This document shows positions 1 through 64,000 of a DNA stretch of 64,000 nucleotides, piece after piece. Below the pieces are notes generated by a model that saw only the letters and a program-made list of their open reading frames with translations, ran no database searches and was not told the origin of the DNA. The translations under genes and the position numbers were made by a program. How positions within the stretch are numbered: the first letter of the stretch is position 1; every line of letters starts with the position of its first letter. The stretch covers positions 806,001 through 870,000 of the forward strand of contig NZ_FQYP01000001.1 in the NCBI RefSeq assembly GCF_900141785.1. Direction: 5' to 3'. Origin of the DNA: Aquimarina spongiae. Lineage in GTDB: Bacteria; Bacteroidota; Bacteroidia; Flavobacteriales; Flavobacteriaceae.

Positions 1-1188
1 TTTTGCAGTATCTCCTACGGTAAAGGTTCCTTTATCTGCCTGCTCTTCATTCATGATCATTTTGAAGATCGTTGTCTTTCCTGCACCATTTGGACCGATT
101 ATTCCAACAATACCCGCCTGTGGTAAATTAAAGTTAAGATCTTCGTATAACAATTTATCTCCAAAGGCTTTGCTTACTCCGTTAGCTTCAATGACATTGG
201 TTCCTAATCGTGGGCCATTTGGGATATATATCTCTAACTTTTCGTCGACCTGTTTTTGATCCTGACTCATTAACTTATCGTAATTGCTAAGACGGGCCTT
301 TTGCTTTGCTTGTCGTCCTTTTGGAGCCATGCGTACCCATTCTAACTCTCGCTCTAATGTTTTTTGACGTTTAGACGCTTGTTTTTGTTCTTGTGCCAAG
401 CGCTTGGCCTTTTGATCCAACCAAGAAGAGTAGTTCCCTTTCCAAGGTATTCCTTCTCCTCTATCCAATTCTAAGATCCAACCTGCCACATTATCCAAAA
501 AGTAACGGTCGTGCGTTACTGCGATTACCGTACCTTTATATTGTTGTAAATGATGCTCTAACCAATGTACAGATTCTGCATCCAAGTGGTTGGTAGGCTC
601 ATCCAGTAGTAATACATCTGGTTCTTTTAGCAATAATCGACATAAGGCTACCCTTCTTCGTTCCCCTCCTGATAATACGCTAATCTTTTTATCAGAATCT
701 GGAGTACGTAGCGCATCCATAGCTATCTCTAACTTGGTGTCTAGCTCCCAGGCATTACTAGCATCGATCTGATCTTGCAGTTTTGCCTGCTTATCCATCA
801 ACTCTTGCATCTTGTCTGCATCCTCATACACCTCTGGTAAGGCAAACATATCGTTGATCTTATTGTACTCATCCAGCACAGCTACCGTCTCGGCCACACC
901 TTCTTTTACTACCTCGAGTACAGTCTTTTCAGGATCTAGTTGCGGTTCTTGTTCTAGTAATCCCACCGTATATCCAGGAGCAAATACAACATCTCCTTGA
1001 TAGTTTTTGTCTACACCTGCAATAATCTTTAATAAAGTAGATTTACCAGAACCGTTAAGTCCTAGAATACCAATCTTCGCTCCGTAGAAAAAGCTGAGAT
1101 AGATGTTTTTAAGTACTGGAGTATTTGCCGTTTTAAACGTTTTGGTTACCCCAGACATGGAGAAAATAACCTTTTTGTCGTCTGACAT
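1..1188 (-). CDS. ettA: Energy-dependent translational throttle protein EttA (3' end outside window)
   Basis: ABC-F ATPase that binds the ribosomal E site and couples elongation to the cellular ATP/ADP ratio (family knowledge). Translating the reverse strand from 1188 gives 396 codons with no stop before the window edge, so about the last 160 residues of a protein normally near 560 are missing. Visible are Walker [10 protein letters not shown] (43-51), the signature LSGGERRR, Walker [12 protein letters not shown], a basic inter-domain linker containing KARLSNY, and the second Walker [10 protein letters not shown] close to the edge. There is no membrane domain, as expected for ABC-F. The start MSDDKKVIF is the family-typical one. 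The next gene upstream on the same strand is a small membrane protein often found beside ettA in flavobacteria (recollection). Confidence 0.95.
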
Positions 1189-1232
1189 ATGTCTTTAAAT
1201 TAGTTTGATTAGATGATTTGAGTTCTGAAAGA

Positions 1233-1415
1233 TTACACTCTTCCTTTTAGTGCATTAAACACCCATGCAATTGCAAAAAAACCAACACCAACAGCTGCAA
1301 ATCCATATCCTGAAACATCTCTATATCTGAAAGCTCCTAGTGCTATTAATGATAGTCCAACTATGATCATTATAAAAGTTGCCCATGCAAGCACGGTGTT
1401 TTTATTCATTCCCAT
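1233..1415 (-). CDS. Small two-helix membrane protein (CAL67264-like)
   Basis: A 60-residue protein with two hydrophobic segments (about 8-28 and 36-55) separated by a short polar turn FRYRDVSGYG and ending in a basic tail. It closely resembles the small flavobacterial family that NCBI names CAL67264 family membrane protein; I recognise this from memory and cannot confirm it. It lies 44 bases upstream of ettA on the same strand and may be co-transcribed. Its function is unknown. Confidence 0.75.
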   Translation of the reverse strand: MGMNKNTVLAWATFIMIIVGLSLIALGAFRYRDVSGYGFAAVGVGFFAIAWVFNALKGRV

Positions 1416-1570
1416 AAAATGTTATTTAGTACAATACCTTGTGTATTTATTAATAATCGAATAGCAAATATCGGTATTTTCTCTACAAAAAATAGTTTTT
1501 TAGGGTTCAGTTAAGATATTAAAAACAATTATTGTCTGTTTTACAGTTTATTAAAGATTAACTTTTACAA

Positions 1571-1604
1571 AAAAACGAGTACAATTTTGCAATCATACTC
1601 GTTT
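1571..1604 (-). terminator. Rho-independent terminator of the nuclease gene
   Basis: Read on the minus strand, AAACGAGTA (1604-1596) pairs with TACTCGTTT (1581-1573) across a 14-base loop and runs into a T tract. It starts 21 bases after the nuclease stop codon. Confidence 0.75.
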
Positions 1605-1624
1605 GTGCAGATAAAGAATTTAAA

Positions 1625-3046
1625 CTAGATGGATTGATTATCCACTCTGGATTCTAACACGGATTCTATGGAGTTTGGAATATTTTCGAAGAGATCATAT
1701 CCCGTAAGACTTTCTATAGTGTTTACCGATGTTCTAAAACGTGTCCAATCACTGCTAATTCCTTGATCGTTGGGTACATTAATCGCTATGATTCGAGTAG
1801 ATGTCGTTACTCGGTTAATATCATTGGTACCGTTAGGTAATACTAATGCCACTTTCCAAAAAGAATCCGGCACAGTTATATTTCCATTATCTATCGTGCT
1901 AGCAAAACCGTTACTCCCTGTTCCACCACTACCAATCACTCCCGAAACAATATGGATTTCATTCCCGGCATTGACTAAGGTTCTCAGGTAATTTTCGAAA
2001 TTCACCCAGGCTCTTCGGTTATTATCAGGAGCCTGCGGAGCTATATTGGTCATAAAATAAGTATTCTCATTAGAATCTGCGCTCCCATTTCTATCGGCAG
2101 ATGGGCATATATGACCTCTATCAAACCCAGATCCTGTATAGTCACTGGTGGTCGCTCTGAAGAAATTACTAGGTAGTGTTCGATCTTGTTTAAAACAATT
2201 ACATCTTGGGGTATTGCCCAACCAGGCAGTACTCAAATGCCAACTTACCCAATTAGGAGTTCCTGTACTGTTGTTATAGGACAATACAAAATCAGGTTTT
2301 GACACATAATAATTGTTTGCCGAAGATCCTGCATTAGAGGGATTACCAAAAGTAAGATTACTATCTCGAGCAGGAGTTCCCCCTCCTCCATTATCGTCTC
2401 CTCCTGTAGATCCAGTCACGATTTCTACATTATCGATATTGATTCTGTTAGAACCACCGTCAGTTTTGTAGATTCCATAACGAACAGATTCTGTTTCGTT
2501 AACGCTGAAATTGACTGTATTTAATGTAGTTGATGTAGTATTTACAGTAGCTCCAGCATATACCCACGAGGATCCATTATCATAAGAAGCGATTAATCGC
2601 CAGGAAGAATTACCATCGTTCCCATATTTTGCATGGCGAACTCTAACGGTTTGCGCACCATTATCCATATTAAAGGACATAATAATATAACCGCCATTAC
2701 GGATACGAACCGACTTAGAACCAAACTTTCTATCATTAGATAAGGTTCCGATGAGCGCATCATTAAAATACCAGCTTCCAGAAGAAAGGTTAACGCTAGC
2801 TCCTGCATAGCTGCCTTTGGAACCAGATTCGTAGGTCTCTGTGAAGCCCGAAGCTCTTTTACCAATAAAATCATGTTCGTGCGGCCCCATATTATCATAA
2901 AAATGGGTGTCGACCTTTAGTTCGCCGTAAACCTCCAACGAAATGGCTTCTACCGGTTCATAAATAAGTTCATCATCGGTACTACAACCAACGAAAAATA
3001 ACAAGAGTAAGCTAAGAAGAATAGAATGAATGTGTGAATGTCTCAT
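1625..3046 (-). CDS. Secreted DNA/RNA non-specific endonuclease lipoprotein (NucA/NUC family)
   Basis: Predicted outer-membrane or secreted nuclease that cleaves DNA and RNA with a divalent metal. The N-terminus MRHSHIHSI, a hydrophobic stretch and FFVGC form a lipoprotein signal with Cys21. Residues 30-225 form a beta-rich region without a motif I can name, followed by a Gly/Asp-rich linker (GGDDNGGGG) near 220. The C-terminal half is the endonuclease domain with the diagnostic DRGH motif (309-312, catalytic His312) followed by ICPSADR, and the downstream NTYFMTNIAPQ and NNRRAWVNFE segments that normally carry the metal-binding Asn. At 473 residues it is longer than the catalytic domain alone because of the N-terminal region. 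It is monocistronic with its own terminator. Likely roles are scavenging of extracellular DNA or matrix turnover. Confidence 0.9.
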   Translation of the reverse strand: MRHSHIHSILLSLLLLFFVGCSTDDELIYEPVEAISLEVYGELKVDTHFYDNMGPHEHDFIGKRASGFTETYESGSKGSYAGASVNLSSGSWYFNDALIGTLSNDRKFGSKSVRIRNGGYIIMSFNMDNGAQTVRVRHAKYGNDGNSSWRLIASYDNGSSWVYAGATVNTTSTTLNTVNFSVNETESVRYGIYKTDGGSNRINIDNVEIVTGSTGGDDNGGGGTPARDSNLTFGNPSNAGSSANNYYVSKPDFVLSYNNSTGTPNWVSWHLSTAWLGNTPRCNCFKQDRTLPSNFFRATTSDYTGSGFDRGHICPSADRNGSADSNENTYFMTNIAPQAPDNNRRAWVNFENYLRTLVNAGNEIHIVSGVIGSGGTGSNGFASTIDNGNITVPDSFWKVALVLPNGTNDINRVTTSTRIIAINVPNDQGISSDWTRFRTSVNTIESLTGYDLFENIPNSIESVLESRVDNQSI

Positions 3047-3261
3047 AACTGAAAGTTATATTTAGGTTTATGAATACTTCAAATTAATCATAAGCATGTT
3101 ATGAGATTGTTAATCAGATAGAAACAAAAGTTATTTTTATCAACAGCTTATCAATATTTGATAATAGATCGACACATTCATTGGTTAAACATTTCTAAAT
3201 TGAGCAGGGATCCTTTATTAAATTGGTGTTTTTTGTATTTTCGTGCAAACAATACACACAA

Positions 3262-4890
3262 ATGGATTTAAACTTCAATAAGAACGAAGATCACAATAAG
3301 TTACTGGTTTCAGAATTACGCCAAAGACTAGCTAAGGTGAAATTAGGAGGTGGCGAAAAACGCATCAAAAAATTACATGACAAGGGCAAAATGACGGCTC
3401 GAGAACGTATCGATTATCTTTTGGATAAAAATGCCAAATGTATCGAGATTGGTGCCTTTGCAGGAGATGACATGTACCAGGAACATGGAGGTTGTCCTAG
3501 CGGTGGTGTAGTGGTAAAAATAGGATATGTAGCTGGCAAACAGTGTATCGTTGTAGCTAACGATGCAACCGTAAAAGCCGGAGCCTGGTTTCCGATAACT
3601 GGAAAGAAAAACCTAAGAGCGCAAGAACTTTCTATAGAAAACAAATTACCGATTATCTATCTGGTAGACAGTGCTGGGGTGTATTTACCGATGCAAGATG
3701 AAATTTTTCCGGATAAAGAACACTTTGGAAGAATTTTTCGCAATAATGCAGTGATGAGCAGTATGGGAATCACCCAAATCTCTGCCGTAATGGGAAGTTG
3801 TGTTGCCGGAGGTGCTTATTTACCCATTATGAGTGATGAAGCTCTAATCGTTGACAAAACAGGAAGTATATTTCTTGCTGGTAGTTATTTGGTGAAGGCT
3901 GCTATAGGAGAAAGTATTGATAATGAAACATTGGGTGGTGCTACTACCCACTGCGAAATCTCTGGAGTGACCGATTACAAAGCCAAAGATGATAAAGATG
4001 CATTAGACACGATACGTAATGTGATGTCAAAAATTGGCGATTTCGAAAAAGCAGGTTTTAATCGCACTGATGCAATAGCGCCAAAAGAAAATCAAGAAGA
4101 TATTTACGGTATCCTTCCTAAGGCTAGAAATGAGCAATACGATATGATGGAAATCATTAATCGTTTGGTTGATGATTCTGATTTTGAAGAATATAAGGCT
4201 GGATACGGACAAACAATCATTACCGGATATGCCAGAATTGATGGTTGGGCCGTTGGTATCGTGGCTAACCAAAGAAAAATAGTAAAAAACAAAAAAGGCG
4301 AAATGCAATTTGGTGGAGTAATCTACTCGGATTCTGCAGATAAGGCTACACGTTTTATTGCGAATTGTAACCAAAAGAAAATCCCACTGGTATTTTTACA
4401 GGATGTTACTGGATTTATGGTAGGTAGCAAAAGTGAACACGGTGGTATTATTAAAGATGGAGCCAAAATGGTAAATGCGGTAAGTAACAGTGTGGTTCCC
4501 AAATTTACGGTGGTTGTAGGGAACTCTTATGGAGCCGGTAATTATGCGATGTGTGGAAAAGCTTATGACCCAAGATTGATTTGTGCCTGGCCAAGTGCAG
4601 AATTAGCCGTAATGGGTGGTGCTCAGGCTGCCAAAGTGTTACTGCAAATTGAAACTGCTTCTCTAAAGAGCAAGGGTGAAGCACTTTCTGAAGCCGATGA
4701 AAAGGCACTGTTTACCAAAATTAAGGATCGTTACGACAAACAAACCTCCCCATATTATGCAGCAGCCCGTATATGGACCGATGCTATTATCGATCCATTA
4801 GAAACCAGAAATTGGATTTCTATGGGTATAGAAGCTGCGAACCACGCCCCTATCGAAAAGAAGTTTAATTTAGGGGTAATCCAGGTTTAA
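3262..4890 (+). CDS. Acyl-CoA carboxylase beta (carboxyltransferase) subunit, methylcrotonoyl-CoA type
   Basis: Carboxyltransferase subunit of a biotin-dependent acyl-CoA carboxylase, moving CO2 from carboxybiotin to an acyl-CoA. Both crotonase-fold halves are present: GGCPSGGVV and VDSAGVYLPMQ in the N half, GSCVAGGAYLPIMSDEA in the middle, and GNSYGAGNYAMCG with AVMGGAQAA in the C half. The stretch YLPMQDEIFPDKEHFGRIF and the THCEISGVTDY segment match methylcrotonoyl-CoA carboxylase better than the propionyl enzyme, pointing to leucine degradation; the exact substrate is inferred. I start at the ATG at 3262 (MDLNFNKNED, 542 residues, family length) because the 13 residues before it in the open frame are hydrophobic and atypical. 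The biotin-carrying alpha subunit is not in the window. A histidine kinase gene follows after 8 bases. Confidence 0.92.
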   Translation: MDLNFNKNEDHNKLLVSELRQRLAKVKLGGGEKRIKKLHDKGKMTARERIDYLLDKNAKCIEIGAFAGDDMYQEHGGCPSGGVVVKIGYVAGKQCIVVANDATVKAGAWFPITGKKNLRAQELSIENKLPIIYLVDSAGVYLPMQDEIFPDKEHFGRIFRNNAVMSSMGITQISAVMGSCVAGGAYLPIMSDEALIVDKTGSIFLAGSYLVKAAIGESIDNETLGGATTHCEISGVTDYKAKDDKDALDTIRNVMSKIGDFEKAGFNRTDAIAPKENQEDIYGILPKARNEQYDMMEIINRLVDDSDFEEYKAGYGQTIITGYARIDGWAVGIVANQRKIVKNKKGEMQFGGVIYSDSADKATRFIANCNQKKIPLVFLQDVTGFMVGSKSEHGGIIKDGAKMVNAVSNSVVPKFTVVVGNSYGAGNYAMCGKAYDPRLICAWPSAELAVMGGAQAAKVLLQIETASLKSKGEALSEADEKALFTKIKDRYDKQTSPYYAAARIWTDAIIDPLETRNWISMGIEAANHAPIEKKFNLGVIQV

Positions 4891-4898
4891 GTAACATA

Positions 4899-6734
4899 AT
4901 GAAAATAAAAATTGTAGTTCTATTTTTAGCTTTATATAGTTTTAATCAAATAGAAGCCCAGTCGGATGAAGGGTTAGTTCAGGAAATTGAGAGCCATCTT
5001 AGTCGTTCCAAAGAATTGAGTCAAAAGAATATTGATAGTTCTCTATACTATTCGGATCAAGCACTAGAACTGGCCAAAAATATATCTAATGATACCCTAT
5101 TGGCAAAATCTAATTTGCAGAAAAGTAGTGTGCTCATTCTAAAACGAAAGTTTAGTGAAGCAGATTCGCTATTACAACGTAATTTAGCAAAAAAACTACC
5201 AGAACATATTGCAGGTCAAACCCTGCATAACTTGGGTACCATTCAGTTTTATCAACAAGACTTTCAGAACGCTTTGGACATTTACCTAAAAGCTGCTAAA
5301 GTATTAGAAAATGCCAAGAGTAATAAACTATTAGTCAACACCTACTCCAATATTGGGTCCATAAATGCACATCTCAAAAATTATAAAAACGCTCAGGTAT
5401 ATCTCGAACGTGCATTGCCGTTAAGTGATTTTAATCAGATATTGAGATTGCAAATTCTGGTGAACCTTAATAATATCTATAGAGAACAAGGCTTACATTC
5501 AAAATTCGAAAGTACTGCATTTGAAGCCGAAGGCCTTGCAAAAGAATATAACGCACAAAGTATTCTGTCTGTTATCTATAATAACCTCACTACGTATTAC
5601 AGCGATGATGTGCCTGATTTTGAAAAAGCAATTTTTTATGGTAAAAAGAGTCTTGCTTTAAAGAAAGCTATCAATAAAGCAACGGATCTTAGCATCAACT
5701 ACAACAACATGGGAGATGCCTACCTTAAAAAAGGAGAGTATCGTCTAGCTATTCGCTATTTGGATAGCGCATTACCAACTGCCAAAGGCGTACTGAAATC
5801 CTATGTTTTGAACAACCTGAAAGAAGCGTATACGGGATTAAATGATTTTAAATCTGCTATTCAATATGCTGACTTAAAGGACGAAATTAAGGATTCGATC
5901 ACCAGCGCCCAACAAAAAGAAAAAGTGGCAGAGCTAACCGAACAATTTGAGTCTGAAAAAAAGCAACAGCAGATTGATATTTTGGACACCAAAAATGAGC
6001 TTCAGGCCTTAACGATCAGACAGCAAAGAGGAATGCTCATTGTATTGGGGGTTATTGCGCTATTGATTCTAATCTTAGGGTATTTTGGATTTAAGAACTA
6101 CAAGACCAAACAACAGCTAGACAAAGTCTTATTGCAACAAAAATTGAGAAAAACACAACTAAATCCTCACTTTTTGTTCAATGCACTACAAAGTATTCAA
6201 AATTTTGTCTACCAAAATGATAAAGATAAATCCGGTTCGTATTTATCAAGTTATTCCAAATTGATACGGCTCGTCTTGGAGAATTCTGAAGATAATTTTA
6301 CTAGCATCGCTGATGATAAGTTAGCTCTAGAATCCTACCTCAAGCTTCAACAACTTACACACAACGATTCTTTTACCTATCAGATAGAAATTGAAGAAAG
6401 TGTTGAGGAGGATTTTGATCAAGTCCCCTCTTTAATCACACAACCTTTTGTAGAAAACGCCATTTTACACGGTATCAAAGATGTTCCTGATGGCAAAGTG
6501 TCAATAAAGTATTATAAAGAAAATGATCAATTGCATGTCGTGATTGCGGACAATGGAAAAGGAATATCTTCTAAAAAAGAGGTCTCAAAAAAATTACACA
6601 AGTCAATGAGTTCAGAGATTATCAAAGAACAACTCAAAAACTTGAATAAAGCTTCCAAAAACTTTAATGGTGACCTTACCATCAATTCTTCGTCTTCGGG
6701 TACAGAAGTGATTTTAACTTTTACTGCAGCTTAA
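4899..6734 (+). CDS. TPR-containing sensor histidine kinase, LytS/YehU type
   Basis: Sensor of a two-component system. A signal peptide (MKIKIVVLFLALYSFN, cleavage near IEAQ) exports a tetratricopeptide-repeat region (about 25-330), followed by a charged coiled coil (335-375), one transmembrane helix (about 378-398) and a cytoplasmic His_kinase domain of the PF06580 type: QLNPHFLFNALQSIQN with the probable phospho-acceptor His near 424. The N box ITQPFVENAILHGI and G box DNGKGIS of the ATPase domain follow. The partner response regulator starts 22 bases downstream. The TPR domain probably senses a periplasmic protein or peptide; that is inference. The gene follows the carboxylase by 8 bases, so transcription may be shared although the functions look unrelated. 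Confidence 0.92.
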   Translation: MKIKIVVLFLALYSFNQIEAQSDEGLVQEIESHLSRSKELSQKNIDSSLYYSDQALELAKNISNDTLLAKSNLQKSSVLILKRKFSEADSLLQRNLAKKLPEHIAGQTLHNLGTIQFYQQDFQNALDIYLKAAKVLENAKSNKLLVNTYSNIGSINAHLKNYKNAQVYLERALPLSDFNQILRLQILVNLNNIYREQGLHSKFESTAFEAEGLAKEYNAQSILSVIYNNLTTYYSDDVPDFEKAIFYGKKSLALKKAINKATDLSINYNNMGDAYLKKGEYRLAIRYLDSALPTAKGVLKSYVLNNLKEAYTGLNDFKSAIQYADLKDEIKDSITSAQQKEKVAELTEQFESEKKQQQIDILDTKNELQALTIRQQRGMLIVLGVIALLILILGYFGFKNYKTKQQLDKVLLQQKLRKTQLNPHFLFNALQSIQNFVYQNDKDKSGSYLSSYSKLIRLVLENSEDNFTSIADDKLALESYLKLQQLTHNDSFTYQIEIEESVEEDFDQVPSLITQPFVENAILHGIKDVPDGKVSIKYYKENDQLHVVIADNGKGISSKKEVSKKLHKSMSSEIIKEQLKNLNKASKNFNGDLTINSSSSGTEVILTFTAA

Positions 6735-6756
6735 TAATCTATTGTATATTTAGAGT

Positions 6757-7509
6757 ATGAATCAAAATATCAGCTGTTTTATTGTAGAAGATGATCCACA
6801 GGCTCTTGAGTACGCTACCACCATTATACGAAAACATGAAGAAATAGAAATACTCGGAAATTCGGATACAATCGAGGAAGCTGCAAAATGGGTAAAAGAA
6901 CTGCAACCGGATTTTTTGATTCTTGATGTGTTTTTGAGTGATGGTAATGCCTTTGAGTTCTTGGCCTTGTTTGACACTATCAATTTTAAAATCATTTTTA
7001 CGACCTCTTTTGCCAAATATGCGGTTGAAGCTTTCAAATTCAGTGCGCTGGACTATTTGTTGAAACCCTATGAAGAAAATGATTTGATGAGAGCATTAGA
7101 AAAGGTTAAACAGGATATGCATTCCAAAAATTACGAACTTCAACTCAAGACTTTGTTGCAGAATTTTTCGGATAACAAACCTCCTCAAAAAATTGTACTC
7201 AAAAATGCGGACACTATCAATGTGGTACATACCGAGGATATTCTATATGCAAAGTCTGATAATAACTACACGACTTTCAAACTTAAAACAGGAAAAGAAA
7301 TCTTGGTTTCCAAACCTTTAAAATCTTTTGACCAAAAATTAACTCCCTACAACTTTTTCAGAGTGCATCAAAGCTTCCTTATTAATTTGAGTTATGTTTC
7401 CGCATTTAATAAAAGAAACGAAGAAGTGGTGTTACAACAAGCCCACACTATCCCAGTTGCACAAAGTAGAAAGAAGTATTTGTTGGATTATATCGAAGGG
7501 CATTTATAA
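6757..7509 (+). CDS. LytTR-family response regulator
   Basis: Cognate regulator of the preceding kinase. The receiver domain has the acidic EDD cluster (11-13), the phospho-acceptor Asp57 in LILDVFLSDG, TTSFAKYAVEAF and the conserved Lys in DYLLKPYEENDL. The C-terminal LytTR DNA-binding domain (about 150-250) shows EDILYAKSDNNYTTF, FRVHQSFLINL and the closing VAQSRKKYLL region. At 250 residues it has the usual length for this class. Four genes of unknown function follow after a 125-base gap and are plausible targets, but no binding site is proven. Confidence 0.93.
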   Translation: MNQNISCFIVEDDPQALEYATTIIRKHEEIEILGNSDTIEEAAKWVKELQPDFLILDVFLSDGNAFEFLALFDTINFKIIFTTSFAKYAVEAFKFSALDYLLKPYEENDLMRALEKVKQDMHSKNYELQLKTLLQNFSDNKPPQKIVLKNADTINVVHTEDILYAKSDNNYTTFKLKTGKEILVSKPLKSFDQKLTPYNFFRVHQSFLINLSYVSAFNKRNEEVVLQQAHTIPVAQSRKKYLLDYIEGHL

Positions 7510-7592
7510 AATTCTCACGTTTCTACTGCTATTTCTAAAATACTAAGGGCAAATTCTCATTGTACAACTTTTGTGTGTCATCATGGTGTACC

Positions 7593-7610
7593 TTAGTTCT
7601 TACGAACTAA
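7593..7610. promoter_or_regulatory. Inverted repeat upstream of the envelope-gene cluster
   Basis: TTAGTTC (7593-7599), a 4-base spacer and GAACTAA (7604-7610) form a perfect 7-base inverted repeat 24 bases before the lipoprotein start codon at 7635. It is not followed by a T tract, so an operator or 5' leader hairpin is likelier than a terminator. Its position behind a response-regulator gene makes an operator role possible but unproven. Confidence 0.35.
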
Positions 7611-7634
7611 TGTATAAATAACAATTCTACAGCA

Positions 7635-8261
7635 ATGACACGAATTATCATCACCACACTCTCTATCTTTTTTCTGATTTCTTGCGGAAAAAACAAGGAA
7701 AAAGAAGAACCAGGTTTACTAAATGTGATTGAAGGGGTTTCTGACTTAAATCAAATAGCGAAAGAAGCAGAAAAAATTGAAGAAGAAAATGATCAGCTCA
7801 TAGCTGCTACGCCAATTTCTAATGAAAACATGAAGAAAAATCTTCCGGAAACTATTTTGGGATATCCAAGAACCAAATTTTCGGTAGGTAATCAGTTTAT
7901 GCCGGATGTATCTATGGGAGAGGCCGAATATGAAAGTGAGAATGGAGCATTTATTTCACTTTCCATACTAGACGGAGCTGGAGAAACAGGAAGCGCCATG
8001 GTGACTTTGGCCAGACTAGGGTTTGCCAGAGATTTTGAAGAACAAACGGACAGAGGATATCGCAAATCAACCACAATAAAGGGGTATAAAGCTGTTGAAG
8101 AAGTAGAAAAAGATCCCTATGACAACCGAGAAACTTCAAAAATCGACCTCATGGTGGCGAATCGCTTCTTAATTTCTTTGGAAGGTGATGCTACTATAAA
8201 ACAATTAAGAGAAGCTGTTGGAGAGGTGAATCTTGAGGCTTTTGAAAACTTAGCAGAATAA
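7635..8261 (+). CDS. Lipoprotein of unknown function
   Basis: I do not recognise a named family. The protein (208 residues) has a short basic N-terminus, a hydrophobic stretch and a lipobox FFLISC with Cys17, followed by a charged Lys/Glu-rich linker (about 18-70). The remaining part contains PETILGYPRTKF, GEAEYESENGAFISLSILDG and a C-terminal region ending in DATIKQLREAVGEVNLEAF. The overall pattern looks like a small periplasmic alpha/beta domain anchored to a membrane. It is the first gene of a run of four (7635-10053) with short gaps, the second of which encodes a vWA lipoprotein, so the products may act together at the envelope. Confidence 0.8.
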   Translation: MTRIIITTLSIFFLISCGKNKEKEEPGLLNVIEGVSDLNQIAKEAEKIEEENDQLIAATPISNENMKKNLPETILGYPRTKFSVGNQFMPDVSMGEAEYESENGAFISLSILDGAGETGSAMVTLARLGFARDFEEQTDRGYRKSTTIKGYKAVEEVEKDPYDNRETSKIDLMVANRFLISLEGDATIKQLREAVGEVNLEAFENLAE

Positions 8262-8297
8262 TAACAAATCACACAAAATCAATTAATAAAAAGGAAT

Positions 8298-8999
8298 ATG
8301 AAAAAAGTAATTAGGATACTTTCTGTGTTTTTGATCATCAGTACATTTCAATCTTGTTATGTGGTAAAGAAGTCAGACCAATTTTTTGGAATTGAAACCT
8401 CTACCAAAAACACCTTATATCTCATCGATATATCAGGAAGTATGGAGGGAATAGATGAAGGGTCTATCAAAGATCAGGTAATGCGAGAAGCTGGAAATAA
8501 AGCTGGTAGCGCAGTTAGTAATGCTATTGGAGGAAAAATAGGAAGTATTTTAGGAAAACAGGTAACCAAACAAGCTACCAAATTGGGAGCGGTAAAACGT
8601 AAACTAATCCCAGCAATCAAAGGACTTCCTGATGGTAAAAAGTTTGCCGTATTTGCCTACAACAATGATGTAACCAAACAATCCGTAGAACTTCGCTTAG
8701 CTAGCAATATGTCTAGAACTTCTGCCAATATTTTTGTGGAGAATCTTAAAGCCGGAGGTGGTACCAATACTGCTGGAGGTTTGGTAGAAGCAATCTCTAC
8801 TCCAGGAGTGCAAGAAATTGTATTGATGAGCGATGGTCTTCCAAATGGTGGTCCAGAGGTTGTTCTTGAAGAAATCCGAAAAGTCAATACCAATAATATC
8901 ATCATTCATACCATAGCCTTTGGAGAAGATGCTGACCACAATTTTATGAGAACCCTGGCCCAAGAAAACAATGGAATCTTCATAACTTCAAAAATGTAG
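8298..8999 (+). CDS. vWA-domain lipoprotein
   Basis: A 233-residue lipoprotein: the N-terminus MKKVIRILSVFLI runs into the lipobox FQSC with Cys20. A von Willebrand factor A domain begins at about residue 42 with LYLIDISGSMEG, the DxSxS metal-ion-dependent adhesion site. A Gly/Ala/Lys-rich insertion (AGNKAGSAVSNAIGGKIG) follows, then GGGTNTAGGL, supplying the MIDAS Thr, and IVLMSDGLPNGG, supplying the MIDAS Asp. All key metal-binding residues are therefore present. Such proteins bind partner proteins through Mg2+; the partner here is unknown, and the neighbouring lipoprotein and the secreted protein 5 bases downstream are the obvious candidates. Confidence 0.85.
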   Translation: MKKVIRILSVFLIISTFQSCYVVKKSDQFFGIETSTKNTLYLIDISGSMEGIDEGSIKDQVMREAGNKAGSAVSNAIGGKIGSILGKQVTKQATKLGAVKRKLIPAIKGLPDGKKFAVFAYNNDVTKQSVELRLASNMSRTSANIFVENLKAGGGTNTAGGLVEAISTPGVQEIVLMSDGLPNGGPEVVLEEIRKVNTNNIIIHTIAFGEDADHNFMRTLAQENNGIFITSKM

Positions 9000-9004
9000 T
9001 ACCA

Positions 9005-9715
9005 ATGATTAGGTTACAAAAAAACAAGCTATTTCTTTATGCTTTTGTATTCTTGGTAGGAATCATCATGTCCTTTGGACAAGAGTGTAATGCGGTGCCT
9101 TTCATGAAGAAAGGAGCTGTACTCACCTATACCAATTATAACAAAAGAGGAAAAAAAGAAAGTACGACCATTCATGAAACTATTTCAATTACTGGAGATG
9201 GTAATACAGTTTCTGCTATTATCAAAGCAACAGTAAGCGATGAGAAAGACAACAAAACGTTTGATACCGAGTATAAAGCCAACTGCGACAATGGGCTATT
9301 CAGTTTGGATATGCTAAGGTTTTTTAATTTTGATAAACTTTCTGAGCATAACAAAAATAACCTCAGTCTTAAAATCGACGGCGATGTTTTGGAATTTCCA
9401 GTTGGGATGCAACCTGGAGATGATCTTAACGACGGAAATATTTCTATAAAAGTGAATAGTGAAGCTTTTACTCTGGTTACAATGACTTTTGACGTGTTTA
9501 ACCGAGAAATTGTTGGAGAAGAAACCATTACTACTCCAGCAGGAACCTACAAGTGTAAAAAGGTAACTTTTGATTTCACTTCCAAATTTGGAATTATTAA
9601 TGTAAAAGGGACTGGGGTAGAATGGTATTATAACGATGCGATGGTCGTCAAATCCGAATCGTACAATAAAAAAGGAAAACTCATTGGATATCATGAGTTG
9701 ACAGGAATTCAATAA
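9005..9715 (+). CDS. Secreted protein resembling the TapB/DUF3108 family
   Basis: 236 residues with an N-terminal hydrophobic segment (about 8-25) serving as signal peptide, then a beta-rich domain opening with ECNAVPFMKKGAVLTYTNYN, which resembles flavobacterial proteins named TapB or DUF3108-like. Later segments GEETITTPAGTYKCKKVTFD and GTGVEWYYNDAMVVKSESYN are typical of this fold, in which a secreted beta-sheet protein describes a 'property of a material' style repeat. The assignment is from memory and tentative. The gene follows the vWA gene by 5 bases, so co-translation in one operon is likely. Confidence 0.72.
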   Translation: MIRLQKNKLFLYAFVFLVGIIMSFGQECNAVPFMKKGAVLTYTNYNKRGKKESTTIHETISITGDGNTVSAIIKATVSDEKDNKTFDTEYKANCDNGLFSLDMLRFFNFDKLSEHNKNNLSLKIDGDVLEFPVGMQPGDDLNDGNISIKVNSEAFTLVTMTFDVFNREIVGEETITTPAGTYKCKKVTFDFTSKFGIINVKGTGVEWYYNDAMVVKSESYNKKGKLIGYHELTGIQ

Positions 9716-9741
9716 AAAATAATCTATAACAACAATTTATT

Positions 9742-10053
9742 ATGATAGTTTGGTCAGGAAGAGGGTTTCTCTCGGTTTTAGTACTAGCCATAGTACTTTT
9801 TGGATTAAGTAACATATTACCTAAAGAACAAAACAATTTATCATTCGCTATTAGTCTGTTTATTGCCGCCATTTTTAGTTGGATCATGGGAAAGAAATGG
9901 AATGAATCCAATCAAAAAACAATGGTAGACAAAGAAAGTGGACAAGAAATAGTGATTAAGCCCAACCATAGTTTGTTTTGGATCAAAATGCAATATTGGG
10001 GTCCAATTTTTGGTATCCTGGGAACAATTATGTTGGTCAAACAGTTTTTATAA
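9742..10053 (+). CDS. Small inner-membrane protein of unknown function
   Basis: 103 residues. Hydrophobic segments lie at about 8-25, 35-50 and 82-101, with a hydrophilic stretch between about 52 and 75 (GKKWNESNQKTMVDKESGQE) and a basic mid-section. I recognise no family. It is the last gene of the four-gene run, 26 bases after the preceding stop, and is followed by two hairpins. Confidence 0.7.
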   Translation: MIVWSGRGFLSVLVLAIVLFGLSNILPKEQNNLSFAISLFIAAIFSWIMGKKWNESNQKTMVDKESGQEIVIKPNHSLFWIKMQYWGPIFGILGTIMLVKQFL

Positions 10054-10092
10054 AAAACGAATTAGCATTTAAACAATAAAAGTAATCATCAA

Positions 10093-10115
10093 TTAGAAGT
10101 TACAACCACTTCTAA
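10093..10115 (+). terminator. Hairpin after the envelope-gene cluster
   Basis: TTAGAAGT (10093-10100) pairs perfectly with ACTTCTAA (10108-10115) across a 7-base loop and is followed only by a weak TTCTT run. It may be a weak terminator or the first part of a tandem pair with the next hairpin. Confidence 0.45.
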
Positions 10116-10134
10116 TTCTTATCAAGGGAAAATC

Positions 10135-10180
10135 ACCTCAATTCAGTTCTTAAACCAGCTGTTTTGAGGTTTTTTATTTT
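10135..10180 (+). terminator. Probable rho-independent terminator
   Basis: ACCTCAA (10135-10141) pairs with TTGAGGT (10164-10170), followed by a T-rich tract (TTTTTATTTT). The loop is long (22 bases), so strength is uncertain, but its position 80 bases after the last gene of the cluster fits. Confidence 0.5.
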
Positions 10181-10473
10181 GAATTTTGTAAAGTCAAATT
10201 CATAAAAATGAATACACAACATTTTACAAAACAAGCATTTACATATAGTTTCGCCAAGAAATTCTGAAGTAAACCCTTCTTTAAAATTAAAAAGTATGAT
10301 TCAACAAATTCTACAAAGGAATTTCATCAGGTATAAAAGGGATTTAAGATAAGGGAATACATTGTTGTTGAGATTTTACTTTTATAAAATATCCAAAATA
10401 ATTACACAATTATTTGAACACAGGTATATTAAAAAACTGTGTTTTCTTTTATACGATTTAGTTCTGAAATATT
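10181..10473. other. Intergenic region without recognisable gene
   Basis: About 290 AT-rich bases before the repeats upstream of the AraC-type gene. The only open frame I see is an 18-codon one starting near 10297, which has no support. No RNA gene or mobile-element end was recognised. Confidence 0.5.
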
Positions 10474-10511
10474 TCGAAATTCTTGAATAACCATCGAAAT
10501 TCGGGAATACC
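10474..10511. promoter_or_regulatory. Two direct repeats, operator candidate for the AraC-type regulator
   Basis: TCGAAATTCTTGAATAACC (10474-10492) and TCGAAATTCGGGAATACC (10494-10511) are near-copies whose starts lie 20 bases apart, about two helical turns. They sit 37 bases before the start codon of the AraC-type gene. AraC-family regulators commonly bind direct repeats spaced by about two turns, so an autoregulatory or promoter-proximal operator is a reasonable inference. Confidence 0.45.
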
Positions 10512-10547
10512 GTGTAACATGATTTGCGTTGAAGTGAAGCTAAAAAT

Positions 10548-10982
10548 ATGTTTGCTTATAATCTTAAATCATCAGAACTAATGCACGCAAATCAACATTA
10601 CTCTTCAAAAGAAATCGCTGATATTAATATCGCGGATGATAGAATACAAAGCATCATCCAAAAGCTTGATGAATTAGAAAAAACAGACTTCTTCTTTTCT
10701 TCAGAATGCAACCTTTACAATACAGCAAAGACCATTAATTCGAACACATCTTACCTATCAAGAATTATCAATATCTACAAACTAAAAACATTTAACGAAT
10801 ATGTAAATCATTTGAGGATACAACACTGCATCAAAAAATTAAAAACTGATAGAAGATTTAAGTTATATACGATCAAAGCGATTTCGAATGAACTGGGGTA
10901 TAAAAGTGTAAATACTTTTATAGTTGCTTTCAAAAAACAAACAGGTTATTCGCATGCTGTTTACCTCAAAGGTCTTAGGTAA
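10548..10982 (+). CDS. Stand-alone AraC-type DNA-binding protein
   Basis: 144 residues that are almost entirely an AraC/XylS DNA-binding domain. The first helix-turn-helix is at about 58-77 (NTAKTINSNTSYLSRIINIY) and the second at about 107-127 (TIKAISNELGYKSVNTFIVA), closing with FKKQTGYS. There is no ligand-binding, receiver or membrane domain, unlike most flavobacterial relatives, which carry TPR or 7TM sensors; the first 45 residues may be an oligomerisation stub. It is followed by a gene set encoding two double-glycine-leader peptides and is the natural candidate for their regulator. A truncated former longer regulator is an alternative, but the reading frame is intact. Confidence 0.85.
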   Translation: MFAYNLKSSELMHANQHYSSKEIADINIADDRIQSIIQKLDELEKTDFFFSSECNLYNTAKTINSNTSYLSRIINIYKLKTFNEYVNHLRIQHCIKKLKTDRRFKLYTIKAISNELGYKSVNTFIVAFKKQTGYSHAVYLKGLR

Positions 10983-11124
10983 ATGCTGTAAGAACAAAAA
11001 AAGCAGTTTCAAAAACATCAAATATATAAAATTGACATACTACACTTTTAAAAACCAACTTTTTACACATAAATTGATCTTTAATTCATACTTAGTCTAT
11101 TTCTCAATATAAAAACAAAATATC

Positions 11125-11277
11125 ATGTCAAACCATCTTAGGAATTTAAATTTCAAACCTATTACCAAATCAGAACAGCTGCATATCAAAGGAGGATATA
11201 CTCAAGAAAATTGGGCTTGTAACAGTTCAGGAGATAATCCACATCAATACCTTCCTTCTGGTTGTCAAAATAGTTAA
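11125..11277 (+). CDS. Double-glycine-leader peptide precursor 1 (50 residues)
   Basis: ATG at 11125, TAA at 11275-11277. The predicted leader is residues 1-24, MSNHLRNLNF then KPITKSEQLHIKGG, with a GG pair directly before the presumed cleavage point and hydrophobic residues at the usual -4, -7 and -12 spacing for C39-peptidase recognition. The core (25-50) begins YTQENWAC and ends YLPSGCQNS, with two Cys (32 and 47) that could form a disulfide. It starts 142 bases after the AraC-type gene and 32 bases before the lipoprotein gene. No peptidase-ABC transporter or modification enzyme is nearby, so export would need a distant PCAT-type transporter. Supported by leader similarity to the second peptide (12036) and by position; the product itself is unrecognised. 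Confidence 0.65.
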   Translation: MSNHLRNLNFKPITKSEQLHIKGGYTQENWACNSSGDNPHQYLPSGCQNS

Positions 11278-11309
11278 TAAACTAATATTCACACACAAAT
11301 TAAAACATC

Positions 11310-11954
11310 ATGAAAAAAACACTCTTAAAACTACTCTTTTTAGGCCTATTCTTACATTTGGTAGGTTGCCAAACTGAGGATGATGTCATTCTTGAAGAAG
11401 AAAACAGCATCCCAACAACTATTCTATATGAAAACCCTGTAGACTTAGGTAAGTCTTCAACACCAGCAACGTTTATTTGTGCTGGCACTCCCCTGCCTAA
11501 TGGTTATAAAATCGTTGGATATTTGAATCACATAAATTGCAGTTCTAGTTTTGGGCTATTTCTTGGGTTTTACAATGCTGCGATTATCGTACCCATTGGA
11601 ACCCCTATTCTTTCGAGTGCAGGTTCTGGATGCGATGACAATTTTTGCATCTGGATTGTAGGAAATGATTTCGAATCTAACGCATACGTCGATATTAGAA
11701 CCACAACAGGAAATGAAATTATAGGAACTTATAGAGGGAATGATAGAGTGCAATATATCAATGACTCCGGCCAAGATGTAATCACTTTAAGACTAGCATC
11801 TGATTTTGAACGAAGTGAATTTGCAAGTAGAGGATTACGTATTTGGGTGGTCAACCCCGACGCCAGAAAATGGGGAGATGGACGAACCGTAAGAAGATCC
11901 GCTGGCAGCAATCCAAACCAGGATTGTGGGCAAATTGAATGTTTAGATCCTTGA
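11310..11954 (+). CDS. Cys-containing lipoprotein between two GG-leader peptides
   Basis: 214 residues, no family recognised. MKKTLLKLLFLGLF then HLVGC gives a good lipoprotein signal with Cys20, followed by an acidic linker. The mature part has seven further Cys, including FICAG, INCSS, SGCDDNFCIW and a C-terminal pair in QDCGQIECLDP, suggesting a disulfide-rich extracytoplasmic domain. The middle is beta-rich (AYVDIRTTTGNEIIGTYRG). It lies between two small precursor genes, which suggests an immunity, receptor or carrier role; this is inferred only from position. Confidence 0.8.
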   Translation: MKKTLLKLLFLGLFLHLVGCQTEDDVILEEENSIPTTILYENPVDLGKSSTPATFICAGTPLPNGYKIVGYLNHINCSSSFGLFLGFYNAAIIVPIGTPILSSAGSGCDDNFCIWIVGNDFESNAYVDIRTTTGNEIIGTYRGNDRVQYINDSGQDVITLRLASDFERSEFASRGLRIWVVNPDARKWGDGRTVRRSAGSNPNQDCGQIECLDP

Positions 11955-12004
11955 AAAATCATAAATACTGGACCTGTTGTAAAATCAATTTATTCTAAAA
12001 CAAA

Positions 12005-12043
12005 ATGAAAAAATTAACCCTTAAACACACATACAATGATTAA
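12005..12043 (+). CDS. Possible 12-codon upstream ORF (leader or remnant)
   Basis: ATG at 12005 encodes MKKLTLKHTYND and stops at 12041-12043, overlapping the ATG of the next precursor (12036) in another frame. The start MKKLTL resembles the beginning of many Bacteroidota natural-product precursors. It could allow translational coupling or be a decayed precursor; translation is unproven. Confidence 0.3.
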   Translation: MKKLTLKHTYND

Positions 12044-12236
12044 AAACATTTTAAATCTCAACGGTGTGACCGTTCTTAAAAAAGGGACGCAAAAATCGAT
12101 TAATGGCGGTTTCTTTGGATGCGAGCCCAGTCTTTTTGAATGTAGATCAGATAGTGATTGTCCATGTGGTCCATGTGGAATTACCATCAATAATGGAGGT
12201 AACCCTATTTTTGTTTCTGGAGTTTGTGCTTTTTAA
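12036..12236 (+). CDS. Double-glycine-leader, six-cysteine peptide precursor 2 (66 residues)
   Basis: The leader (1-25) is MIKNILNLNGVTVLKKGTQK followed by SINGG, the standard flavobacterial bacteriocin-type leader with a GG cleavage site. The 41-residue core has six Cys at 29, 36, 42, 44, 47 and 64, in a dense CRSDSDCPCGPCG arrangement that could give three disulfides, followed by a Gly/Asn-rich stretch and VSGVCAF. It differs from peptide 1 (11125) in core but has an equivalent leader, indicating a shared export route. The function (bacteriocin, signal, metal-binding or adhesive peptide) cannot be told from sequence. It ends the peptide locus before a strong terminator. Confidence 0.75.
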   Translation: MIKNILNLNGVTVLKKGTQKSINGGFFGCEPSLFECRSDSDCPCGPCGITINNGGNPIFVSGVCAF

Positions 12237-12290
12237 GCACAAGTCTTAGACACACAAATATGATATTACTATCAAGTATAATTGAATAAA

Positions 12291-12321
12291 AAAACGGTAG
12301 TTCCTTTTGAACTACCGTTTT
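12291..12321. terminator. Bidirectional rho-independent terminator
   Basis: AAAACGGTAGTTC (12291-12303) pairs perfectly with GAACTACCGTTTT (12309-12321) across a 5-base loop and is flanked by an A run and a T run. It separates the convergent peptide and M24 peptidase genes. Confidence 0.9.
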
Positions 12322-12333
12322 TTAATAAGTTAA

Positions 12334-13659
12334 TCACTTGGTTCGCTTAGGTATTGTAATCAATTCTGTTTGTCTTTCATTTACATATCTAAAACCATCC
12401 TTGCCCCAAAATCCAGCTTCTTCCAGCATGATTCTAACATCTTTTTTCCATTCAGGGATAGTAACTGTAGTATTTAGTTCTATGGCATAAACCGTATCCT
12501 CATATAATGGATAATCTCCAGTACCTGGAACACCTCCCTGCGAATCCCACATACCTATAGTTGGCCCAGAAGAATGTCCATAGAGCCCCAAAGGATGTGT
12601 ATAAATAGAAGGTTTAAATCCTTCTGCTCTGCCCTGCTCTAGGGATCGTAATAAAATTTCGTTTCCAGTTTTACCAGTCTTAAAGTTAGACGTCAAAATA
12701 TCTTGTACACGATTCCCATCCGCAAATGCTTTATTCAAAAAATCAGGAGGAGACGTTTCTTCATTCTTCAAAATGTATGCATGTTGCTGGCAGTCAGTAT
12801 TGAGACGTAAATAGGTAATTCCAAAGTCGCAATGAATTAAATCTCCCATTTGGATTATTTTTTCTTTGGGTCGGTCCGAAAAGGAAACGATATGACTTTG
12901 CAGGTCCTCTCCTGTTCGCTGAATATCTACGGTAGGATGAAACCATGTTTCTAACCCCAAATCAGTTGCTTTTTGACGTAACCACCATACAACATCATCT
13001 GTTGTGGTTTCCCCAGGTTTGATCACTGAAGTACTAAATGCTTCACCAATAATATCATGAGTTATTTTTACCAACTCACGATAAATCTCCATCTCTTGAG
13101 ACGTTCTGGTCTCTATCCAAGCAATTGCTAATTTCTCTGCAGAGGTGATTCTTAACTTAAAATCCTCAGGGAGAACTTCCATAAATTCATTATAGTCGGT
13201 TTTTACTATTCCGTCAGCAATTCCAAAATCTTTTGAATAATTAATTCCTATGGATTTCGGATTTCTTGTGGAAATGATATCTACCAGGGCTTTCCATTGA
13301 TCAGGTTGCTTTTCTTTGTCCCAGGCAGAGTCTATATTTTTACCAACATTATATCGGGCTACTGCCAATTTTTCGATAGTATTTTTGGATTGATCTCTGT
13401 AGAAAACTAAGATCGTTCTACGTCTTGCATTCAACCAGGTTGACGGCAACATTGTTTTAAGCACGGGATCTTCGTTATATTCTCTGGAAATCAGAATCCA
13501 CATATCGAGTCCAGTTCGATCCATTAATTTGGGTAACAAATCATTAAATCTGGCTTCCAGAATCATATCAATAACCGCAGCTCGCTCCCGTTGCGGAAGA
13601 ATTTGAGCCTGTATCGAAGTAGAAAGAGTAAGCAAGCCAACAATAAGAATCTTTTTCAT
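12334..13659 (-). CDS. Secreted M24-family metallopeptidase (Xaa-Pro dipeptidase-like)
   Basis: 441 residues with signal peptide MKKILIVGLLTLSTSIQAQ, so exported. The C-terminal half is a pita-bread metallopeptidase domain with all five metal ligands in place: Asp278 (HCDFG), Asp289 (NTDCQ, 11 residues later), His362 (YGHSSGP), Glu394 (ELNTTV) and Glu413 or 414 (LEEAGF). The N-terminal 200 residues resemble a creatinase-like N domain (STWLNARRRTILVFYRDQ). The probable reaction is release of an N-terminal residue or dipeptide from X-Pro peptides in the periplasm. It is monocistronic, and its terminator is shared with the convergent peptide locus. Confidence 0.88.
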   Translation of the reverse strand: MKKILIVGLLTLSTSIQAQILPQRERAAVIDMILEARFNDLLPKLMDRTGLDMWILISREYNEDPVLKTMLPSTWLNARRRTILVFYRDQSKNTIEKLAVARYNVGKNIDSAWDKEKQPDQWKALVDIISTRNPKSIGINYSKDFGIADGIVKTDYNEFMEVLPEDFKLRITSAEKLAIAWIETRTSQEMEIYRELVKITHDIIGEAFSTSVIKPGETTTDDVVWWLRQKATDLGLETWFHPTVDIQRTGEDLQSHIVSFSDRPKEKIIQMGDLIHCDFGITYLRLNTDCQQHAYILKNEETSPPDFLNKAFADGNRVQDILTSNFKTGKTGNEILLRSLEQGRAEGFKPSIYTHPLGLYGHSSGPTIGMWDSQGGVPGTGDYPLYEDTVYAIELNTTVTIPEWKKDVRIMLEEAGFWGKDGFRYVNERQTELITIPKRTK

Positions 13660-13773
13660 AAGTGAGAAGAGGAAAATAGGGTTTAATTAGTAGAACTAAT
13701 GTATTACAAAAAAGAGACACCTGCAACAAAGCAAAGTGCCTCCTTATGAATTAGCCAACACTAACTCCTAGTT

Positions 13774-15882
13774 TTATAAATCAATATAACTGGACATTAA
13801 ACAAACAAATTCTGATCGGTATCCTTCTTTATCCTCATTTTTATTACTTTTTGCAAGAGAAATAATATCTTCCACTTTTTGATTTTTGATGTATTTAGAA
13901 TTTCTAAGCTTCATTCCAAACCAAGCTACGGAAGCTGCAAAGTTGAAATCATGAGTTGTTTCATGGTTTTCTGTGTCCACTATATGCACCATTTCTATGC
14001 TCTTATTTTTGCTAGGTTTTTTATATCTAAATTTTACCGTTAATAATTCATTTCCAAAGCCCGTTTTTACATTAGTTCTAGTGTATTTCAAATTGGGGAT
14101 ATCAATGACAAATTCGCTTTGTACTCCCGCAGGTATGATTTCGTAAAGTGCTGTAACCGTATGCCCGCTCCCTAGCTCTCCTGCATCCTTGGTATCGTCC
14201 ACAAAATCTTCGTCATTTAACAATCGATTCTCGTAACCGATAAGGCGATATGCTTTTACTTTTGAGGGATTAAATTCCACTTGAATCTTTACATCTTTGG
14301 CAATAGTATATAGTGTACCTCCAAATTCCTTCACCAAAACTCTTTGCGCTTCTTGCATTGTATCTATGTATGCATGATTTCCATTGCCTTTATCAGCAAG
14401 TGTTTCTAGTTTACTGTCTTTATAATTACCCATTCCGAAACCTAGACATGTTAGGAATACTCCTGATTTACGTTTTTCTTCAATCAATCTTTTCATATCC
14501 GTATCAGAACTCATCCCTACATTAAAATCTCCATCTGTAGTAAGTATTACTCTGTTATTACCTTCTTTAATAAAATTTTCTTGAGCAACCTTGTAAGCCA
14601 AAGCTATTCCTTCTCCTCCAGCGGTTGCTCCTCCCGATTCTAGACGATCAAGAGCGTTAATGATTTTGGTTTTATTCGCTCCAGAGGTAGGCTCCAGCAC
14701 AAGTCCTGCGGCACCTGCGTATACTACAATTGAGACTTTATCCTTTTCTCTTAATTCTTTTACCAATAGTGAAAATGCCTTTTTAAGTAGTGGTAACTTG
14801 TTTTCACTACCCATCGAACCCGATACATCAATTAAGAAGATCAAATTAGATGCAGGTATTTCACTTTTCGGCACTTCCTTTCCCTTTAAACCAATCTTCA
14901 CAAGTTGAGAATTTTGATTCCAAGGGGTTTGACCGTATTCGGTGTGTATTGCCATTGGGTGCTCTCCTGTAGGTTGAGCATAATCGTAGTCAAAGTAATT
15001 AATCATTTCTTCCACTTTTACTGCATCTTGAGGAACTTGAGTCCCGTTATTTATCATTCTTCTTATGTTGCTATACGAAGCCTTATCTACATCTATTGAA
15101 AAAGTAGATAGCGGTGATGTTTGTACATGCTTAAAAGTATTTTCTTCAATTTCTGTATAGGATTCATTATCTTCTATTTTAAACTTTCCAGTATGCGTTG
15201 TTACTACAACTACGCCGTTATTAGCCTTTGCACCATAAATCGATGAAGCACTCTTACCTTTAAGAACATTGATACTCTTTATTTTGGAAGGATCCATTGC
15301 TTGAATACCAGCCATATCTTTTTTACTCATAACTACTCCATCTACAACAAATAATGGTTGTTTATTCCTATCAACACTACTTGTTCCTCTGATGATGACA
15401 TTACTGTTCCCTCGAGATTTCTGATTACCCTTCGAAATCACTACTCCGGCTGCTCTACCCCGTAAAGCTCTTACCTTTCTTCTGCGTTTGGATTTTTTTA
15501 TTGAAGAAGCCGTTATAGTAGAAACGCTATACCCCAATGAGTGTTTTTGTCTTTTTGCTGCATACCCTGTGACTACTACTTCTTCTAACTCGCTAGCCGA
15601 TACTTCAAGAGTCACATCAATAGTACCTGAAGCAATTACTTGTATTTCTTTGGTCGCAAATCCTACATAAGAAAACACCAATGTATCTCCTTTATTCACT
15701 AAGATATTGTACACACCATCAAAATCTGTTTGTATTCCTTTGGTTGTCCCTTTGATAATGACACTTACTCCAGGTAATGGTAAATTTCGGTTGTCTGTAA
15801 CCGTTCCCGTTACATTCAGTTGTTGTGCTTGAGTATATCCAATACTCAAAATAAAACACATAAAAAACCCTAATAATTTCAT
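13774..15882 (-). CDS. vWA protein fused to CarboxypepD-like and TonB-plug domains (YfbK-like)
   Basis: 702 residues with signal peptide MKLLGFFMCFILSIGYTQAQ. Residues about 22-95 are a carboxypeptidase-regulatory-like beta sandwich (GTVTDNRNLPLPGVSVIIKG). Residues about 97-230 look like a SusC-type TonB plug (ELEEVVVTGYAAKR, GRAAGVVISKG, QPLFVVDGVV, VLKGKSASSIYGAKANNGVV), yet no beta-barrel follows. Residues about 265-700 are a YfbK-like vWA unit, with a conserved pre-domain (FSIDVDKASYSNIRRMI), MIDAS DVSGS at Asp352, ESGGATAGGEGI and ILTTDGDFNVGMSSDTD, and a C-terminal domain ending GYRSEFVCLMSSYIDL. The full-length plug probably serves as a protein-protein module. It is monocistronic, upstream on the minus strand of the M24 peptidase. 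Confidence 0.88.
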   Translation of the reverse strand: MKLLGFFMCFILSIGYTQAQQLNVTGTVTDNRNLPLPGVSVIIKGTTKGIQTDFDGVYNILVNKGDTLVFSYVGFATKEIQVIASGTIDVTLEVSASELEEVVVTGYAAKRQKHSLGYSVSTITASSIKKSKRRRKVRALRGRAAGVVISKGNQKSRGNSNVIIRGTSSVDRNKQPLFVVDGVVMSKKDMAGIQAMDPSKIKSINVLKGKSASSIYGAKANNGVVVVTTHTGKFKIEDNESYTEIEENTFKHVQTSPLSTFSIDVDKASYSNIRRMINNGTQVPQDAVKVEEMINYFDYDYAQPTGEHPMAIHTEYGQTPWNQNSQLVKIGLKGKEVPKSEIPASNLIFLIDVSGSMGSENKLPLLKKAFSLLVKELREKDKVSIVVYAGAAGLVLEPTSGANKTKIINALDRLESGGATAGGEGIALAYKVAQENFIKEGNNRVILTTDGDFNVGMSSDTDMKRLIEEKRKSGVFLTCLGFGMGNYKDSKLETLADKGNGNHAYIDTMQEAQRVLVKEFGGTLYTIAKDVKIQVEFNPSKVKAYRLIGYENRLLNDEDFVDDTKDAGELGSGHTVTALYEIIPAGVQSEFVIDIPNLKYTRTNVKTGFGNELLTVKFRYKKPSKNKSIEMVHIVDTENHETTHDFNFAASVAWFGMKLRNSKYIKNQKVEDIISLAKSNKNEDKEGYRSEFVCLMSSYIDL

Positions 15883-15989
15883 AGTTGATCCTTTTAGATT
15901 ATGACCTGAAATTATAGGTTGTTAAGATTGAAGGCAATCAACAATGAGGGAAACCTAATTTTGAATGAGGGAAATAAAGAGTCTAGAGG

Positions 15990-17105
15990 TTATGAGCTGG
16001 AGCTCATCACCAATTCTAGTGTCTGGGTACGTTGTACTTTTCCGTTTTCAGTTTCTATAAACTGAGGAAAAAAATAAATCTCTTTAGGGTTTTCGTATTT
16101 GCTAAGGGTATTCAGATCGTTTATAGCCTCTTTAATACTTAGATAGGCTACTTCCTCATAATCTCTTTCTATAATGAGCACCAATTTATCCCCAAGAAGG
16201 TCATCTGGTATTCCTGCAATAAAAAAACGATGCCCGATCAAAAGTTGTAGCTTAGTTTCAATCTCTTCTGGGTATAGCTTTACTCCTCCACTATTAATCA
16301 CATTATCATAGCGTCCTTTCCAAACAAATTTCTTGTAGGTTTTAAGATCTACTACATCGTTGGTGACTAGAGTCTCACTATATAATTGAGGAGCTTTAAT
16401 GATCAGACAATTACGGTCATCAAGGTTTAATGTGATATTTGGTAAAGCCTTGAAATAATTCGCTTCTTTTTTATCTTTTTTCTTTGGGTTTATCCTTCTG
16501 GCTGCGATATGGGATACGGTTTCTGTCATCCCGTAGGTTTCATAAATTTTTGTTTTTACGCCTTGGATAAGTTCTTTTAAATTTTCTGAAACAGGACCAC
16601 CACCTACAATTAGTTTTTTGATAAGGTGCAATCGGTTTAAGGAGTTATCGAGTTGCAAAGGAACCATAGCACAAAAATCATACTGCTTGTAAACGGTATC
16701 CAAAGGATTTGTTTTTGGAGGTACCAAATCAATTTTCCACCCTAATACCATTGCGCGGACCAGCATCATTTTGCCAGCGATATAGTTTGCAGACAAACAA
16801 AGTAACGCAGTGCTTCCTTCTTCTACCTTGAAGAATTTGCCAGTCGCTTTGGCACTATTGATCATATGTTGCTTAAGGACCTTTATTTTTTTAGGTTTTC
16901 CGGTAGACCCAGATGTTTGTACAACAATGTGATCTTTTTCATTTAACCAATCCAGCAAAAAACTACCTGCCTCCTGCTCATAAACCTCTCCTTCTTTAAT
17001 GAAGGCATACGCAAGTCGCATCAACTCGTCTCTATCGGGATTGCGTTTATTGATCGAAAACTTTTCGTGTATTTTGGGGGTAGAAAATGTATTCCTTGAT
17101 TCCAT
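15990..17105 (-). CDS. menE: o-Succinylbenzoate-CoA ligase MenE
   Basis: AMP-forming ligase converting o-succinylbenzoate, CoA and ATP to OSB-CoA in menaquinone synthesis. The adenylation motifs are TSGSTGKPKK (64-73), YETYGMTETVSH, and WKGRYDNVINSGGVKLYPEE, with the catalytic Lys segment near the C-terminus (ENGKVQRTQT). At 371 residues it is the short Bacteroidota form. The start is the ATG at 17105 (MESRNTF); the frame opens two codons earlier with a TTG. It is the last gene of the men operon, 55 bases after the CPBP gene. Confidence 0.93.
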   Translation of the reverse strand: MESRNTFSTPKIHEKFSINKRNPDRDELMRLAYAFIKEGEVYEQEAGSFLLDWLNEKDHIVVQTSGSTGKPKKIKVLKQHMINSAKATGKFFKVEEGSTALLCLSANYIAGKMMLVRAMVLGWKIDLVPPKTNPLDTVYKQYDFCAMVPLQLDNSLNRLHLIKKLIVGGGPVSENLKELIQGVKTKIYETYGMTETVSHIAARRINPKKKDKKEANYFKALPNITLNLDDRNCLIIKAPQLYSETLVTNDVVDLKTYKKFVWKGRYDNVINSGGVKLYPEEIETKLQLLIGHRFFIAGIPDDLLGDKLVLIIERDYEEVAYLSIKEAINDLNTLSKYENPKEIYFFPQFIETENGKVQRTQTLELVMSSSS

Positions 17106-17160
17106 AGTCAAATTTCAATTTTCTGCCATATCCAAAGGTTATCTATACGTAAAGAGTAGA

Positions 17161-18084
17161 TTAATCTTTTGTTACCTCTTGTGCAATAGGGGTTACATCT
17201 ACCTCTCCAAGAAGTTTACCCTTCCAATCTGTCCATTTGTACTTTTTAGAAAGTATCAACAGAAACAATGGGAAAATTACAAAAACAGGAATTAATATTT
17301 GATATCCGGTCCCAGGATCAGAGATATCAATCAAAATAGAATCTGTTTGCAGTGCTGTCCAATCTGCCGTAACCAACAACACAGTTATCAAATTATTAGC
17401 AGCGTGAAACCCTAATGCTAACTCCATTCCCTCATCCATCAAGGTGATGATTCCTAAAAATAATCCAGTACCTATATAATATACCATAATAATTGGCCCT
17501 AAGGTTCCCACTTCAGGATTTGCTGCATGTAACAGTCCAAAAGTAATAGAAGTGAAGACTAAGGCAACCCATCTCTTTTTGGAAGCCAAACCAACACCTT
17601 GCATCAAATATCCTCTAAACATGTATTCTTCAAAACTAGTCTGAATAGGCACCAGGATTATCGCCAATATCAACAATTTAATGAAGGATGTTGCTTCAAA
17701 ATTTAATTGATAATCTTCTGGAGAAAAATAATAATCGGCTCCTGTTGAAATGATAATAAAAGAGGCCATCAAACCAAATACGAAAAATATTCTTTTCCAA
17801 TCCACTTTTTTTCTGGATGTAGTAAGTGATAGAATAGACTGTTGATGTACAAACTTGACCCAAAGTAATAACCCAACCAAAAAGATCACAAAAGGAATCA
17901 TTAACTGAAGAAACAACCCTGTTTTTCCTACCATCTCAATTTGTTGTTTGATCACTGTATCAGAGTCGATATCCATCAATAAAGTAACCAAATAGTTAAG
18001 CCCCATAAGTCCGAAAAAACCTAGCGGCAAAGGGAGATATTTCCACATCCCCAAATTTCCTTTTTTTCCTTGTTCTATATACAT
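17161..18084 (-). CDS. CPBP-family intramembrane metalloprotease
   Basis: 307 residues with seven to eight hydrophobic segments. The CPBP (CAAX protease/bacteriocin-processing) motifs are present: EEYMFR (152-157), FGLLHAANPE with His186, and GFHAANNL with His227 and Asn231, so the membrane metalloprotease site looks intact. The substrate is unknown. It lies inside the menaquinone operon, 2 bases after menC and 55 before menE, which is positional only; no role in quinone synthesis is known to me. Confidence 0.9.
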   Translation of the reverse strand: MYIEQGKKGNLGMWKYLPLPLGFFGLMGLNYLVTLLMDIDSDTVIKQQIEMVGKTGLFLQLMIPFVIFLVGLLLWVKFVHQQSILSLTTSRKKVDWKRIFFVFGLMASFIIISTGADYYFSPEDYQLNFEATSFIKLLILAIILVPIQTSFEEYMFRGYLMQGVGLASKKRWVALVFTSITFGLLHAANPEVGTLGPIIMVYYIGTGLFLGIITLMDEGMELALGFHAANNLITVLLVTADWTALQTDSILIDISDPGTGYQILIPVFVIFPLFLLILSKKYKWTDWKGKLLGEVDVTPIAQEVTKD

Positions 18085-18086
18085 AT

Positions 18087-19136
18087 TTAATGATTCTCAT
18101 TTAGGTATTCTACTACCCATTCGATATTCTTTTCGTATTTCAATTCTCCTTTTGTAACCAGCAGCGGAGCTTCGAAATTATTGGTAAACAAACTTCCTGT
18201 TCCTAGTCCTTGAGGCATTGTACTATTCAGGGTAAAGGTGTATTGTGCAATGGCATTGAGACCAATATTACTCTCCAGAGCACTAGTAATCCACCACCCT
18301 ATCCCCAAACTTTCTGCTATTTGGATCCACTCATTTGTTCCTTTAATACCACCTATTAAACTTGGTTTTAGAATAATATATTGTGGTCGTATAGTTTGTA
18401 GCAGTTTTTGCTTTTCTGTTACATCAAAAACTCCGATTAATTCTTCGTCCAGAGCTATTGGCAAAGGAGTAGTTTTACATAATCGCTTCATTGCCTCATA
18501 TTGGCCCTGTCTGATAGGTTGTTCAATACTGTGTAATTCTAATGCTGAAAGACGTTCTAATTTATGCATAGCTTCCTCCGGAGAGAAAGCTCCGTTGGCA
18601 TCTACACGCAGTTCAATAACATCTGGATTGTATTTCGACCTTATAAAAGATAACAACTCCAGTTCTGTTTCAAAATCAATGGCTCCGATTTTCATCTTAA
18701 TGCAATCAAAACCAGTATGTAGCTTTTCATTAATTTGAGTTTCCATAAATTCCTTATCCCCCATCCAGATCAAACCATTTATTGGTATATTTTGTTTCCC
18801 CTCTGTAAAATCTGAAGGAAACAATAAAAATGGATGCTCACTTTCCAAAGATCTAAATGCTATTTCTAACCCAAACTGTATACTCGGAAACTCGCGCATC
18901 TCCTCTAGTAATTGATCTAATCCCAAGTGGATATTATTGCATACCCATTTTAATTTGTCCTCGTAGTCTGGACGATCATCAATACATAATGTTCTTAGAA
19001 TACCACACTCTCCTATGCCCTTTTTATTGTTATCCGAAAGGACAATAAACCAGGTCTCTTTCTGCTTTAAGACTCCTCGAGAAGTACCACTAGGCCTCTT
19101 AAAGTCTAAAATATATTTATGGTACGTTGCTTTCAT
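18087..19136 (-). CDS. menC: o-Succinylbenzoate synthase MenC
   Basis: Enolase-superfamily dehydratase that converts SHCHC to o-succinylbenzoate. The catalytic and metal residues of the family are visible: Lys147 and Lys149 in CIKMKIGA, Asp179 in RVDANGAF, Glu205 in SIEQPI, Asp230-Glu231 in ALDEEL and Lys257 in ILKPSL. At 349 residues it has the usual length. The gene abuts its neighbours (no gap to the hydrolase stop at 19137, 2 bases to the CPBP gene), indicating one transcript. The N-terminus MKATYHKYILDFKRPS is family-like. Confidence 0.94.
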   Translation of the reverse strand: MKATYHKYILDFKRPSGTSRGVLKQKETWFIVLSDNNKKGIGECGILRTLCIDDRPDYEDKLKWVCNNIHLGLDQLLEEMREFPSIQFGLEIAFRSLESEHPFLLFPSDFTEGKQNIPINGLIWMGDKEFMETQINEKLHTGFDCIKMKIGAIDFETELELLSFIRSKYNPDVIELRVDANGAFSPEEAMHKLERLSALELHSIEQPIRQGQYEAMKRLCKTTPLPIALDEELIGVFDVTEKQKLLQTIRPQYIILKPSLIGGIKGTNEWIQIAESLGIGWWITSALESNIGLNAIAQYTFTLNSTMPQGLGTGSLFTNNFEAPLLVTKGELKYEKNIEWVVEYLNENH

Positions 19137-19817
19137 TTACAAATCAATACTAGCTCCTATCTCCAAGAACATTAGATCCTTGTTTTTATCAAAAAACTTA
19201 CGTTTCGCTTCTTCATGATCGATCTCTATGTATCCAAAGGTATCATAATGAACCCCCAAAACCTTATCACATTCTACAAACTCACTAGCAAGGATCGCAT
19301 CATCAACTCCCATTGTAAAATTATCGCCAATAGGTAAAATCGCGAGATCCAGAGTATGAGACATTGGGATCAGCTTCATATCCATGGTTAGTGCCGTATC
19401 TCCGGCAATATAAATGGTCTTATGTTCTCCTTCTATAATGAAACCTCCTGGTTGTCCTCCATAGGTGCCATCAGCAAAACTGCTGGTGTGAATAGCGTTT
19501 ACGTACTTTATTTTACCAAAATCAAAATTCCAACTACCGCCATGATTCATAGGATGTACTTCAATTCCTTTTGCTTGATAGTACATCGCAATCTCGTAAT
19601 TAGAAATAATAGTTGCTTCATTTTGCCTAGCCATTGCTTCGGCGTCCAAAACATGATCTTGATGTGCGTGTGTGAGTAAAATATAATCTGCCTTGATTGT
19701 GGTGATATCAATCTTATCTTTTGTCAAAGGATTACCAGTAATAAAAGGATCTACCAAGACATTGATATCTTCAACCTCTATCAATAGTGTATTATGACCG
19801 TAAAAGGTAATTTTCAT
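19137..19817 (-). CDS. Metal-dependent hydrolase, UPF0173/MBL fold
   Basis: 226-residue metallo-beta-lactamase-fold hydrolase of the UPF0173 type. The family motif THAHQDHVLD supplies His50, His52, Asp54 and His55, and further ligands occur in GDTALT and in the C-terminal GVHYDTFGYIEID. The start MKITFYGHNTLLIEV is typical. The physiological substrate is unknown. It sits between menA (34 bases upstream) and menC (adjacent), an arrangement I recall in other flavobacteria, so co-expression with menaquinone synthesis is likely. Confidence 0.9.
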   Translation of the reverse strand: MKITFYGHNTLLIEVEDINVLVDPFITGNPLTKDKIDITTIKADYILLTHAHQDHVLDAEAMARQNEATIISNYEIAMYYQAKGIEVHPMNHGGSWNFDFGKIKYVNAIHTSSFADGTYGGQPGGFIIEGEHKTIYIAGDTALTMDMKLIPMSHTLDLAILPIGDNFTMGVDDAILASEFVECDKVLGVHYDTFGYIEIDHEEAKRKFFDKNKDLMFLEIGASIDL

Positions 19818-19851
19818 GAGTATGCATTTTTGATGATTTGTGTTGCTGAAA

Positions 19852-20811
19852 TTATAAAATCTGTCCCAGACTAAATAGCAACGCCAGTAAAAAAGTAGAT
19901 AATGCCACTTTTTTTAACTCAGGATCCAATAATTCGGTATTAGCAGTCTTGTATACTTTTATTAAATGAATCGTTAGGGGAACGAAAGCAATAAGAAACA
20001 ACGTATCATTTATGTCTTGATAGGTTCTCCATAAGAATATGAGCATGGCAATCATAGCAATACCTATAATTGTAAAATGATATCGCCTGGCTTTGTCAAT
20101 TCCCAGCTTAACCACCAAGGTGTTCTTTCCTACTTTTTGATCATTTTGAAAATCACGCATATTATTTAGGTTCAGTACTGCAGTACTCAACAAACCAATA
20201 GTGATCGCAGGTAAAAATACCAGACCATTCAATTGTTTGGTAAATAAGAAGTAGCATCCTACTACACTTACCAACCCAAAGAAAATAAAAACAAATACAT
20301 CTCCCAAACCTCTATAGCCATATGCAGAATTACCAACAGTATATTTTATAGCCGCAACGATGGCTCCTATACCTAATACAAAAAAGAACAAAGAGTAAAA
20401 GAAGTTTTCTTTCCCAAAAGACACATAAATTAAAGCAATAGCCATACATAATGTTACAACTGTTGTACACACTATCCCTGTAAACATTGCTTTTTTGGTA
20501 ATTGCTCCACTTTGGATGGCTCTTTCTGGTCCTACCCGATCTTTATTATCTGTTCCTTTTACTCCATCTCCATAATCATTGGCAAAATTTGATAAGATTT
20601 GCAGACCTAATGTGGTGGCAATAGCCAACCAAAATATAAGCGTAGCATAAAAAGGAGCTGCTCCTTCCAGATTACCGATTACCTCTTTATCACTATCATA
20701 AGAATTCAATACAACATTATTAAACATAGCCGATCCGGCAATAATTCCTGAAACGGATAAAGGAAGTGTTCTAAGTCTAGCTGCCGAAATCCAGGCTTTT
20801 AGTTTGCTCAT
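19852..20811 (-). CDS. menA: 1,4-Dihydroxy-2-naphthoate polyprenyltransferase MenA
   Basis: UbiA-superfamily membrane enzyme that prenylates DHNA to demethylmenaquinone. Eight or nine hydrophobic segments are visible, and both Asp-rich motifs occur: NDYGDGVKGTD (first) and NNMRDFQNDQKVGKNTL (second). I use the ATG at 20811 (MSKLKAWISAARLRTLPLS) because the family begins this way; a start three codons earlier at 20820 is possible. It is the first gene of the men operon in the window and is divergent from an AraC-type regulator. The genes menB, menD and menF are not here. Confidence 0.93.
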   Translation of the reverse strand: MSKLKAWISAARLRTLPLSVSGIIAGSAMFNNVVLNSYDSDKEVIGNLEGAAPFYATLIFWLAIATTLGLQILSNFANDYGDGVKGTDNKDRVGPERAIQSGAITKKAMFTGIVCTTVVTLCMAIALIYVSFGKENFFYSLFFFVLGIGAIVAAIKYTVGNSAYGYRGLGDVFVFIFFGLVSVVGCYFLFTKQLNGLVFLPAITIGLLSTAVLNLNNMRDFQNDQKVGKNTLVVKLGIDKARRYHFTIIGIAMIAMLIFLWRTYQDINDTLFLIAFVPLTIHLIKVYKTANTELLDPELKKVALSTFLLALLFSLGQIL

Positions 20812-20894
20812 GGTAATCATTTAGATGTCAAAGGAACATCATTTTCATTTAAAAAAAAACAAAAATTAAATTTTCAATTCTTTAAATTAGCAGT

Positions 20895-22076
20895 ATGCAG
20901 CAGATCCTATTTTTTGAATTTCCTTCTTTTAATCTGTACAGCACACCACTTTTGCTATTAGTGTTACAAGCCTATGTCTTTGCAGTATTGCTTTTGATGC
21001 GATATTTTAATCAAAAATATCTTCCTGCATTACTCTTAGCGCTACTTATTTTCATAACAGGATATCATAGAACTACCTATACTATTGGTTTTATGGAGTG
21101 GTATGACACCTATCGAAATACCAAAATCAATTACTGGCTGATTGCACTTAGTCTGGCTGTAGGGCCTTTATTATATTTTTATGTAAAGTCCATTACTACT
21201 TCAAATTTTAGATTTAAGAAGAAAGATTTTTTTCATTTTGTCCCTGTTAGCCTTTTTGTGATTTATAAAATATCCATTTTTGTTTACGATGCCTCCTTAC
21301 CAGGTTTTGATGAAACTCAAAATGGATACTTAAAAATACATCTGGATGAAAAGTACGTTCAACCATTAGTTGGGATTGTAGAAAGTCTGCAAATGCTATT
21401 GTACTTGACCTTTACGCTACAACTATACTATGCCTATAAAAAGAAAATTCAACATTTCTTTTCGAATACCTACGCGCTAGAACTCAATTGGATACGTAAC
21501 TTTTTGTTCATCTACTCTTTTCTTTTTTTATACAGCATTTTTGAAGGTGTGATTGGAGATTTGATTGTTGACCTGCACTGGACCCAACGATGGTGGTATC
21601 AGTTCTTCTCGGCTTTGGCGATTATTTATATTGGCATAAAAGGGTATTTTACGGATACCAATACGCTCAAGAATTTGAATTTTGAGGTCGTTCCATCTTC
21701 CGAGAAAAAAACTCCCGACGCTCCCAAAGACAATAACATTCTGGAAAATAAAACCAAACTCGAGCAGTTTATGAATGACGAAAAGCCCTTTTTGAATCCA
21801 GATTTGAATTTGAAGGAACTATCTAAAATGCTAAAGATAAGTGTTCCTGTTCTTTCTGAAACTATAAACAGCGGTTTTCAAAAAAACTTCAACGATTTTA
21901 TCAACGGATATAGAGTAAAAGCAGTACAGGATATGCTTAAGGAAGGAAAACAAAAACAACTATCCTTGTTAGGAATTGCCCATGAATGCGGTTTTAATAG
22001 TAAAGCAACATTTAACCGGGTATTTAAAAAATTGACCAATTCTTCTCCATCAGAATACGCCATGCAACATCTGTAA
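20895..22076 (+). CDS. 7TM-AraC transcriptional regulator
   Basis: 393 residues. Residues 1-255 contain seven hydrophobic segments (for example LYSTPLLLLVLQAYVFAVLL and FLFIYSFLFLYSIFEGVIG). A linker follows, then a C-terminal AraC DNA-binding domain (about 290-393) with NLKELSKMLKISVPVLSETI and LLGIAHECGFNSKATFNRVF. The layout is the flavobacterial class of membrane-bound AraC regulators that respond to an envelope signal. It is divergent from menA and 93 bases upstream of an alpha-amylase gene, which is a possible target; no direct evidence. Confidence 0.9.
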   Translation: MQQILFFEFPSFNLYSTPLLLLVLQAYVFAVLLLMRYFNQKYLPALLLALLIFITGYHRTTYTIGFMEWYDTYRNTKINYWLIALSLAVGPLLYFYVKSITTSNFRFKKKDFFHFVPVSLFVIYKISIFVYDASLPGFDETQNGYLKIHLDEKYVQPLVGIVESLQMLLYLTFTLQLYYAYKKKIQHFFSNTYALELNWIRNFLFIYSFLFLYSIFEGVIGDLIVDLHWTQRWWYQFFSALAIIYIGIKGYFTDTNTLKNLNFEVVPSSEKKTPDAPKDNNILENKTKLEQFMNDEKPFLNPDLNLKELSKMLKISVPVLSETINSGFQKNFNDFINGYRVKAVQDMLKEGKQKQLSLLGIAHECGFNSKATFNRVFKKLTNSSPSEYAMQHL

Positions 22077-22169
22077 TTGCTATTTTCATTTTTATCAATA
22101 TCGCAATTCATCTTCTACCGATTTTTGTAAGAGTTTTTATAGATTAGCGTTTTAAACCACCTAGAACTT

Positions 22170-23870
22170 ATGAATAATTTTGCAAGAATCACTTTGTTTG
22201 CGCTGATGTGCGTTCTTTTTGCGTGCAAAAGCGATTCCAAAAAAGAAAAAAAGGAACAAGAAAATGTTTCGGATACGGCATCTACTACTAAAAAGAAATC
22301 AGAACCTTTCATTTGGGAAGGTGCAAACGTCTACTTCCTCCTAACCGATCGTTTTAATAATGGAGACACAGAAAACGATGTTGTATTAGAAAGAACCAAA
22401 GAGACCGGAAAACTAAGAGGGTTTCAGGGAGGAGACATCAAAGGGATTATTCAAAAAATAGAAGAAGGATATTTCAAAGACTTAGGCATCAATGCCATTT
22501 GGTTTACTCCAGTGGTAGAACAAATCCATGATAGTGTGGACGAAGGTACCGGAAACACATATGCTTTTCATGGCTATTGGGCCAAAGACTGGACCAAAAT
22601 TGATCCCAATTATGGCACTTACAATGATTTGAAACAATTGGTTAAAATAGCACATAATAATGGTATTCGAATTTTGATGGATGTTGTTCTGAACCACACA
22701 GGGCCCGTAACCGATAAAGATCCTGTATGGCCAGATAATTGGGTACGTACAGAACCACAATGTACCTATAAAGACTATAACAGTGCTACGGTATGCACAC
22801 TAGTAAAGAATTTACCCGATGTAAAAACGGAAAGTAATGAGGAAGTAGAATTACCTAAAGCACTGATTGACAAATGGACTTCTGAAGGCAGATTAGAGAT
22901 AGAATTAGCTGAATTAGATATCTTTTTTACCAAAACCGGGTTAAAACGATCTCCTAAAAACTATATTATTAAATGGCTTACGGATTACGTGCGTGAGTTA
23001 GGAATTGACGGATATCGCGTAGATACGGTAAAACATGTTGAAGAAGATGCTTGGAAGGCGCTGGAAGAACAAGCCAAAGTTGCGTTTGCCGAATGGAAAT
23101 CAAAACACCCTAATGAAGTATTGGACGATAATGAATTTTATATCCTTGGAGAATTATATGGCTATGGAATTGATAGCAAACGATATTATGATTTTGGAGA
23201 TAAGAAAGTAGATTATTTCGCTCATGGTTTTGATAACATGATTAATTTTCAGTTTAAGTATGATGCCAAACAATTGGATTATGAAACGCTTTTCAGCAAG
23301 TATAGCACAATATTAAGCACTAGCTTGATCGGGAAAGGTGTCATGAACTATATCAGTTCTCATGACGATGGTGATCCATTTGATAAGGAAAGAAGTAAAA
23401 CCTACGAATCGGCAACCAAACTTTTGCTTACTCCAGGAATCTCTCAAATATATTATGGAGATGAAACGGCAAGATCGTTAATCATTGAAGAAACCGAAGG
23501 TGATGCTACTTTACGCTCTAATATGAACTGGGATGCCATGGAAGATGAAGCAACAAAATCTTTATTAACTCACTGGCAAAAACTGGGAACGTTCAGAAAA
23601 GAGCATCCTTCAGTAGGTGCCGGTAAACACAAAATGATCTCGAATGCTCCATATGTGTTTTCGAGAACGTATAAACAAAATGGCATTTCGGATATGGTTG
23701 TTGTAGGGTTAGAACTTCCAAAAGGGGAAAAAACGTTGATGACCAATACCCTTTTTGCCGAAGGAACTGCGGTAATCGATCATTATTCAGGTATAGAAGC
23801 AAAAGTTACCGATGGTAAAGTAACACTAAGCACTGATGAAAACATTGTTCTCTTAGCCAAGAAAAAATAA
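22170..23870 (+). CDS. GH13 alpha-amylase lipoprotein
   Basis: 566 residues. Lipoprotein signal MNNFARITLFALMC then VLFAC with Cys19, followed by a charged linker. The GH13 (beta/alpha)8 barrel shows DVVLNHTGP (region I), GYRVDTVKHV with nucleophile Asp285, ILGELYG with acid/base Glu328 and ISSHDDGDP with His398-Asp399. The enzyme probably cleaves alpha-1,4-glucans at the outer surface or in the periplasm. A carbohydrate operon is not evident (no SusC/SusD nearby). A strong terminator follows. Confidence 0.95.
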   Translation: MNNFARITLFALMCVLFACKSDSKKEKKEQENVSDTASTTKKKSEPFIWEGANVYFLLTDRFNNGDTENDVVLERTKETGKLRGFQGGDIKGIIQKIEEGYFKDLGINAIWFTPVVEQIHDSVDEGTGNTYAFHGYWAKDWTKIDPNYGTYNDLKQLVKIAHNNGIRILMDVVLNHTGPVTDKDPVWPDNWVRTEPQCTYKDYNSATVCTLVKNLPDVKTESNEEVELPKALIDKWTSEGRLEIELAELDIFFTKTGLKRSPKNYIIKWLTDYVRELGIDGYRVDTVKHVEEDAWKALEEQAKVAFAEWKSKHPNEVLDDNEFYILGELYGYGIDSKRYYDFGDKKVDYFAHGFDNMINFQFKYDAKQLDYETLFSKYSTILSTSLIGKGVMNYISSHDDGDPFDKERSKTYESATKLLLTPGISQIYYGDETARSLIIEETEGDATLRSNMNWDAMEDEATKSLLTHWQKLGTFRKEHPSVGAGKHKMISNAPYVFSRTYKQNGISDMVVVGLELPKGEKTLMTNTLFAEGTAVIDHYSGIEAKVTDGKVTLSTDENIVLLAKKK

Positions 23871-23895
23871 GGGGTTACAGACGAAGTCTCAAAAG

Positions 23896-23933
23896 AATAA
23901 GACGGCTCAAATCATAATTTGAGCCGTCTTATT
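23896..23933 (+). terminator. Strong rho-independent terminator
   Basis: AAGACGGCTCAAAT (23899-23912) pairs perfectly with ATTTGAGCCGTCTT (23917-23930) with a 4-base loop, extendable three pairs further out, and is followed by ATTTTGTT. Confidence 0.9.
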
Positions 23934-24002
23934 TTGTTATGAGGCGTGGGTATCATTGAGGTTTTGGACTTTTGAACTGTTCAATCATCAAAATCTAAAA
24001 CA

Positions 24003-24530
24003 ATGAAAAAAGTACTTAAAACGATAATCACGCCTACCTTAATGAAACATTGGTCAATCGATCTGGCTTTTGCTATGCCCAGAGTAATCTGTGGGCTTGC
24101 CCTAGCCATCAATTTTGGTGGTAGTAAATTTGGAGTACCCTGGAGTCCTGAAGGGTCTCCAGAACTAGGTTTATTCGAAGTAGTAGATTGGTTTCCTGAA
24201 GATATCGCGGCATACGGAGGTATTTTTGCCATGTTCCCTGTATTTTTTGCATGGATAGGTGCTGCTAGCGAAGCTATAGGTGGAGTATTTCTTGCTCTTG
24301 GCTTAAAAACAAGAGTTGCATCATTCTTTATCATGTGTACCATGCTGGTTGCCATATTCTTTCAAAAATGGGACGATGGTCTTTGGGGAATGCTTCCTGC
24401 CATGGGGTTCTTATGGCTTTCTATGTATCATCTCATATTAGGTTCTGGCAGGTTCGGTCTGGATTATCTACTCTCTCGGCAATGGTTCCGAAACAAGACT
24501 AAAGTATCTACTCATATTCATTTCATCTAA
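24003..24530 (+). CDS. DoxX-family membrane protein
   Basis: 175 residues with four hydrophobic segments and DoxX-like features, including AMPRVICGLALAINFGGSKF near the start and a hydrophobic LGLKTRVASFFIMCTMLVAI middle. The family is widespread and of unclear biochemistry (oxidative or sulfur stress links). It has a 132-base gap after the amylase gene that contains a strong terminator, so it probably has its own promoter; the next gene starts 28 bases later. Confidence 0.82.
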   Translation: MKKVLKTIITPTLMKHWSIDLAFAMPRVICGLALAINFGGSKFGVPWSPEGSPELGLFEVVDWFPEDIAAYGGIFAMFPVFFAWIGAASEAIGGVFLALGLKTRVASFFIMCTMLVAIFFQKWDDGLWGMLPAMGFLWLSMYHLILGSGRFGLDYLLSRQWFRNKTKVSTHIHFI

Positions 24531-24558
24531 AAAAACAATAATTCAAAATCAAAATATC

Positions 24559-25437
24559 ATGAGAACACTAACATTTTTATTTTTCCTTATGGGATGCGTT
24601 GGATATACTCAAATAAAGGGTAACGGAATCATCGAAACTAAAAAATTTGATATCAACAATGTACATACAATTAAGATCAACTTTTATGCTGATGTATTGA
24701 TCGATACTGCCCAAGAAGAATCGCTAACTATTACCACAGACAACAATCTATTCCAAAACATCGATAAAGAAGTTGTAGATGGTGTGTTATCTATAGGACA
24801 ACTAGAATGGATTCAACCTACAAAGAAAGCCAAAATCATTATTGGTGCTCCTGGACTAAAAGCTGTAGAGCAAGGAACCCATGATACCACCAAAATCATT
24901 AACCTGAATACTCAAGAGATACGATTAATGGCATTGGTAGGTAAAATAATAGTAGAGGGTAAAACTCAAGAGCTACGTATCGGAAACGAAGTAGGTACTG
25001 TAGATGCGTCGGGCCTTATCGCAGAAAACGCAACTATCCAAATTTGGAGTTGGGGAAGGGCCAAGGTAAATGTGATGAACAGCCTGGATTCTGATCTAAA
25101 TGACAATGCAAAGTTAATCGTAACCAATACCCCAAAAATCTTGAAAGGAGATAGTAAACGAATGATTGCAAAATCTAGTATTAAGAAAGATGCTTCTATC
25201 GAATACATCAATTTCAAAATTAAGAATAACTCATTCTCTAGAAATAACTTTTTTGTTGTTGGACCAAAACCTGATGGTTCTAAGTTCGGATACGGTTTTC
25301 CAATGATGCCAGGTTCGGTAAGAAAAGAAAACTGGACAACAGGTACCAAAGTATACAAGGTTAATTCGCTTGGATTTAGAAAACTTTTGGTCACTATCAA
25401 GGCCGAAGATAAAGACCAAATCGTAAAACTTTTTTAA
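24559..25437 (+). CDS. GIN-domain (DUF2807) secreted protein
   Basis: 292 residues. Signal peptide MRTLTFLFFLMGCVGYTQ, then a DUF2807-type beta-helical GIN domain (about 25-200) beginning KGNGIIETKKFDINNVHTI, with EESLTITTDNNLF and regular short strands (GVLSIGQLEW, VRLMALVGKIIVEG-like). The C-terminal third is Lys-rich and unusual for the family. Such proteins act at the envelope, possibly in adhesion or as partners of transporters. It is 28 bases after the DoxX gene, so probably co-transcribed. Confidence 0.8.
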   Translation: MRTLTFLFFLMGCVGYTQIKGNGIIETKKFDINNVHTIKINFYADVLIDTAQEESLTITTDNNLFQNIDKEVVDGVLSIGQLEWIQPTKKAKIIIGAPGLKAVEQGTHDTTKIINLNTQEIRLMALVGKIIVEGKTQELRIGNEVGTVDASGLIAENATIQIWSWGRAKVNVMNSLDSDLNDNAKLIVTNTPKILKGDSKRMIAKSSIKKDASIEYINFKIKNNSFSRNNFFVVGPKPDGSKFGYGFPMMPGSVRKENWTTGTKVYKVNSLGFRKLLVTIKAEDKDQIVKLF

Positions 25438-25458
25438 AACCGATAGGTATAAAGAAGA

Positions 25459-25488
25459 ACTTACCTCCTTAGGACTAAGGAGGTAAGT
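25459..25488. terminator. Perfect 13-bp hairpin without T tract
   Basis: ACTTACCTCCTTA (25459-25471) pairs with TAAGGAGGTAAGT (25476-25488) over a 4-base loop, 21 bases after the GIN gene. A terminator is likely from position, but the usual T run is missing. The left arm reads CCTCCTTA, an anti-Shine-Dalgarno-like string. Confidence 0.55.
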
Positions 25489-25752
25489 GTTGGGGAAAAC
25501 AAAAAAAGTAAGGGAAAAATTGTAATTGGAATACTTTTCAAAGATAAAGAGGTTTGGGGTATAAACGGTTACGGTTTTACCTCAAACTTTAGCAGGAATA
25601 CTAGTATTTGTTAAAATAAAATAGTTTAAACAACTGACAATCAATAGTATACACAAAAAACCCGTTTATTGTTAAATTATCGTAAACAGAAAAATAATTG
25701 TAATGTTTGAATAAAATACTGGTTTAGTGGTTTCAAAAGTTCAGGAAAAAAT
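25489..25752. other. Intergenic region with a second hairpin
   Basis: 264 bases without a gene. GTTTGGGGTA (25552-25561) pairs with TACCTCAAAC (25578-25587), with one G-T wobble, around a 16-base loop. No tRNA or known ncRNA pattern was recognised. A small structured transcript or the leader of the next gene is possible. Confidence 0.35.
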
Positions 25753-25760
25753 TAAATTTG
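25753..25760 (+). promoter_or_regulatory. Flavobacterial -7 promoter element (TAAATTTG)
   Basis: TAAATTTG matches the Bacteroidota -7 consensus TAnnTTTG and lies 38 bases before the TTG start of the following gene. The upstream -33 element is poor. Confidence 0.45.
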
Positions 25761-25798
25761 CAGTGATAATTTAATTAACCATCATATAATTAATATCA

Positions 25799-26164
25799 TT
25801 GGAAAATAAAAAAGCCATCAAATTAGTAGACAAGATTGTTGCAGATCTTGATAATACCGGAATCAATTCAGATGCTCTTATTGAAGATCTAAAGTCGCTT
25901 AGAGAGTATGCATTACAGGAAGAGGTACCTTTGGTAGTAAAAGTACTTAGATACACCTACGAACATATCGAGGAGCATAATTCTTTTCTGGTTCCCATCC
26001 CAGATGACGAACCTATAGAAGATGAAGAAGCTGCTAACGAGAGTACAGCCGGATCTGATCCCGTAGAAAGTCTAAAATATCTTGTGTCGCTTACCAAAAG
26101 TTTAAATAACAAAATGAACATCTCTGATTTGAGAGAATATAGAGATGCGTTGAATAACTTTTAG
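25799..26164 (+). CDS. Conserved protein of unknown function, TTG start
   Basis: 121 residues without a signal peptide or membrane segment; a cytoplasmic, acidic, helical protein (KKAIKLVDKIVADLDNTGI, an acidic patch DDEPIEDEEAANE and a C-terminal LREYRDALNNF). The gene begins with TTG (25799, MENKKAIK) because no ATG or GTG is available in frame near the promoter element. I believe it belongs to a conserved flavobacterial family, but I cannot name it. Convergent with the hydrolase gene at 26175. Confidence 0.7.
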   Translation: MENKKAIKLVDKIVADLDNTGINSDALIEDLKSLREYALQEEVPLVVKVLRYTYEHIEEHNSFLVPIPDDEPIEDEEAANESTAGSDPVESLKYLVSLTKSLNNKMNISDLREYRDALNNF

Positions 26165-26174
26165 GACCTATCTC

Positions 26175-26975
26175 TTAGTTTCCTAATGCACTATCGATAG
26201 TAGATAAGTACTCTTGATATAAAATTAGATTATTGTGGGATCCGTCGGGTACCACAATAAACTTTTTATTTTTGTTGAGTATGCTTTCATATAATCGCTT
26301 TCCGGATGGAAAAGGCACTACCTGATCATTAGTTCCATGGTAAATCGTAATTGCACAACGTACATCTTGAATCATCTCATGAGATGGGATTCGATATTTT
26401 AGAATGCTCGAAGTAGGAATGAATGGGAACTTTGTCTCAGCTATCTCCTGTATGCTGTAGTATGGAGTTTCTAATACCAGTCGTTCAGGTTTATTATCTG
26501 CAGCTACTTTAATCGCTACTCCTGTCCCCAATGACCTCCCGTATACAATGATTTCATTTTCCGAAAACTGTTTTAGGACATACTCATAAAATAGTTGTGC
26601 ATCGTCATATAATCGCTGTTCAGTTAAAGCTCCAGTACTTTTGCCATACCCGCGATAATCCATAATTACCACATCATAATTTTTTTCCACAAAAAAGGTG
26701 GTGAGTTCTCCCCAGCGACGAAGACTCCCACTATTACCATGAAAATATAGAATTACACCCTTTGGATTTTGGTTTTTAAAATGAATTCCATGAAGTTCTG
26801 CTCCATCTTCAGAAGGTAGATAAACTTCCTCAAATACATGATCAAATTCAAAAACAAAATCTTTGGGTAATACTTCTGGATGAAATAGAATTTTTTCCTG
26901 AAAAAGATATAGTAGCAATATCAGGACAGCATAGAAACCCACCAGCCAATAAAATATGGTTCTCAGTCTACGCAT
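26175..26975 (-). CDS. Alpha/beta hydrolase, membrane-anchored (paralogue 2)
   Basis: Serine hydrolase of the BEM46/ABHD13-like group. An N-terminal transmembrane helix (about 3-24, MRRLRTIFYWLVGFYAVL) anchors the catalytic domain, with FHGNSGSLRRWGELT (oxyanion), DYRGYGKSTGALTEQRLYDD, the nucleophile elbow YGRSLGTG, an Asp in YHGTNDQVVPF and the terminal His in PDGSHNN. I take the ATG at 26975, which overlaps the upstream gene's stop by 8 bases; the frame opens up to ten codons earlier (27005). It follows a close paralogue, suggesting duplication. Substrate unknown (lipid or ester). Confidence 0.85.
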   Translation of the reverse strand: MRRLRTIFYWLVGFYAVLILLLYLFQEKILFHPEVLPKDFVFEFDHVFEEVYLPSEDGAELHGIHFKNQNPKGVILYFHGNSGSLRRWGELTTFFVEKNYDVVIMDYRGYGKSTGALTEQRLYDDAQLFYEYVLKQFSENEIIVYGRSLGTGVAIKVAADNKPERLVLETPYYSIQEIAETKFPFIPTSSILKYRIPSHEMIQDVRCAITIYHGTNDQVVPFPSGKRLYESILNKNKKFIVVPDGSHNNLILYQEYLSTIDSALGN

Positions 26976-27837
26976 TAACTTGTTTTGAAGAATGATTAAC
27001 TCCAATACTAGTTTCGGAGAAATTAATTCTTTTCATTCTGGAATTAATGATTTCACCCAACATTCTATGGTATGATTCAAAATTATTCAAATTTTTGTGC
27101 CCTCCTCCAATAACAGTATACAATCTGGTAAGTTTAGGACGAATCTTGGATAATTTTACGCTGGATTTAAAGGGAATTAACTTATCATGCGTCCCATGAA
27201 TGATATGTATAGGGCAATTTACATATTTCAGCCACTTGTACGTTGGTATGGGGTACCTCATGATCAAAGATACAGGCATAAAAGGAATAAATTTGGCAGC
27301 CACTTTGGTCAAACTATAATACGGCGCATCCAGAATCAACATTTTGGGATTATTGATAGAAGCTAGTTTGGCTGCAAACCCTGACCCCATCGAACGGCCA
27401 TATAGAATGATATATTTCTCATTTACTTTTTCCTTAATCTTATTGTAGACAAATTGAAGATCACGTTTTAACGCTTTAAAAGAGCGTCTTCCAGTACTTT
27501 TACCAAACCCTCTATAATCCAACATCACTACTTCATAACCATGTCTGGTAAAATCTACGGCAAATTTCCCCCAACCCTTTATACTTTTAGAATTTCCTTT
27601 AAGGTATAACACCACACCTTTGGGTTTTTCTACCTTGAAATGTAACCCATTAATAATGGCACCATCTCTTGTCTTTAGGTTATATTCTTCTACAGTTTGG
27701 TTGTTGTAATAAAACTCGAAATCTTTGTCTAATTTTTCTGGCTTGAAAATGAAATACTCCTGCAGATAATATAGTGCAACACTAATAATGATATAGATCA
27801 CAACAACGGCAAGTAATATGTATACCCAACTAAACAT
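26968..27837 (-). CDS. Alpha/beta hydrolase, membrane-anchored (paralogue 1)
   Basis: 289 residues with an N-terminal transmembrane helix (about 5-27) and the same fold as the overlapping downstream gene: YLKGNSKSIKGWGKF in the oxyanion region, DYRGFGKSTGRRSF, the nucleophile elbow YGRSMGSG, GTHDKLIPF and GGGHKNL. Relative to paralogue 2 the oxyanion His-Gly is Lys-Gly and a Lys-rich stretch is present (RMKRINFSETS at the end), so specificity may differ. The stop at 26968 lies inside the next gene's start, which indicates translational coupling. Confidence 0.85.
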   Translation of the reverse strand: MFSWVYILLAVVVIYIIISVALYYLQEYFIFKPEKLDKDFEFYYNNQTVEEYNLKTRDGAIINGLHFKVEKPKGVVLYLKGNSKSIKGWGKFAVDFTRHGYEVVMLDYRGFGKSTGRRSFKALKRDLQFVYNKIKEKVNEKYIILYGRSMGSGFAAKLASINNPKMLILDAPYYSLTKVAAKFIPFMPVSLIMRYPIPTYKWLKYVNCPIHIIHGTHDKLIPFKSSVKLSKIRPKLTRLYTVIGGGHKNLNNFESYHRMLGEIINSRMKRINFSETSIGVNHSSKQVNA

Positions 27838-27897
27838 CCCAAAAAAACTTTTGTAATGACCTAATTTACAAAAATTTAAACAAAAAAGAATAAGAAA

Positions 27898-27917
27898 AAT
27901 CCCGCCGAAGCGGGATT
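27898..27917 (-). terminator. Rho-independent terminator of the porin gene
   Basis: AATCCCGC and GCGGGATT pair over a CGAA loop; on the minus strand this is followed by a long T-rich tract. It lies 33 bases after the porin stop codon. Confidence 0.85.
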
Positions 27918-27949
27918 CTGAATATTTTTTAAGATGTCATTATTATTCT

Positions 27950-28585
27950 TTATCGTCTAGCATCATAGATTCTGAAACGAACCCCTACTCGTGCATAGAA
28001 ATCAAAAAACTTACTATCGGTATCTGTAATATTGTCTACAAAGTCATTCATAGCCCCTACTTCTGCCATGATATCAAACATCTCACCAACCATTTGCGAG
28101 AATCCGATACCGTATACCCCACCAATAACTAACTTTTCATAGGCATCATCTTCCAACTCTTCTCCTCCTATTTCAAAATTAGTATTTACTCTAAAAGACG
28201 GACCTACATTAACAAATCCTCTGAAACGATCTTTACCCTCTCCAGTAAGGTATCGAAATTTTGGATTAAATCCGATTTGCAAAGCTTTTACATCTACACT
28301 TGCATTGCTACCAGGAATACTTACACCAGGAAAACTCCCAGAAGTAAGATCTAACTCACTACTTCTCTGTAAAATTTCCAAAGAAAAAACAATACTGGTT
28401 CTAGCTCTTACTCCCATAACATACCCATAACCGGCATTCAAAAAGAATCCTGTGCCCGTGCTGCTATCGATATTATCTAGGTTTAATTTAGAAAAAGTGG
28501 CTCCACCGGATATTTCCCAGCGGTATTGTCCATAAAAAGAGGTAGTGCATCCTAACACTAATAAAAAGAAAACGATTTTTTTCAT
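27950..28585 (-). CDS. Outer-membrane beta-barrel (porin-like) protein
   Basis: 211 residues with signal peptide MKKIVFFLLVLGCTTSFYGQ, then a small beta-barrel domain of the PF13568-like type: WEISGGATFSKLNLD at the start, alternating hydrophobic strands (GYGYVMGVRARTSIVFSLEI), and a C-terminal strand ending DFYARVGVRFRIYDARR. Size and layout fit the opacity/porin-like family; the cargo is unknown. Confidence 0.85.
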   Translation of the reverse strand: MKKIVFFLLVLGCTTSFYGQYRWEISGGATFSKLNLDNIDSSTGTGFFLNAGYGYVMGVRARTSIVFSLEILQRSSELDLTSGSFPGVSIPGSNASVDVKALQIGFNPKFRYLTGEGKDRFRGFVNVGPSFRVNTNFEIGGEELEDDAYEKLVIGGVYGIGFSQMVGEMFDIMAEVGAMNDFVDNITDTDSKFFDFYARVGVRFRIYDARR

Positions 28586-28650
28586 AACTATGGTTTTGAC
28601 TTGAGGTTGTACTTAGCGACGAAAATACTAAAATTTAAAGAACAGCCATA

Positions 28651-28677
28651 AAAAAACCTGCCTTTAAGAGACAGGTT
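28651..28677 (-). terminator. Terminator of the ferredoxin gene
   Basis: AACCTG (28655-28660) pairs with CAGGTT (28672-28677), with a partly paired interior; on the minus strand a six-base T run follows. It is located 25 bases after the stop codon. Confidence 0.65.
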
Positions 28678-28702
28678 ATAGGATATGCATCATATTGAAG
28701 TA

Positions 28703-29053
28703 TTATTCTTTATGCATAAATGCTTGTTTCTGTAATAAGAATTCTTCTGTTTCTACCACATCTTCATCTGGCACACAACAATCCACTGGACATACCGCCG
28801 CACACTGTGGTTCCTCATGGAAACCTTTACATTCTGTACATTTATCAGGGACTATATAGTAGATCTCATCGCTAACTGGTTCCTGTGCTTCATCAGCATT
28901 CACCGCTTTCCCTCCAGGCAAAACTACGTCTCCGTCTAGATCGGTTCCATCAGAATATCTCCAATCGTCTGCGCCTTCATATATTGCTGTATTTGGACAC
29001 TCTGGCTCACATGCACCACAGTTTATACATTCATCTGTTATTATAATTGCCAT
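28703..29053 (-). CDS. 4Fe-4S dicluster ferredoxin
   Basis: 116 residues with two cluster-binding sets: [16 protein letters not shown] at 10-25, and a C-terminal set with [18 protein letters not shown] and adjacent CC. A conserved acidic insertion ([20 protein letters not shown]) separates them. It carries low-potential electrons; the donor and acceptor are unknown. Divergent from the LuxC-like reductase gene with a 66-base gap. Length is normal for Bacteroidota dicluster ferredoxins. Confidence 0.93.
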
Positions 29054-29119
29054 AGCTCTTTTTTATTCTAAATTTGCAACACAAAAATAACTCCTAAACT
29101 AGTGATAAACAAATAAGAG

Positions 29120-30181
29120 ATGGTATTAAATGATCGAATTAACGCTTTTGCAAAACTCGGAGAGTTTCTAAGTCAATTTAAATCTACTGGTTATGAGAAA
29201 GTTAATACCTATCATGCCGATGATTCATTTTTTGATGAAATGATCCAAAAAATTGAAAGCGCAAAGCATTACAACGGGTGGTTTACCAAGGAAAACGTCC
29301 TTTTTGCTGTTGATGAATGGAGTAACGCATTAACCGAAACAAATCTAAAGCAGTGGTTATCTGCTTATGAGCTATCCAATATGACTCCAAAAACTATCGG
29401 AGTAATTATGGCAGGAAATATCCCTTTGGTCGGTTTTCATGATTTTCTTTGTGTTTTGATTTCTGGTCATAAAATACTGATCAAGCAATCCACAAATGAC
29501 AATCAACTACTCCCATTTCTTGCTTCTTATTTGATTGCAATAGAACCTCGGTTTAAAGAATACATTTCTTTCACTACAGAACAGTTTTCTGATTATGATG
29601 CTATTATCGCTACCGGAAGTAATAATACATCGAGGTATTTTGAACATTATTTTGGCAAGGTACCCCACATCATTAGAAAAAACAGAAATTCTGTAGCCGT
29701 TCTTACTGGTGAAGAGACCGAAGAACAGTTGGAAGCCTTAGGAAAAGATATTTTTACTTACTACGGTTTGGGATGCCGCAATGTTTCTAAAATATATGTC
29801 CCTGAAGACTATAATTTTGATACACTTTTTAATGCTTTGTACGGATATCATGCAATTATTGATAGTCAAAAGTATGCCAATAACTACGATTATAACAAAG
29901 CGGTTTATCTAATGAGTAACTACAAATTGTTTGATAATGGATTTTTGATGATGAAAGAAGATCCTAGTTACTCCTCTCCTATTGCAACACTATTTTATCA
30001 AAAGTATGGATCGGATGAAGAAATCTCACAAATTCTAAAAGAAGATAATGATAAAATACAATGCATTGTAGGCGCAAACAAAACCCAAAAAACTGTTGAT
30101 TTTGGACAAACTCAAAGTCCTGGTCTTGGAGATTATGCTGATGGTGTTGACATTATTGAATTTTTGACAAAAATTAACTAA
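29120..30181 (+). CDS. LuxC-family acyl-CoA reductase
   Basis: 353 residues resembling the PF05893 acyl-CoA/acyl-ACP reductase family: MAGNIPLVGFHDFLCVLISG near 103-122, the catalytic Cys219 in YYGLGCRNVSK, and a C-terminal DFGQTQSPGLGDYADGVDII motif. It has no LuxD or LuxE neighbours, so light emission is excluded here; a fatty aldehyde product is a family-based guess. The gene lies between the ferredoxin gene and serC, and the intergenic distances (66 and 125 bases) suggest separate promoters. Confidence 0.85.
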   Translation: MVLNDRINAFAKLGEFLSQFKSTGYEKVNTYHADDSFFDEMIQKIESAKHYNGWFTKENVLFAVDEWSNALTETNLKQWLSAYELSNMTPKTIGVIMAGNIPLVGFHDFLCVLISGHKILIKQSTNDNQLLPFLASYLIAIEPRFKEYISFTTEQFSDYDAIIATGSNNTSRYFEHYFGKVPHIIRKNRNSVAVLTGEETEEQLEALGKDIFTYYGLGCRNVSKIYVPEDYNFDTLFNALYGYHAIIDSQKYANNYDYNKAVYLMSNYKLFDNGFLMMKEDPSYSSPIATLFYQKYGSDEEISQILKEDNDKIQCIVGANKTQKTVDFGQTQSPGLGDYADGVDIIEFLTKIN

Positions 30182-30306
30182 ATAATTTATCATTTTAATA
30201 ATGCATTTGTATAAGATTATTAGCACCTTTGTGGTGTTTTTTTCAATCTTATTTGAAACAAAACTCAAGACGAAATTTGGAATAATAAATCATAACAAAA
30301 ATTACG

Positions 30307-31371
30307 ATGAAGAAGCATAATTTTAGCGCAGGACCATGTATCTTACCCGAAGAAGTTTTTAAAGAAGCATCACAAGCCATTTTAGATTACAATAACTCTG
30401 GCCTTTCGGTAATCGAGATCTCCCATCGTAGCAAAGATTTTGTTGATATTATGGAAGAGGCCCGCAGCCTGGCTTTAGAATTACTGGGCCTTGAAGGAAA
30501 AGGATATAAAGCACTTTTCTTACAAGGAGGAGCGAGTACTCAATTCTTAATGGTAGCCTATAATTTACTGCAAAATAAAGCGGGATATATCAACACTGGT
30601 AGTTGGAGTGATAAAGCGATCAAAGAAGCAAAACTTTTTGGAGATGTGATAGAACTTGCTTCTTCAAAAGATGCTAATTTTAACTATATCCCTAAAGGTT
30701 ATGAAGTGCCCGAGGATTTGGATTATGTACACTGTACAAGTAATAACACTATTTTTGGAACACAAATCAAGGATTTTCCAAAATCGAATGCACCTTTAAT
30801 TTGTGACATGAGTAGTGATATCTTCTCTAGACAAATGGACTTTTCTAAGTTCTCATTAATATATGCTGGAGCCCAAAAGAATATGGGACCTGCAGGAACT
30901 ACACTAGTAGTGATAAAAGAGGATATCTTAGGAAAAATCAACAGACAAATCCCATCAATGCTTGATTACCAAGTACATCTTGGTAAAGCAAGTATGTTTA
31001 ACACACCTCCTGTTTTTGCAGTGTACACTTCTATGCTCACCTTACGATGGCTAAAAAAGCTAGGAGGATTGGCTACTATCGAAGAGCTGAATGAGAAAAA
31101 GGCCAATCTTATTTATTCTGAAATAGATGTAAATCCATTATTCAAAGGATTTGCTGCCAAAGAAGATCGCTCTGTAATGAATGCCACTTTTACACTGGTG
31201 AATGAAGACCTAAAAGAAACATTTGATGCCATGTGGAAAGAAGCTGGAATTAACGGTGTTAACGGGCACCGTAGTGTAGGCGGATATCGTGCTAGTATGT
31301 ACAATGCGATGACTATAGAAAGTGTAGCCGCATTGGTAGACGTAATGGGCGATTTAGAAAGAAAAGCATAA
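30307..31371 (+). CDS. serC: Phosphoserine aminotransferase SerC
   Basis: Class V PLP-dependent transaminase for 3-phosphohydroxypyruvate and glutamate. Start MKKHNFSAGPCILPEEVF is family-typical; the PLP lysine Lys191 lies in YAGAQKNMGPAG and phosphate-binding HRSVGGYRASMYNAM near the end. At 354 residues it has the expected length. It is 29 bases upstream of serA, giving the first two steps of serine synthesis in reversed order. Confidence 0.97.
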   Translation: MKKHNFSAGPCILPEEVFKEASQAILDYNNSGLSVIEISHRSKDFVDIMEEARSLALELLGLEGKGYKALFLQGGASTQFLMVAYNLLQNKAGYINTGSWSDKAIKEAKLFGDVIELASSKDANFNYIPKGYEVPEDLDYVHCTSNNTIFGTQIKDFPKSNAPLICDMSSDIFSRQMDFSKFSLIYAGAQKNMGPAGTTLVVIKEDILGKINRQIPSMLDYQVHLGKASMFNTPPVFAVYTSMLTLRWLKKLGGLATIEELNEKKANLIYSEIDVNPLFKGFAAKEDRSVMNATFTLVNEDLKETFDAMWKEAGINGVNGHRSVGGYRASMYNAMTIESVAALVDVMGDLERKA

Positions 31372-31400
31372 AACCAACATTTAAAACTTAAAAATTAATA

Positions 31401-32351
31401 ATGAAAGTATTAGCAAACGACGGAGTATCACAAAGTGGTATTAATGCCCTCGAAAAAGTAGGGTTCGAAGTATTAACTACGACCGTCGCTCAAGACCAGT
31501 TGGTGGATTATATTAATGATAACGAAATTTCCGTTTTATTAGTAAGAAGTGCCACCAAAGTAAGAACTGATATTATCGACAACTGTCCTTCGCTAAAAAT
31601 CATTGGACGTGGTGGTGTTGGTATGGATAATATTGATGTTGCCTATGCTAGAGAAAAAGGATTACATGTGATCAATACCCCTGCAGCCTCTTCTGGTTCG
31701 GTTGCAGAATTGGTTTTTGCACATTTGTATGGTGGAGTTCGTTTTTTACATGACTCCAATAGAAATATGCCGTTAGAAGGCGATAGCAAATTCAAAAATC
31801 TTAAGAAATCTTATGGTGGAGGAATTGAGCTTAGAGGAAAAACTCTTGGTATCATCGGAATTGGACGAATAGGACAAGCTACTGCCAAAATTGCAATCGG
31901 TGTTGGAATGAAAGTAATAGCCTTTGATCCATTTATTGAAGAAGTAGATATCCCATTGGAATTCTTTGATGGACAATCAGCAAACTTTAAAATCAAAACC
32001 GTATCCAAAGAAGAAGTACTTAAAAATGCAGACTTCTTTACTCTTCACGTACCTGCACAAAAGGAATATGTGATCGGAAAAACTGAAATCGCGCAAATGA
32101 AAGATGGTGCTGGACTTGTAAATGCTGCCCGAGGTGGCGTGGTAGACGAAGTTGCATTGGTTGAAGCTTTAGAAAAAGGAAAATTAGGCTTTGCAGGACT
32201 TGATGTATTCGAAAATGAGCCTAGCCCTGCCATCAAGGTACTAATGAACAGCAAAATCTCTTTAACTCCGCATATCGGAGCTGCTACTGGTGAAGCTCAA
32301 GATCGTATCGGAGTAGAACTTGCAGATCAGATTATTTCTATATTGAAATAA
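31401..32351 (+). CDS. serA: D-3-phosphoglycerate dehydrogenase SerA (short form)
   Basis: NAD-dependent dehydrogenase that commits 3-phosphoglycerate to serine. GIIGIGRIGQATAK is the Rossmann glycine-rich loop; the Arg, Glu and His active-site segments appear as NAARGGVVDE, ENEPSP and TPHIGAATGEAQ. At 316 residues it lacks the C-terminal ACT regulatory domain, so serine feedback by that domain is not expected. Co-transcribed with serC and ended by a strong terminator. Confidence 0.96.
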   Translation: MKVLANDGVSQSGINALEKVGFEVLTTTVAQDQLVDYINDNEISVLLVRSATKVRTDIIDNCPSLKIIGRGGVGMDNIDVAYAREKGLHVINTPAASSGSVAELVFAHLYGGVRFLHDSNRNMPLEGDSKFKNLKKSYGGGIELRGKTLGIIGIGRIGQATAKIAIGVGMKVIAFDPFIEEVDIPLEFFDGQSANFKIKTVSKEEVLKNADFFTLHVPAQKEYVIGKTEIAQMKDGAGLVNAARGGVVDEVALVEALEKGKLGFAGLDVFENEPSPAIKVLMNSKISLTPHIGAATGEAQDRIGVELADQIISILK

Positions 32352-32370
32352 TAAGGTAAAAAGTAATATT

Positions 32371-32404
32371 AAAAACGCCATTTCTTTACGGGAATGGCGT
32401 TTTT
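32371..32404 (+). terminator. Rho-independent terminator of serC-serA
   Basis: AAAAACGCCATT (32371-32382) pairs with AATGGCGTTTTT (32393-32404) around a 10-base loop, followed by a T tract. Confidence 0.9.
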
Positions 32405-32526
32405 TATTCTTTCATCCTTGAAATATGTCTTTCGTCGAATTGTAGACAAAATAAAGTAGTAGCATATTTTTAATTCTACATAGAAAAGATGTAATTTTAG
32501 TTATCATTAATAAAAACTAAACTACT

Positions 32527-33165
32527 ATGTCAGGAATTCTAGATCTTTTAGATAGCCCAATGGGCAGACAAATCATTAACGGTGTAAGTTCTCAAACCGG
32601 GCAACCTGCTAATAAAACAGGGGATTTGTTAAGTATGGCTATGCCAGTACTTATGGGCGCAATGCAACGTAACGCTTCTACTCCAGAGGGAGCTTCTGGT
32701 TTACTTAATGCTTTATCAGGAAAGCACACTGGAGGAATTTTGGACAACCTAGGAGGTTTATTTGAAGGTGGTGTTGATCAGAGCGTTTCTGATGATGGTG
32801 CAGGAATATTAGGACATATCCTTGGAGGTAAACAACCAGCAGTTGAAAATGCATTAAGCCAAAAATCTGGAATGGATGCAGGTTCTGTTGCACAAATTCT
32901 GAAGGTCGCAGCTCCAATTTTGATGGGCGTGCTAGGTAAGCAAGCTTCTCAAAGTAATGTAAGCGATGCAAACGGATTACTAGGTATGCTAGGTAATATG
33001 TCTGGTGGTGGTGCTGGATCTAAGCAACAATCATTAATAGAATCTTTTCTTGATGCAGATGGAGACGGAAGTATTCTTGATGATGTAGCAGGTATGTTAT
33101 TAAGCGGTAGCGGTAGCAAGAAAGGCGGACTTGGTGGTCTACTAGGTGGATTATTTGGAAAATAA
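32527..33165 (+). CDS. DUF937 protein
   Basis: 212 residues. Two related segments (about 5-70 and 110-160) with alternating helix and Gly/Ser-rich turns: MPVLMGAMQRNASTPEGASG and APILMGVLGKQASQ are the repeated DUF937 motif. It has a Gly-rich C-terminus and a D-rich DADGDGS segment (about 180-186) that may bind calcium. Function is unknown; the family is widespread in Bacteroidota and associated with membranes. Short, self-contained gene ended by a GAAA-loop terminator. Confidence 0.85.
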   Translation: MSGILDLLDSPMGRQIINGVSSQTGQPANKTGDLLSMAMPVLMGAMQRNASTPEGASGLLNALSGKHTGGILDNLGGLFEGGVDQSVSDDGAGILGHILGGKQPAVENALSQKSGMDAGSVAQILKVAAPILMGVLGKQASQSNVSDANGLLGMLGNMSGGGAGSKQQSLIESFLDADGDGSILDDVAGMLLSGSGSKKGGLGGLLGGLFGK

Positions 33166-33187
33166 AAACAGATCATAAATAATGGTT

Positions 33188-33216
33188 AAAGCCGAAGAGA
33201 AATCTTCGGCTTTTTT
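33188..33216 (+). terminator. Terminator with GAAA tetraloop
   Basis: AAAGCCGAAGA (33188-33198) pairs with TCTTCGGCTTT (33203-33213) around a GAAA tetraloop and continues into a T run. It ends the DUF937 gene. An in-frame ATG at 33182 immediately before it would put this hairpin inside the next coding region, which argues for the later start at 33233. Confidence 0.9.
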
Positions 33217-33232
33217 GTATTTTAAGCGTAGT

Positions 33233-33664
33233 ATGCGGAAAAATATAATGTATATCATTGTTTTGGGAGTTTTTATCTATAGTTGTTCAACTACTAAGGA
33301 CAGAAACCTCTTGGCGACCAATGATAACCAAACGTCTGATACGCTCAGAATAGCCAATGACAGTCTGGAGTATGAAATTATTATCATAGAACCTGGATTT
33401 AATGCCTGGTTACTCACCCAACGCCCGAGAGGGTATTATTCAGAAAATTTCTTAGAAACACGTAATAACCTTTTTGTAATAGAATACAATCAAAGGGTAC
33501 AACAACCGCTGCGTTTTGATCCCAATTTGTACATGCAACCCATTAACTATGAATCGGGAATTGCATATGGTTATGAGGTAAATTATTTACTGTACAACTA
33601 TTTCTTATTCTTTCAACAACAATATCGACAACGTTTTACCTTTGCTCGTGGGCAAACGTTTTGA
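33233..33664 (+). CDS. DUF6146-like lipoprotein
   Basis: 143 residues from the ATG at 33233 (MRKNIMYIIVLGVFIYSC), which gives a lipoprotein signal with Cys18. I reject the earlier ATG at 33182 because it lies before the terminator. The mature part (LEYEIIIIEPGFNAWLL, PRGYYSENFLETRNN, GYEVNYLLYNYFLFFQQQYR) matches what I recall of the flavobacterial DUF6146 family, function unknown. The next gene's promoter begins in its last codons. Confidence 0.85.
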   Translation: MRKNIMYIIVLGVFIYSCSTTKDRNLLATNDNQTSDTLRIANDSLEYEIIIIEPGFNAWLLTQRPRGYYSENFLETRNNLFVIEYNQRVQQPLRFDPNLYMQPINYESGIAYGYEVNYLLYNYFLFFQQQYRQRFTFARGQTF

Positions 33665-33691
33665 TTAACAGATTTTTTAGTTGTATTTTTG
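33660..33691 (+). promoter_or_regulatory. Flavobacterial promoter with near-leaderless start
   Basis: A TTTG at 33660-33663, a 20-base spacer and TATTTTTG at 33684-33691 match the TTG-N17-23-TAnnTTTG consensus. The downstream ATG at 33696 is only 4 bases beyond the -7 box, so a leaderless or nearly leaderless transcript is predicted. It overlaps the stop codon of the preceding gene. Confidence 0.6.
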
Positions 33692-33695
33692 CTCC

Positions 33696-34217
33696 ATGCA
33701 AAAATTTAAGGATCGCTGGCAAATAACGTCCAACTGGCAATTACTATTTCCGTTTTTGGGCTTGACAAGCCTTGTACTTTCTGGATATCTTATTGGTAAA
33801 AGAATCATCAGTCTTTTTGAATTGCAACCTAATGATGTGGCTTATCTGGGTATTTTATCTTCGCTAAGCATTTTATTTGCTGCAGTTCTTCTTTGGATTA
33901 CGCTTAAACTTTTTAGTGTACTAGAAAAAAAATGGGAAGTCACCTACCGATGGGAATTGATCGCTATTTTTATTGCTTTTGCCATCACAGGATCTACTGC
34001 AGCACGAATATCTGATCCTATCATCTCATTAATAGGACTCAGCAAAGAAACCACCAGTGGTTGGATTTACTGGCCACTACGTATATTCTTGATTTTCCCA
34101 GTATATCAAATTATATTATTGATTGTAGGATGGTTGTTTGGGCAGTTCAAATTCTTCTGGAATTTTGAAAAGAAAATGCTTTCTAGAATGGGATTTGCTC
34201 GTTTTTTAAAGAATTAA
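33696..34217 (+). CDS. DUF6787-like membrane protein
   Basis: 173 residues with four hydrophobic segments (about 16-38, 47-70, 90-110 and 133-153), including WQLLFPFLGLTSLVLSGYLI and FAITGSTAARISDPIISLIG. The pattern, with the conserved ITSNWQ start and C-terminal FEKKMLSRMGFARF, matches the flavobacterial DUF6787 family (from memory). I start at the ATG at 33696, which fits the promoter; the frame opens at a TTG at 33681, inside the -7 box. The last four bases overlap a convergent gene. Confidence 0.85.
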   Translation: MQKFKDRWQITSNWQLLFPFLGLTSLVLSGYLIGKRIISLFELQPNDVAYLGILSSLSILFAAVLLWITLKLFSVLEKKWEVTYRWELIAIFIAFAITGSTAARISDPIISLIGLSKETTSGWIYWPLRIFLIFPVYQIILLIVGWLFGQFKFFWNFEKKMLSRMGFARFLKN

Positions 34218-34513
34218 GATATTTCTGCATCGATAATATCCTTTACTTTTTCTTTTTTGAATACATAGGTATACAACCACATAATAGTAAACGTAGGGAT
34301 CACATCAAATCCTGGCAAAGCCTCTTCTACAAATGTGACAAAACCTGCAGCTTTACCAACATTTCCTTTATACATTCTTGTCATAAGATAAGCTGCCAAT
34401 GGAGCCCACACCACATCTCCAAATTCCCCTATCATAGGAATCACAAAGGTTACCATTCCCATAGCGTCAAATAGAAGACTTAGTGCTAATTTTTTATATT
34501 TTTCTTTTGCCAT
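34214..34513 (-). CDS. Small membrane protein of unknown function
   Basis: 99 residues with two or three hydrophobic segments (about 9-28, 29-46 and 73-86) and charged ends (MAKEKYKK, VFKKEKVKDIIDAEIS). The middle contains PMIGEFGDVVWAPLAAYLM. A conserved flavobacterial family is likely but I cannot name it. Convergent with, and overlapping by 4 bases, the DUF6787 gene; its upstream neighbour folE lies 53 bases away. Confidence 0.7.
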   Translation of the reverse strand: MAKEKYKKLALSLLFDAMGMVTFVIPMIGEFGDVVWAPLAAYLMTRMYKGNVGKAAGFVTFVEEALPGFDVIPTFTIMWLYTYVFKKEKVKDIIDAEIS

Positions 34514-34566
34514 AAACTTATAATTAGGTTATTACTAATTAATTAGCAAATTGTATTCCAAAAAAA

Positions 34567-35163
34567 TTAAGTCAAATCTGAGGTAATCAATCTTAGGAAT
34601 TCTGTGCGAGTTTCTATTTTTTCAAATTGCCCTCTAAATCCAGAAGTTGTCGTAACAGAATTCTGTTTTTGAACTCCACGCATCATCATGCACATATGTG
34701 AAGCTTCAATAACCACAGCTACTCCCTTAGGTTTTAAGGTATCATTGATACATTCTAAAATATCATGAGTTAATCGCTCTTGCACTTGTAGTCTTCTGGC
34801 AAAAACATCCACAATTCGAGGCAATTTACTCAACCCGACAATATGTCCGTTTGGGATATAGGCAATATGAGCTTTACCAAAAAATGGGAGCATATGATGT
34901 TCACAAAGCGAATACAGTTCGATATCCTTTACAATCACCATATCATCATAATCCTCTTTAAACATGGCTCCTTTTAATATTTCTTCAGGGTTTTGATGGT
35001 ATCCTTGAGTCAAAAAAAGCATCGCTTTGGCAGCTCTTTCCGGAGTTTTTAGGATTCCGTCACGCTCAGTATCCTCACCAATATCCTCAATGATTGATTT
35101 GAACTTTCCTTTTACTTCTTCTGTGACCTCAATATTATACTCTTCAAAATTTTTATATGGCAT
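34567..35163 (-). CDS. folE: GTP cyclohydrolase I FolE
   Basis: Converts GTP to 7,8-dihydroneopterin triphosphate in folate/pterin synthesis. Zinc ligands are Cys87 and His90 in [18 protein letters not shown] and Cys158 in [19 protein letters not shown]-type motif is seen as [13 protein letters not shown] (40-52). At 198 residues the length is normal. It lies 5 bases after msrA, so both are likely on one transcript. Confidence 0.97.
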
Positions 35164-35168
35164 CGTGA

Positions 35169-35729
35169 CTAATTCTGTATTTCTTTTTTCAATTTGCTTC
35201 TAAAGGTAGTGTATAATTTATTAAGTTTTGGATTTATCACAAATTGGCAATACCCTTGTTGGCTATTTTGATTGTAGTAATCCTGGTGATATCCCTCTGC
35301 GTTGTAGAAAGGTCCTAATGCCATTACCTCTGTTACAATAGGTGCATCAAAAACATTTTGAGTTGTTAATTCTTCAATAATCCCTTCGGCTATCTGCTTT
35401 TGTTCTTCGTTATTATAGTAGATACCACTTCTATATTGTGTTCCTTTGTCCGCTCCCTGTCGATTAAGTGTAGTAGGATCGTGTGTAGCAAAGAACACTT
35501 CCAATAACTCTTTGTAAGTAATAATAGTAGGGTTATACTCAATTTTGATGGCTTCAGTATGCCCGGTTCTACCTGTGGTTACTTCTCGATACGCGGGGTT
35601 TTTGATCGTACCACCAGTGTAACCAGAAGTAACACTGATCACTCCTTCCAAACGTTGAAAAACAGCTTCTGTACACCAAAAACAACCTCCTGCAACAACT
35701 GCAATATCTGTATTCATTTCTTTATCCAT
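35169..35729 (-). CDS. msrA: Peptide methionine-S-sulfoxide reductase MsrA
   Basis: Repairs oxidised methionine. The catalytic motif [11 protein letters not shown] puts the nucleophile Cys at 16 and the partner Cys in the C-terminal region near the QGYCQF motif. At 186 residues it is a stand-alone cytoplasmic MsrA without an MsrB fusion. The start [11 protein letters not shown] is used; an ATG four codons later (35717) is equally plausible. Gap to folE is 5 bases. Confidence 0.96.
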
Positions 35730-35828
35730 TTTGAAAAATCAATTAGTTTTTAAGCTAAAATACGGTGATCCCGAAAATCACTTTTACTTTTTAACTTTTC
35801 GTTAGTACGCCATGCGTTTCAACAATCC

Positions 35829-35836
35829 TAGATTTG
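35829..35836 (+). promoter_or_regulatory. Flavobacterial -7 promoter element (TAGATTTG)
   Basis: TAGATTTG is an exact TAnnTTTG match 35 bases before the ATG at 35872. The -33 region has only TTAG (35802-35805). Its location within the first codons of the longer open frame supports the later start of the following gene. Confidence 0.45.
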
Positions 35837-35871
35837 CAAAAGATCAAAAAGTAAGGATTTTAGTACAATTT

Positions 35872-38304
35872 ATGAATATATCACTATGCTTCAAATTTAG
35901 TGTCTTTTTCTTTTTGAGCACCATGCTTATGATGGCTCAGGAAAAGAAAGAAATACATGCCAAAAGAATATCCAATCCCCCAAAGATAGATGGCGTTCTT
36001 TCTGACGAGGTATGGCAGGATATCCCTGCTAGCGGTAATTTTCATATGTGGCAGCCTGGTAATGAAGGTACCATTCCACAAAACCTGCAATCTGAAATCA
36101 AAATGGCCTACGATGATAAAGCCGTGTATTTTGCTGCCTATTTATATGATAATGAACCTGACAAAATATTACGACAATTTAGTCAACGAGATAATGTTTT
36201 TGTACAATCCGATTTCTTTGCCGTTAGCATCAATACTTATAATGACGGTATTAATGAAACTCGTTTCTATATTACTAGCGCTGGTACTATAGGAGACTCA
36301 AGAGCGGATCAGTTTAATGAAGACTTCAGCTATAATGTAGTATTTGATGCTAAAGCTTCTTTTGACGAAAAAGGATGGTATGCAGAATTTAAAATCCCAT
36401 ATAACGCATTGCGTTTCCCAGAGGTTGACGTGCAAGATTGGAGCATAAACTTTTTCAGACGGTTACAACAACGCAATCAATCCCATAGCTGGAATTTTAT
36501 CAATAATGAGATTGGGCAGCGAACCCAATATAATGGATTGGTTACAGGTGTGAAAGGAATAAATCCTCCTGTACGATTGACCTTTTTCCCGTTTTTACAA
36601 GGATTGGTTTCTACTGTTGATGGAGAAACAGAAACCGATTTTAGTGCGGGTATGGACGTTAAATATGGCTTGAGCGATAGTTTTACGCTCGATGCAACCT
36701 TGATTCCTGATTTTGGACAAGCTGCTTTTGATGAAGTTCGATTAAACCTAGGCCCTTTTGAACAGACCTTTGGAGAGAACCGACAGTTCTTTACCGAAGG
36801 GACAGAACTTTTTAACAAAGGAAATATTTTCTTTTCCAGGCGGGTGGGTAATGGCCCTAGTAGTTCTGTAACGGACGATGATCTTCAGGAAAATGAAGTT
36901 GCTGAGGATAACCCTTCAAAAGTGAACCTACTCAATGCATTAAAAATTTCAGGAAGAACCAAAGATAATTTGGGGATTGGAGTATTTAATGCGATTACCG
37001 AAAAGACAGAGGTAAGAATTACAGATACGATTACCGGCAACGTTAGAAAGCAAGTGGTAGAGCCTTTGGCCAATTATAATATTTTGGTATTGGATCAACA
37101 ATTCAACCAAAATTCTTCGGTTTCATTAATCAATACCAGTGTGATTCGTAATGGAAGTGGTTTTAGAGACGCCAATGTAACGGGTCTAGCCTGGAATCTA
37201 GCGAATAAGGCTAATTCCTATCGTTTTACAGGAAGGACTATCGTTAGTCAAATCAATTTACCTGGAGATAATATTGGTGGATTTGCTTCAGAAATAGATT
37301 TTGATAGAATCAAAGGGAATTTCCGTTTTGGTTTTGGTCATGACTTGGCCAATAAAACCTATGACATCAATGATTTGGGAGTGAATTTCAGAAATAACTT
37401 TAATAATTTCAGAATAAGCGCTTCTTACCAAATTTTTGAGCCTAAGGGAATCTTCAACAACTATCGTATCAGCACTTTTATAAGGCACCGCAGGCTATAC
37501 GATCCAAGTGTCCAAACCAGAAACAGTGCCGGAATAGATTGGTTCTTTGTGACCAGAGAACGATTTGCTTTTGGTGGTTTTTCCAGCTATAATTCTGATA
37601 ATGACGATTATTTCGAACCTCGTGTTCCTGGAAGGTTTGTAACATTCAGTGAAAACCTTGGGGGCAACATGTGGGTGTCTTCTGACTATCGCAAAAAATT
37701 CGCTTATGACGTCAGAGCATTTTATCGTAACTGGTTTGCCGATCCACAAGAAAGATATGGTATCAATATATCTCCCCGATATCGTTTCTCAGATAATTTT
37801 TTAGTGATATGGACTACCGATTATTCGGTAAGAAAACGAGATTTTGGATTCATCGATCTTGAAGATGATAATGTTTTTCTGGGGCAAAGAGATATCACCA
37901 CTGTAGAAAACAGTCTAAGTGCCAGTTATAATTTTGATTCGTATAAAGCCATTAATCTAAGGTTTAGAAACTTTTGGAGTGCTGCAGATTATACAGAGAA
38001 CACTTTCTTCCTATTAAATGATGATGGGACAAGAGATCTAACCGATTATGATACTACAGAAAACGATCCTAACACCAATTTTAATATCTGGAATCTGGAT
38101 TTAAGCTTTAACTGGAGATTTGCTCCTGGTAGTGAAGCTACCCTACTCTATAGAAATCAAATTTTTAATCAGGATAATTTCTCAACTCTCAATTATACGG
38201 ATAGTTTGAATAACCTATTTGATCAACCCATACAACACACATTGTCGCTAAGAGTGGTATATTTTATTGATGTGAATAACTTAAAGCGTTCTTCCAAAGG
38301 ATAA
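35872..38304 (+). CDS. DUF5916 outer-membrane-associated protein
   Basis: 810 residues from the ATG at 35872. The signal peptide MNISLCFKFSVFFFLSTMLM ends near MAQ. The N-terminal domain (about 25-210) resembles a CBM9-like fold (PKIDGVLSDEVWQDIPASG, YDDKAVYFAAYLYDNEPDK). The rest is a long DUF5916 region rich in aromatic alternation, typical of an outer-membrane beta-barrel (DFSAGMDVKYGLSDSFTLDA, FDEVRLNLGPFEQTFGENRQ). Such proteins are common in marine Bacteroidota and may bind or import glycans or other ligands; the ligand is unknown. The 20 codons upstream of 35872 remain open but contain the promoter-like element. Confidence 0.87.
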   Translation: MNISLCFKFSVFFFLSTMLMMAQEKKEIHAKRISNPPKIDGVLSDEVWQDIPASGNFHMWQPGNEGTIPQNLQSEIKMAYDDKAVYFAAYLYDNEPDKILRQFSQRDNVFVQSDFFAVSINTYNDGINETRFYITSAGTIGDSRADQFNEDFSYNVVFDAKASFDEKGWYAEFKIPYNALRFPEVDVQDWSINFFRRLQQRNQSHSWNFINNEIGQRTQYNGLVTGVKGINPPVRLTFFPFLQGLVSTVDGETETDFSAGMDVKYGLSDSFTLDATLIPDFGQAAFDEVRLNLGPFEQTFGENRQFFTEGTELFNKGNIFFSRRVGNGPSSSVTDDDLQENEVAEDNPSKVNLLNALKISGRTKDNLGIGVFNAITEKTEVRITDTITGNVRKQVVEPLANYNILVLDQQFNQNSSVSLINTSVIRNGSGFRDANVTGLAWNLANKANSYRFTGRTIVSQINLPGDNIGGFASEIDFDRIKGNFRFGFGHDLANKTYDINDLGVNFRNNFNNFRISASYQIFEPKGIFNNYRISTFIRHRRLYDPSVQTRNSAGIDWFFVTRERFAFGGFSSYNSDNDDYFEPRVPGRFVTFSENLGGNMWVSSDYRKKFAYDVRAFYRNWFADPQERYGINISPRYRFSDNFLVIWTTDYSVRKRDFGFIDLEDDNVFLGQRDITTVENSLSASYNFDSYKAINLRFRNFWSAADYTENTFFLLNDDGTRDLTDYDTTENDPNTNFNIWNLDLSFNWRFAPGSEATLLYRNQIFNQDNFSTLNYTDSLNNLFDQPIQHTLSLRVVYFIDVNNLKRSSKG

Positions 38305-38358
38305 TGTTGGGGATTGTACGGATATTGTTTACTTTCACTGCTCGTAACTTGAAAATAC

Positions 38359-39021
38359 ATGATCAAAGCAAGTAACATTCATAAAAATTATGGGGACCTA
38401 CATGTACTAAAAGGTGTAGATCTACATATTAAAAAAGGGGAAATAGTTTCGATTGTAGGAGCCTCTGGAGCAGGAAAAACTACCCTACTGCAAATTTTAG
38501 GTACGTTGGATCGGGCCAATGAGATAAAAAACAGTGACCTTAGTATCAATAGTACCAACATTAATGGGTTATCCCAAAAATTACTGTCTAAGTTTAGAAA
38601 TGAACAATTAGGGTTTATTTTTCAGTTTCATCAGCTATTACCCGAGTTTAATGCATTAGAAAATGTGTGCATCCCTGCTTTGATCAAAAAAACTCCAAAA
38701 GCCGATGCAGAAAAGCGAGGTAAAGAGTTGCTGGATTTTTTGGGACTCTCTCATCGTTACGATCACAAACCCAGTGAACTTTCTGGTGGAGAACAACAAC
38801 GAGTGGCTGTAGCCAGAGCCTTGATCAATAATCCTAATGTGATTTTTGCCGACGAACCTTCTGGAAACCTGGATAGTGAAGCTGCCGAGAAACTGCATAA
38901 GTTGTTTTTTAAACTTAGGGATGAATTTGGACAAACCTTTGTTATTGTTACTCATAATCAGGAATTAGCTGATATGGCAGATCGCAAATTGGTAATGGTC
39001 GACGGTAAAATAATTAGCTAG
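38359..39021 (+). CDS. ABC transporter ATP-binding protein, LolD/MacB type
   Basis: 220 residues. Walker [10 protein letters not shown] (34-42), Q-loop [11 protein letters not shown], signature LSGGEQQ (141-147), Walker B VIFADEP (161-167) and H-loop VTHNQE. The sequence matches the LolD/MacB class, often serving lipoprotein release or antimicrobial efflux; no permease gene is adjacent, so the partner lies elsewhere. The next gene starts 4 bases after the stop, implying co-transcription. Confidence 0.93.
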
Positions 39022-39025
39022 CGAT

Positions 39026-39799
39026 TTGAAAAAGTTGAAAGCATCAGAACTTAAGGATTTTCTGGATGAAAAAGCTGCTTTGTATGAGCAACCCAAATTC
39101 ATCGAAACAGATCCTGTACAGATTCCACATTTATTTACGGAAAAAGAAGATATTGAAATTGCAGGTTTTTTGACTGCTACTATCTCTTGGGGGAATAGAA
39201 AAAGTATTCTTACCAATGCGCACAAGCTGATGCATCTTTTGGGAAACAGCCCATATGATTTTATAATGCATCACGATCAAGACCACTTAGGTAGTTTGGA
39301 TGACTTCGTACATCGCACTTTTAACGGTATAGATCTTCGTTATTTTTTAACCGCTTTGCAACATATTTATACCAAGTATGGGGACATGGAGACTTTTTAT
39401 GTACAATATGCGAGTGAGGCTCATCTTCAAAATGCAATTCACAATTTTAAAAAAGAGTTTTTCTCTTTAGAACACCCTGCCAGAACTCAAAAGCATATCA
39501 GTGATCCGGCAAAAAATTCTGCAGCTAAACGTATCAACATGTTTCTACGATGGATGATACGTAGCCCAAAGGCAGGTGTAGACCTTGGGATCTGGCATAC
39601 CCTATCCCCTGCTCAACTCTCTTGTCCACTGGATGTACACTCCGGTAATGTGGCCAGAAAATTAGGATTGCTTAAACGGAAACAAAATGATGGAAAGGCC
39701 CTACTAGAATTAGATAAAAAACTGCGTTCTTTGGACGCTTTAGATCCTGTTAAATACGATTATGCTTTGTTTGGATTAGGAGTTTTTGAAAAGTTCTAA
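39026..39799 (+). CDS. TIGR02757-family protein, TTG start
   Basis: 257 residues of the Bacteroidota TIGR02757 family, which is uncharacterised and has a helical, HhH-GPD-like appearance: FIETDPVQIPHLF, AGFLTATISWGNRKSI, GSPYDF-like segments and KRINMFLRWMIRSPKAGVDL at about 178-197. It starts with TTG at 39026 (MKKLKASELKDFLDEK); no ATG lies nearby. The 4-base gap to the ABC gene shows coupling. It may have a nucleic-acid role by similarity in fold but this is unproven. Confidence 0.85.
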   Translation: MKKLKASELKDFLDEKAALYEQPKFIETDPVQIPHLFTEKEDIEIAGFLTATISWGNRKSILTNAHKLMHLLGNSPYDFIMHHDQDHLGSLDDFVHRTFNGIDLRYFLTALQHIYTKYGDMETFYVQYASEAHLQNAIHNFKKEFFSLEHPARTQKHISDPAKNSAAKRINMFLRWMIRSPKAGVDLGIWHTLSPAQLSCPLDVHSGNVARKLGLLKRKQNDGKALLELDKKLRSLDALDPVKYDYALFGLGVFEKF

Positions 39800-39994
39800 A
39801 ACTTAAATTCATCTTAATTGTCCTTATATATCCTGTCTAAAGGCCTAATTTTGTGTTAGTTTTTGAGTTCATAACCGTCTAAATCTCAATAATTATAGGA
39901 TTTTCTAGTTTAAGTATAAGAGAATACTATGAAGATTGATCTTATGAACAGAAGAGATCATTTACCTTAACAACGTAAAATTTGGAATACGAAA

Positions 39995-41194
39995 ATGATA
40001 GCCCCAGCTTTTCCACATAATGAATTAAAAAGACAACGAGAGGTTGAAAAATACGGCCTTTTAGATTCTCTACCCGAAGAAAGTTTTGATAATATCACAA
40101 AACTAATAAGTTATATTTGCGATGTTCCTATTGCATTAATCACTTTGTTAGATAAGGAACGTAATTTCTTGAAGTCCCATCACGGTATTCCTTTTAACGA
40201 ATCTCCTAGAGAAATCTCATTTTGCGGTCATGCTATCAATGCAGAAGGCCCTATCATGATTGTAGAAGATTCACGTAAAGATGAACGATTTCATGGAAAT
40301 CCTCTAGTTGATGATTATAAAGCTATTTTTTACGCTGGTGTTCCTTTGGTTAATAGTGAAGGTTATAAATTAGGAACCCTTTGTGTATATGACCATAAGC
40401 CAAGAAAACTAGACGAAAAACAAATCAACACCTTGATAGATTTATCAAAACAGGTGGTGAGTTTGTTTGAACAGAATTACAATAATATTCAGTTAAAGAA
40501 AGCACAAGAACATCTGCAAGAGAGAAATGAGAACCTAAGAAAATTTGCAAGTGTGGTGTCTCATGATCTTAAATCTCCATTGGCAAATATTGTAATGCTT
40601 ACAGATCTTTTGGCAGAAGAAAATAAAAACACCCTTAATTCGGATTCTGTAGAATATCTGCATCATTTAAGAAGTTCTTCTTTATCCCTTAGAGATTACA
40701 TCGATGGTTTGTTACAGTTTTACAGAAGTGATCATTCTATAGAAAAAAGAGAAACAGTCGATTTAGTGCCTTTCTTCGAGAACATAAAAGAACTTACTGC
40801 TACGGGAGGTGACATACATTTTGAGTATCCCCAAAACCCAAGAAGTATTTACGTTAATAAGTCAGGTTTAGAACAAGTTTTTGTCAATTTGATCACCAAT
40901 GCCATCAAATATAACTCTAAAGAAAATGTAGAAATAGGAATTACCTTCGAGGAACAAGGTGACCGATATGCCTTTTCTGTAAAAGATAATGGTGATGGTA
41001 TTTCTGAAGAACATAGATCCAAAATCTTTGACCTTTTTACTACTTTAGGAAAAGAAGACAGAAATGGTAATATGGGAAGCGGAATTGGTCTGGCAACCGT
41101 AAAAAAAGTGGTGTCAAACCTTGGCGGATGCATTCAGGTAAACTCTGAAATAAACAAAGGAAGTGAATTCAATTTTACGCTATCCAAACAATAA
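39995..41194 (+). CDS. GAF-domain histidine kinase 1
   Basis: 399 residues, cytoplasmic, no transmembrane segment. GAF domain (about 20-160; VPIALITLLDKERNFLKSHHG, PREISFCGHAINAEG, AGVPLVNSEGYKLGTLCVYD), coiled linker (165-185), HisKA phospho-acceptor His190 in SVVSHDLKSPLAN and HATPase motifs NLITNAIKYNSKENV, DNGDGISEEH and GSGIGLATVKKVVSN. No response regulator is adjacent, so it may act on a distant partner. A paralogue with the same layout lies at 44942; the two flank the PhoX-like and peroxidase genes. Confidence 0.93.
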   Translation: MIAPAFPHNELKRQREVEKYGLLDSLPEESFDNITKLISYICDVPIALITLLDKERNFLKSHHGIPFNESPREISFCGHAINAEGPIMIVEDSRKDERFHGNPLVDDYKAIFYAGVPLVNSEGYKLGTLCVYDHKPRKLDEKQINTLIDLSKQVVSLFEQNYNNIQLKKAQEHLQERNENLRKFASVVSHDLKSPLANIVMLTDLLAEENKNTLNSDSVEYLHHLRSSSLSLRDYIDGLLQFYRSDHSIEKRETVDLVPFFENIKELTATGGDIHFEYPQNPRSIYVNKSGLEQVFVNLITNAIKYNSKENVEIGITFEEQGDRYAFSVKDNGDGISEEHRSKIFDLFTTLGKEDRNGNMGSGIGLATVKKVVSNLGGCIQVNSEINKGSEFNFTLSKQ

Positions 41195-41364
41195 AACACA
41201 AGTTAAGAAGCTGTAAATCTTTCACTTACATCGATTTACATTATCCTGCCGTTTAAATCTTTTCCTTTTAATTTGTTTAGATTGGTTCTAAAGAATAATA
41301 ATTCCTTTACAAACTAAACATTAGGGTCACATTTCTTTAATAAACATAAAACATCTTCGTAAAG

Positions 41365-41393
41365 TTGTTCAGCTGGGGCTTGAGTTACATTTG
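41365..41393 (+). promoter_or_regulatory. Flavobacterial promoter of the PhoX-like gene
   Basis: TTG (41365-41367), an 18-base spacer and TACATTTG (41386-41393) match the TTG-N17-23-TAnnTTTG consensus. The start codon follows at 41420, 27 bases after the -7 box. Confidence 0.7.
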
Positions 41394-41419
41394 TCTAAAC
41401 AAAAAAAACTCACACAACC

Positions 41420-42877
41420 ATGAAAAATCATTTTATAATTGCTGCTCTAGCATCGGCATTACTTGTTACTTCTTGTGATGTTGATGACTTTTCGGGCAAC
41501 CCTAAACCACCAACAGGACAAATCGAATTTGCTAACCACTCTATTTCTCCTGTGTTATTGAAAACTACTTCAGAATTTTCTGATGTTGAGATCTACAACA
41601 TCCTTTCTTCTGAAGATACTTATGTTCCTGATTTTGTATACGGTTCTATGGCCGATGGTGCTGGACTTTTAAGAAGTAAAAACGGTACCTATACCCTTAT
41701 CAACAACATCGAGGCTGATTACTCTGTTGCTAGAATTACACTAGACGAAACTTTTAAGCCAGTAAAAGGAGAGCACATTTTGAATGCTGTTGCAACAGCT
41801 AACACTGCTCAGTGTTCTGGTTCTATGATTACACCAAGAGAACACGGGTTTGGACCACTTTACCTATCTGGTGGTGAGTGGGGAGGAAACTCAAAAGGGG
41901 TTTTCGCTACAGATCCATTTAGAATGACAGAAGCTGCATCTGTACCAAGAATGCTACCAGCCATGGGGCAATGGTCTACAGAAAATGCTGTAGCGCTTAA
42001 TATGCGTGCTTATCCAGGAAAAACTGTTGTATTTATTGGAGATGATAACAGTGATAACGAAATACCTTCTGGACAATTAGGAATGTACGTAGGTAGAATC
42101 GGCGACCTAGAAGGTGGTAAATTATACGGTCTTAAGGTTACTGCCCCAGATGTTACTTACGAAGTAGACATGAAAGAAGGCGTTGAATACGATATGGAAT
42201 TCGTAGAATTACAAGAAAGAGATATCGATTTGTTAGATGCCGAAGCTAAAGAAAAAGGTGTAATGGGATTCTCTAGATTGGAAGACCTTGACTGGAGAAG
42301 AGGAAACAGAAAAAACAACCAGGAGCTTTACTTTGCAGTAACAGGAAGAGAAAAGCCAGGATTAGTAGGAAGAGGTACTATCGCAGGAAGAATCTACAAG
42401 GTAATCCTTAACCCAAGAGATCCTGCAGGTCCAGGAAAAATCGTATGTGTTCTTGATGGAGACGTTGAAGGAGGAAAAGCTGAAGCTTTCCATAGTCCAG
42501 ATAACATCTTGGTAACAGAAAATTATGCATACATCCAGGAAGATCCAAACGGAATCTCTAAGCCAGCTGCAGATCACTTTGCTAGATTATACCAATATGA
42601 CTTAAACACTGGGGCATTAAAAACTGTTTTAGAGTGTGATCAAATCACAGCAGAGTCTCTAGGATACGGACCATCGACCAGAACTTGGGAAATCACTGGT
42701 ATGATCGATATTTCTGAAACTATCGGTGTAGATGAAACCTTTTTATTAATTACTCAAAACCACGGATGGGAAAGAGAAGATGGAGTTCCATTTACTGATC
42801 CTACTGCTAATCCTGACTTGGCTAATAGCCGTAAAGAAGGAAGTATGTTGTATGTGGTTAGAGGATTAGAAAGATAA
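41420..42877 (+). CDS. PhoX-like (DUF839) lipoprotein
   Basis: 485 residues. Lipoprotein signal MKNHFIIAALASALLVTSC with Cys19, then a six-bladed beta-propeller of the PhoX/DUF839 type: SMITPREHGFGPLYLSGGEW near 131-150, YPGKTVVFIGDDNSDNEIPS near 197-216, RLEDLDWRRG, YFAVTGRE, and SPDNILVTENYAYIQEDPNG near 356-375. PhoX is a Ca2+/Fe-dependent alkaline phosphatase; the D/E-rich positions are compatible but the exact metal site was not checked. It is followed 3 bases later by a di-heme peroxidase, so the pair forms an operon. Confidence 0.85.
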   Translation: MKNHFIIAALASALLVTSCDVDDFSGNPKPPTGQIEFANHSISPVLLKTTSEFSDVEIYNILSSEDTYVPDFVYGSMADGAGLLRSKNGTYTLINNIEADYSVARITLDETFKPVKGEHILNAVATANTAQCSGSMITPREHGFGPLYLSGGEWGGNSKGVFATDPFRMTEAASVPRMLPAMGQWSTENAVALNMRAYPGKTVVFIGDDNSDNEIPSGQLGMYVGRIGDLEGGKLYGLKVTAPDVTYEVDMKEGVEYDMEFVELQERDIDLLDAEAKEKGVMGFSRLEDLDWRRGNRKNNQELYFAVTGREKPGLVGRGTIAGRIYKVILNPRDPAGPGKIVCVLDGDVEGGKAEAFHSPDNILVTENYAYIQEDPNGISKPAADHFARLYQYDLNTGALKTVLECDQITAESLGYGPSTRTWEITGMIDISETIGVDETFLLITQNHGWEREDGVPFTDPTANPDLANSRKEGSMLYVVRGLER

Positions 42878-42880
42878 CCT

Positions 42881-44725
42881 ATGATTATCAAGAATTTTCT
42901 AAACATAAACAAAGGGGCTTATTTTATGATAAGCCTCTTTGGCATATTAAGCTTTTGTTCTTGCAACAAAGAGAAGTCAAAAACCGAGAATATATCCCAT
43001 AAGGAACAGCTTAAAAATCAGTTTGATCAGGACATTTCGATGGCTATTCTATTTTTGGATAGTGCCGCTACAGATCAAAGTAAACTAAAACAGCATTTAA
43101 CTGCTTCAAGAACATATTTCAAAAAAATTGAACCCGTATTGGCTGCTTTAGATATCGAGAACTATGGTTTTTTGAATCAACCTAATATTTTGAAAGTTGA
43201 AGAAGATGACTATACCGACATTAAAGTCAAAAAAGCCAGTGGGTATCAGGTGCTAGAAGAAGAAGTATATGCTGATGAAATGAACACAGAGGTCATACAA
43301 AAACACTTATCTCTTGTAGCTAACCGATTAAAGTTAGTCAAAGAAAATATTAGTTTTACGCATGTAAAGCCTTATCACTTTTTATGGCTATTCCGAAAAG
43401 CCATTGTTAGAATTGGGATCACAGGAACAACGGGATTTGATTCTCCTGTGCTGGAAAACTCTCTTGAAGAGTCCAAAATCGTGTATCAGAGCTTACAAAC
43501 CTCTTTATCGTATTATCAGGATCAATTCAAGGATCAAACGCTTTTTGACGAATGGAATGCAGAAATTGATGCAACGACGAAGGATTTATCTGGTGATTTT
43601 AATGCCTTTGATCGATACCACTTTATAAAAAACCATACACACAAACAATTAGTATTGTGGAATAAAATGGCTGAAGATTGGGGTACTACCTTCCCTTTTG
43701 AATTGGCTATCAAGAATGAAGCTAATTCTCTGTTTTCTGATGCTACCTTTAATCTTACGTTCTTTTCTGATCAAAACTCTGGACCAATAACTCCAGAAAA
43801 AGTAGCTCTAGGGGAAAAATTGTTTTATGACACCAATTTATCGTCTGCAAACCAAATAAGTTGTGCCACATGCCACCATCCGGATAAAGCATTTACCGAT
43901 GGTCTAAAAATTGGGAAAGGAGTTACCCGCAACACCCCTACTCTTTTGTACGCTGGATTACAAAAGGATTTCTTCTATGACAAAAGAGCTGGAAGCTTGG
44001 AAGGGCAAATTGTATCTGTGGTAGAAAATGAAAATGAATTTCATACGGATTTAGAAACTCTTAAAAATGTAGTGAGCAATGATAGTGTTTATGCAAATGC
44101 CTTTAAAGAGGTATTTCATAGAAATGAAATCACTGACGCACATATCAGAAATGCTATTGCCAGCTACATCAGAAGCTTAAATCCGTTTAACTCTAAATTT
44201 GATCGTAATATCAATAATTTGGAAAATTCGTTGACACAAAGTGAGATCAATGGGTTCAACCTGTTTCATGGCAAGGCAAAATGTGCTACTTGCCACTTTG
44301 CTCCTCTTTTTAACGGTACTGTTCCACCAGATTATAAAGAATCGGAGATAGAACTCATTGCAGTGCCAGAACAAAACGACACCATTAATGCAACAATTAG
44401 TCCTGATTTGGGGAGGTATTACGTATACAAGACACCAGAAAGAAAACATTTTTTCAAAACCTCTACGGTACGAAATGTAAGTAAAACTGCGCCTTACATG
44501 CACAACGGAGTATATAACACTTTGGAAGAAGTTGTTGATTTTTACAACCGTGGCGGAGGAGCTGGAATCGGTATTGACCAGGAATACCAAACACTACCTC
44601 CGGATCCGTTGAACCTTAGCCCACAAGAAATCAAGGATTTGATTGCTTTTATGGAATCTTTAGAAGATATAGACACCTCTTATTCTGAAACCAAAACAGA
44701 AAAGTTGGCTTCAACAACAAACTAG
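42881..44725 (+). CDS. Di-heme cytochrome c peroxidase (MauG/CcpA type) with N-terminal extension
   Basis: 614 residues. The N-terminus MIIKNFLNINK followed by a hydrophobic stretch and LSFCSC is a lipoprotein signal; a start at 42926 would also do. Residues about 40-290 are an extension, mostly helical, of unknown fold. The catalytic domain has two heme c sites: CATCH at 328-332 and CATCH at 468-472, with His-Met-like segments RKHFFKTSTVRNVSKTAPYM and HNGVYNTLEEVVDFYNRGGG in the C-terminal half. Typical members reduce H2O2 or act as MauG-like maturation enzymes. It forms an operon with the PhoX-like gene. Confidence 0.92.
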   Translation: MIIKNFLNINKGAYFMISLFGILSFCSCNKEKSKTENISHKEQLKNQFDQDISMAILFLDSAATDQSKLKQHLTASRTYFKKIEPVLAALDIENYGFLNQPNILKVEEDDYTDIKVKKASGYQVLEEEVYADEMNTEVIQKHLSLVANRLKLVKENISFTHVKPYHFLWLFRKAIVRIGITGTTGFDSPVLENSLEESKIVYQSLQTSLSYYQDQFKDQTLFDEWNAEIDATTKDLSGDFNAFDRYHFIKNHTHKQLVLWNKMAEDWGTTFPFELAIKNEANSLFSDATFNLTFFSDQNSGPITPEKVALGEKLFYDTNLSSANQISCATCHHPDKAFTDGLKIGKGVTRNTPTLLYAGLQKDFFYDKRAGSLEGQIVSVVENENEFHTDLETLKNVVSNDSVYANAFKEVFHRNEITDAHIRNAIASYIRSLNPFNSKFDRNINNLENSLTQSEINGFNLFHGKAKCATCHFAPLFNGTVPPDYKESEIELIAVPEQNDTINATISPDLGRYYVYKTPERKHFFKTSTVRNVSKTAPYMHNGVYNTLEEVVDFYNRGGGAGIGIDQEYQTLPPDPLNLSPQEIKDLIAFMESLEDIDTSYSETKTEKLASTTN

Positions 44726-44756
44726 AACTCTTATGGTTCTTTCCTCATAATTAGAT

Positions 44757-44802
44757 AAGTGATAACGTTAATACTATCCTAACAAATTTAGCGTTATCAC
44801 TT
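44757..44802 (+). terminator. Terminator after the peroxidase gene
   Basis: AAGTGATAACG (44757-44767) pairs with CGTTATCACTT (44792-44802) across a 24-base loop, followed by TTTAAATAC. Confidence 0.65.
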
Positions 44803-44941
44803 TTTAAATACCTTCTTACAACACCTTTTTTACGGCTATTACATAAAAAGAACATATTCAATCAAATAAAACCTTTTATCTGAGTATTTTTTGTTAATTT
44901 TATTAAGAATTGTTCTAATTAATTCAATTCTCAAAATTGCA

Positions 44942-46150
44942 ATGATATTACCTGCTGTACCGATTAATGAAAATTTTAGACTCGAGGCCTTAAAAGCTCT
45001 GGAAGTTCTTGATACCGAAACAGAAAAAGAATTTGATGAGATTACGGCCCTGGCTAACTTTATTTGTGATACCGAGGTAGCACTGATTTCTCTTGTAGAT
45101 AAAAGCAGAATGTGGTTTAAATCCAAAAATGGAGTTTCCATTTGCGAAACGCCCAGAGATAACTCCTTGTGCTCACATGCAATTTTAAATCCAGAAACAC
45201 CACTACTCGTCAAAGATACTAGAGAGGATGAACGATTTAATAAAGAAACTATTCAATTAGAAGACAAAGTTGTGGTTTTTTATGCAGGTATTCCATTGGT
45301 TAACAAAGATGGTTTTGCACTTGGAACCTTGTGTGTTATGGATAGTAAACCGAGGGAGCTTTCAGAAAAACAACTAGAGTCTCTGAACTCTCTAGCCAAA
45401 CAAGTAGTAATCCTCTTTGAGTTAAACAAAAAGAATAACGATCTTCAAAAAATTCAACGAAAGTTAAAGAAGAAGAATGAGGCGCTAAAGGATTTTGCAA
45501 GAGTAATTTCTCACGATCTTAAAATGCCATTGGCAAATATCATTACCACTACAGATCTATTAAAGTTATTACTAGACAAAAAGTTAGATAAAGAAAGCTT
45601 GCAGTATTTTGATTATATCAAAACGTCTTCTTTCTCTATGAGTGGATACATAAGTGATGTATTAGATCACTATGAAAGTGAAAGTTTGATTCACAATAAA
45701 CCAGAAAAGTTCAGTTTGAATGAACTGCTTAAAGAGATTATTGAATTACTAAGCATAAAGCCTGATATTTCGTTTAATTTTCCAGAGAATGCCCCAGTAT
45801 TAGAATCTAATCGCTCCGCTCTGAAACAGATATTCTTCAATCTAATCGGAAATAGTATAAAGTATAACGATAAAGAACGGATTGAGATCACTATTGATCA
45901 CAGTCAAGATGCTAACTTTTATTATTTCAGTATTACTGATAATGGAATGGGTATTCCAGAAAACCAAATAGAAACTATTTTTGATCTTTTCACCACTGCG
46001 GGGATGGCAGACCGAAGCGGTAATAAAGGTAATGGCATTGGACTATCTACAGTAAAAAAAATAGTTGAAAATCTAGGCGGATCTATCAGCGTTAACTCTA
46101 AAGAAAAAGTAGAAACTACTTTCAATTTTTGTATCAAAAAGAAGCTTTAA
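44942..46150 (+). CDS. GAF-domain histidine kinase 2
   Basis: 402 residues from the ATG at 44942 (MILPAVPINENF), aligned with the paralogue's start (MIAPAFPHNELK); the frame opens 17 codons earlier at a TTG. GAF domain (about 20-160; TEVALISLVDKSRMWFKSKN, CETPRDNSLCSHAI), phospho-acceptor His191 in RVISHDLKMPLAN, NLIGNSIKYNDKER, DNGMGIPENQI and GNGIGLSTVKKIVEN of the HATPase domain. No cognate regulator is adjacent. It overlaps the convergent FAD-dehydrogenase gene by 4 bases. Confidence 0.92.
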   Translation: MILPAVPINENFRLEALKALEVLDTETEKEFDEITALANFICDTEVALISLVDKSRMWFKSKNGVSICETPRDNSLCSHAILNPETPLLVKDTREDERFNKETIQLEDKVVVFYAGIPLVNKDGFALGTLCVMDSKPRELSEKQLESLNSLAKQVVILFELNKKNNDLQKIQRKLKKKNEALKDFARVISHDLKMPLANIITTTDLLKLLLDKKLDKESLQYFDYIKTSSFSMSGYISDVLDHYESESLIHNKPEKFSLNELLKEIIELLSIKPDISFNFPENAPVLESNRSALKQIFFNLIGNSIKYNDKERIEITIDHSQDANFYYFSITDNGMGIPENQIETIFDLFTTAGMADRSGNKGNGIGLSTVKKIVENLGGSISVNSKEKVETTFNFCIKKKL

Positions 46151-47715
46151 TCCATTATTTTCTTTATTGTCTGTATACAGGCTTCGGCACACTTTTCTCC
46201 ATCGATAGCTGCAGAAATAATCCCTCCTGCATATCCAGCTCCTTCACCACAAGGATATAAACCTTTGATCTGAATATGTTCTAAAGATACCCGATCTCTT
46301 GGTATTCTTACCGGTGAAGAAGTTCTTGACTCTGGTGCATGTGCAACAGCATCATTGGTTAAATATCCGGGCATACTCTTATTAAACATGCTGAACCCTT
46401 TTTGTAAAGTTTGATGGATAAATTCGGGAAATACTGCTTTCATATCTACAGCAGTCAATCCAGGTTTATACGAAGTATCAGGCAAATCAGAAGATATTTT
46501 ACCCTCAACTAAATCTTGTAAACGTTGAGCAGGGACTTTTTGGGTCTCTCCTGCCAGCATCCATGCTTTTTGTTCTATTTCCTTTTGAAAATACATCCCA
46601 GACAGTGGTCCGAACTTCTCATACTCTTTAAAATCCTCAAGTTTTAACTCTATAACGATACCACTATTGGCAGTTGGTTGATCTCGTTTGGAAGGAGACC
46701 ATCCATTGGTTACTACTTCTCCTGGACTTGTGGCACAAGGAGCAATTACACCTCCTGGACACATACAAAAAGAATACATCCCTCTACCATCAACCTGTTT
46801 TACAATACTATACGGAGAAGGTGGTAAATACGGGCTCCGTACTTCACAAGAATATTGTATTTGATCTATCAATTGTTGCGAATGTTCTACCCTAACCCCC
46901 AGTGCAAAAGGCTTGACTTCTATAGCAATTTTCTTTTTGTAGAGCAGTTCAAAGATATCTCGAGCAGAGTGTCCTGTGGCCAAAATCACTTTACGGGTAT
47001 CGATAACGGTTCCATCTTTGAGCTCTACCCCTTCGATTTGAGAATTTTTGACCCTCAGGTCAACTACTCTCGAATTAAAACGTATAACTCCTCCTCTCTC
47101 GATAATCATTTCTCGTATTGCAGCAATAATACCTGGTAATTTATTGGTCCCTATGTGGGGATGAGCCTCTACCAATATCTGATCGGTAGCACCAAAACCT
47201 ACCAAAAGTTTCAATATCCGTTGCACATCCCCTCGCTTACGGGATCTTGTATACAATTTACCATCGCTGTAGGTACCAGCACCTCCTTCTCCAAAGCAAT
47301 AATTGGAGTCTTCATTAACGATATGATCTCTGTTAATTGCTTTAAGATCTCTTCTTCGCGTTCTTACATCTTTACCTCTTTCCAGTACTACAGGTTTACA
47401 ACCTAATTCTATACATCGCAATGCAGCAAACAATCCTGCCGGTCCTGCTCCAATAATTACTATTTCTGGGGCATTGGTAACATCTGGATATTCGGGTAAT
47501 GGTATAGGAACATCGGTGTATTCCTCCTGTACATATACCTGGAGTTTTAAATTGACCTTTATCTGGCGTTGCCTGGCATCTATAGATCGTTTCAAAATCC
47601 TGATATGGCTAATTTCATGAAACGGGATACCATTTTTCTTGGAAACAGATCGTTTTAGAAGTTCTGGGTTCGACGCAGTTTCTGGAGAAACTTGTATGCT
47701 AAATTCGTGTTGCAA
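46147..47715 (-). CDS. FAD-dependent dehydrogenase, COG2509 type
   Basis: 522 residues of the uncharacterised FAD-dependent dehydrogenase family COG2509. The N-terminal 90 residues (about 5-75) resemble a DUF-type ferredoxin-like domain, then the FAD-binding GAGPAGLFAALRCIELG (approx. 90-106), ERGKDVRTRRRD, a conserved YCFGEGGAGTYSDGKLYTR motif, ATGHSARDIFELL, and the C-terminal PCGEGAGYAGGIISAAIDG FAD loop. The substrate is unknown. Confidence 0.9.
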   Translation of the reverse strand: MQHEFSIQVSPETASNPELLKRSVSKKNGIPFHEISHIRILKRSIDARQRQIKVNLKLQVYVQEEYTDVPIPLPEYPDVTNAPEIVIIGAGPAGLFAALRCIELGCKPVVLERGKDVRTRRRDLKAINRDHIVNEDSNYCFGEGGAGTYSDGKLYTRSRKRGDVQRILKLLVGFGATDQILVEAHPHIGTNKLPGIIAAIREMIIERGGVIRFNSRVVDLRVKNSQIEGVELKDGTVIDTRKVILATGHSARDIFELLYKKKIAIEVKPFALGVRVEHSQQLIDQIQYSCEVRSPYLPPSPYSIVKQVDGRGMYSFCMCPGGVIAPCATSPGEVVTNGWSPSKRDQPTANSGIVIELKLEDFKEYEKFGPLSGMYFQKEIEQKAWMLAGETQKVPAQRLQDLVEGKISSDLPDTSYKPGLTAVDMKAVFPEFIHQTLQKGFSMFNKSMPGYLTNDAVAHAPESRTSSPVRIPRDRVSLEHIQIKGLYPCGEGAGYAGGIISAAIDGEKCAEACIQTIKKIMD

Positions 47716-47854
47716 TGGATACGGTTAGTTAAAACATTTTGACGAAGATACGACAAACTTTAGATCATTTTTATCGATAAAATAGTCTATTTTTAGGTTT
47801 ATTGGATAGATTGGTAAAACAACAACCCATCTAAACTTTTTGATAGTTTAACCT

Positions 47855-47882
47855 TTTGTTAAGGTATTAGTTCCTATATTTG
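47855..47882 (+). promoter_or_regulatory. Flavobacterial promoter of the porin gene
   Basis: TTTG at 47855-47858, 16-base spacer, TATATTTG at 47875-47882. The start codon at 47910 is 27 bases downstream. The element overlaps the TTG that begins the longer open frame, which supports the later start. Confidence 0.55.
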
Positions 47883-47909
47883 GTTGAAACAAACCTTAAA
47901 TTTACAATT

Positions 47910-48428
47910 ATGAAAAAGCTATTTTTATTAGCGATTGCCGTAATCGGTTTCACATTTACTACCAATGCACAAGACATCAAATTTGGTTTTAAGGGAGGGG
48001 TTAACTTTGCCACTTTAAATGGAGATGATGTTGATGATGCATTAGATGGAAGAACAGGTTATCATATTGGAGCTGTGGCTCAAATAAGCCTGTTAGAGAC
48101 TATTGCACTTCAACCTGAACTTATCTATTCTGCTCAGGGTCTTGATGATTTGGATATCGATTATTTAAATCTTCCTGTGCTATTTAAATTGAAATTCGCT
48201 GGTATTGCAAGTGTAGAAGCAGGTCCACAATTCGGTTTTGTAGTAAACGATGGTTTTGAAGTGGGTGAGCCAGAAAGCTTTGACTTGAGTGGAGCTGTTG
48301 GTGCTGGTGTAGAGTTTGGTGGATTCTTCGGGCAAATTCGTTACAACTTTGGTTTAACAGATGTTGTAGAAGATGCTGAAGCTAAGAACTCTAATTTCCA
48401 GGTTTCTGTAGGATATTACATCTTTTAA
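47910..48428 (+). CDS. Outer-membrane porin-like beta-barrel protein
   Basis: 172 residues from the ATG at 47910: signal peptide MKKLFLLAIAVIGFTFTTNA ending QDIKFG, then a PF13568-type barrel (FGFKGGVNFATLNGDDVDDA, GRTGYHIGAVAQISLLETIA, LNLPVLFKLKFAG, VEAGPQFGFVVNDGFEVG) closing with NFQVSVGYYIF, the terminal aromatic beta strand. Small eight-strand barrel; ligand unknown. I exclude 10 codons upstream that overlap the promoter. Confidence 0.9.
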   Translation: MKKLFLLAIAVIGFTFTTNAQDIKFGFKGGVNFATLNGDDVDDALDGRTGYHIGAVAQISLLETIALQPELIYSAQGLDDLDIDYLNLPVLFKLKFAGIASVEAGPQFGFVVNDGFEVGEPESFDLSGAVGAGVEFGGFFGQIRYNFGLTDVVEDAEAKNSNFQVSVGYYIF

Positions 48429-48450
48429 TTAAAAGATATACAATAATGAT

Positions 48451-48484
48451 AAAAAAAGCGGGAAGATACCTTCCCGCTTTTTTT
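48451..48484 (+). terminator. Strong rho-independent terminator
   Basis: AAAAAAAGCGGGAAG (48451-48465) pairs perfectly with CTTCCCGCTTTTTTT (48470-48484) around an ATAC loop. Confidence 0.95.
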
Positions 48485-48572
48485 ATATCCAAGATTTTGA
48501 TAAACATTCATATTATAGTTTTAGATCCTTAAAAATTCCTAAATGCTAAATCGTAATTCATAAATGTTATAG

Positions 48573-48580
48573 TATATTTG
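48573..48580 (+). promoter_or_regulatory. Candidate -7 promoter element (TATATTTG)
   Basis: TATATTTG is an exact TAnnTTTG match 17 bases before the BatA-type start codon at 48598, after the preceding terminator. I see no clear -33 element. Confidence 0.45.
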
Positions 48581-48597
48581 AAAAACACTAAAAACGA

Positions 48598-50529
48598 ATG
48601 CAGTTTAAACACCCAGAATTTCTTTATGCTCTTTTTGCCCTTATCATTCCCATTCTGGTGCATTTATTTCAATTAAGACGTTTTCAAAAAGTAGCATTTA
48701 CCAACGTACAGTTTCTAAAAGCAGTAACTATACAAACTCGTAAAAGTTCACAACTCAAAAAATGGCTCACCTTACTTACCAGACTTTTAATATTAGCCTG
48801 TATTTGTATAGCTTTTGCTCAGCCTTTTTTGGCTTCAGAAGATACAGTTGGTAAAAAAAGTGATACTGTAATCTATCTTGATAACTCTTTTAGTATGCAA
48901 GCCAAAGGTGCTAAAGGCCCTCTCTTGAAACGATCTGTACAGGAAGTACTAAGTGAGTTTTCTGAAGAAGAAACTTTTTCTCTGTTTACCAATACAGAGA
49001 CTTTTATTAAGGTCACTAAAAAGGATATTCAAAATGAGCTTTTACAACTAGAATACAGCTCTAACCAACTATCCTATCGTGCAGCATATTTAAAAGCCAA
49101 GCAATTATTAGGAAATTCTGAAGAAACTATAAATAGAATCGTATTGGTATCTGATTTTCAGCAAAAGGAAGGTGCTTTTGAATTACCAATAGATGCAAGT
49201 ACCAGAACACATCTTGTACAAATGCAACCGGTTACTCGACAAAATATTGCTGTAGATAGTCTTTATCTTCAACGAAATACAAATAATGAGCTCTTACTTA
49301 AAGTAGAAGTAAGTAATACCGATAGCAATGGAGAAAACACATCAATCGCATTGTATAATAATGAAAAACTAATCGCCAAAACTTCCGTTTCGATTCCTAA
49401 AAATGGAAAAACAAATACTGAATTTCGTTTACCCGAAAATACCAAAATAAATGGTAGAGTAACGCTCGAGGATCCCGCCATCACTTTTGATAATTCTCGA
49501 TATTTTACCATCAACACTCCAGAAAAAATCAAAGTAGTAGCGGTTAATGAATCAGACGATAGTTTTATCAAAAATATTTTTACTCCAGACGAGTTTGAAT
49601 TGGTGAGTAACTCAACACAAGAGCTTAATTATAATGATATTGCTAACGCCAATTTGGTAATTCTTAATGAAATTTCTCAGATTCCGATCTCTCTAATTAA
49701 TGCGCTCAAACCTTTTGTAGATGAAGGAGGGACTGTTTGTTTTATCCCTGCTCAAAATGGCGATATCACTTCTTACCAACAATATATCGGTTCCTTTTCT
49801 TCTCAAGCATTATCCAATTCGGTGAATCAAGAAAAAAGAATCACGAAAATTCACTTTTCGCATCCGTTGTATTTGGGAGTTTTTGATAAGGAAGTAACGA
49901 ATTTTCAATATCCAAAAGTGAATAGTTTTTATCAAGCGCAAGCTCCTAATGCTATTCTTTCTTTTGAAGATAATACGCCTTTTTTATACAAAACCAATAA
50001 CGCATATATCTTTACGGCAGCTCTCAACACAGAAAATTCTAATTTCAAGAATTCTCCGCTAATTGTTCCAACATTATATAATATTGGGAAACAGAGTTTA
50101 CAGCTTACAGACATATCCTATACTATAGGACAAAATAATTCGTATGATGTTCCGGTATCTCTAGGACAGGATGGAATTTTATCTTTGGTGTCTGCACAGG
50201 AGCAAATCATTCCGTTGCAACAAAGTTTTTCGACAAAAGTTCGCATCACTACAGACGAAGTCCCAACAAAATCTGGGATCTACAGTCTTCAAGATAAGGA
50301 TAAGGATAATGTTATTCAACATGTAAGTTATAATTACGACAGTTCTGAAAGCGACTTACAGTACTACCCACTGGGTACAACAGAAAATTATGATGTCAAA
50401 AATTCGTTGTCCGAACTTTTTTTACAAATAAAAGAAGAAACGAGTGTGAATGAACTTTGGAAATGGTTTATTATTTTTGCGCTGATATTCCTGTTGATCG
50501 AAATATTATTATTAAAATATCTGAAATGA
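48598..50529 (+). CDS. BatA-type membrane protein with vWA-like domain
   Basis: 643 residues. The N-terminal BatA motif (FKHPEFLYALFALIIPILVH, residues 3-22, and FQLRRFQKVAFTNVQFLK) marks a double-membrane-helix entry domain, with a further helix around 58-80. A vWA-like segment follows (about 90-210, TVIYLDNSFSMQAKGAKGP; the MIDAS is DNSFS rather than DxSxS). The rest is a periplasmic region of alternating short strands, then a C-terminal helix (about 622-642, LWKWFIIFALIFLLIEILLL). The family belongs to the Bat aerotolerance/MoxR context; no MoxR here. It overlaps the next start by ATGA. Confidence 0.85.
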   Translation: MQFKHPEFLYALFALIIPILVHLFQLRRFQKVAFTNVQFLKAVTIQTRKSSQLKKWLTLLTRLLILACICIAFAQPFLASEDTVGKKSDTVIYLDNSFSMQAKGAKGPLLKRSVQEVLSEFSEEETFSLFTNTETFIKVTKKDIQNELLQLEYSSNQLSYRAAYLKAKQLLGNSEETINRIVLVSDFQQKEGAFELPIDASTRTHLVQMQPVTRQNIAVDSLYLQRNTNNELLLKVEVSNTDSNGENTSIALYNNEKLIAKTSVSIPKNGKTNTEFRLPENTKINGRVTLEDPAITFDNSRYFTINTPEKIKVVAVNESDDSFIKNIFTPDEFELVSNSTQELNYNDIANANLVILNEISQIPISLINALKPFVDEGGTVCFIPAQNGDITSYQQYIGSFSSQALSNSVNQEKRITKIHFSHPLYLGVFDKEVTNFQYPKVNSFYQAQAPNAILSFEDNTPFLYKTNNAYIFTAALNTENSNFKNSPLIVPTLYNIGKQSLQLTDISYTIGQNNSYDVPVSLGQDGILSLVSAQEQIIPLQQSFSTKVRITTDEVPTKSGIYSLQDKDKDNVIQHVSYNYDSSESDLQYYPLGTTENYDVKNSLSELFLQIKEETSVNELWKWFIIFALIFLLIEILLLKYLK

Positions 50530-51779
50530 ACGTATTACTAAAGGACGCTACCATCATTGATCCATCTTCATCTTTTCATCAAAAAACCGTAGATATTCTA
50601 ATCGAAGATGGGACAATTAGTAAAATAGGTTCGAATATTTCTAAAGAAGATCATATAGACGAAATTACCCTTCCCAATCTTCATGTATCACGAGGTTGGT
50701 TTGATAGCAGCGTATGTTTTGGTGAACCAGGATATGAAGAAAGGGAAACTATAGCCAACGGTTTGGAGGTAGCTGCAAAAAGTGGTTTTACCAGTATTGC
50801 GCTTAATCCAAACACTTTACCTATAACTGATACTAGCGCTTCTGTAGGTTTTCTTGATAGTAAAGCAAAAAATCACGCTGTACGTCTCTACCCTATTGGG
50901 TCATTAACTACAAAATCCGAAGGAAAAGACCTTGCTGAGTTATACGATATGCAACAAGCCGGAGCAATAGCCTTTGGGGATTATAAAAAAGCTATTCAAA
51001 ATCCAAACTTATTGAAAATTGCCTTGCTGTATGCTCAAAACTTTGATGGCTTGGTTCTATCTTTTCCGCAGGACAATAGCATTGCAGGAAAAGGAATGGT
51101 AAATGAAGAAGAACAAAGTACATTATTAGGATTAAAAGGGATTCCCTCTTTGGCAGAAGAGCTACAAATTTCAAGAGATTTATTTTTGCTGGAGTATACA
51201 GGTGGTAAACTGCATATCCCAACCATTTCTACTGCAAAATCGGTAACTTTGATTAAAGAGGCGAAAGCAAAAGGGTTACAGGTAAGTTGTAGTACAACGG
51301 TGCACCATCTTACCCTAACCGATCAAGAGTTACAAACTTTTGAGACATCTTATAAGGTACAACCTCCTCTTAGAACTCAAAAAGATATCGATGCACTAAA
51401 ACAAGGAATCAAAGAAGGAACCATAGATATGGTGACCAGTGATCACCAACCTATGGATATCGAAAATAAAAATGTGGAGTTTGATAATGCCAAATATGGA
51501 ACAATAGGTCTAGAAAGTGCATTTGTTGCTCTTAATTATCATTTTGATCTGGATCAAATAATTTCGTTACTTACCAAAGGAAAAGATATTTTTAAATTAG
51601 AAAATCAACCTTTGGAAGAAGGGAGTATTGCAGATCTATCGCTTTTTAATCCTGAAGGTGAAACAACTTTTGAAACTGACCATATTTTATCTACTTCTGC
51701 TAACAGTGCTTTTGCAGGTAAACCCGTAAAGGGTAATGTATACGGAGTACTTGCAAATAAACAACTGGTATTGAAATAA
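50526..51779 (+). CDS. Dihydroorotase homologue lacking metal ligands (pseudo-DHOase)
   Basis: 417 residues from the ATG at 50526 (MNVLLKDATIIDP). The overall DHOase type I scaffold is clear: LYPIGSLTTKSEGKDLAEL, TVHHLTLTDQEL, QPPLRTQKDIDALKQGIKEG, TSDHQP and GTIGLESAF. The metal-binding motif DxHxHxRE is instead DSSVCFGE, so both His (Ser62, Cys64) and the substrate Arg (Gly66) are lost; the usual HAED is SFPQD and the second His of HIxHxS is missing. I infer no zinc-dependent dihydroorotase activity, leaving a structural role such as partner of aspartate transcarbamoylase. Its stop-start overlap with the BatA-type gene indicates coupling. Confidence 0.88.
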   Translation: MNVLLKDATIIDPSSSFHQKTVDILIEDGTISKIGSNISKEDHIDEITLPNLHVSRGWFDSSVCFGEPGYEERETIANGLEVAAKSGFTSIALNPNTLPITDTSASVGFLDSKAKNHAVRLYPIGSLTTKSEGKDLAELYDMQQAGAIAFGDYKKAIQNPNLLKIALLYAQNFDGLVLSFPQDNSIAGKGMVNEEEQSTLLGLKGIPSLAEELQISRDLFLLEYTGGKLHIPTISTAKSVTLIKEAKAKGLQVSCSTTVHHLTLTDQELQTFETSYKVQPPLRTQKDIDALKQGIKEGTIDMVTSDHQPMDIENKNVEFDNAKYGTIGLESAFVALNYHFDLDQIISLLTKGKDIFKLENQPLEEGSIADLSLFNPEGETTFETDHILSTSANSAFAGKPVKGNVYGVLANKQLVLK

Positions 51780-51840
51780 ATATAATTTTAGGTCTTTCTC
51801 AATTACATATCTTTAGAAAACAATTACGAAAAACATCATT

Positions 51841-52170
51841 ATGGAATCAGACTATGCCAAACAAGGAAAAACTGCAGCCATCGTAGCTTATATCACTATT
51901 ATTGGTACTATTATTGCCTTTTTCATGAATAATGATGATAAGAATCAATTTGCCAGCTTCCATATTCGACAAGCATTAGGTGTCAATATTAGCTTTTATG
52001 TATTGGGAGCCTTGGTTACCATCTTTGATTCATGGCCAATTTCTACTGCATTTTATGTGTTTATCATGGTGCTTTGGTTTTTTGGTTTGATCACAGCCAT
52101 TAGAGAAGAACAAAAAACAGTACCATTACTTGGGCCTTTCTTTCAAGATTGGTTTGGCTTCATAAAATAA
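51841..52170 (+). CDS. Small multi-pass membrane protein (DUF4870/Tic20-like)
   Basis: 109 residues with three hydrophobic segments (about 11-30, 45-63 and 70-88); the middle contains NQFASFHIRQALGVNISFYV, a pattern of the DUF4870/Tic20-like small membrane proteins. Function unknown. Located 61 bases after the pseudo-DHOase, ended by a bidirectional terminator. Confidence 0.72.
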   Translation: MESDYAKQGKTAAIVAYITIIGTIIAFFMNNDDKNQFASFHIRQALGVNISFYVLGALVTIFDSWPISTAFYVFIMVLWFFGLITAIREEQKTVPLLGPFFQDWFGFIK

Positions 52171-52173
52171 TAT

Positions 52174-52205
52174 AAAAAATGCGATCCTGATAGATCGCAT
52201 TTTTT
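52174..52205. terminator. Bidirectional rho-independent terminator
   Basis: AAAAAATGCGATC (52174-52186) pairs with GATCGCATTTTTT (52193-52205) over a 6-base loop; A and T runs on both sides serve both converging genes. Confidence 0.92.
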
Positions 52206-52222
52206 TTATGATTGTATTATCC

Positions 52223-53530
52223 TTAATCCTGCTTAGGGCTCCACTTTAATAAGTTTGGTTTTACAACTAGCATTGCCCATGCCCAGTTTTGTGTGCTTGC
52301 TGGGTCAGCAACACCTTTTAGGATTTCCATAGAGTCTGAAGCAAACATATGAGAGTATCCTATCTTCAAGGTAGCAAAAGGAAGCACTTTTTGAGTGTAT
52401 ACCAGATCTACTTCTGTTCCCAGATAGTCATCAATTCCTTCACCCAAGCTTTCTGCAGCAGCAAAATAGTGAGCTTTGATCAAAAGACTTGATTTTTCTC
52501 CGGTTTTGATCACTGTTTTCCCGTAGAGGTCATTCAATCCTACATTATTAGCATGATTCCCTACAAAAAAGTAATCCATATACCCATTGAACTTGTGGTT
52601 GGTACCAAAAATTGGGAAGAAAGATTCTATTTTTCCATCGGTTCCTCCATTTTCATCTCCACTCAAGGTTTCAAATCCAAGTCCGAATAATGTTTTCCCT
52701 GGCTTATAGGTAAGTTCTAATAATGCATTATAAGCAGATAACTCAATATCTTCGGTAAAATCTCCTGTTTGTCCATAGATATTGGCTGCAATAGAAAATC
52801 CTTTTGCAGGTTTGGCTACCAAATGAGTACCAAAAGTTTGTCTACGTACAGTACCATCTACAGGTGTTTGTCCATCATTAGGATCTAGATTTTGGTAAGA
52901 GTTATTGGCAATTAATAAACTTCCAGAGAATTTCTCCCAGTCCTTATGCAACCAGGCATAGATCATTCCTTTGTAATCGAATACCGCTCTTACATTTCCT
53001 CCATTATTAGGGTCAAATAGTGTAGTTTGTGTTCTCACACCATTTTGGTTAAACGCAAGACCTATATCTAGTTTTAGCCCTTTGTCATTGGCGTATTTTA
53101 ATAAGGCCGCATCATGGAATCGACCTTGCATTGCCCAATCCAATCCTCCAAAGATTCGTTGATCATCATAGGATAAGGCTTGTCTTCCTAGTTTGGTAGA
53201 CCATCCTTTTCCGAATTTAAAATCAATCCAGGCTTGTGCCAATGAGAAGCTATCATTACCATCGGTAGGTGCAATTTGTGGAGTATCTCCCCAGATACTA
53301 ACATCTTGCACACTAATAAAGGCAGAGAATTTTTCTTGTTTGTACCCTAGTTTTAATCGAGTACGTTGTTGTACAAATGTTCCGGCATCCACACCATCAG
53401 GAATTAGCGTGCCAAAACCATTTAAATATTCCAATCGAGGTCTGATATCTGCATCGATACTGAATTCTTGTGCATTTATAATAGTAGGCATCGCTACTAT
53501 CAACAATACTATAAGTAGTTTTTTCTTCAT
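52223..53530 (-). CDS. Outer-membrane porin, alginate-export type
   Basis: 435 residues. Signal peptide MKKKLLIVLLIVAMPTIINA, then an outer-membrane beta-barrel of the alginate_exp type: DIRPRLEYLNGFGTLIPDG, FVQQRTRLKLGYKQEKFSAF, QDVSIWGD, WSTKLGRQALSYDDQRIFGG and repeated aromatic strands. In other genomes such porins sit with nitrate/nitrite genes. I use the ATG at 53530 (the frame opens two codons earlier at TTG). Upstream is a terminator-like repeat and a secreted sensor-like gene. Ligand unknown. Confidence 0.83.
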   Translation of the reverse strand: MKKKLLIVLLIVAMPTIINAQEFSIDADIRPRLEYLNGFGTLIPDGVDAGTFVQQRTRLKLGYKQEKFSAFISVQDVSIWGDTPQIAPTDGNDSFSLAQAWIDFKFGKGWSTKLGRQALSYDDQRIFGGLDWAMQGRFHDAALLKYANDKGLKLDIGLAFNQNGVRTQTTLFDPNNGGNVRAVFDYKGMIYAWLHKDWEKFSGSLLIANNSYQNLDPNDGQTPVDGTVRRQTFGTHLVAKPAKGFSIAANIYGQTGDFTEDIELSAYNALLELTYKPGKTLFGLGFETLSGDENGGTDGKIESFFPIFGTNHKFNGYMDYFFVGNHANNVGLNDLYGKTVIKTGEKSSLLIKAHYFAAAESLGEGIDDYLGTEVDLVYTQKVLPFATLKIGYSHMFASDSMEILKGVADPASTQNWAWAMLVVKPNLLKWSPKQD

Positions 53531-53562
53531 AATCAAAATTTAAAAAATGGAACAAAAAAATA

Positions 53563-53590
53563 CGTATTAACGTTAGAAACAATTAATACG
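53563..53590 (-). terminator. Terminator between the sensor-like gene and the porin gene
   Basis: CGTATTAA (53563-53570) and TTAATACG (53583-53590) are exact inverted repeats 12 bases apart. On the minus strand the hairpin is followed by TATTTTTTTG, so it resembles a terminator or an attenuator ahead of the porin gene. Confidence 0.6.
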
Positions 53591-53613
53591 CATTTTCCTT
53601 AATTAACCTCAAA

Positions 53614-54483
53614 TTATAATTTCACTTTTTCGTAAAGTGTCGTTACATCGTTAAAGGCCTTTGTAAGTTCATTACTTAATCTATACATATCTGCGGGTTT
53701 GATGGTATGATTGAATAATTTTTCTTTATTCGATTTTACCTGGTCCCACTTAGACATGGCCACTCCTAATTTCTCATCAATTCGAGAGTTGTTAAATTCT
53801 GATATCAATAACATGCTTATAGCACCATCTAATTCGTTATATACATTTTTGAGCATCTGCTCGTTGTTTTTATCCTTTAGTGTAGAATTATTGGCGAAGT
53901 AGTATAATGCTAATCGTTGCGCTAACATCCTTTGTCTTCCTGAAAGGTTGATGATTTTTTTCAATTCACCGTCTTCTTCTCCTAAACCTTCATCTTCTAA
54001 TAAAGAATCATTACTATTGTTAGCTCCTTTAGACTCTGTGATTACCGCCAAAACTACACTGTTTGAAGCTTTCAAGAGATCTGTATTGGCTTCAATAATC
54101 TTTTTGGCATTATCATAATTGGGTTTTCCATCTACCATTTTCTTAAATGCTGCCCATAACTCTTCAACCTTTGCAAGTCGATCTTTGGTTATTTTGTAAT
54201 CTGAATTTTGCAGTAGGATATTATTTTGCTTTTCAAATATCAATTTACTGGTTAATAAATCTCTTTTGGCCTTTGTATCACTCGGGTTTTCTAATGCGTA
54301 CAGATAGGCTTTGGCAATTTTTTGACCTAACATTCTTTGTTTTCCAGAAATGTTCACCGCTTTATTAAAAGTTAACATTCCGAAAGATTTACTACTCTGG
54401 GATTTTATATCATTAGTAGTGACTAGCATAACAATTAAGAGTATAAAAGCTCTTAACTTATAAGTAAAATTATAGTTTTTCAT
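53614..54483 (-). CDS. Secreted protein with two PilJ/NarX-type sensor repeats
   Basis: 289 residues. Signal peptide MKNYNFTYKLRAFILLIVML; mature protein shows two copies of the helical P-box motif of PF13675: NISGKQRMLGQKI (44-56) and NLSGRQRMLAQRL (179-191). In NarX/NarQ the equivalent box binds nitrate or nitrite. Unlike NarX or PilJ, the protein has no downstream transmembrane helix, HAMP or kinase, so it is a stand-alone soluble or periplasmic double sensor. An acidic linker (SNDSLLEDEGLGEEDGELK) joins the repeats. Its role (nitrate-related, by porin context) is inferred. Confidence 0.82.
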   Translation of the reverse strand: MKNYNFTYKLRAFILLIVMLVTTNDIKSQSSKSFGMLTFNKAVNISGKQRMLGQKIAKAYLYALENPSDTKAKRDLLTSKLIFEKQNNILLQNSDYKITKDRLAKVEELWAAFKKMVDGKPNYDNAKKIIEANTDLLKASNSVVLAVITESKGANNSNDSLLEDEGLGEEDGELKKIINLSGRQRMLAQRLALYYFANNSTLKDKNNEQMLKNVYNELDGAISMLLISEFNNSRIDEKLGVAMSKWDQVKSNKEKLFNHTIKPADMYRLSNELTKAFNDVTTLYEKVKL

Positions 54484-54519
54484 AGGGTATAAATAAAAGG
54501 TTAATTGGGTAATAGTTTC

Positions 54520-54879
54520 TTAATATTCTTCCAGCGCCAGCTGGTTAATTTTGTTATCTGCGGTAAGTTTAATGATCAAAATAGATGATGCATTCTCAAA
54601 CTCAGTTAAATACCGCTTACTTCCATTATCATCTAGTAGAAAAGAGGACTCCCCCATTGTCCCTTTTGTAGATTGATTTTTCGAAATAAAAGTTTTTACC
54701 TTGTCCAAGGTAAATGACGATTGTAAATCTGCTGAGAATGCATCAAAGATTTTTTGAGCATTGTTAGAATTGTATCCATCAGAAACTATTGCAATGGCAT
54801 TTTGGTAGTCACTATCTGATTGCGCCAAAACAAATTGCATAGAAAATAACAGTACAATTAAGTAGGTAGTTTTCTTCAT
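54520..54879 (-). CDS. Small secreted protein of unknown function (DUF3887-like?)
   Basis: 119 residues with signal peptide MKKTTYLIVLLFSMQFVLAQ. The mature 99 residues (YQNAIAIVSDGYNSNNAQKI, FSADLQSSFTLDKVKTFI, SFLLDDNGSKRYLTEFENAS) have the helix-sheet pattern of DUF3887-type cone-like domains; this is a weak guess. It is 36 bases upstream of the sensor-like gene and probably co-transcribed, so it may be its partner. Confidence 0.68.
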   Translation of the reverse strand: MKKTTYLIVLLFSMQFVLAQSDSDYQNAIAIVSDGYNSNNAQKIFDAFSADLQSSFTLDKVKTFISKNQSTKGTMGESSFLLDDNGSKRYLTEFENASSILIIKLTADNKINQLALEEY

Positions 54880-55180
54880 AAGAAATTGGGTTTAGTTACA
54901 TAATTAATTGACATTTTTATGCTTCAGATTGGGTAGTAAATTGCAAAAAAATACCATATTGTCTTTTTCAATGTAAATATTTTTACGGTTAAACCACAAA
55001 AAAATTACTGTTTTTTAACAAAAAATTAACAAATGTTAAAAATATTTAAAAACTTACAAATCAGAATATTAACCCACTTATATACTAGGATAGCTTATAA
55101 ACATTAACAAAAATTTAAAATATTTAACTATAATTCGTCAAACAAACTTCAAAAAGCTTCTTTAACAATTTTAAAAAAAT
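54880..55180. other. AT-rich divergent intergenic region
   Basis: About 300 bases with only runs of A and T; no gene, RNA or repeat pattern recognised. It must contain the promoters of the divergent genes on both sides. Confidence 0.5.
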
Positions 55181-55188
55181 TATTTTTG
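55181..55188 (+). promoter_or_regulatory. Candidate -7 promoter element (TATTTTTG)
   Basis: TATTTTTG matches TAnnTTTG and lies 18 bases before the ATG at 55207. It overlaps the TTG that begins the longer open frame (55186), which supports the later start. No clear -33 TTG. Confidence 0.45.
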
Positions 55189-55206
55189 ACCCTTACATTT
55201 TATAGG

Positions 55207-55866
55207 ATGACAACAAAAACACTTTCCCTTCACCATATAACTAAAGTGCCTGCAGTTAAAAAAGACAAAACTCCAGTGCTATTTATGTTTCATGGTTACG
55301 GTAGTGATGAAAACGATCTTTTTTCTTTCTCATCAGAATTACCAGAAGAACTTTTCATTATTTCCGTAAGAGCTCCATATCAATTACAACCCTATGGCAA
55401 TGCATGGTATGCAATCTATTTTGATGATAACCAAGGGAAATTTAGCGACGATCAACAAGCGATTTTATCTAGAGATAAAATCGCAACATTTATAGACGAA
55501 GCTATCGCTGCTTATGATTTGGACAAAGAAAACGTTACCATTTTAGGTTTTAGTCAAGGTACTATACTGAGTTATTCTGTGGCTCTCTCCTATCCGGATA
55601 AGATTAAAAACGTGATTGCACTAAGTGGATATCTTAATGAAGATATTTTAAAAGAAGGCTATGAAAAGAATGATTTTTCTGGTCTTAACATTTACTGTTC
55701 CCATGGTAGTGTAGATCAGGTCATTCCTTTGGTATGGGCACAACGCGCTCCTTCTTTCCTGGCAGAATTAGGGATAGAGACATCGTTAAACGAGTTTCCT
55801 GTCGGACATGGTGTTGCCCCCCAGAACTTCTATCAGTTTAAAGATTGGCTGATCAAAAACTTATAA
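55207..55866 (+). CDS. Esterase, phospholipase/carboxylesterase family
   Basis: 219 residues from the ATG at 55207, cytoplasmic. Alpha/beta hydrolase of the carboxylesterase 2 type: FMFHGYGSDENDLFSFSSEL, nucleophile Ser116 in LGFSQGTILS, a catalytic Asp in SHGSVDQVIP and the His in PVGHGVAPQ. Substrates of the family are short acyl esters and lysophospholipids. The predicted start follows the promoter; the frame opens seven codons earlier. Confidence 0.9.
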   Translation: MTTKTLSLHHITKVPAVKKDKTPVLFMFHGYGSDENDLFSFSSELPEELFIISVRAPYQLQPYGNAWYAIYFDDNQGKFSDDQQAILSRDKIATFIDEAIAAYDLDKENVTILGFSQGTILSYSVALSYPDKIKNVIALSGYLNEDILKEGYEKNDFSGLNIYCSHGSVDQVIPLVWAQRAPSFLAELGIETSLNEFPVGHGVAPQNFYQFKDWLIKNL

Positions 55867-55872
55867 AAATAC

Positions 55873-55902
55873 AAAGACCTCCTACATTAATAAGAGGTCT
55901 TT
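55873..55902 (+). terminator. Rho-independent terminator of the esterase gene
   Basis: AAAGACCTC (55873-55881) pairs with GAGGTCTTT (55894-55902), 12-base loop, followed by TTTTAATAA. Confidence 0.8.
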
Positions 55903-55936
55903 TTTAATAAGAGTGTTTTGTATGATTTCGTAATTA

Positions 55937-56719
55937 TTATCGTGCCGGACTATATTCCTTAAGCGCTGGTAATATCTTCTGCTCAAGTGTTAAATACAAA
56001 GATCTCATCACATCCATTTTTGTTTTTCGGATAAAAACAATTGCCAAATTCTTAAAATCAATGGGTACAATGCTTAGTAGTCCTTTGTTAGATTCGTTAT
56101 GATTTATCTTAGCATTGAAATATTTGATAAATACATTCTCACTGTTTAGAATTTCAGGTTTTTGTTTGATCTCTTCTACTTCAGTAATGGTAAAAGGAAC
56201 ACCGATAACATCAGTGCTTACTTCATTTAAATGAAACCTTTCTATAATTCTTCTTTTCACCGCAGTAATGGCTTCTGTATTTTCCATTTCCGGACTTGGA
56301 TATGAGTATTTCCAATACTTACAGGTAGCCGAATATACAATAGGATTCATCGTTATACCGACCATATATACATTCTTCCATATATTCAACAGTTTTGCAC
56401 GAATCATGGTCTTCATGATTAATCCTTTAGGAAAATAAGAGCTCATACGTTCTTCTTTTATAATACCAAATCCAAGGCGCATGTATATATCTTTTCTATT
56501 TTCTGGATTCTTACAGTACATAAAATAAGCTACCCCTATATCCAAATTGTTTTTCTTCATGAAATACAAATCCATTTTCGAACATTTCGAAAACAATTTT
56601 CTAAAATCATCTAGGGATACCTGGTCACTAATTGAGGATTTGAAAAGTGCATAAAATCGATCTTCTAGCAGAGAATCCTTTTCAATTTCTTTAATGCGGT
56701 GGTGCTCTAACTTTGTCAT
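55937..56719 (-). CDS. Protein of unknown function
   Basis: 260 residues, cytoplasmic, helix-rich, with no signal or membrane segment. Recognisable stretches: DFRKLFSKCSKMDLYFMKKN, GVAYFMYCKNPENRKDIYMR, YPSPEMENTEAITAVKRRII and VPIDFKNLAIVFIRKTKMDV. I recognise no family; a distant GNAT fold cannot be excluded. It stands alone between the esterase and a 396-base gap. Confidence 0.7.
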   Translation of the reverse strand: MTKLEHHRIKEIEKDSLLEDRFYALFKSSISDQVSLDDFRKLFSKCSKMDLYFMKKNNLDIGVAYFMYCKNPENRKDIYMRLGFGIIKEERMSSYFPKGLIMKTMIRAKLLNIWKNVYMVGITMNPIVYSATCKYWKYSYPSPEMENTEAITAVKRRIIERFHLNEVSTDVIGVPFTITEVEEIKQKPEILNSENVFIKYFNAKINHNESNKGLLSIVPIDFKNLAIVFIRKTKMDVMRSLYLTLEQKILPALKEYSPAR

Positions 56720-57116
56720 ATTTTGGGGTTTTGGATGAAGTAGTTTTTCACAATTGTTAAAAAAATCCTACAACTATATCACATTACAAAATTATGAGTT
56801 TTGCCGTTCAAAAAAAGAGAATTCAAAAGTTTAATACCTCCTTAACTTTCTATACTAAAACAATGTTAAGTCATTAAATAACAGATATTTAAAACTAAAA
56901 ATAACATCAAAAATATGGTTTACGCGTATCAATTTTGTTGCTAAAACTCTCGTTTTTATCGGTGCTTTTTTAGTCTATTACGAAATTGATAAAATACCAC
57001 GCCTCCTATTAAATTTTTGTTAACAAATAAGAAAGTCCAAATTAGGGACACTGATCAATGAAGTATTAAAAATTTTAGAACATAAAGATTAGTAGAACAT
57101 CAAATCAACAGGTATC
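56720..57116. other. Long AT-rich intergenic region
   Basis: 396 bases without a convincing gene. One short frame (56916-57023) encodes a hydrophobic stretch but has no start codon and is not called. No RNA-like structure recognised. Confidence 0.5.
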
Positions 57117-57707
57117 TTATCGATATTTATCACTCAATCCAATTCCTTGAAGTATCATTGGGGTTATTTTTTCTAAACGCGAGATACGAGTGGCTTCTCG
57201 TTTGGCAGTAGCTATATGCTCTATATATTCTTTTTGTTTATATGGAGGTAGGTTATCAAACGCTTTTTTAAGTGTTTCATTTGAGATAAAAGCCTCTTTC
57301 AGATCTTCTGGCATCGGTATATCTTTTATCTTGCCAGGTTTTACCTCTTTTCCATCCTTTTGATTTTGTGCCGCTTCCTTTACATATTGCAATACCAGCT
57401 CTCGGTCAATTTCTTCAATAGTGCTAAACCTCCATTGTCGTAGACCCTTTGTTTTCCCTTCTTGAGCATTTATTAATTTCTTTTGATCATCTTGCAAAAA
57501 AACTCCATTGTAGAACCAAATCCCTACATACGATTTAAAAGCTCCTATCCCCACTACATTTTTGTTGTTTAAGGTATACACGGGCATCCCCCATTTTACA
57601 GTTTCTTCTAACTCTGTAGTTAAGATGATAGATCTCAGTAGTTCCAGTTCTTTTTTCCAGGGATCTTTTTTTGAGATAAATTCCTCTACTGATTTATTTT
57701 TTTCCAT
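57117..57707 (-). CDS. DUF1801 plus YdeI/OmdA-like protein
   Basis: 196 residues. The N-terminal half (about 6-115) is DUF1801-like: LEETVKWGMPVYTLNNKNVV and YVGIWFYNGVFLQ. The C-terminal half resembles the OmdA/YdeI bacterial domain (MPEDLKEAFISNETLKKAFD and LPPYKQKEYIEHIATAKREA). Function unknown. It lies 10 bases after the cyclase gene and likely shares its transcript. Confidence 0.85.
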   Translation of the reverse strand: MEKNKSVEEFISKKDPWKKELELLRSIILTTELEETVKWGMPVYTLNNKNVVGIGAFKSYVGIWFYNGVFLQDDQKKLINAQEGKTKGLRQWRFSTIEEIDRELVLQYVKEAAQNQKDGKEVKPGKIKDIPMPEDLKEAFISNETLKKAFDNLPPYKQKEYIEHIATAKREATRISRLEKITPMILQGIGLSDKYR

Positions 57708-57717
57708 AATTTCAAAA

Positions 57718-58551
57718 TTACTTATTCGTCAAGGCTATGATACGTAACGGAGCACCAGTACCACCTTTTATTTTCATGGGTAAAGCGATGATTTCAAAAC
57801 CTGATTCTGGTAATTGATCCAAATTAGTAAGATTCTCAAAAGCAGGAATATTTTTGGAAAATAAAAGCACATGACTTTTGAAATCTTGAGATTGTCCGTA
57901 ATCTATACTAGGAGTATCGATCCCTATGGCATTAATTTTACGATTATCTATTAGCCATTGTACAGCTTCTGGTGATAATCCTGGAAAATGTAATTCCTTG
58001 ACAGCCTCTTCTCCTCTATCTTCGGTACCTAAGTATTTTTTCTTATCTGGGTACAATGTAGAAAAACCAGTCTGAAGCAAAACAATACTGTTATCAGGAA
58101 TGTTTGTGTTATGCTTTTTTTCCCAATTCAAAAAGTCTTCCGTTTGTATTAAATAATCCGAGTCACTAAGCGCTTTTTCTGAAACATCAACTTTAATAGC
58201 TGGGCCCACTAATCTTTCCAGAGGAATCTCATCAACCGTTTGTCCGGTTTTATAAAAATGAACAGGAGCATCAATATGTGTTCCTCCATGTTCTGCTGTT
58301 GCAAAATTATTAGCGGAGTAATAATAACCTTTCTCTGTATTTCCTGCAAAAACAGTATCCAACTCAAATTCTTTGGCTGTAACCCAATATATAGTCTCTT
58401 TAGAAAAGACATGGGTAAGATCAACTATTGTACGTACTGTCTCCTTATTTCCTTTTTCATCTAATTCTTCTGCTTTAGGTATTACAATATCTTGTTTACA
58501 ACTCGATACGACCAAACAAATGACACTGAGTAAACCGAATATAGATTTCAT
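57718..58551 (-). CDS. Cyclase-family (kynurenine formamidase-like) lipoprotein
   Basis: 277 residues. Lipoprotein signal MKSIFGLLSVICLVVSSC with Cys18, then a cyclase domain: the HGGTHIDAP motif (88-96; metal ligands His88, His92, Asp94) is complete, and VLLQTGFSTLYP and FPGLSPEAVQWLIDN occur further on, followed by GIDTPSIDYG. Members hydrolyse N-formylkynurenine or related amides; the extracytoplasmic location here makes the substrate unclear. Co-transcribed with the downstream DUF1801/OmdA gene. Confidence 0.88.
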   Translation of the reverse strand: MKSIFGLLSVICLVVSSCKQDIVIPKAEELDEKGNKETVRTIVDLTHVFSKETIYWVTAKEFELDTVFAGNTEKGYYYSANNFATAEHGGTHIDAPVHFYKTGQTVDEIPLERLVGPAIKVDVSEKALSDSDYLIQTEDFLNWEKKHNTNIPDNSIVLLQTGFSTLYPDKKKYLGTEDRGEEAVKELHFPGLSPEAVQWLIDNRKINAIGIDTPSIDYGQSQDFKSHVLLFSKNIPAFENLTNLDQLPESGFEIIALPMKIKGGTGAPLRIIALTNK

Positions 58552-58650
58552 AAATTTTGAGCTATTAGTGATCTAACTAATATAAACAAAATGTAGGTGT
58601 TTTTTACCTGAGCATATTTTTATCAAATATCTAAAGTCGATTTGAAAACC

Positions 58651-61044
58651 TTAAAACTGAATTTTCAAACTTTTAGAGGTTGAAGAATCCCATTGTACAT
58701 CAACACTCAATGTATTATCCTCACTATTCCATACACCGGTTAATGAAGTACCATCCAAAGTGATAGATTTTGGATTCGAAGCTATATTATGAAGTATCAT
58801 ATGAATATTTCTTTCACTTGACGTATATCCAGTTCCTTTTTCTGCTTTGAAATCAATACTAAGGTTATCTCCAGAATAAGAACTAGTAAATTTTAAAAGC
58901 TCATACTTACCTTTTTCAAAAGCACCAGGAGTCACTCCATCATCGTCATAGAGCTTTCCTTTTGCGGTGCTCACCAAATCATCATGATAATAATGCAAAA
59001 TTAGATTTTTGGTGCTGTATAGCTCTGTAGTTTGCACGGGCTTAATCATAGGAATAAATGCACCGGCCTTTACAAAAACAGGAATATGGTCTTCTGCCAC
59101 TTCTGCTGTTTTATAGCTGCCTCCTTCATACTTTTTTCCTGTGAAAAAATCATACCAGTTGGTTCCCTTAGGAAACGGAACATCCATCGCTGCAATACCA
59201 GGTTTGATTACCGGGGAAACCAAAAAGTTATCTCCCCACATATAGGTAAAACTCAATTCACTAAACTCTTTGTTATCATCCTCAAAAAATAAAGGACGCA
59301 TCAATGGGATTCCGGTTTGATTATTATCAAAAGCTATCGTATAGTTGTAAGGTAGCAAACTATAGCGTAGTTCTACGCTCTTTTTTGCCAAAGCCTTGGT
59401 TTTCTTGTCATGAAAAACAGGCTCTGGTGCAATATGCTCTTGTGCATGGGGTCTAAAAATAGGTTGAAACACCCCATATTGTAACCAACGTGTATATAAC
59501 TCTGGATCGAAGACTTCTCCTCCTGCAAATCCTCCCAGATCAGAATGCATATACCCTAATCCTTGCATACCCATAGACAAAGCTATTTCGGTTTGCGGTT
59601 GCAACCCACCCCAGCTTCGGTTTACATCTCCAGACCAAGGAATCATTCCAAAACGTTGAGATCCCGAATACCCTGCTCGCATTAAAATAAATGGTCTTTG
59701 ATCAGCAAAATCCTTTTGATACCCTTCCTGTATCAAACGTGCCCAATCGTGTCCATAGATATTATGTACTTCATCAGCACTTCCTGCAGCATGTTGAAGA
59801 TCTGAAGGATGTACTTCTGGTTCTCCTAAATCTCCCCACCATCCGGCAATACCATATTCTTTAGTATACTCTTTATAGATATTCCAGAACCATTCTTTTC
59901 CTTTCGGATCATAGATATCTACAATTCCTGTATTTCCGAAGTAAAAATCATATCGATAAGGATTCCCTATAGAATCTTTCCCCAAAACTCCTTCTTTTAC
60001 AGCTTCTTCCCACTTTTTTGAGGTCGATAATATAAATGGCTCTGTGATCAAAATAGTTTTTACTCCTTTTGATTTAAAATCATTAATCATTTGTTTAGGA
60101 TCTGGGAATGAATCCGTTAGGAATTCTAAATTCCCCATATGACCTTTGATATCTTTTCCAAACCAATAAATATCCAAAATTACCGCATCCAAAGGAATAC
60201 TATCCTTTTTAAATCTATCCACTGTGGTAGTTGTTTCTTCTTGTGAATGGTATCCAAAACGGCTCGCAAAATTACCAAATGCCCATCTTGGTGGTAGTGG
60301 TTGCTTACCTGTCAAATCGGTATACGCATCCATCATATCTTTCCAATCTTCACCTGCTATTACTTGGTATGTATTTCTACCACTTATAGTTTCGTACTGT
60401 AACGCATTGTCTTTCTTACTGTCAATATCCAAAAATCCAATTGGTGCATTATCAAAATGAACAGCATATACTTTTGAAGACAACACCAAAGGCATAGTAT
60501 AATTCATTAACTCCGAATAGTTTTCATATCCGTAATGTGCTCTATTGTATAACTGCAGACGTTTCCCTCTTCTATTCATCCCCACAGCTCTGGATCCTGC
60601 ACCATAAATCACTTCATCTTTATCCAATGTAAAATCCAGAATTTCTGTAGAATCCGTTTTTATATACCCTTCTCTCTCTGCGATTAGTGGTTTTCCTTTG
60701 TACAAATATGAAATTCCAAAAGGTTCTTTAGTAATTTCGACCACTATACCAGGCGTAGCATAAGTAATATTCTCCTTGGTTTCCTTAATACTTGCTTTGG
60801 TATTGGGAGTTAACACTACTGCATGAGACTCCTTATTAATCGACTCTCCCTCGGGGATAAAAGAAGTCTCTACAATCTTATCAGAATATGGAGTAATAAT
60901 GTATTTGCCATTATCTTTATACACCTCGATATAAGTCCCTTTATCTTTAAAACCTCGATAAGGACCGTCATATGTCTTTTTACAAGAGGTTAGTACTACA
61001 CCAAAAGATAGCGCGAATAGTAGAGAAAAATACGAAAGCTTCAT
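58651..61044 (-). CDS. GH31 alpha-glucosidase lipoprotein
   Basis: 797 residues. Lipoprotein signal MKLSYFSLLFALSFGVVLTSC with Cys21. The GH31 barrel has the nucleophile Asp405 in GWWGDLGEPEVH and the acid/base Asp473 in WSGDVNRSWGG, plus DAVILDIYWFGKD and RYSLLPYNYTIAF; a C-terminal beta-sandwich follows (IPVFVKAGAFIPMI and TAKGKLYDDDGVTPG). The enzyme probably trims terminal alpha-glucosyl residues from glycans at the outer surface. No SusC/SusD or other carbohydrate enzymes adjacent. Confidence 0.95.
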   Translation of the reverse strand: MKLSYFSLLFALSFGVVLTSCKKTYDGPYRGFKDKGTYIEVYKDNGKYIITPYSDKIVETSFIPEGESINKESHAVVLTPNTKASIKETKENITYATPGIVVEITKEPFGISYLYKGKPLIAEREGYIKTDSTEILDFTLDKDEVIYGAGSRAVGMNRRGKRLQLYNRAHYGYENYSELMNYTMPLVLSSKVYAVHFDNAPIGFLDIDSKKDNALQYETISGRNTYQVIAGEDWKDMMDAYTDLTGKQPLPPRWAFGNFASRFGYHSQEETTTTVDRFKKDSIPLDAVILDIYWFGKDIKGHMGNLEFLTDSFPDPKQMINDFKSKGVKTILITEPFILSTSKKWEEAVKEGVLGKDSIGNPYRYDFYFGNTGIVDIYDPKGKEWFWNIYKEYTKEYGIAGWWGDLGEPEVHPSDLQHAAGSADEVHNIYGHDWARLIQEGYQKDFADQRPFILMRAGYSGSQRFGMIPWSGDVNRSWGGLQPQTEIALSMGMQGLGYMHSDLGGFAGGEVFDPELYTRWLQYGVFQPIFRPHAQEHIAPEPVFHDKKTKALAKKSVELRYSLLPYNYTIAFDNNQTGIPLMRPLFFEDDNKEFSELSFTYMWGDNFLVSPVIKPGIAAMDVPFPKGTNWYDFFTGKKYEGGSYKTAEVAEDHIPVFVKAGAFIPMIKPVQTTELYSTKNLILHYYHDDLVSTAKGKLYDDDGVTPGAFEKGKYELLKFTSSYSGDNLSIDFKAEKGTGYTSSERNIHMILHNIASNPKSITLDGTSLTGVWNSEDNTLSVDVQWDSSTSKSLKIQF

Positions 61045-61350
61045 TATAGATATATTTCTTGAATCGAATAGAAATCAAATATAACCGAATCCAGCAACAA
61101 TCAAACTTCTCTTAACTATAAGGGCAGAAATTTATTGAATCTTCAGTCTTTTTTTGATAACGCCTAAAAAATCACAAAAGATCACTACAACGTTTGCGTA
61201 AGAATTTTTGGCAAAATGTAGGTCTTACGAAATGGTAAAATTGCTAACCTTCTCCTAAACATTTCTTTAAATACCTAAAACATTTCGGTAATACGATCCG
61301 TGTAATTTTAGAATGTTTTTAACCAATATAATTAAAACGTGTTACACATC
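61045..61350. other. Divergent intergenic region with inverted repeat
   Basis: About 305 bases between divergent genes. CGTAAGA (61197-61203) and TCTTACG (61223-61229) form an inverted repeat, and TAATTTTA (61303-61310) is one base short of the TAnnTTTG consensus 40 bases before the next start. No gene or RNA recognised. Confidence 0.4.
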
Positions 61351-64000
61351 ATGAAACGTTATTACCAAATCATCGTTACCGCCAAACGTATGGTACTTGC
61401 AAGTACCATATACCTGGGATGCACTCAATCATTAATAGCTCAGGAACAGACCCCTATCTCCTCTCCAGATAAGGAAGAGAAATCAACTTTTAATATCCCT
61501 CTAGATAATTTTTATAGTAAGAAAATTTACCCAAAAGGAACTGGTAGGTCCTTTTTCAACTTTGGAGACATTTTGGTAGCCAGGGCTGTACTACCAGCTG
61601 CTAGTTTTTCTGAAGGCCCCACCTCAGGACAGTACATCGGTTCAGGATTAATCAATCAACAACCAGTTCCTTTTTTGAATAAACAACCCATTCAAGGTTT
61701 CTCCTCTGTATTAAACAACTACGATGGTACTTTCACAGCGCTATCCGATAATGGATTTGGAAGTATTGAGAACTCTGCAGACTATAATCTTCGTCTTTAC
61801 AGAATTCAACCGAAATTCAAGGCTTTTGTAGGAGGTGGAGAAGGTACCGTAGATATTGTAGACTTTATTGAACTGAAGGATCCCAATGGTCTTATTCCTT
61901 TTGCTATTGTCAATCATTTCTCTGACACCAGAGTACTTACCGGAGCAGATTTTGATATTGAATCCATTCAAAGAACTACTAATGGTGATTATTGGATTGG
62001 TGATGAGTTTGGTCCTTTTCTACTCCACTTTGATCGCAACGGGGTGTTATTAGACCCTCCTTTTGCTCTTCCAGATTTTGAAAATCCAGGAAAAGAACTT
62101 CGTGCACCACAGACTCCTTTTAATGAAGAGTTTAGCGCCCTTAGAGTGATGAATGCCATGCGAGCGCATGCAGTTGCCAATGGAAGCAAAGCGCCAGTAA
62201 TGTCACCATGGTTTGTTATGCTTGATGATCAAAATACGAACACAGTGGTAGGAAGCAGAACAAACCCTCCTTCAGGATTGCAGCAAGCATCTAGCGAATT
62301 ATTCAATGTTTCTTCTCTAAACAGAGCCGGTCATGATGTAGTGGTGTATACCGTGAATGATCTGGAAAACATGAACCTTCTTCTGGAACTTGGTGTACAG
62401 GGAATCATCTCTGATCGACCCGATTTACTTTTGGAAGCTGTACAAAGCTTTGATAAAGACAATGACGGAAAAGCCGATTTCATGGATGAAGATGGACTCA
62501 TCGATGTAACCCTATTCGACGCACAAGGTCATAGAGGTGCAAGAAACCTAAGGCCAGAAAATACAATCCCATCAATGGAAGCGGCACTCGATTACTTGAT
62601 GCCTACTTTGGAAACAGATTGCGGAATTACATTAGATGGTGTACCTATCCTAGATCACGATCCACATATTGAAGCCGCAAAAACCAGAAAAGCAGATGGG
62701 ACACCTTATGAATTTGAAGACGAAGTACTGGTAAAAGATCTTACCCTAAATGAAATCCAGACCACCTTTATCGCTGATAAAGTTCTATCAGGAAGACCAG
62801 CACAAACTAACGATCTTGCACTTTCTCCTGTATCGGTTGCATTTGCAAATCAAAACGGATTTATCGATCCTTATATCATGCCTTCTCTTCAGCAAATGTT
62901 TGATTTTGTTGAGTTTTACATCGAATATTATAAGAACGGACCCGGAGCATCAGATCCCGAAGCAGAGCAACGTTGGAAAAACGCTTCTAAGGTTCGTTTT
63001 AATATAGAAACCAAAATTAATCCAAGAACCGATACTGATGATCGTGGAGATGTATTTGCAGAAAGAACTGTAGATCCCGAAACCTTTACCAAAGCGGTTG
63101 CTGATGTCATCGTAGTCAACAATCTTACCGATCGTGCAGATATTCAAAGCTTTGATTTTAGAACATTATTGATTGCGCACAAATTGTATCCAGAAATTCG
63201 TACGGTGTGTCTACTTGGAGATTTCCCAAAAGTGGGAACTGCCGGAGACGGGACAAATTTACAGGATCAAAACGGACAAAACACTCCTTGGTTAGCTGGA
63301 ATGTACTGGCCATACAGGAGTACACAACTTACTAATCCTATCCGTGTTAAAGGAAGCGGTGGTTTTGAAGGAATGGCATTAACCACAGATGGCCAAAAGT
63401 TATTACCATTATTAGAAAAAACCCTTGTTGGATCAGAAAACAACAACTTATTAATTCACGAATTTGATTTAAATAGTAAAAGCTATACTGGTAAACAATT
63501 TCAGTATCCACTAGATGAAAAAGCTTCTGCAATTGGAGATTTTGTTATGTTCAGCAACAATAGAGGGCTTATTATCGAAAGAGACGGTTCTCAAGGCGAT
63601 CTTAATGGGTATAAAGCCATTTATGAAGTGCAAATTGATCAAGATGAAGAGTTAGCACAAAAAAGACTTAACGTAGATCTATTAGACATTAATGATATTC
63701 GCAGGTTATCACTACCTGGTCTAGAAGGAGACGTAGGTATTGGTAGAGATTTTGCTTTCCCTTTTGTAACTATAGAAAGTGTCGTGGTATTTAATCCTTT
63801 CCTGATTGGAGTTCTTAATGATAACAATTACCCATTTAGTATTGGACGCCACGTTGGGACTGGATTACCAGATGATAATGAGTTTATATTAGTATGGCTG
63901 GATCAACCTCTGGGAAGGCCATGGCGATCTTCTCGACCTAATAATAGGGTAACTCAAAATACCATCAAGGTATATCCAAATACTTTTAACAATCAGGTTA
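61351..64000 (+). CDS. Secreted phytase-like esterase with inserted, apparently permuted GDPD domain (partial)
   Basis: 883 codons are visible from the ATG at 61351 and the frame is still open at the edge. The N-terminus MKRYYQIIVTAKRMVLASTI and a hydrophobic stretch ending LIAQ form a signal peptide. Residues about 60-225 and 655-850 match the two halves of the esterase-like phytase domain: LSDNGFGS, GDYWIGDEFGPFLLHFDRN, then GGFEGMALTTDGQKLLPL and GDFVMFSNNRGLIIERD. Between them lies glycerophosphodiester phosphodiesterase sequence: VVVYTVNDLENMN and GIISDRPD (about 330-357), a Ca-binding-like DKDNDGKADFMDEDG linker (371-386), then GHRGARNLRPENT (393-405), LETDCGITLDGVPILDHDPH and FNIETK. 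The order is that of a circular permutation. The last residues, IKVYPNTFNN, look like the beginning of a type IX secretion tail. Confidence 0.85.
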   Translation, partial: MKRYYQIIVTAKRMVLASTIYLGCTQSLIAQEQTPISSPDKEEKSTFNIPLDNFYSKKIYPKGTGRSFFNFGDILVARAVLPAASFSEGPTSGQYIGSGLINQQPVPFLNKQPIQGFSSVLNNYDGTFTALSDNGFGSIENSADYNLRLYRIQPKFKAFVGGGEGTVDIVDFIELKDPNGLIPFAIVNHFSDTRVLTGADFDIESIQRTTNGDYWIGDEFGPFLLHFDRNGVLLDPPFALPDFENPGKELRAPQTPFNEEFSALRVMNAMRAHAVANGSKAPVMSPWFVMLDDQNTNTVVGSRTNPPSGLQQASSELFNVSSLNRAGHDVVVYTVNDLENMNLLLELGVQGIISDRPDLLLEAVQSFDKDNDGKADFMDEDGLIDVTLFDAQGHRGARNLRPENTIPSMEAALDYLMPTLETDCGITLDGVPILDHDPHIEAAKTRKADGTPYEFEDEVLVKDLTLNEIQTTFIADKVLSGRPAQTNDLALSPVSVAFANQNGFIDPYIMPSLQQMFDFVEFYIEYYKNGPGASDPEAEQRWKNASKVRFNIETKINPRTDTDDRGDVFAERTVDPETFTKAVADVIVVNNLTDRADIQSFDFRTLLIAHKLYPEIRTVCLLGDFPKVGTAGDGTNLQDQNGQNTPWLAGMYWPYRSTQLTNPIRVKGSGGFEGMALTTDGQKLLPLLEKTLVGSENNNLLIHEFDLNSKSYTGKQFQYPLDEKASAIGDFVMFSNNRGLIIERDGSQGDLNGYKAIYEVQIDQDEELAQKRLNVDLLDINDIRRLSLPGLEGDVGIGRDFAFPFVTIESVVVFNPFLIGVLNDNNYPFSIGRHVGTGLPDDNEFILVWLDQPLGRPWRSSRPNNRVTQNTIKVYPNTFNNQV

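Follow-up and report, generated by a model that had tools for sequence, protein, structure and literature searches.

A probable reduced surface and secreted-peptide locus in Aquimarina spongiae, and a family of TPR-AraC regulators adjoining GG-leader peptide genes

A four-gene locus of Aquimarina spongiae appears to be a reduced copy of a surface and secreted-peptide locus of the genus Aquimarina. The locus lies at 10548-12236 of the window, the whole 64,000-nt stretch of the 5.35-Mb genome that was analyzed, and its genes, all on the plus strand, encode an AraC-type DNA-binding protein, two GG-leader peptide precursors, and a lipoprotein (Table 1). The reduction, that is, the gene losses relative to related loci, is well supported, as are the anatomy, the synteny, and the operator site; the biological role is not well supported. 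The reading we favor, with a probability of about 0.58 for the whole explanation, is a surface peptide module that is driven constitutively or has been re-wired in another way. In relatives, a conserved palindrome, a CARDB-protein gene, the lipoprotein, and one or more GG peptides come after a regulator that, as read from its sequence, spans the membrane. The sensor half of the regulator and the CARDB-protein gene are missing here; what remains is the DNA-binding domain and the palindrome, together with the lipoprotein and both peptides. The shortened regulator most likely still binds the palindrome and would drive peptide 1 and the lipoprotein, and perhaps peptide 2, independently of membrane input. 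After cleavage at the GG site, the peptides would leave the cell through C39-peptidase ABC exporters whose genes lie at other places in the genome, and would act extracellularly, partnered by the surface lipoprotein. We infer the activity of the regulator, the membrane topology of its relatives, the export, the peptide-lipoprotein interaction, and the biological role.

Table 1. Features of the A. spongiae peptide locus, in window positions.
Feature	Position	Strand	Description
Direct repeat upstream of the AraC gene	10474..10509	+	TCGAAATTCTTGAATA-ACCA-TCGAAATTCGGGAATA; possible binding site of a regulator
AraC-type DNA-binding gene	10548..10982	+	144 aa; Pfam HTH_18 6.6e-11
Palindromic operator candidate	11018..11035	.	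TCAAATATATAAAATTGA; 2 mismatches vs relatives' TCAATTTTATAAAATTGA
Peptide 1, GG-leader precursor	11125..11277	+	50 aa; 24-aa leader; 26-aa core YTQENWACNSSGDNPHQYLPSGCQNS; 2 Cys
Lipoprotein	11310..11954	+	214 aa; signal peptide; lipobox LVGC; Cys20
Peptide 2, GG-leader precursor	12036..12236	+	66 aa; 25-aa leader; 41-aa core FFGCEPSLFECRSDSDCPCGPCGITINNGGNPIFVSGVCAF; 6 Cys
Hairpin and T run, likely terminator	12294..12323	.	ACGGTAGTTC-CTTTT-GAACTACCGT + T run; read directly from sequence
Metallopeptidase M24 gene	12334-13659	minus	convergent to the locus

The ORF and domain survey confirmed the genes and coordinates given in the first-pass annotation for the AraC domain, the two GG peptides, and the lipoprotein, together with the lengths of both leaders and cores and their Cys counts. 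The same annotation had described the locus as free of any adjacent transporter, protease, or modification enzyme. This was correct for exporters and modification enzymes, none of which adjoined the locus in the ORF and Pfam survey, and incorrect for the protease, since the M24 metallopeptidase gene adjoins it, though convergently. In the mapped relatives, too, the locus ends at the M24 gene, and the hairpin and T run between it and peptide 2 are likely to form a terminator. No Pfam or NCBIfam match above cut-off was obtained for peptide 1, peptide 2, or the lipoprotein. PADLOC returned no match for the four window proteins or for one full-length regulator, and none of the phage records encodes the lipoprotein.

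The window AraC protein aligned only with the final ~114-138 aa of the regulators of syntenic relatives (45-61% identity). These regulators are ~575 aa long; TPR repeats follow an initial signal-like stretch, and a hydrophobic segment lies between the repeats and the AraC domain. As read from the sequence, the topology would be an export signal, an extracytoplasmic TPR region, one membrane helix, and a cytoplasmic AraC domain. By this alignment, the window gene corresponds to the C-terminal part of a TPR-TM-AraC regulator that is full length in syntenic relatives. Its earlier description as a minimal stand-alone AraC regulator therefore needs revision, as the gene stands alone only because the sensor half is absent here. 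No remnant of the TPR half was detected at E ≤ 1 between window positions 8000 and 14000.

The usual order in the mapped relatives is the ~575-aa regulator, a secreted protein of 370-750 aa, lipoprotein(s) and GG peptide(s), and the M24 peptidase. The window locus is syntenic with these loci, with DUF3108 upstream and M24 downstream. The secreted protein of the relatives contains a CARDB domain and weakly matches Por_Secre_tail (T9SS sorting tail); its gene is missing from the window locus. The A. acroporae locus (L053) has kept the full gene set, including relatives of both window peptides, and further genes of that locus are also missing from the window. The absence of the sensor half, the CARDB gene, and these other A. 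acroporae genes would also fit a decaying remnant of little function, as would the two mismatches in the window palindrome. However, none of the four reading frames is broken, 114 residues of the AraC domain align gap-free, and the Cys patterns of both peptides are kept, so that decay is improbable in our estimate.

An 18-bp palindrome, TCAATTTTATAAAATTGA, was found with at most one mismatch in 14/14 relative loci, 16-119 nt past the regulator stop codon (for L058, the regulator end was taken from the ORF map). A second copy lies downstream in 10 of the 14 loci, and in eight of these ten it starts 114-120 nt before the lipoprotein start. The AT-rich window copy, with its two mismatches, lies 35 nt past the AraC stop codon and starts 107 nt before peptide 1. 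Sites with up to two mismatches number five in the genome, and shuffling of the intergenic region gave 1/5000. Exact copies in 37 Aquimarina genomes amount to 11, of which 10 are at the lipoprotein locus. As a candidate operator, the palindrome is better supported than the direct repeat at 10474 that had been proposed before. The repeat itself is genuine: TCGAAATTCnnGAATA occurs twice at a spacing of 20 bp, the pair is unique in the window, and shuffling reproduced the arrangement in 0/100 cases. Its TTCnnGAA core recurs around other TPR-AraC/peptide pairs of the same genome. The proposed operator role was not sustained, because no TTCnnGAA site is present upstream of the 13 orthologous regulators, whereas the 11018 site is conserved; the repeat was therefore rejected as the conserved operator of the clade.

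Both window peptides carry a short leader that ends in GG and has a hydrophobic residue at -4, and their homologues keep these leader features, some of them with AG. Homologues of peptide 1 are present in A. litoralis (L043:1086-1226, 57% identical) and A. acroporae (L053:9664-9825, 38%), with the core pattern W-x-C ... LP(S/T)GCQ kept. Peptide 2 has at least six aligned Aquimarina homologues that share its Cys pattern and a DxDC motif; its genome E value of 4.4e-21 was obtained with a GG-peptide profile that includes peptide 2 itself. For pairs among the relatives, dN/dS was 0.02-0.31, indicative of purifying selection; the window peptides lack a relative close enough for this comparison. Because homologues adjoin the same lipoprotein in other species and related pairs are under purifying selection, both window peptides are judged from sequence to be real genes, beyond chance. 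The Cys residues of the cores probably form disulfides. The AlphaFold model of peptide 2 (pLDDT 70, pTM 0.40) was not interpretable. At L028:6255-6449, a peptide-2 homologue is apparently broken by a stop codon or frameshift, and an intact copy is present elsewhere in that locus.

Thirteen of the 33 Aquimarina genomes searched, A. spongiae among them, encode the lipoprotein; it was not found in any other genus of that set. A wider scan of named genomes yielded 21 lipoprotein loci, all from Aquimarina except one from Tenacibaculum. A GG or AG peptide with at least two Cys lies within about 2.5 kb in 17 of the 21 loci, and the other four have no recognized GG peptide. The conservation of leaders and synteny that the first-pass annotation had proposed to look for is present in relatives.

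The peptides could be antagonistic and bacteriocin-like, as the bacteroidetocins are, with the lipoprotein serving as self-protection or a kin marker. Class II and Bacteroidota bacteriocins typically have a GG leader and a Cys-rich core (PMC6671954), and peptide 2 weakly matches the NCBIfam CCPGW putative bacteriocin family (E 0.015, below the family cut-off). The selection pattern argues otherwise: the related peptides are under purifying selection, and cores are often more conserved than leaders (peptide-2 pairs and L039 comparisons; the L044/L052 pair has a core more variable than its leader), with no sign of an arms race. The same lipoprotein is also accompanied by several unrelated peptide families, and the locus lacks the thiol oxidoreductase, 5-TM protein, and exporter of bacteroidetocin loci. 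We regard antagonism as unlikely.

The residues that follow the lipidated Cys bear on the location of the lipoprotein. They read CQTEDD in the window and CQKEDD (several) and CQPEED in relatives. In Capnocytophaga, the surface-export signal of lipoproteins has been experimentally defined as C-X-K-(D/E)2-X, and the Flavobacterium consensus is SDDFE (PMC5080379). The window QTEDD is similarly acidic, and several relatives have QKEDD; the window lipoprotein has Thr at the place of the Lys. The AlphaFold model (pLDDT 77) comprises a disordered linker and an Ig/E-set-like domain at about aa 96-199. Foldseek/VIA fold searches gave Ig/E-set-like matches only (best Z 8.2), with the residues before 96 barely covered, and these matches may reflect merely a common arrangement. 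An export-like signal and a modeled Ig-like domain suit a surface binding protein, without proving one. The lipoprotein may act in immunity, as a receptor, or as a tether, the three roles that the first-pass annotation had proposed. The Ig/E-set-like model, together with the CARDB and weak Por_Secre_tail matches of the neighboring gene in relatives, could also indicate a surface-structure module, an adhesive layer that the lipoprotein and peptides would build or decorate jointly with the CARDB protein. Yet the peptides and lipoprotein are kept in the window despite the absence of the CARDB gene, and we give this possibility a low probability. The C-terminal domain of the lipoprotein (aa ~75-197) was also observed inside larger proteins at three other Aquimarina loci (L030, L031, and L032), two of which adjoin large GH-like genes, as read from sequence.

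The search for a C39-peptidase transporter elsewhere in the genome found two complete exporters with C39, ABC_membrane, and ABC_tran domains (C8 and C11). The C11 exporter sits in a lanthipeptide cluster; the other has only an HlyD partner, with no GG gene recognized nearby. C39 hits were obtained in 35 of 37 Aquimarina genomes and in 33/33 of the nearly complete ones. A dozen or more other GG-type peptide genes, with no adjoining exporter, occur at dispersed sites of the A. spongiae genome. The simplest reading is therefore export in trans, and the two complete exporters make it plausible for the window peptides. With leaders and synteny conserved in relatives and C39 exporters in the genome, the earlier proposal of an exported-peptide module with a lipoprotein partner gains support.

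The C11 cluster (C11:307170-318126; L128, L035) is of the class I lanthipeptide type. It contains genes for a LanB dehydratase (PF04738, 4.7e-143), a second LanB-like and a LanC-like protein, two near-identical GG precursors, the C39 exporter, and an HlyD-like protein, and it adjoins a TPR-AraC regulator that has a GG peptide of its own. A second LanB cluster (C10:94934-101500, L133; PF04738, 1e-149) also lies beside a TPR-AraC regulator; the genome search found no C39 exporter near it. At C14:432184-435498 (L003), a C39-like domain is fused to a vitamin-K-epoxide-reductase/thioredoxin-like protein, as read from sequence, and a small GG peptide gene is close by.

The pairing of regulators with GG peptides is the strongest new lead of this analysis. 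The A. spongiae genome encodes 11 full-length regulators of the TPR-AraC family in addition to the window copy. A pair was scored when an ATG ORF of 35-110 aa, with a hydrophobic residue at -4 and GG or GA, started at most 500 nt downstream of the regulator. By this rule, a GG peptide followed the regulator in 12/12 cases in this genome, including the window copy, where 142 nt separate the AraC stop codon from the start of peptide 1, versus 1/17 other AraC-type genes (Fisher p 2.5e-7). With the window copy and three regulators from the search profile omitted, the count was 8/8 (p 8.3e-6). The background of the rule was 2% at random positions and 4/76 after long ORFs, three of these four being GG peptides. 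Since the rule was set after the pattern had been seen in A. spongiae, 16 other Aquimarina genomes provide the independent test: 16/16 regulators had a GG peptide downstream, some of these loci being mutually orthologous. Among full-length Aquimarina family regulators outside the window clade, a GG-peptide gene lay directly downstream in 27/27, usually accompanied by a motif common to the regulator and peptide promoters. The 11 orthologues of the window regulator had no GG peptide within 500 nt, because the secreted-protein gene comes first, and 11/29 regulators were positive when the search was widened to the family. Motifs common to the regulator-upstream and regulator-peptide regions exceeded those of permuted pairs in Aquimarina (p < 5e-5); outside Aquimarina, the shared motif was not significant (p 0.41). 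A profile of regulator-adjacent leaders gave 13 strong hits in the A. spongiae genome, all beside regulators, which is a weak reciprocal test because 12 of the 13 were in the profile. The leaders of peptides beside most other family regulators weakly match NCBIfam NF038153 (0.025-0.098). At C27:31800-36600 (L092), one TPR-AraC regulator is followed by three tandem GG peptides, with a fourth about 2 kb off on its opposite side.

This arrangement looks like that of peptide signaling, and the near-constant proximity of the regulator family to GG-peptide genes hints at an undescribed peptide-linked control system. The peptides may be signals sensed by the TPR-AraC family, a Gram-negative analogue of RRNPP, with sensing lost and activity constitutive in the window copy. 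The counts of 12/12 and 16/16 against 1/17, the motifs shared by regulator and peptide promoters, and the comparable pairing of a TPR receptor with an adjacent propeptide in RRNPP systems (PMC10075063) favor such sensing. Several counted loci are mutually orthologous, however; the proportion falls to 11/29 in the wider family, none of the window regulator's orthologues is followed by a peptide at up to 500 nt, and co-location may reflect regulation alone rather than sensing. We hold this possibility as doubtful. A Bacteroidales RiPP survey reported TPR genes in two clusters and suggested pheromone binding (PMC10352776); no description of TPR-AraC/GG-peptide pairs was found in the literature searched.

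More broadly, and tentatively, Aquimarina and in part other Flavobacteriaceae might possess an undescribed peptide communication system, in which membrane TPR-AraC regulators each have their own GG peptide, with matching operators ahead of both genes and with shared PCATs for export; the window locus would be a branch that lacks the sensor and drives the lipoprotein and two peptides directly. Peptide cell-cell signaling is well known in Gram-positive bacteria, and a description in Bacteroidota was not found in the literature searched. A one-to-one association of TPR-AraC regulators and exported peptides, with recognizable operators, makes the question testable in a single cultured genus. The pairing can also guide the search for small genes (44-81 codons) that gene callers may miss, and suggests a possible role for PCAT exporters with no adjoining peptide gene.

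Returning to the favored reading of a reduced, re-wired surface peptide module, three known systems are relevant for comparison. Bacteroidetocins are short GG-leader bacteriocins of Bacteroidota with Cys-containing cores, for which a C39-peptidase ABC exporter is expected, and their loci contain a PCAT, a 5-TM protein, and usually a thiol oxidoreductase (PMC6671954). The window peptides resemble them in their short GG-leader precursors, their Cys-containing cores, and the expected use of such an exporter. Their leaders are longer, however (24-25 aa versus 15-16 aa), and none of these three partners is present in their locus, where the linked genes encode an AraC regulator and a lipoprotein. 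In relation to the class I lanthipeptides of Bacteroidota (NF038153 leader), the peptides beside most other family regulators have related leaders, and two other family regulator loci of the same genome (C11 and C10) carry LanB genes, whereas the window peptides have another leader type and no adjoining LanB dehydratase or LanC cyclase. In the RRNPP systems of Bacillota, a TPR receptor is paired with an adjacent propeptide gene (PMC10075063). The TPR-AraC family differs in its AraC-type helix-turn-helix, its TPR region predicted to lie outside the inner membrane, and its GG leader and PCAT export, and the window regulator lacks the TPR peptide-binding domain of RRNPP regulators. The pairing cannot be filed under RRNPP, given its different type of helix-turn-helix, its different predicted location, and the missing TPR domain of the window copy. 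The likeness is one of layout: the full-length relatives place a TPR regulator with a DNA-binding domain beside a small gene for a peptide predicted to be exported, and the window locus, too, has a propeptide gene directly beside its regulator gene.

What the first reader, a model, noticed from the sequence alone, without database searches (positions are those of the whole stretch)
61351..64000. GDPD phosphodiesterase apparently circularly permuted and inserted into a phytase-like esterase domain
Seen: the motifs of a GDPD TIM barrel occur in swapped order. The C-terminal signature (VYTVND, then GIISDRPD, about 330-357) comes first, followed by a Ca-type Asp-rich linker and then the N-terminal signature (GHRG, PENT, LETD, DHD, FNIETK, about 393-560). 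Both lie between the two halves of an esterase-like phytase domain. Each GDPD signature occurs once, so two complete domains are unlikely. Inference: a nested, circularly permuted phosphodiesterase within a phosphatase/esterase, perhaps a secreted enzyme that processes phosphodiesters to phosphate in one polypeptide. A type IX secretion tail appears to begin at the window edge.
Basis: partly seen in the sequence, partly recalled or inferred. Interest (0 to 1): 0.7.

Follow-up and report, generated by a model that had tools for sequence, protein, structure and literature searches.

The report
Circularly permuted phosphodiesterase inside a propeller
A secreted marine-bacterial protein carries an intact-looking phosphodiester-cleaving enzyme whose two ends are swapped in order and which sits inside a loop of a second, propeller-shaped domain; the same swapped enzyme also exists on its own in Acidobacteriota, so this is an apparently undescribed natural rearrangement of a very common enzyme fold rather than a sequencing accident.

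Summary
One open frame (window 61351 to about 64224, 957 aa, Aquimarina) encodes: signal peptide, first half of a phytase-like (PF13449) propeller, GDPD C-terminal piece (PF03009 204-244), Asp-rich linker, GDPD N-terminal piece (PF03009 1-104 onward), second half of the propeller, T9SS tail. Each GDPD piece occurs once. Aligning the insert with a head-to-tail doubled normal GDPD raises the score by 27-75 (control means 0-1). AlphaFold2 of the insert (pTM 0.84) gives a single eight-stranded barrel: 170 of 184 residues of an idealised TIM barrel align in sequence order across both pieces (2.6 A). The order is conserved in 39 Aquimarina genomes, Tenacibaculum, a Cyclobacteriaceae genome and Sulfidibacter (Acidobacteriota), so it is no misassembly. 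New here: 26 of 396 Acidobacteriota genomes carry the permuted GDPD without the propeller (16 read in full), and permuted forms make one tree group (100/100). Deinococcus has a different (GlpQ-type), unpermuted GDPD in the same propeller loop, so that loop acquired a GDPD twice. Catalytic residues are invariant in all 37 permuted proteins aligned. Phosphodiesterase activity is very likely; a two-step path to phosphate is untested. No paper describing a permuted GDPD was found.

The parts
61351..64000 (+). Coding sequence, 957 aa in all; runs on past the window to the equivalent of 64224
61351..61455 (+). Probable signal peptide (MKRYYQII...SLIAQ)
   Evidence: read from the sequence; consistent with the T9SS tail; not run through a signal-peptide predictor
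61573..62100 (+). First half of the phytase-like propeller (residues about 75-250)
   Evidence: PF13449 split match; tblastn pieces from residue 75; model matches the 3qqz YjiK propeller, Z 18.2
62101..62118 (+). Propeller loop motif R-A/S-P-Q-N/T-P just before the insert; also present in relatives without an insert
62119..62436 (+). GDPD C-terminal piece placed first: helix 6, strand 7, helix 7, strand 8, helix 8 (VYTVND, GIISDRPD)
   Evidence: PF03009 204-244, PF13653, AF2
62437..62520 (+). Linker that joins the native C- and N-termini; Asp-rich, EF-hand-like (DKDNDGKADFMDED at 62452-62493)
   Evidence: PF00036 only E 0.37, so calcium binding is an inference
62521..63219 (+). GDPD N-terminal piece placed second: strands 1 to 6 with the catalytic residues (H394, E421, D423, H436, E553, K555)
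   Evidence: PF03009 1-104, 3ch0 match, invariance
63220..63318 (+). Loop found only in the fused form (DGTNLQDQNG.NTPWLAG.YWPYR), nearly invariant in Aquimarina, Cyclobacteriaceae and Sulfidibacter, low-confidence in the model
63346..63921 (+). Second half of the phytase-like propeller (residues about 666-857)
   Evidence: PF13449 117-284 at 658-827
63970..64000 (+). Start of the T9SS type A sorting domain (residues 874-957, mostly beyond the window)
   Evidence: TIGR04183 35.2 bits; PF18962 28 bits

Best explanation
It is an active-looking glycerophosphodiester phosphodiesterase whose TIM barrel is circularly permuted. The native termini are joined by a 24-37-residue linker and the new termini lie in the loop between strand 6 and helix 6. 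In Aquimarina and a few other bacteria the permuted barrel is inserted in a loop of a phytase-like propeller, and in Aquimarina the protein is exported by the T9SS. Shown: motif order, single barrel (by prediction), conserved order across two phyla, a stand-alone permuted form, one tree group, intact catalytic residues, T9SS tail. Inferred from TIM-barrel topology: because the new termini are on the catalytic face, the propeller sits near the mouth of the active site. Inferred from the family: it cleaves glycerophosphodiesters (deacylated phospholipids) outside the cell to sn-glycerol-3-phosphate plus an alcohol with the usual two-histidine, metal-dependent chemistry, the propeller binding or presenting substrate, or dephosphorylating the product.
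For: Split and swapped PF03009 matches. Doubled-target alignment gain. AF2 of the insert: pTM 0.84, barrel elements mostly at pLDDT about 90. The idealised barrel DeNovoTIM13-SB (7p12) aligns in order over model residues 15-374 (170 of 184 residues, 2.6 A, Z 11.6), and DERA aldolases over 8-365, while true GDPDs align mainly with their first ~200 residues to model ~137-380: what one permuted barrel predicts. Same order in 39 Aquimarina genomes, the others at 70-81% identity, and in L050, L053 and L059. Stand-alone permuted proteins in Acidobacteriota, colinear with the insert. One tree group for all permuted rows, 100/100. Catalytic residues invariant in 37 of 37; roles of the two histidines and the metal site from PMC4926365. 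Separate GlpQ-type insertion in the same loop in Deinococcus speaks for a functional link between the two domains.
Against: No activity was measured. AF2 used only 21 alignment rows (58-87% identical), the whole-protein model has pTM 0.66, so the relative placing of propeller and barrel is not established, and coordinates could not be inspected. The phytase-like family has no proven activity that I could find. No phosphate genes lie next to the Aquimarina gene or the stand-alone genes.
Confidence: 0.82

Rival explanations
1. Two incomplete GDPD remnants of a tandem duplication, decayed independently and not forming one barrel (a pseudo-enzyme).
For: A tandem duplication followed by loss of the outer halves is the usual route to a permuted protein, so remnants are expected at some stage.
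Against: All catalytic and metal residues are invariant in 37 proteins; the order is conserved across Aquimarina and two phyla with long open frames; AF2 closes one barrel; stand-alone proteins consist of exactly this unit.
Confidence: 0.04
2. Misassembly or local rearrangement of this genome.
For: Only the swapped motif order itself would suggest it.
Against: Same order at 70-81% identity in 38 further Aquimarina genomes and in separately sequenced genomes of other groups; same neighbouring gene in 22 of 25 loci.
Confidence: 0.005
3. The barrel is permuted and folded but does not mainly act on glycerophosphodiesters: it acts on another phosphodiester (lysophospholipid, cyclic phosphate, glycan-linked phosphate) or mainly binds.
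For: The GDPD superfamily includes lysophospholipase D and other specificities (PMC4926365; 7ym0 and 8ghi). The permuted group has its own insertions (QxND...LSPVxVAF...) and a long stem in the tree.
Against: Complete HR-EN-ExD-HD motif and E-x-K, which however does not fix the substrate.
Confidence: 0.25
4. The propeller is an active phosphatase and the two domains form a relay from phosphodiester to free phosphate.
For: Pfam's family name for PF13449; the propeller alone lies between alkaline phosphatase and extracellular nuclease genes in Gloeothece; GDPDs entered the same propeller loop twice.
Against: No characterised member found; closest solved fold is the YjiK propeller, which proves no activity.
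Confidence: 0.3

Closest known systems
GDPD family PF03009, Cytophaga hutchinsonii GDPD 3ch0
   Same: All active-site motifs; best sequence match (E 1.2e-15) and best fold match (Z 18.5)
   Different: 3ch0 has strands 1 to 8 in order; here strands 7 and 8 come first and the native ends are joined by a linker
Phytase-like (PF13449) proteins without an insert (Acinetobacter, Thermus, Gloeothece)
   Same: Both propeller halves, up to 48% identity; DEFGP...RSPQNP...GFEG loop
   Different: That loop is 60-72 aa there and 461-467 aa here
Deinococcus phytase-like/GDPD fusions (L063-L065)
   Same: GDPD inserted in the same propeller loop
   Different: GlpQ-type GDPD in native order (PF03009 1-244 contiguous, PRK11143), placed before, not after, the RSPQNP motif
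Stand-alone permuted GDPDs of Acidobacteriota (L096-L111)
   Same: Same permutation, 41-48% identity, same extra segments, same catalytic residues
   Different: No propeller, no T9SS tail, no Asp-rich linker, no DGTNLQDQNG...WPYR loop

Membership tests
GDPD (PF03009) | HR-(X)n-EN-(X)n-ExD-(X)n-HD motif with two catalytic histidines | tested here: met
   H394-R395, E403-N404, E421/D423, H436-D437 invariant in 37 of 37 (motif from PMC4926365)
GDPD (PF03009) | Score over the family cut-off | tested here: met
   84 bits against 23.6, in two partial swapped stretches
GDPD (PF03009) | Single contiguous domain, N- to C-terminal order of strands 1 to 8 | tested here: not met
   Profile 204-244 precedes 1-104; doubled-target test. 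Hence filed as a permuted variant of GDPD, not as a canonical member
GDPD (PF03009) | One TIM barrel | tested here: met
   Predicted only: pTM 0.84, full in-order match to idealised barrel 7p12
GDPD (PF03009) | Metal-dependent hydrolysis of glycerophosphodiesters | not testable with these tools
   Needs an enzyme assay
Phytase-like (PF13449) | Score over the family cut-off | tested here: met
   150.4 bits against 27.6, split in two stretches
Phytase-like (PF13449) | Esterase or phosphatase activity implied by the name | not testable with these tools
   No characterised member found in the library
T9SS type A cargo | C-terminal sorting domain TIGR04183 | tested here: met
   35.2 bits against 23, residues 874-957
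T9SS type A cargo | N-terminal signal peptide | tested here: inconclusive
   Hydrophobic N-terminus ending IAQ read by eye; no predictor run

The most novel reading that the evidence does not exclude
A natural family of circularly permuted GDPDs arose once, lives both alone and inside a propeller, and permutation moved the attachment point from the bottom of the barrel (as in Deinococcus) to the active-site mouth, so that the propeller gates or receives the product of the phosphodiesterase: a one-chain two-step enzyme made possible by the permutation.
Probability: 0.25. Interest if true: 0.8.

Novelty: new variant of a known kind. Interest (0 to 1): 0.62.

Why it matters
Natural circular permutations of TIM barrels are few, and here three states can be compared inside one enzyme family: native order alone, permuted alone, and permuted as an insert, next to a separate native-order insert in the same propeller loop. 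That makes a direct test possible of whether permutation repositions a partner domain relative to an active site. Practically, automatic annotation reports such proteins with two broken GDPD fragments; they should be read as one intact enzyme.

Tried and rejected
Two separate GDPD domains: rejected, each signature occurs once and each HMM stretch is partial. Misassembly: rejected. Viral origin: the viral collection gave no relative; the two phage-labelled hits are an Acinetobacter phytase-like gene without insert. Tandem GDPD-GDPD intermediate in a propeller: not seen in about 800 Bacteroidota and 396 Acidobacteriota genomes, but the searches were not designed to exhaust this. An ordinary GDPD with the fused-only loop: none found in plasmids or in the Bacteroidota GDPDs examined. 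Phosphate operon context: none. A published permuted GDPD: none found; the library is open-access only, so absence is weak evidence. Foldseek and VIA-align gave sequence-order alignments and do not show a permutation directly, so the idealised barrel was used as a rotation-neutral yardstick.

Full report
What is in the sequence. The window is part of a 5.35 Mb genome (C18:806001-870000), genus Aquimarina by the named relatives. The open frame from 61351 continues beyond the window and gives 957 aa. PF03009 matches twice, profile 204-244 first and 1-104 afterwards, and PF13449 is split around them. The C-terminus is a T9SS type A sorting domain.

Is the permutation real. Aligning residues 241-665 with 18 unpermuted GDPDs and with the same GDPDs doubled head to tail raised the Smith-Waterman score by 27 to 75 in every case; unpermuted GDPDs against doubled ones gained 0 to 1 on average, at most 10. 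This is the classical sign of a circular permutation. The gene is not an accident of this assembly: 39 Aquimarina genomes (own included) carry it nearly full length, and so do Tenacibaculum sp. M341, a Cyclobacteriaceae genome (65%) and Sulfidibacter corallicola (58%; Acidobacteriota). In 22 of the 25 loci, all of them Aquimarina, a relative of the same GH31 gene lies nearby.

Does it close into one barrel. AlphaFold2 of the whole protein gave pLDDT 74, pTM 0.66, with a propeller made of both flanks (3qqz YjiK, Z 18.2) and GDPD matches for 323-587 of the model. The insert alone gave pTM 0.84 with helix 6, strand 7, helix 7, strand 8, helix 8, linker, strand 1 to strand 6 in that order. GDPD structures align mainly with their first about 200 residues to model ~137-380, whereas the idealised TIM barrel 7p12 aligns over its whole length (170 of 184 residues, 2.6 A, Z 11.6) to model 15-374, and aldolases do likewise. 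The pieces therefore form one eight-stranded barrel in the model. No coordinates were inspected and this is a prediction.

A stand-alone permuted family. Searching the phylum of Sulfidibacter found proteins of roughly 370-420 aa that match the insert in the same permuted order and have nothing of the propeller. With a profile of the insert, 26 of 396 Acidobacteriota genomes besides Sulfidibacter have one, one of them two; the 16 proteins read in full mostly begin with an apparent signal peptide, judged by eye. The alignment with the fused form is colinear and shares segments that the examined ordinary GDPDs lack. A tree on sequences put back in native order places all permuted rows on one side of a branch (100/100), with fused (98/76) and stand-alone (100/99) forms as two groups; long branches make the exact position among ordinary GDPDs unsure. 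In Bacteroidota the permuted form is otherwise rare: none in the first draw of 395 genomes beyond the own genome and only the starting genome in the second. The patchy spread across two phyla suggests horizontal transfer; that is inference.

The same loop, twice. In uninserted relatives the propeller loop from DEFGP to GFEG is 60-72 aa. In Deinococcus it is 403-407 aa and holds a complete GlpQ-type GDPD in native order, placed before the RSPQNP motif; in Aquimarina, Cyclobacteriaceae and Sulfidibacter it is 461-467 aa and holds the permuted GDPD, placed after that motif. Different GDPD subfamilies and different positions point to two separate insertions. By TIM-barrel topology (established knowledge) the native ends lie at the bottom of the barrel, while the strand 6/helix 6 loop lies on the catalytic face; so the two architectures should attach the propeller to opposite faces. 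This could not be checked in the model because the placing of the domains is uncertain.

How it probably works. H394 and H436 correspond to the general base/acid histidines and E421, D423 and E553 to the metal site of characterised GDPDs (alignment; roles in PMC4926365; the E553 match rests on the conserved E-x-K motif); all are invariant in 37 of 37 permuted proteins. Of the conserved motifs only strand 8 (YTVND) and the GIISDRPD end come from the displaced piece. I therefore expect metal-dependent hydrolysis of glycerophosphodiesters or related phosphodiesters at the cell surface or outside the cell. What the propeller does is open: substrate capture or a second hydrolytic step. The repeated pairing with two GDPD kinds and the phosphatase/nuclease neighbourhood of the uninserted Gloeothece gene point to phosphorus acquisition; the Aquimarina neighbourhood does not.

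Verdict. Observation confirmed, structural interpretation supported, functional relay untested. New variant of a known kind; no published description was found in an open-access library, which does not prove there is none.

Noticed in passing
L063:1893-4175, L064:1932-4157, L065:1932-4169: Deinococcus plasmids encode a phytase-like propeller with a native-order GlpQ-type GDPD inserted in the same loop.
   Followed up: yes
L096-L111 and L116-L141 (Acidobacteriota): Stand-alone circularly permuted GDPDs, mostly with apparent signal peptides; neighbours in the four loci viewed look like RuvB, RuvX-like or aconitase genes rather than phosphate genes.
   Followed up: partly
window 63220-63318: Loop DGTNLQDQNG.NTPWLAG.YWPYR is nearly invariant in fused proteins of two phyla but low-confidence in the model and absent from stand-alone ones; role unknown.
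   Followed up: partly
L146 (own genome C18:519300-521600): A distant 436-aa phytase-like paralogue without a GDPD insert in the same genome.
   Followed up: partly
L096-L111, first residues after the signal peptide: Stand-alone proteins start with (Q)NP[FYW], resembling the propeller motif SPQNPF that precedes the insert in fused proteins; could be a scar of excision or insertion, or chance.
   Followed up: no
L068 (Gloeothece plasmid): Uninserted phytase-like gene lies between an alkaline phosphatase and an ExeM/NucH nuclease gene.
   Followed up: no
window 58651-61044: GH31-like lipoprotein gene, divergently transcribed, with a relative near the fused gene in all 22 Aquimarina loci examined.
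   Followed up: partly
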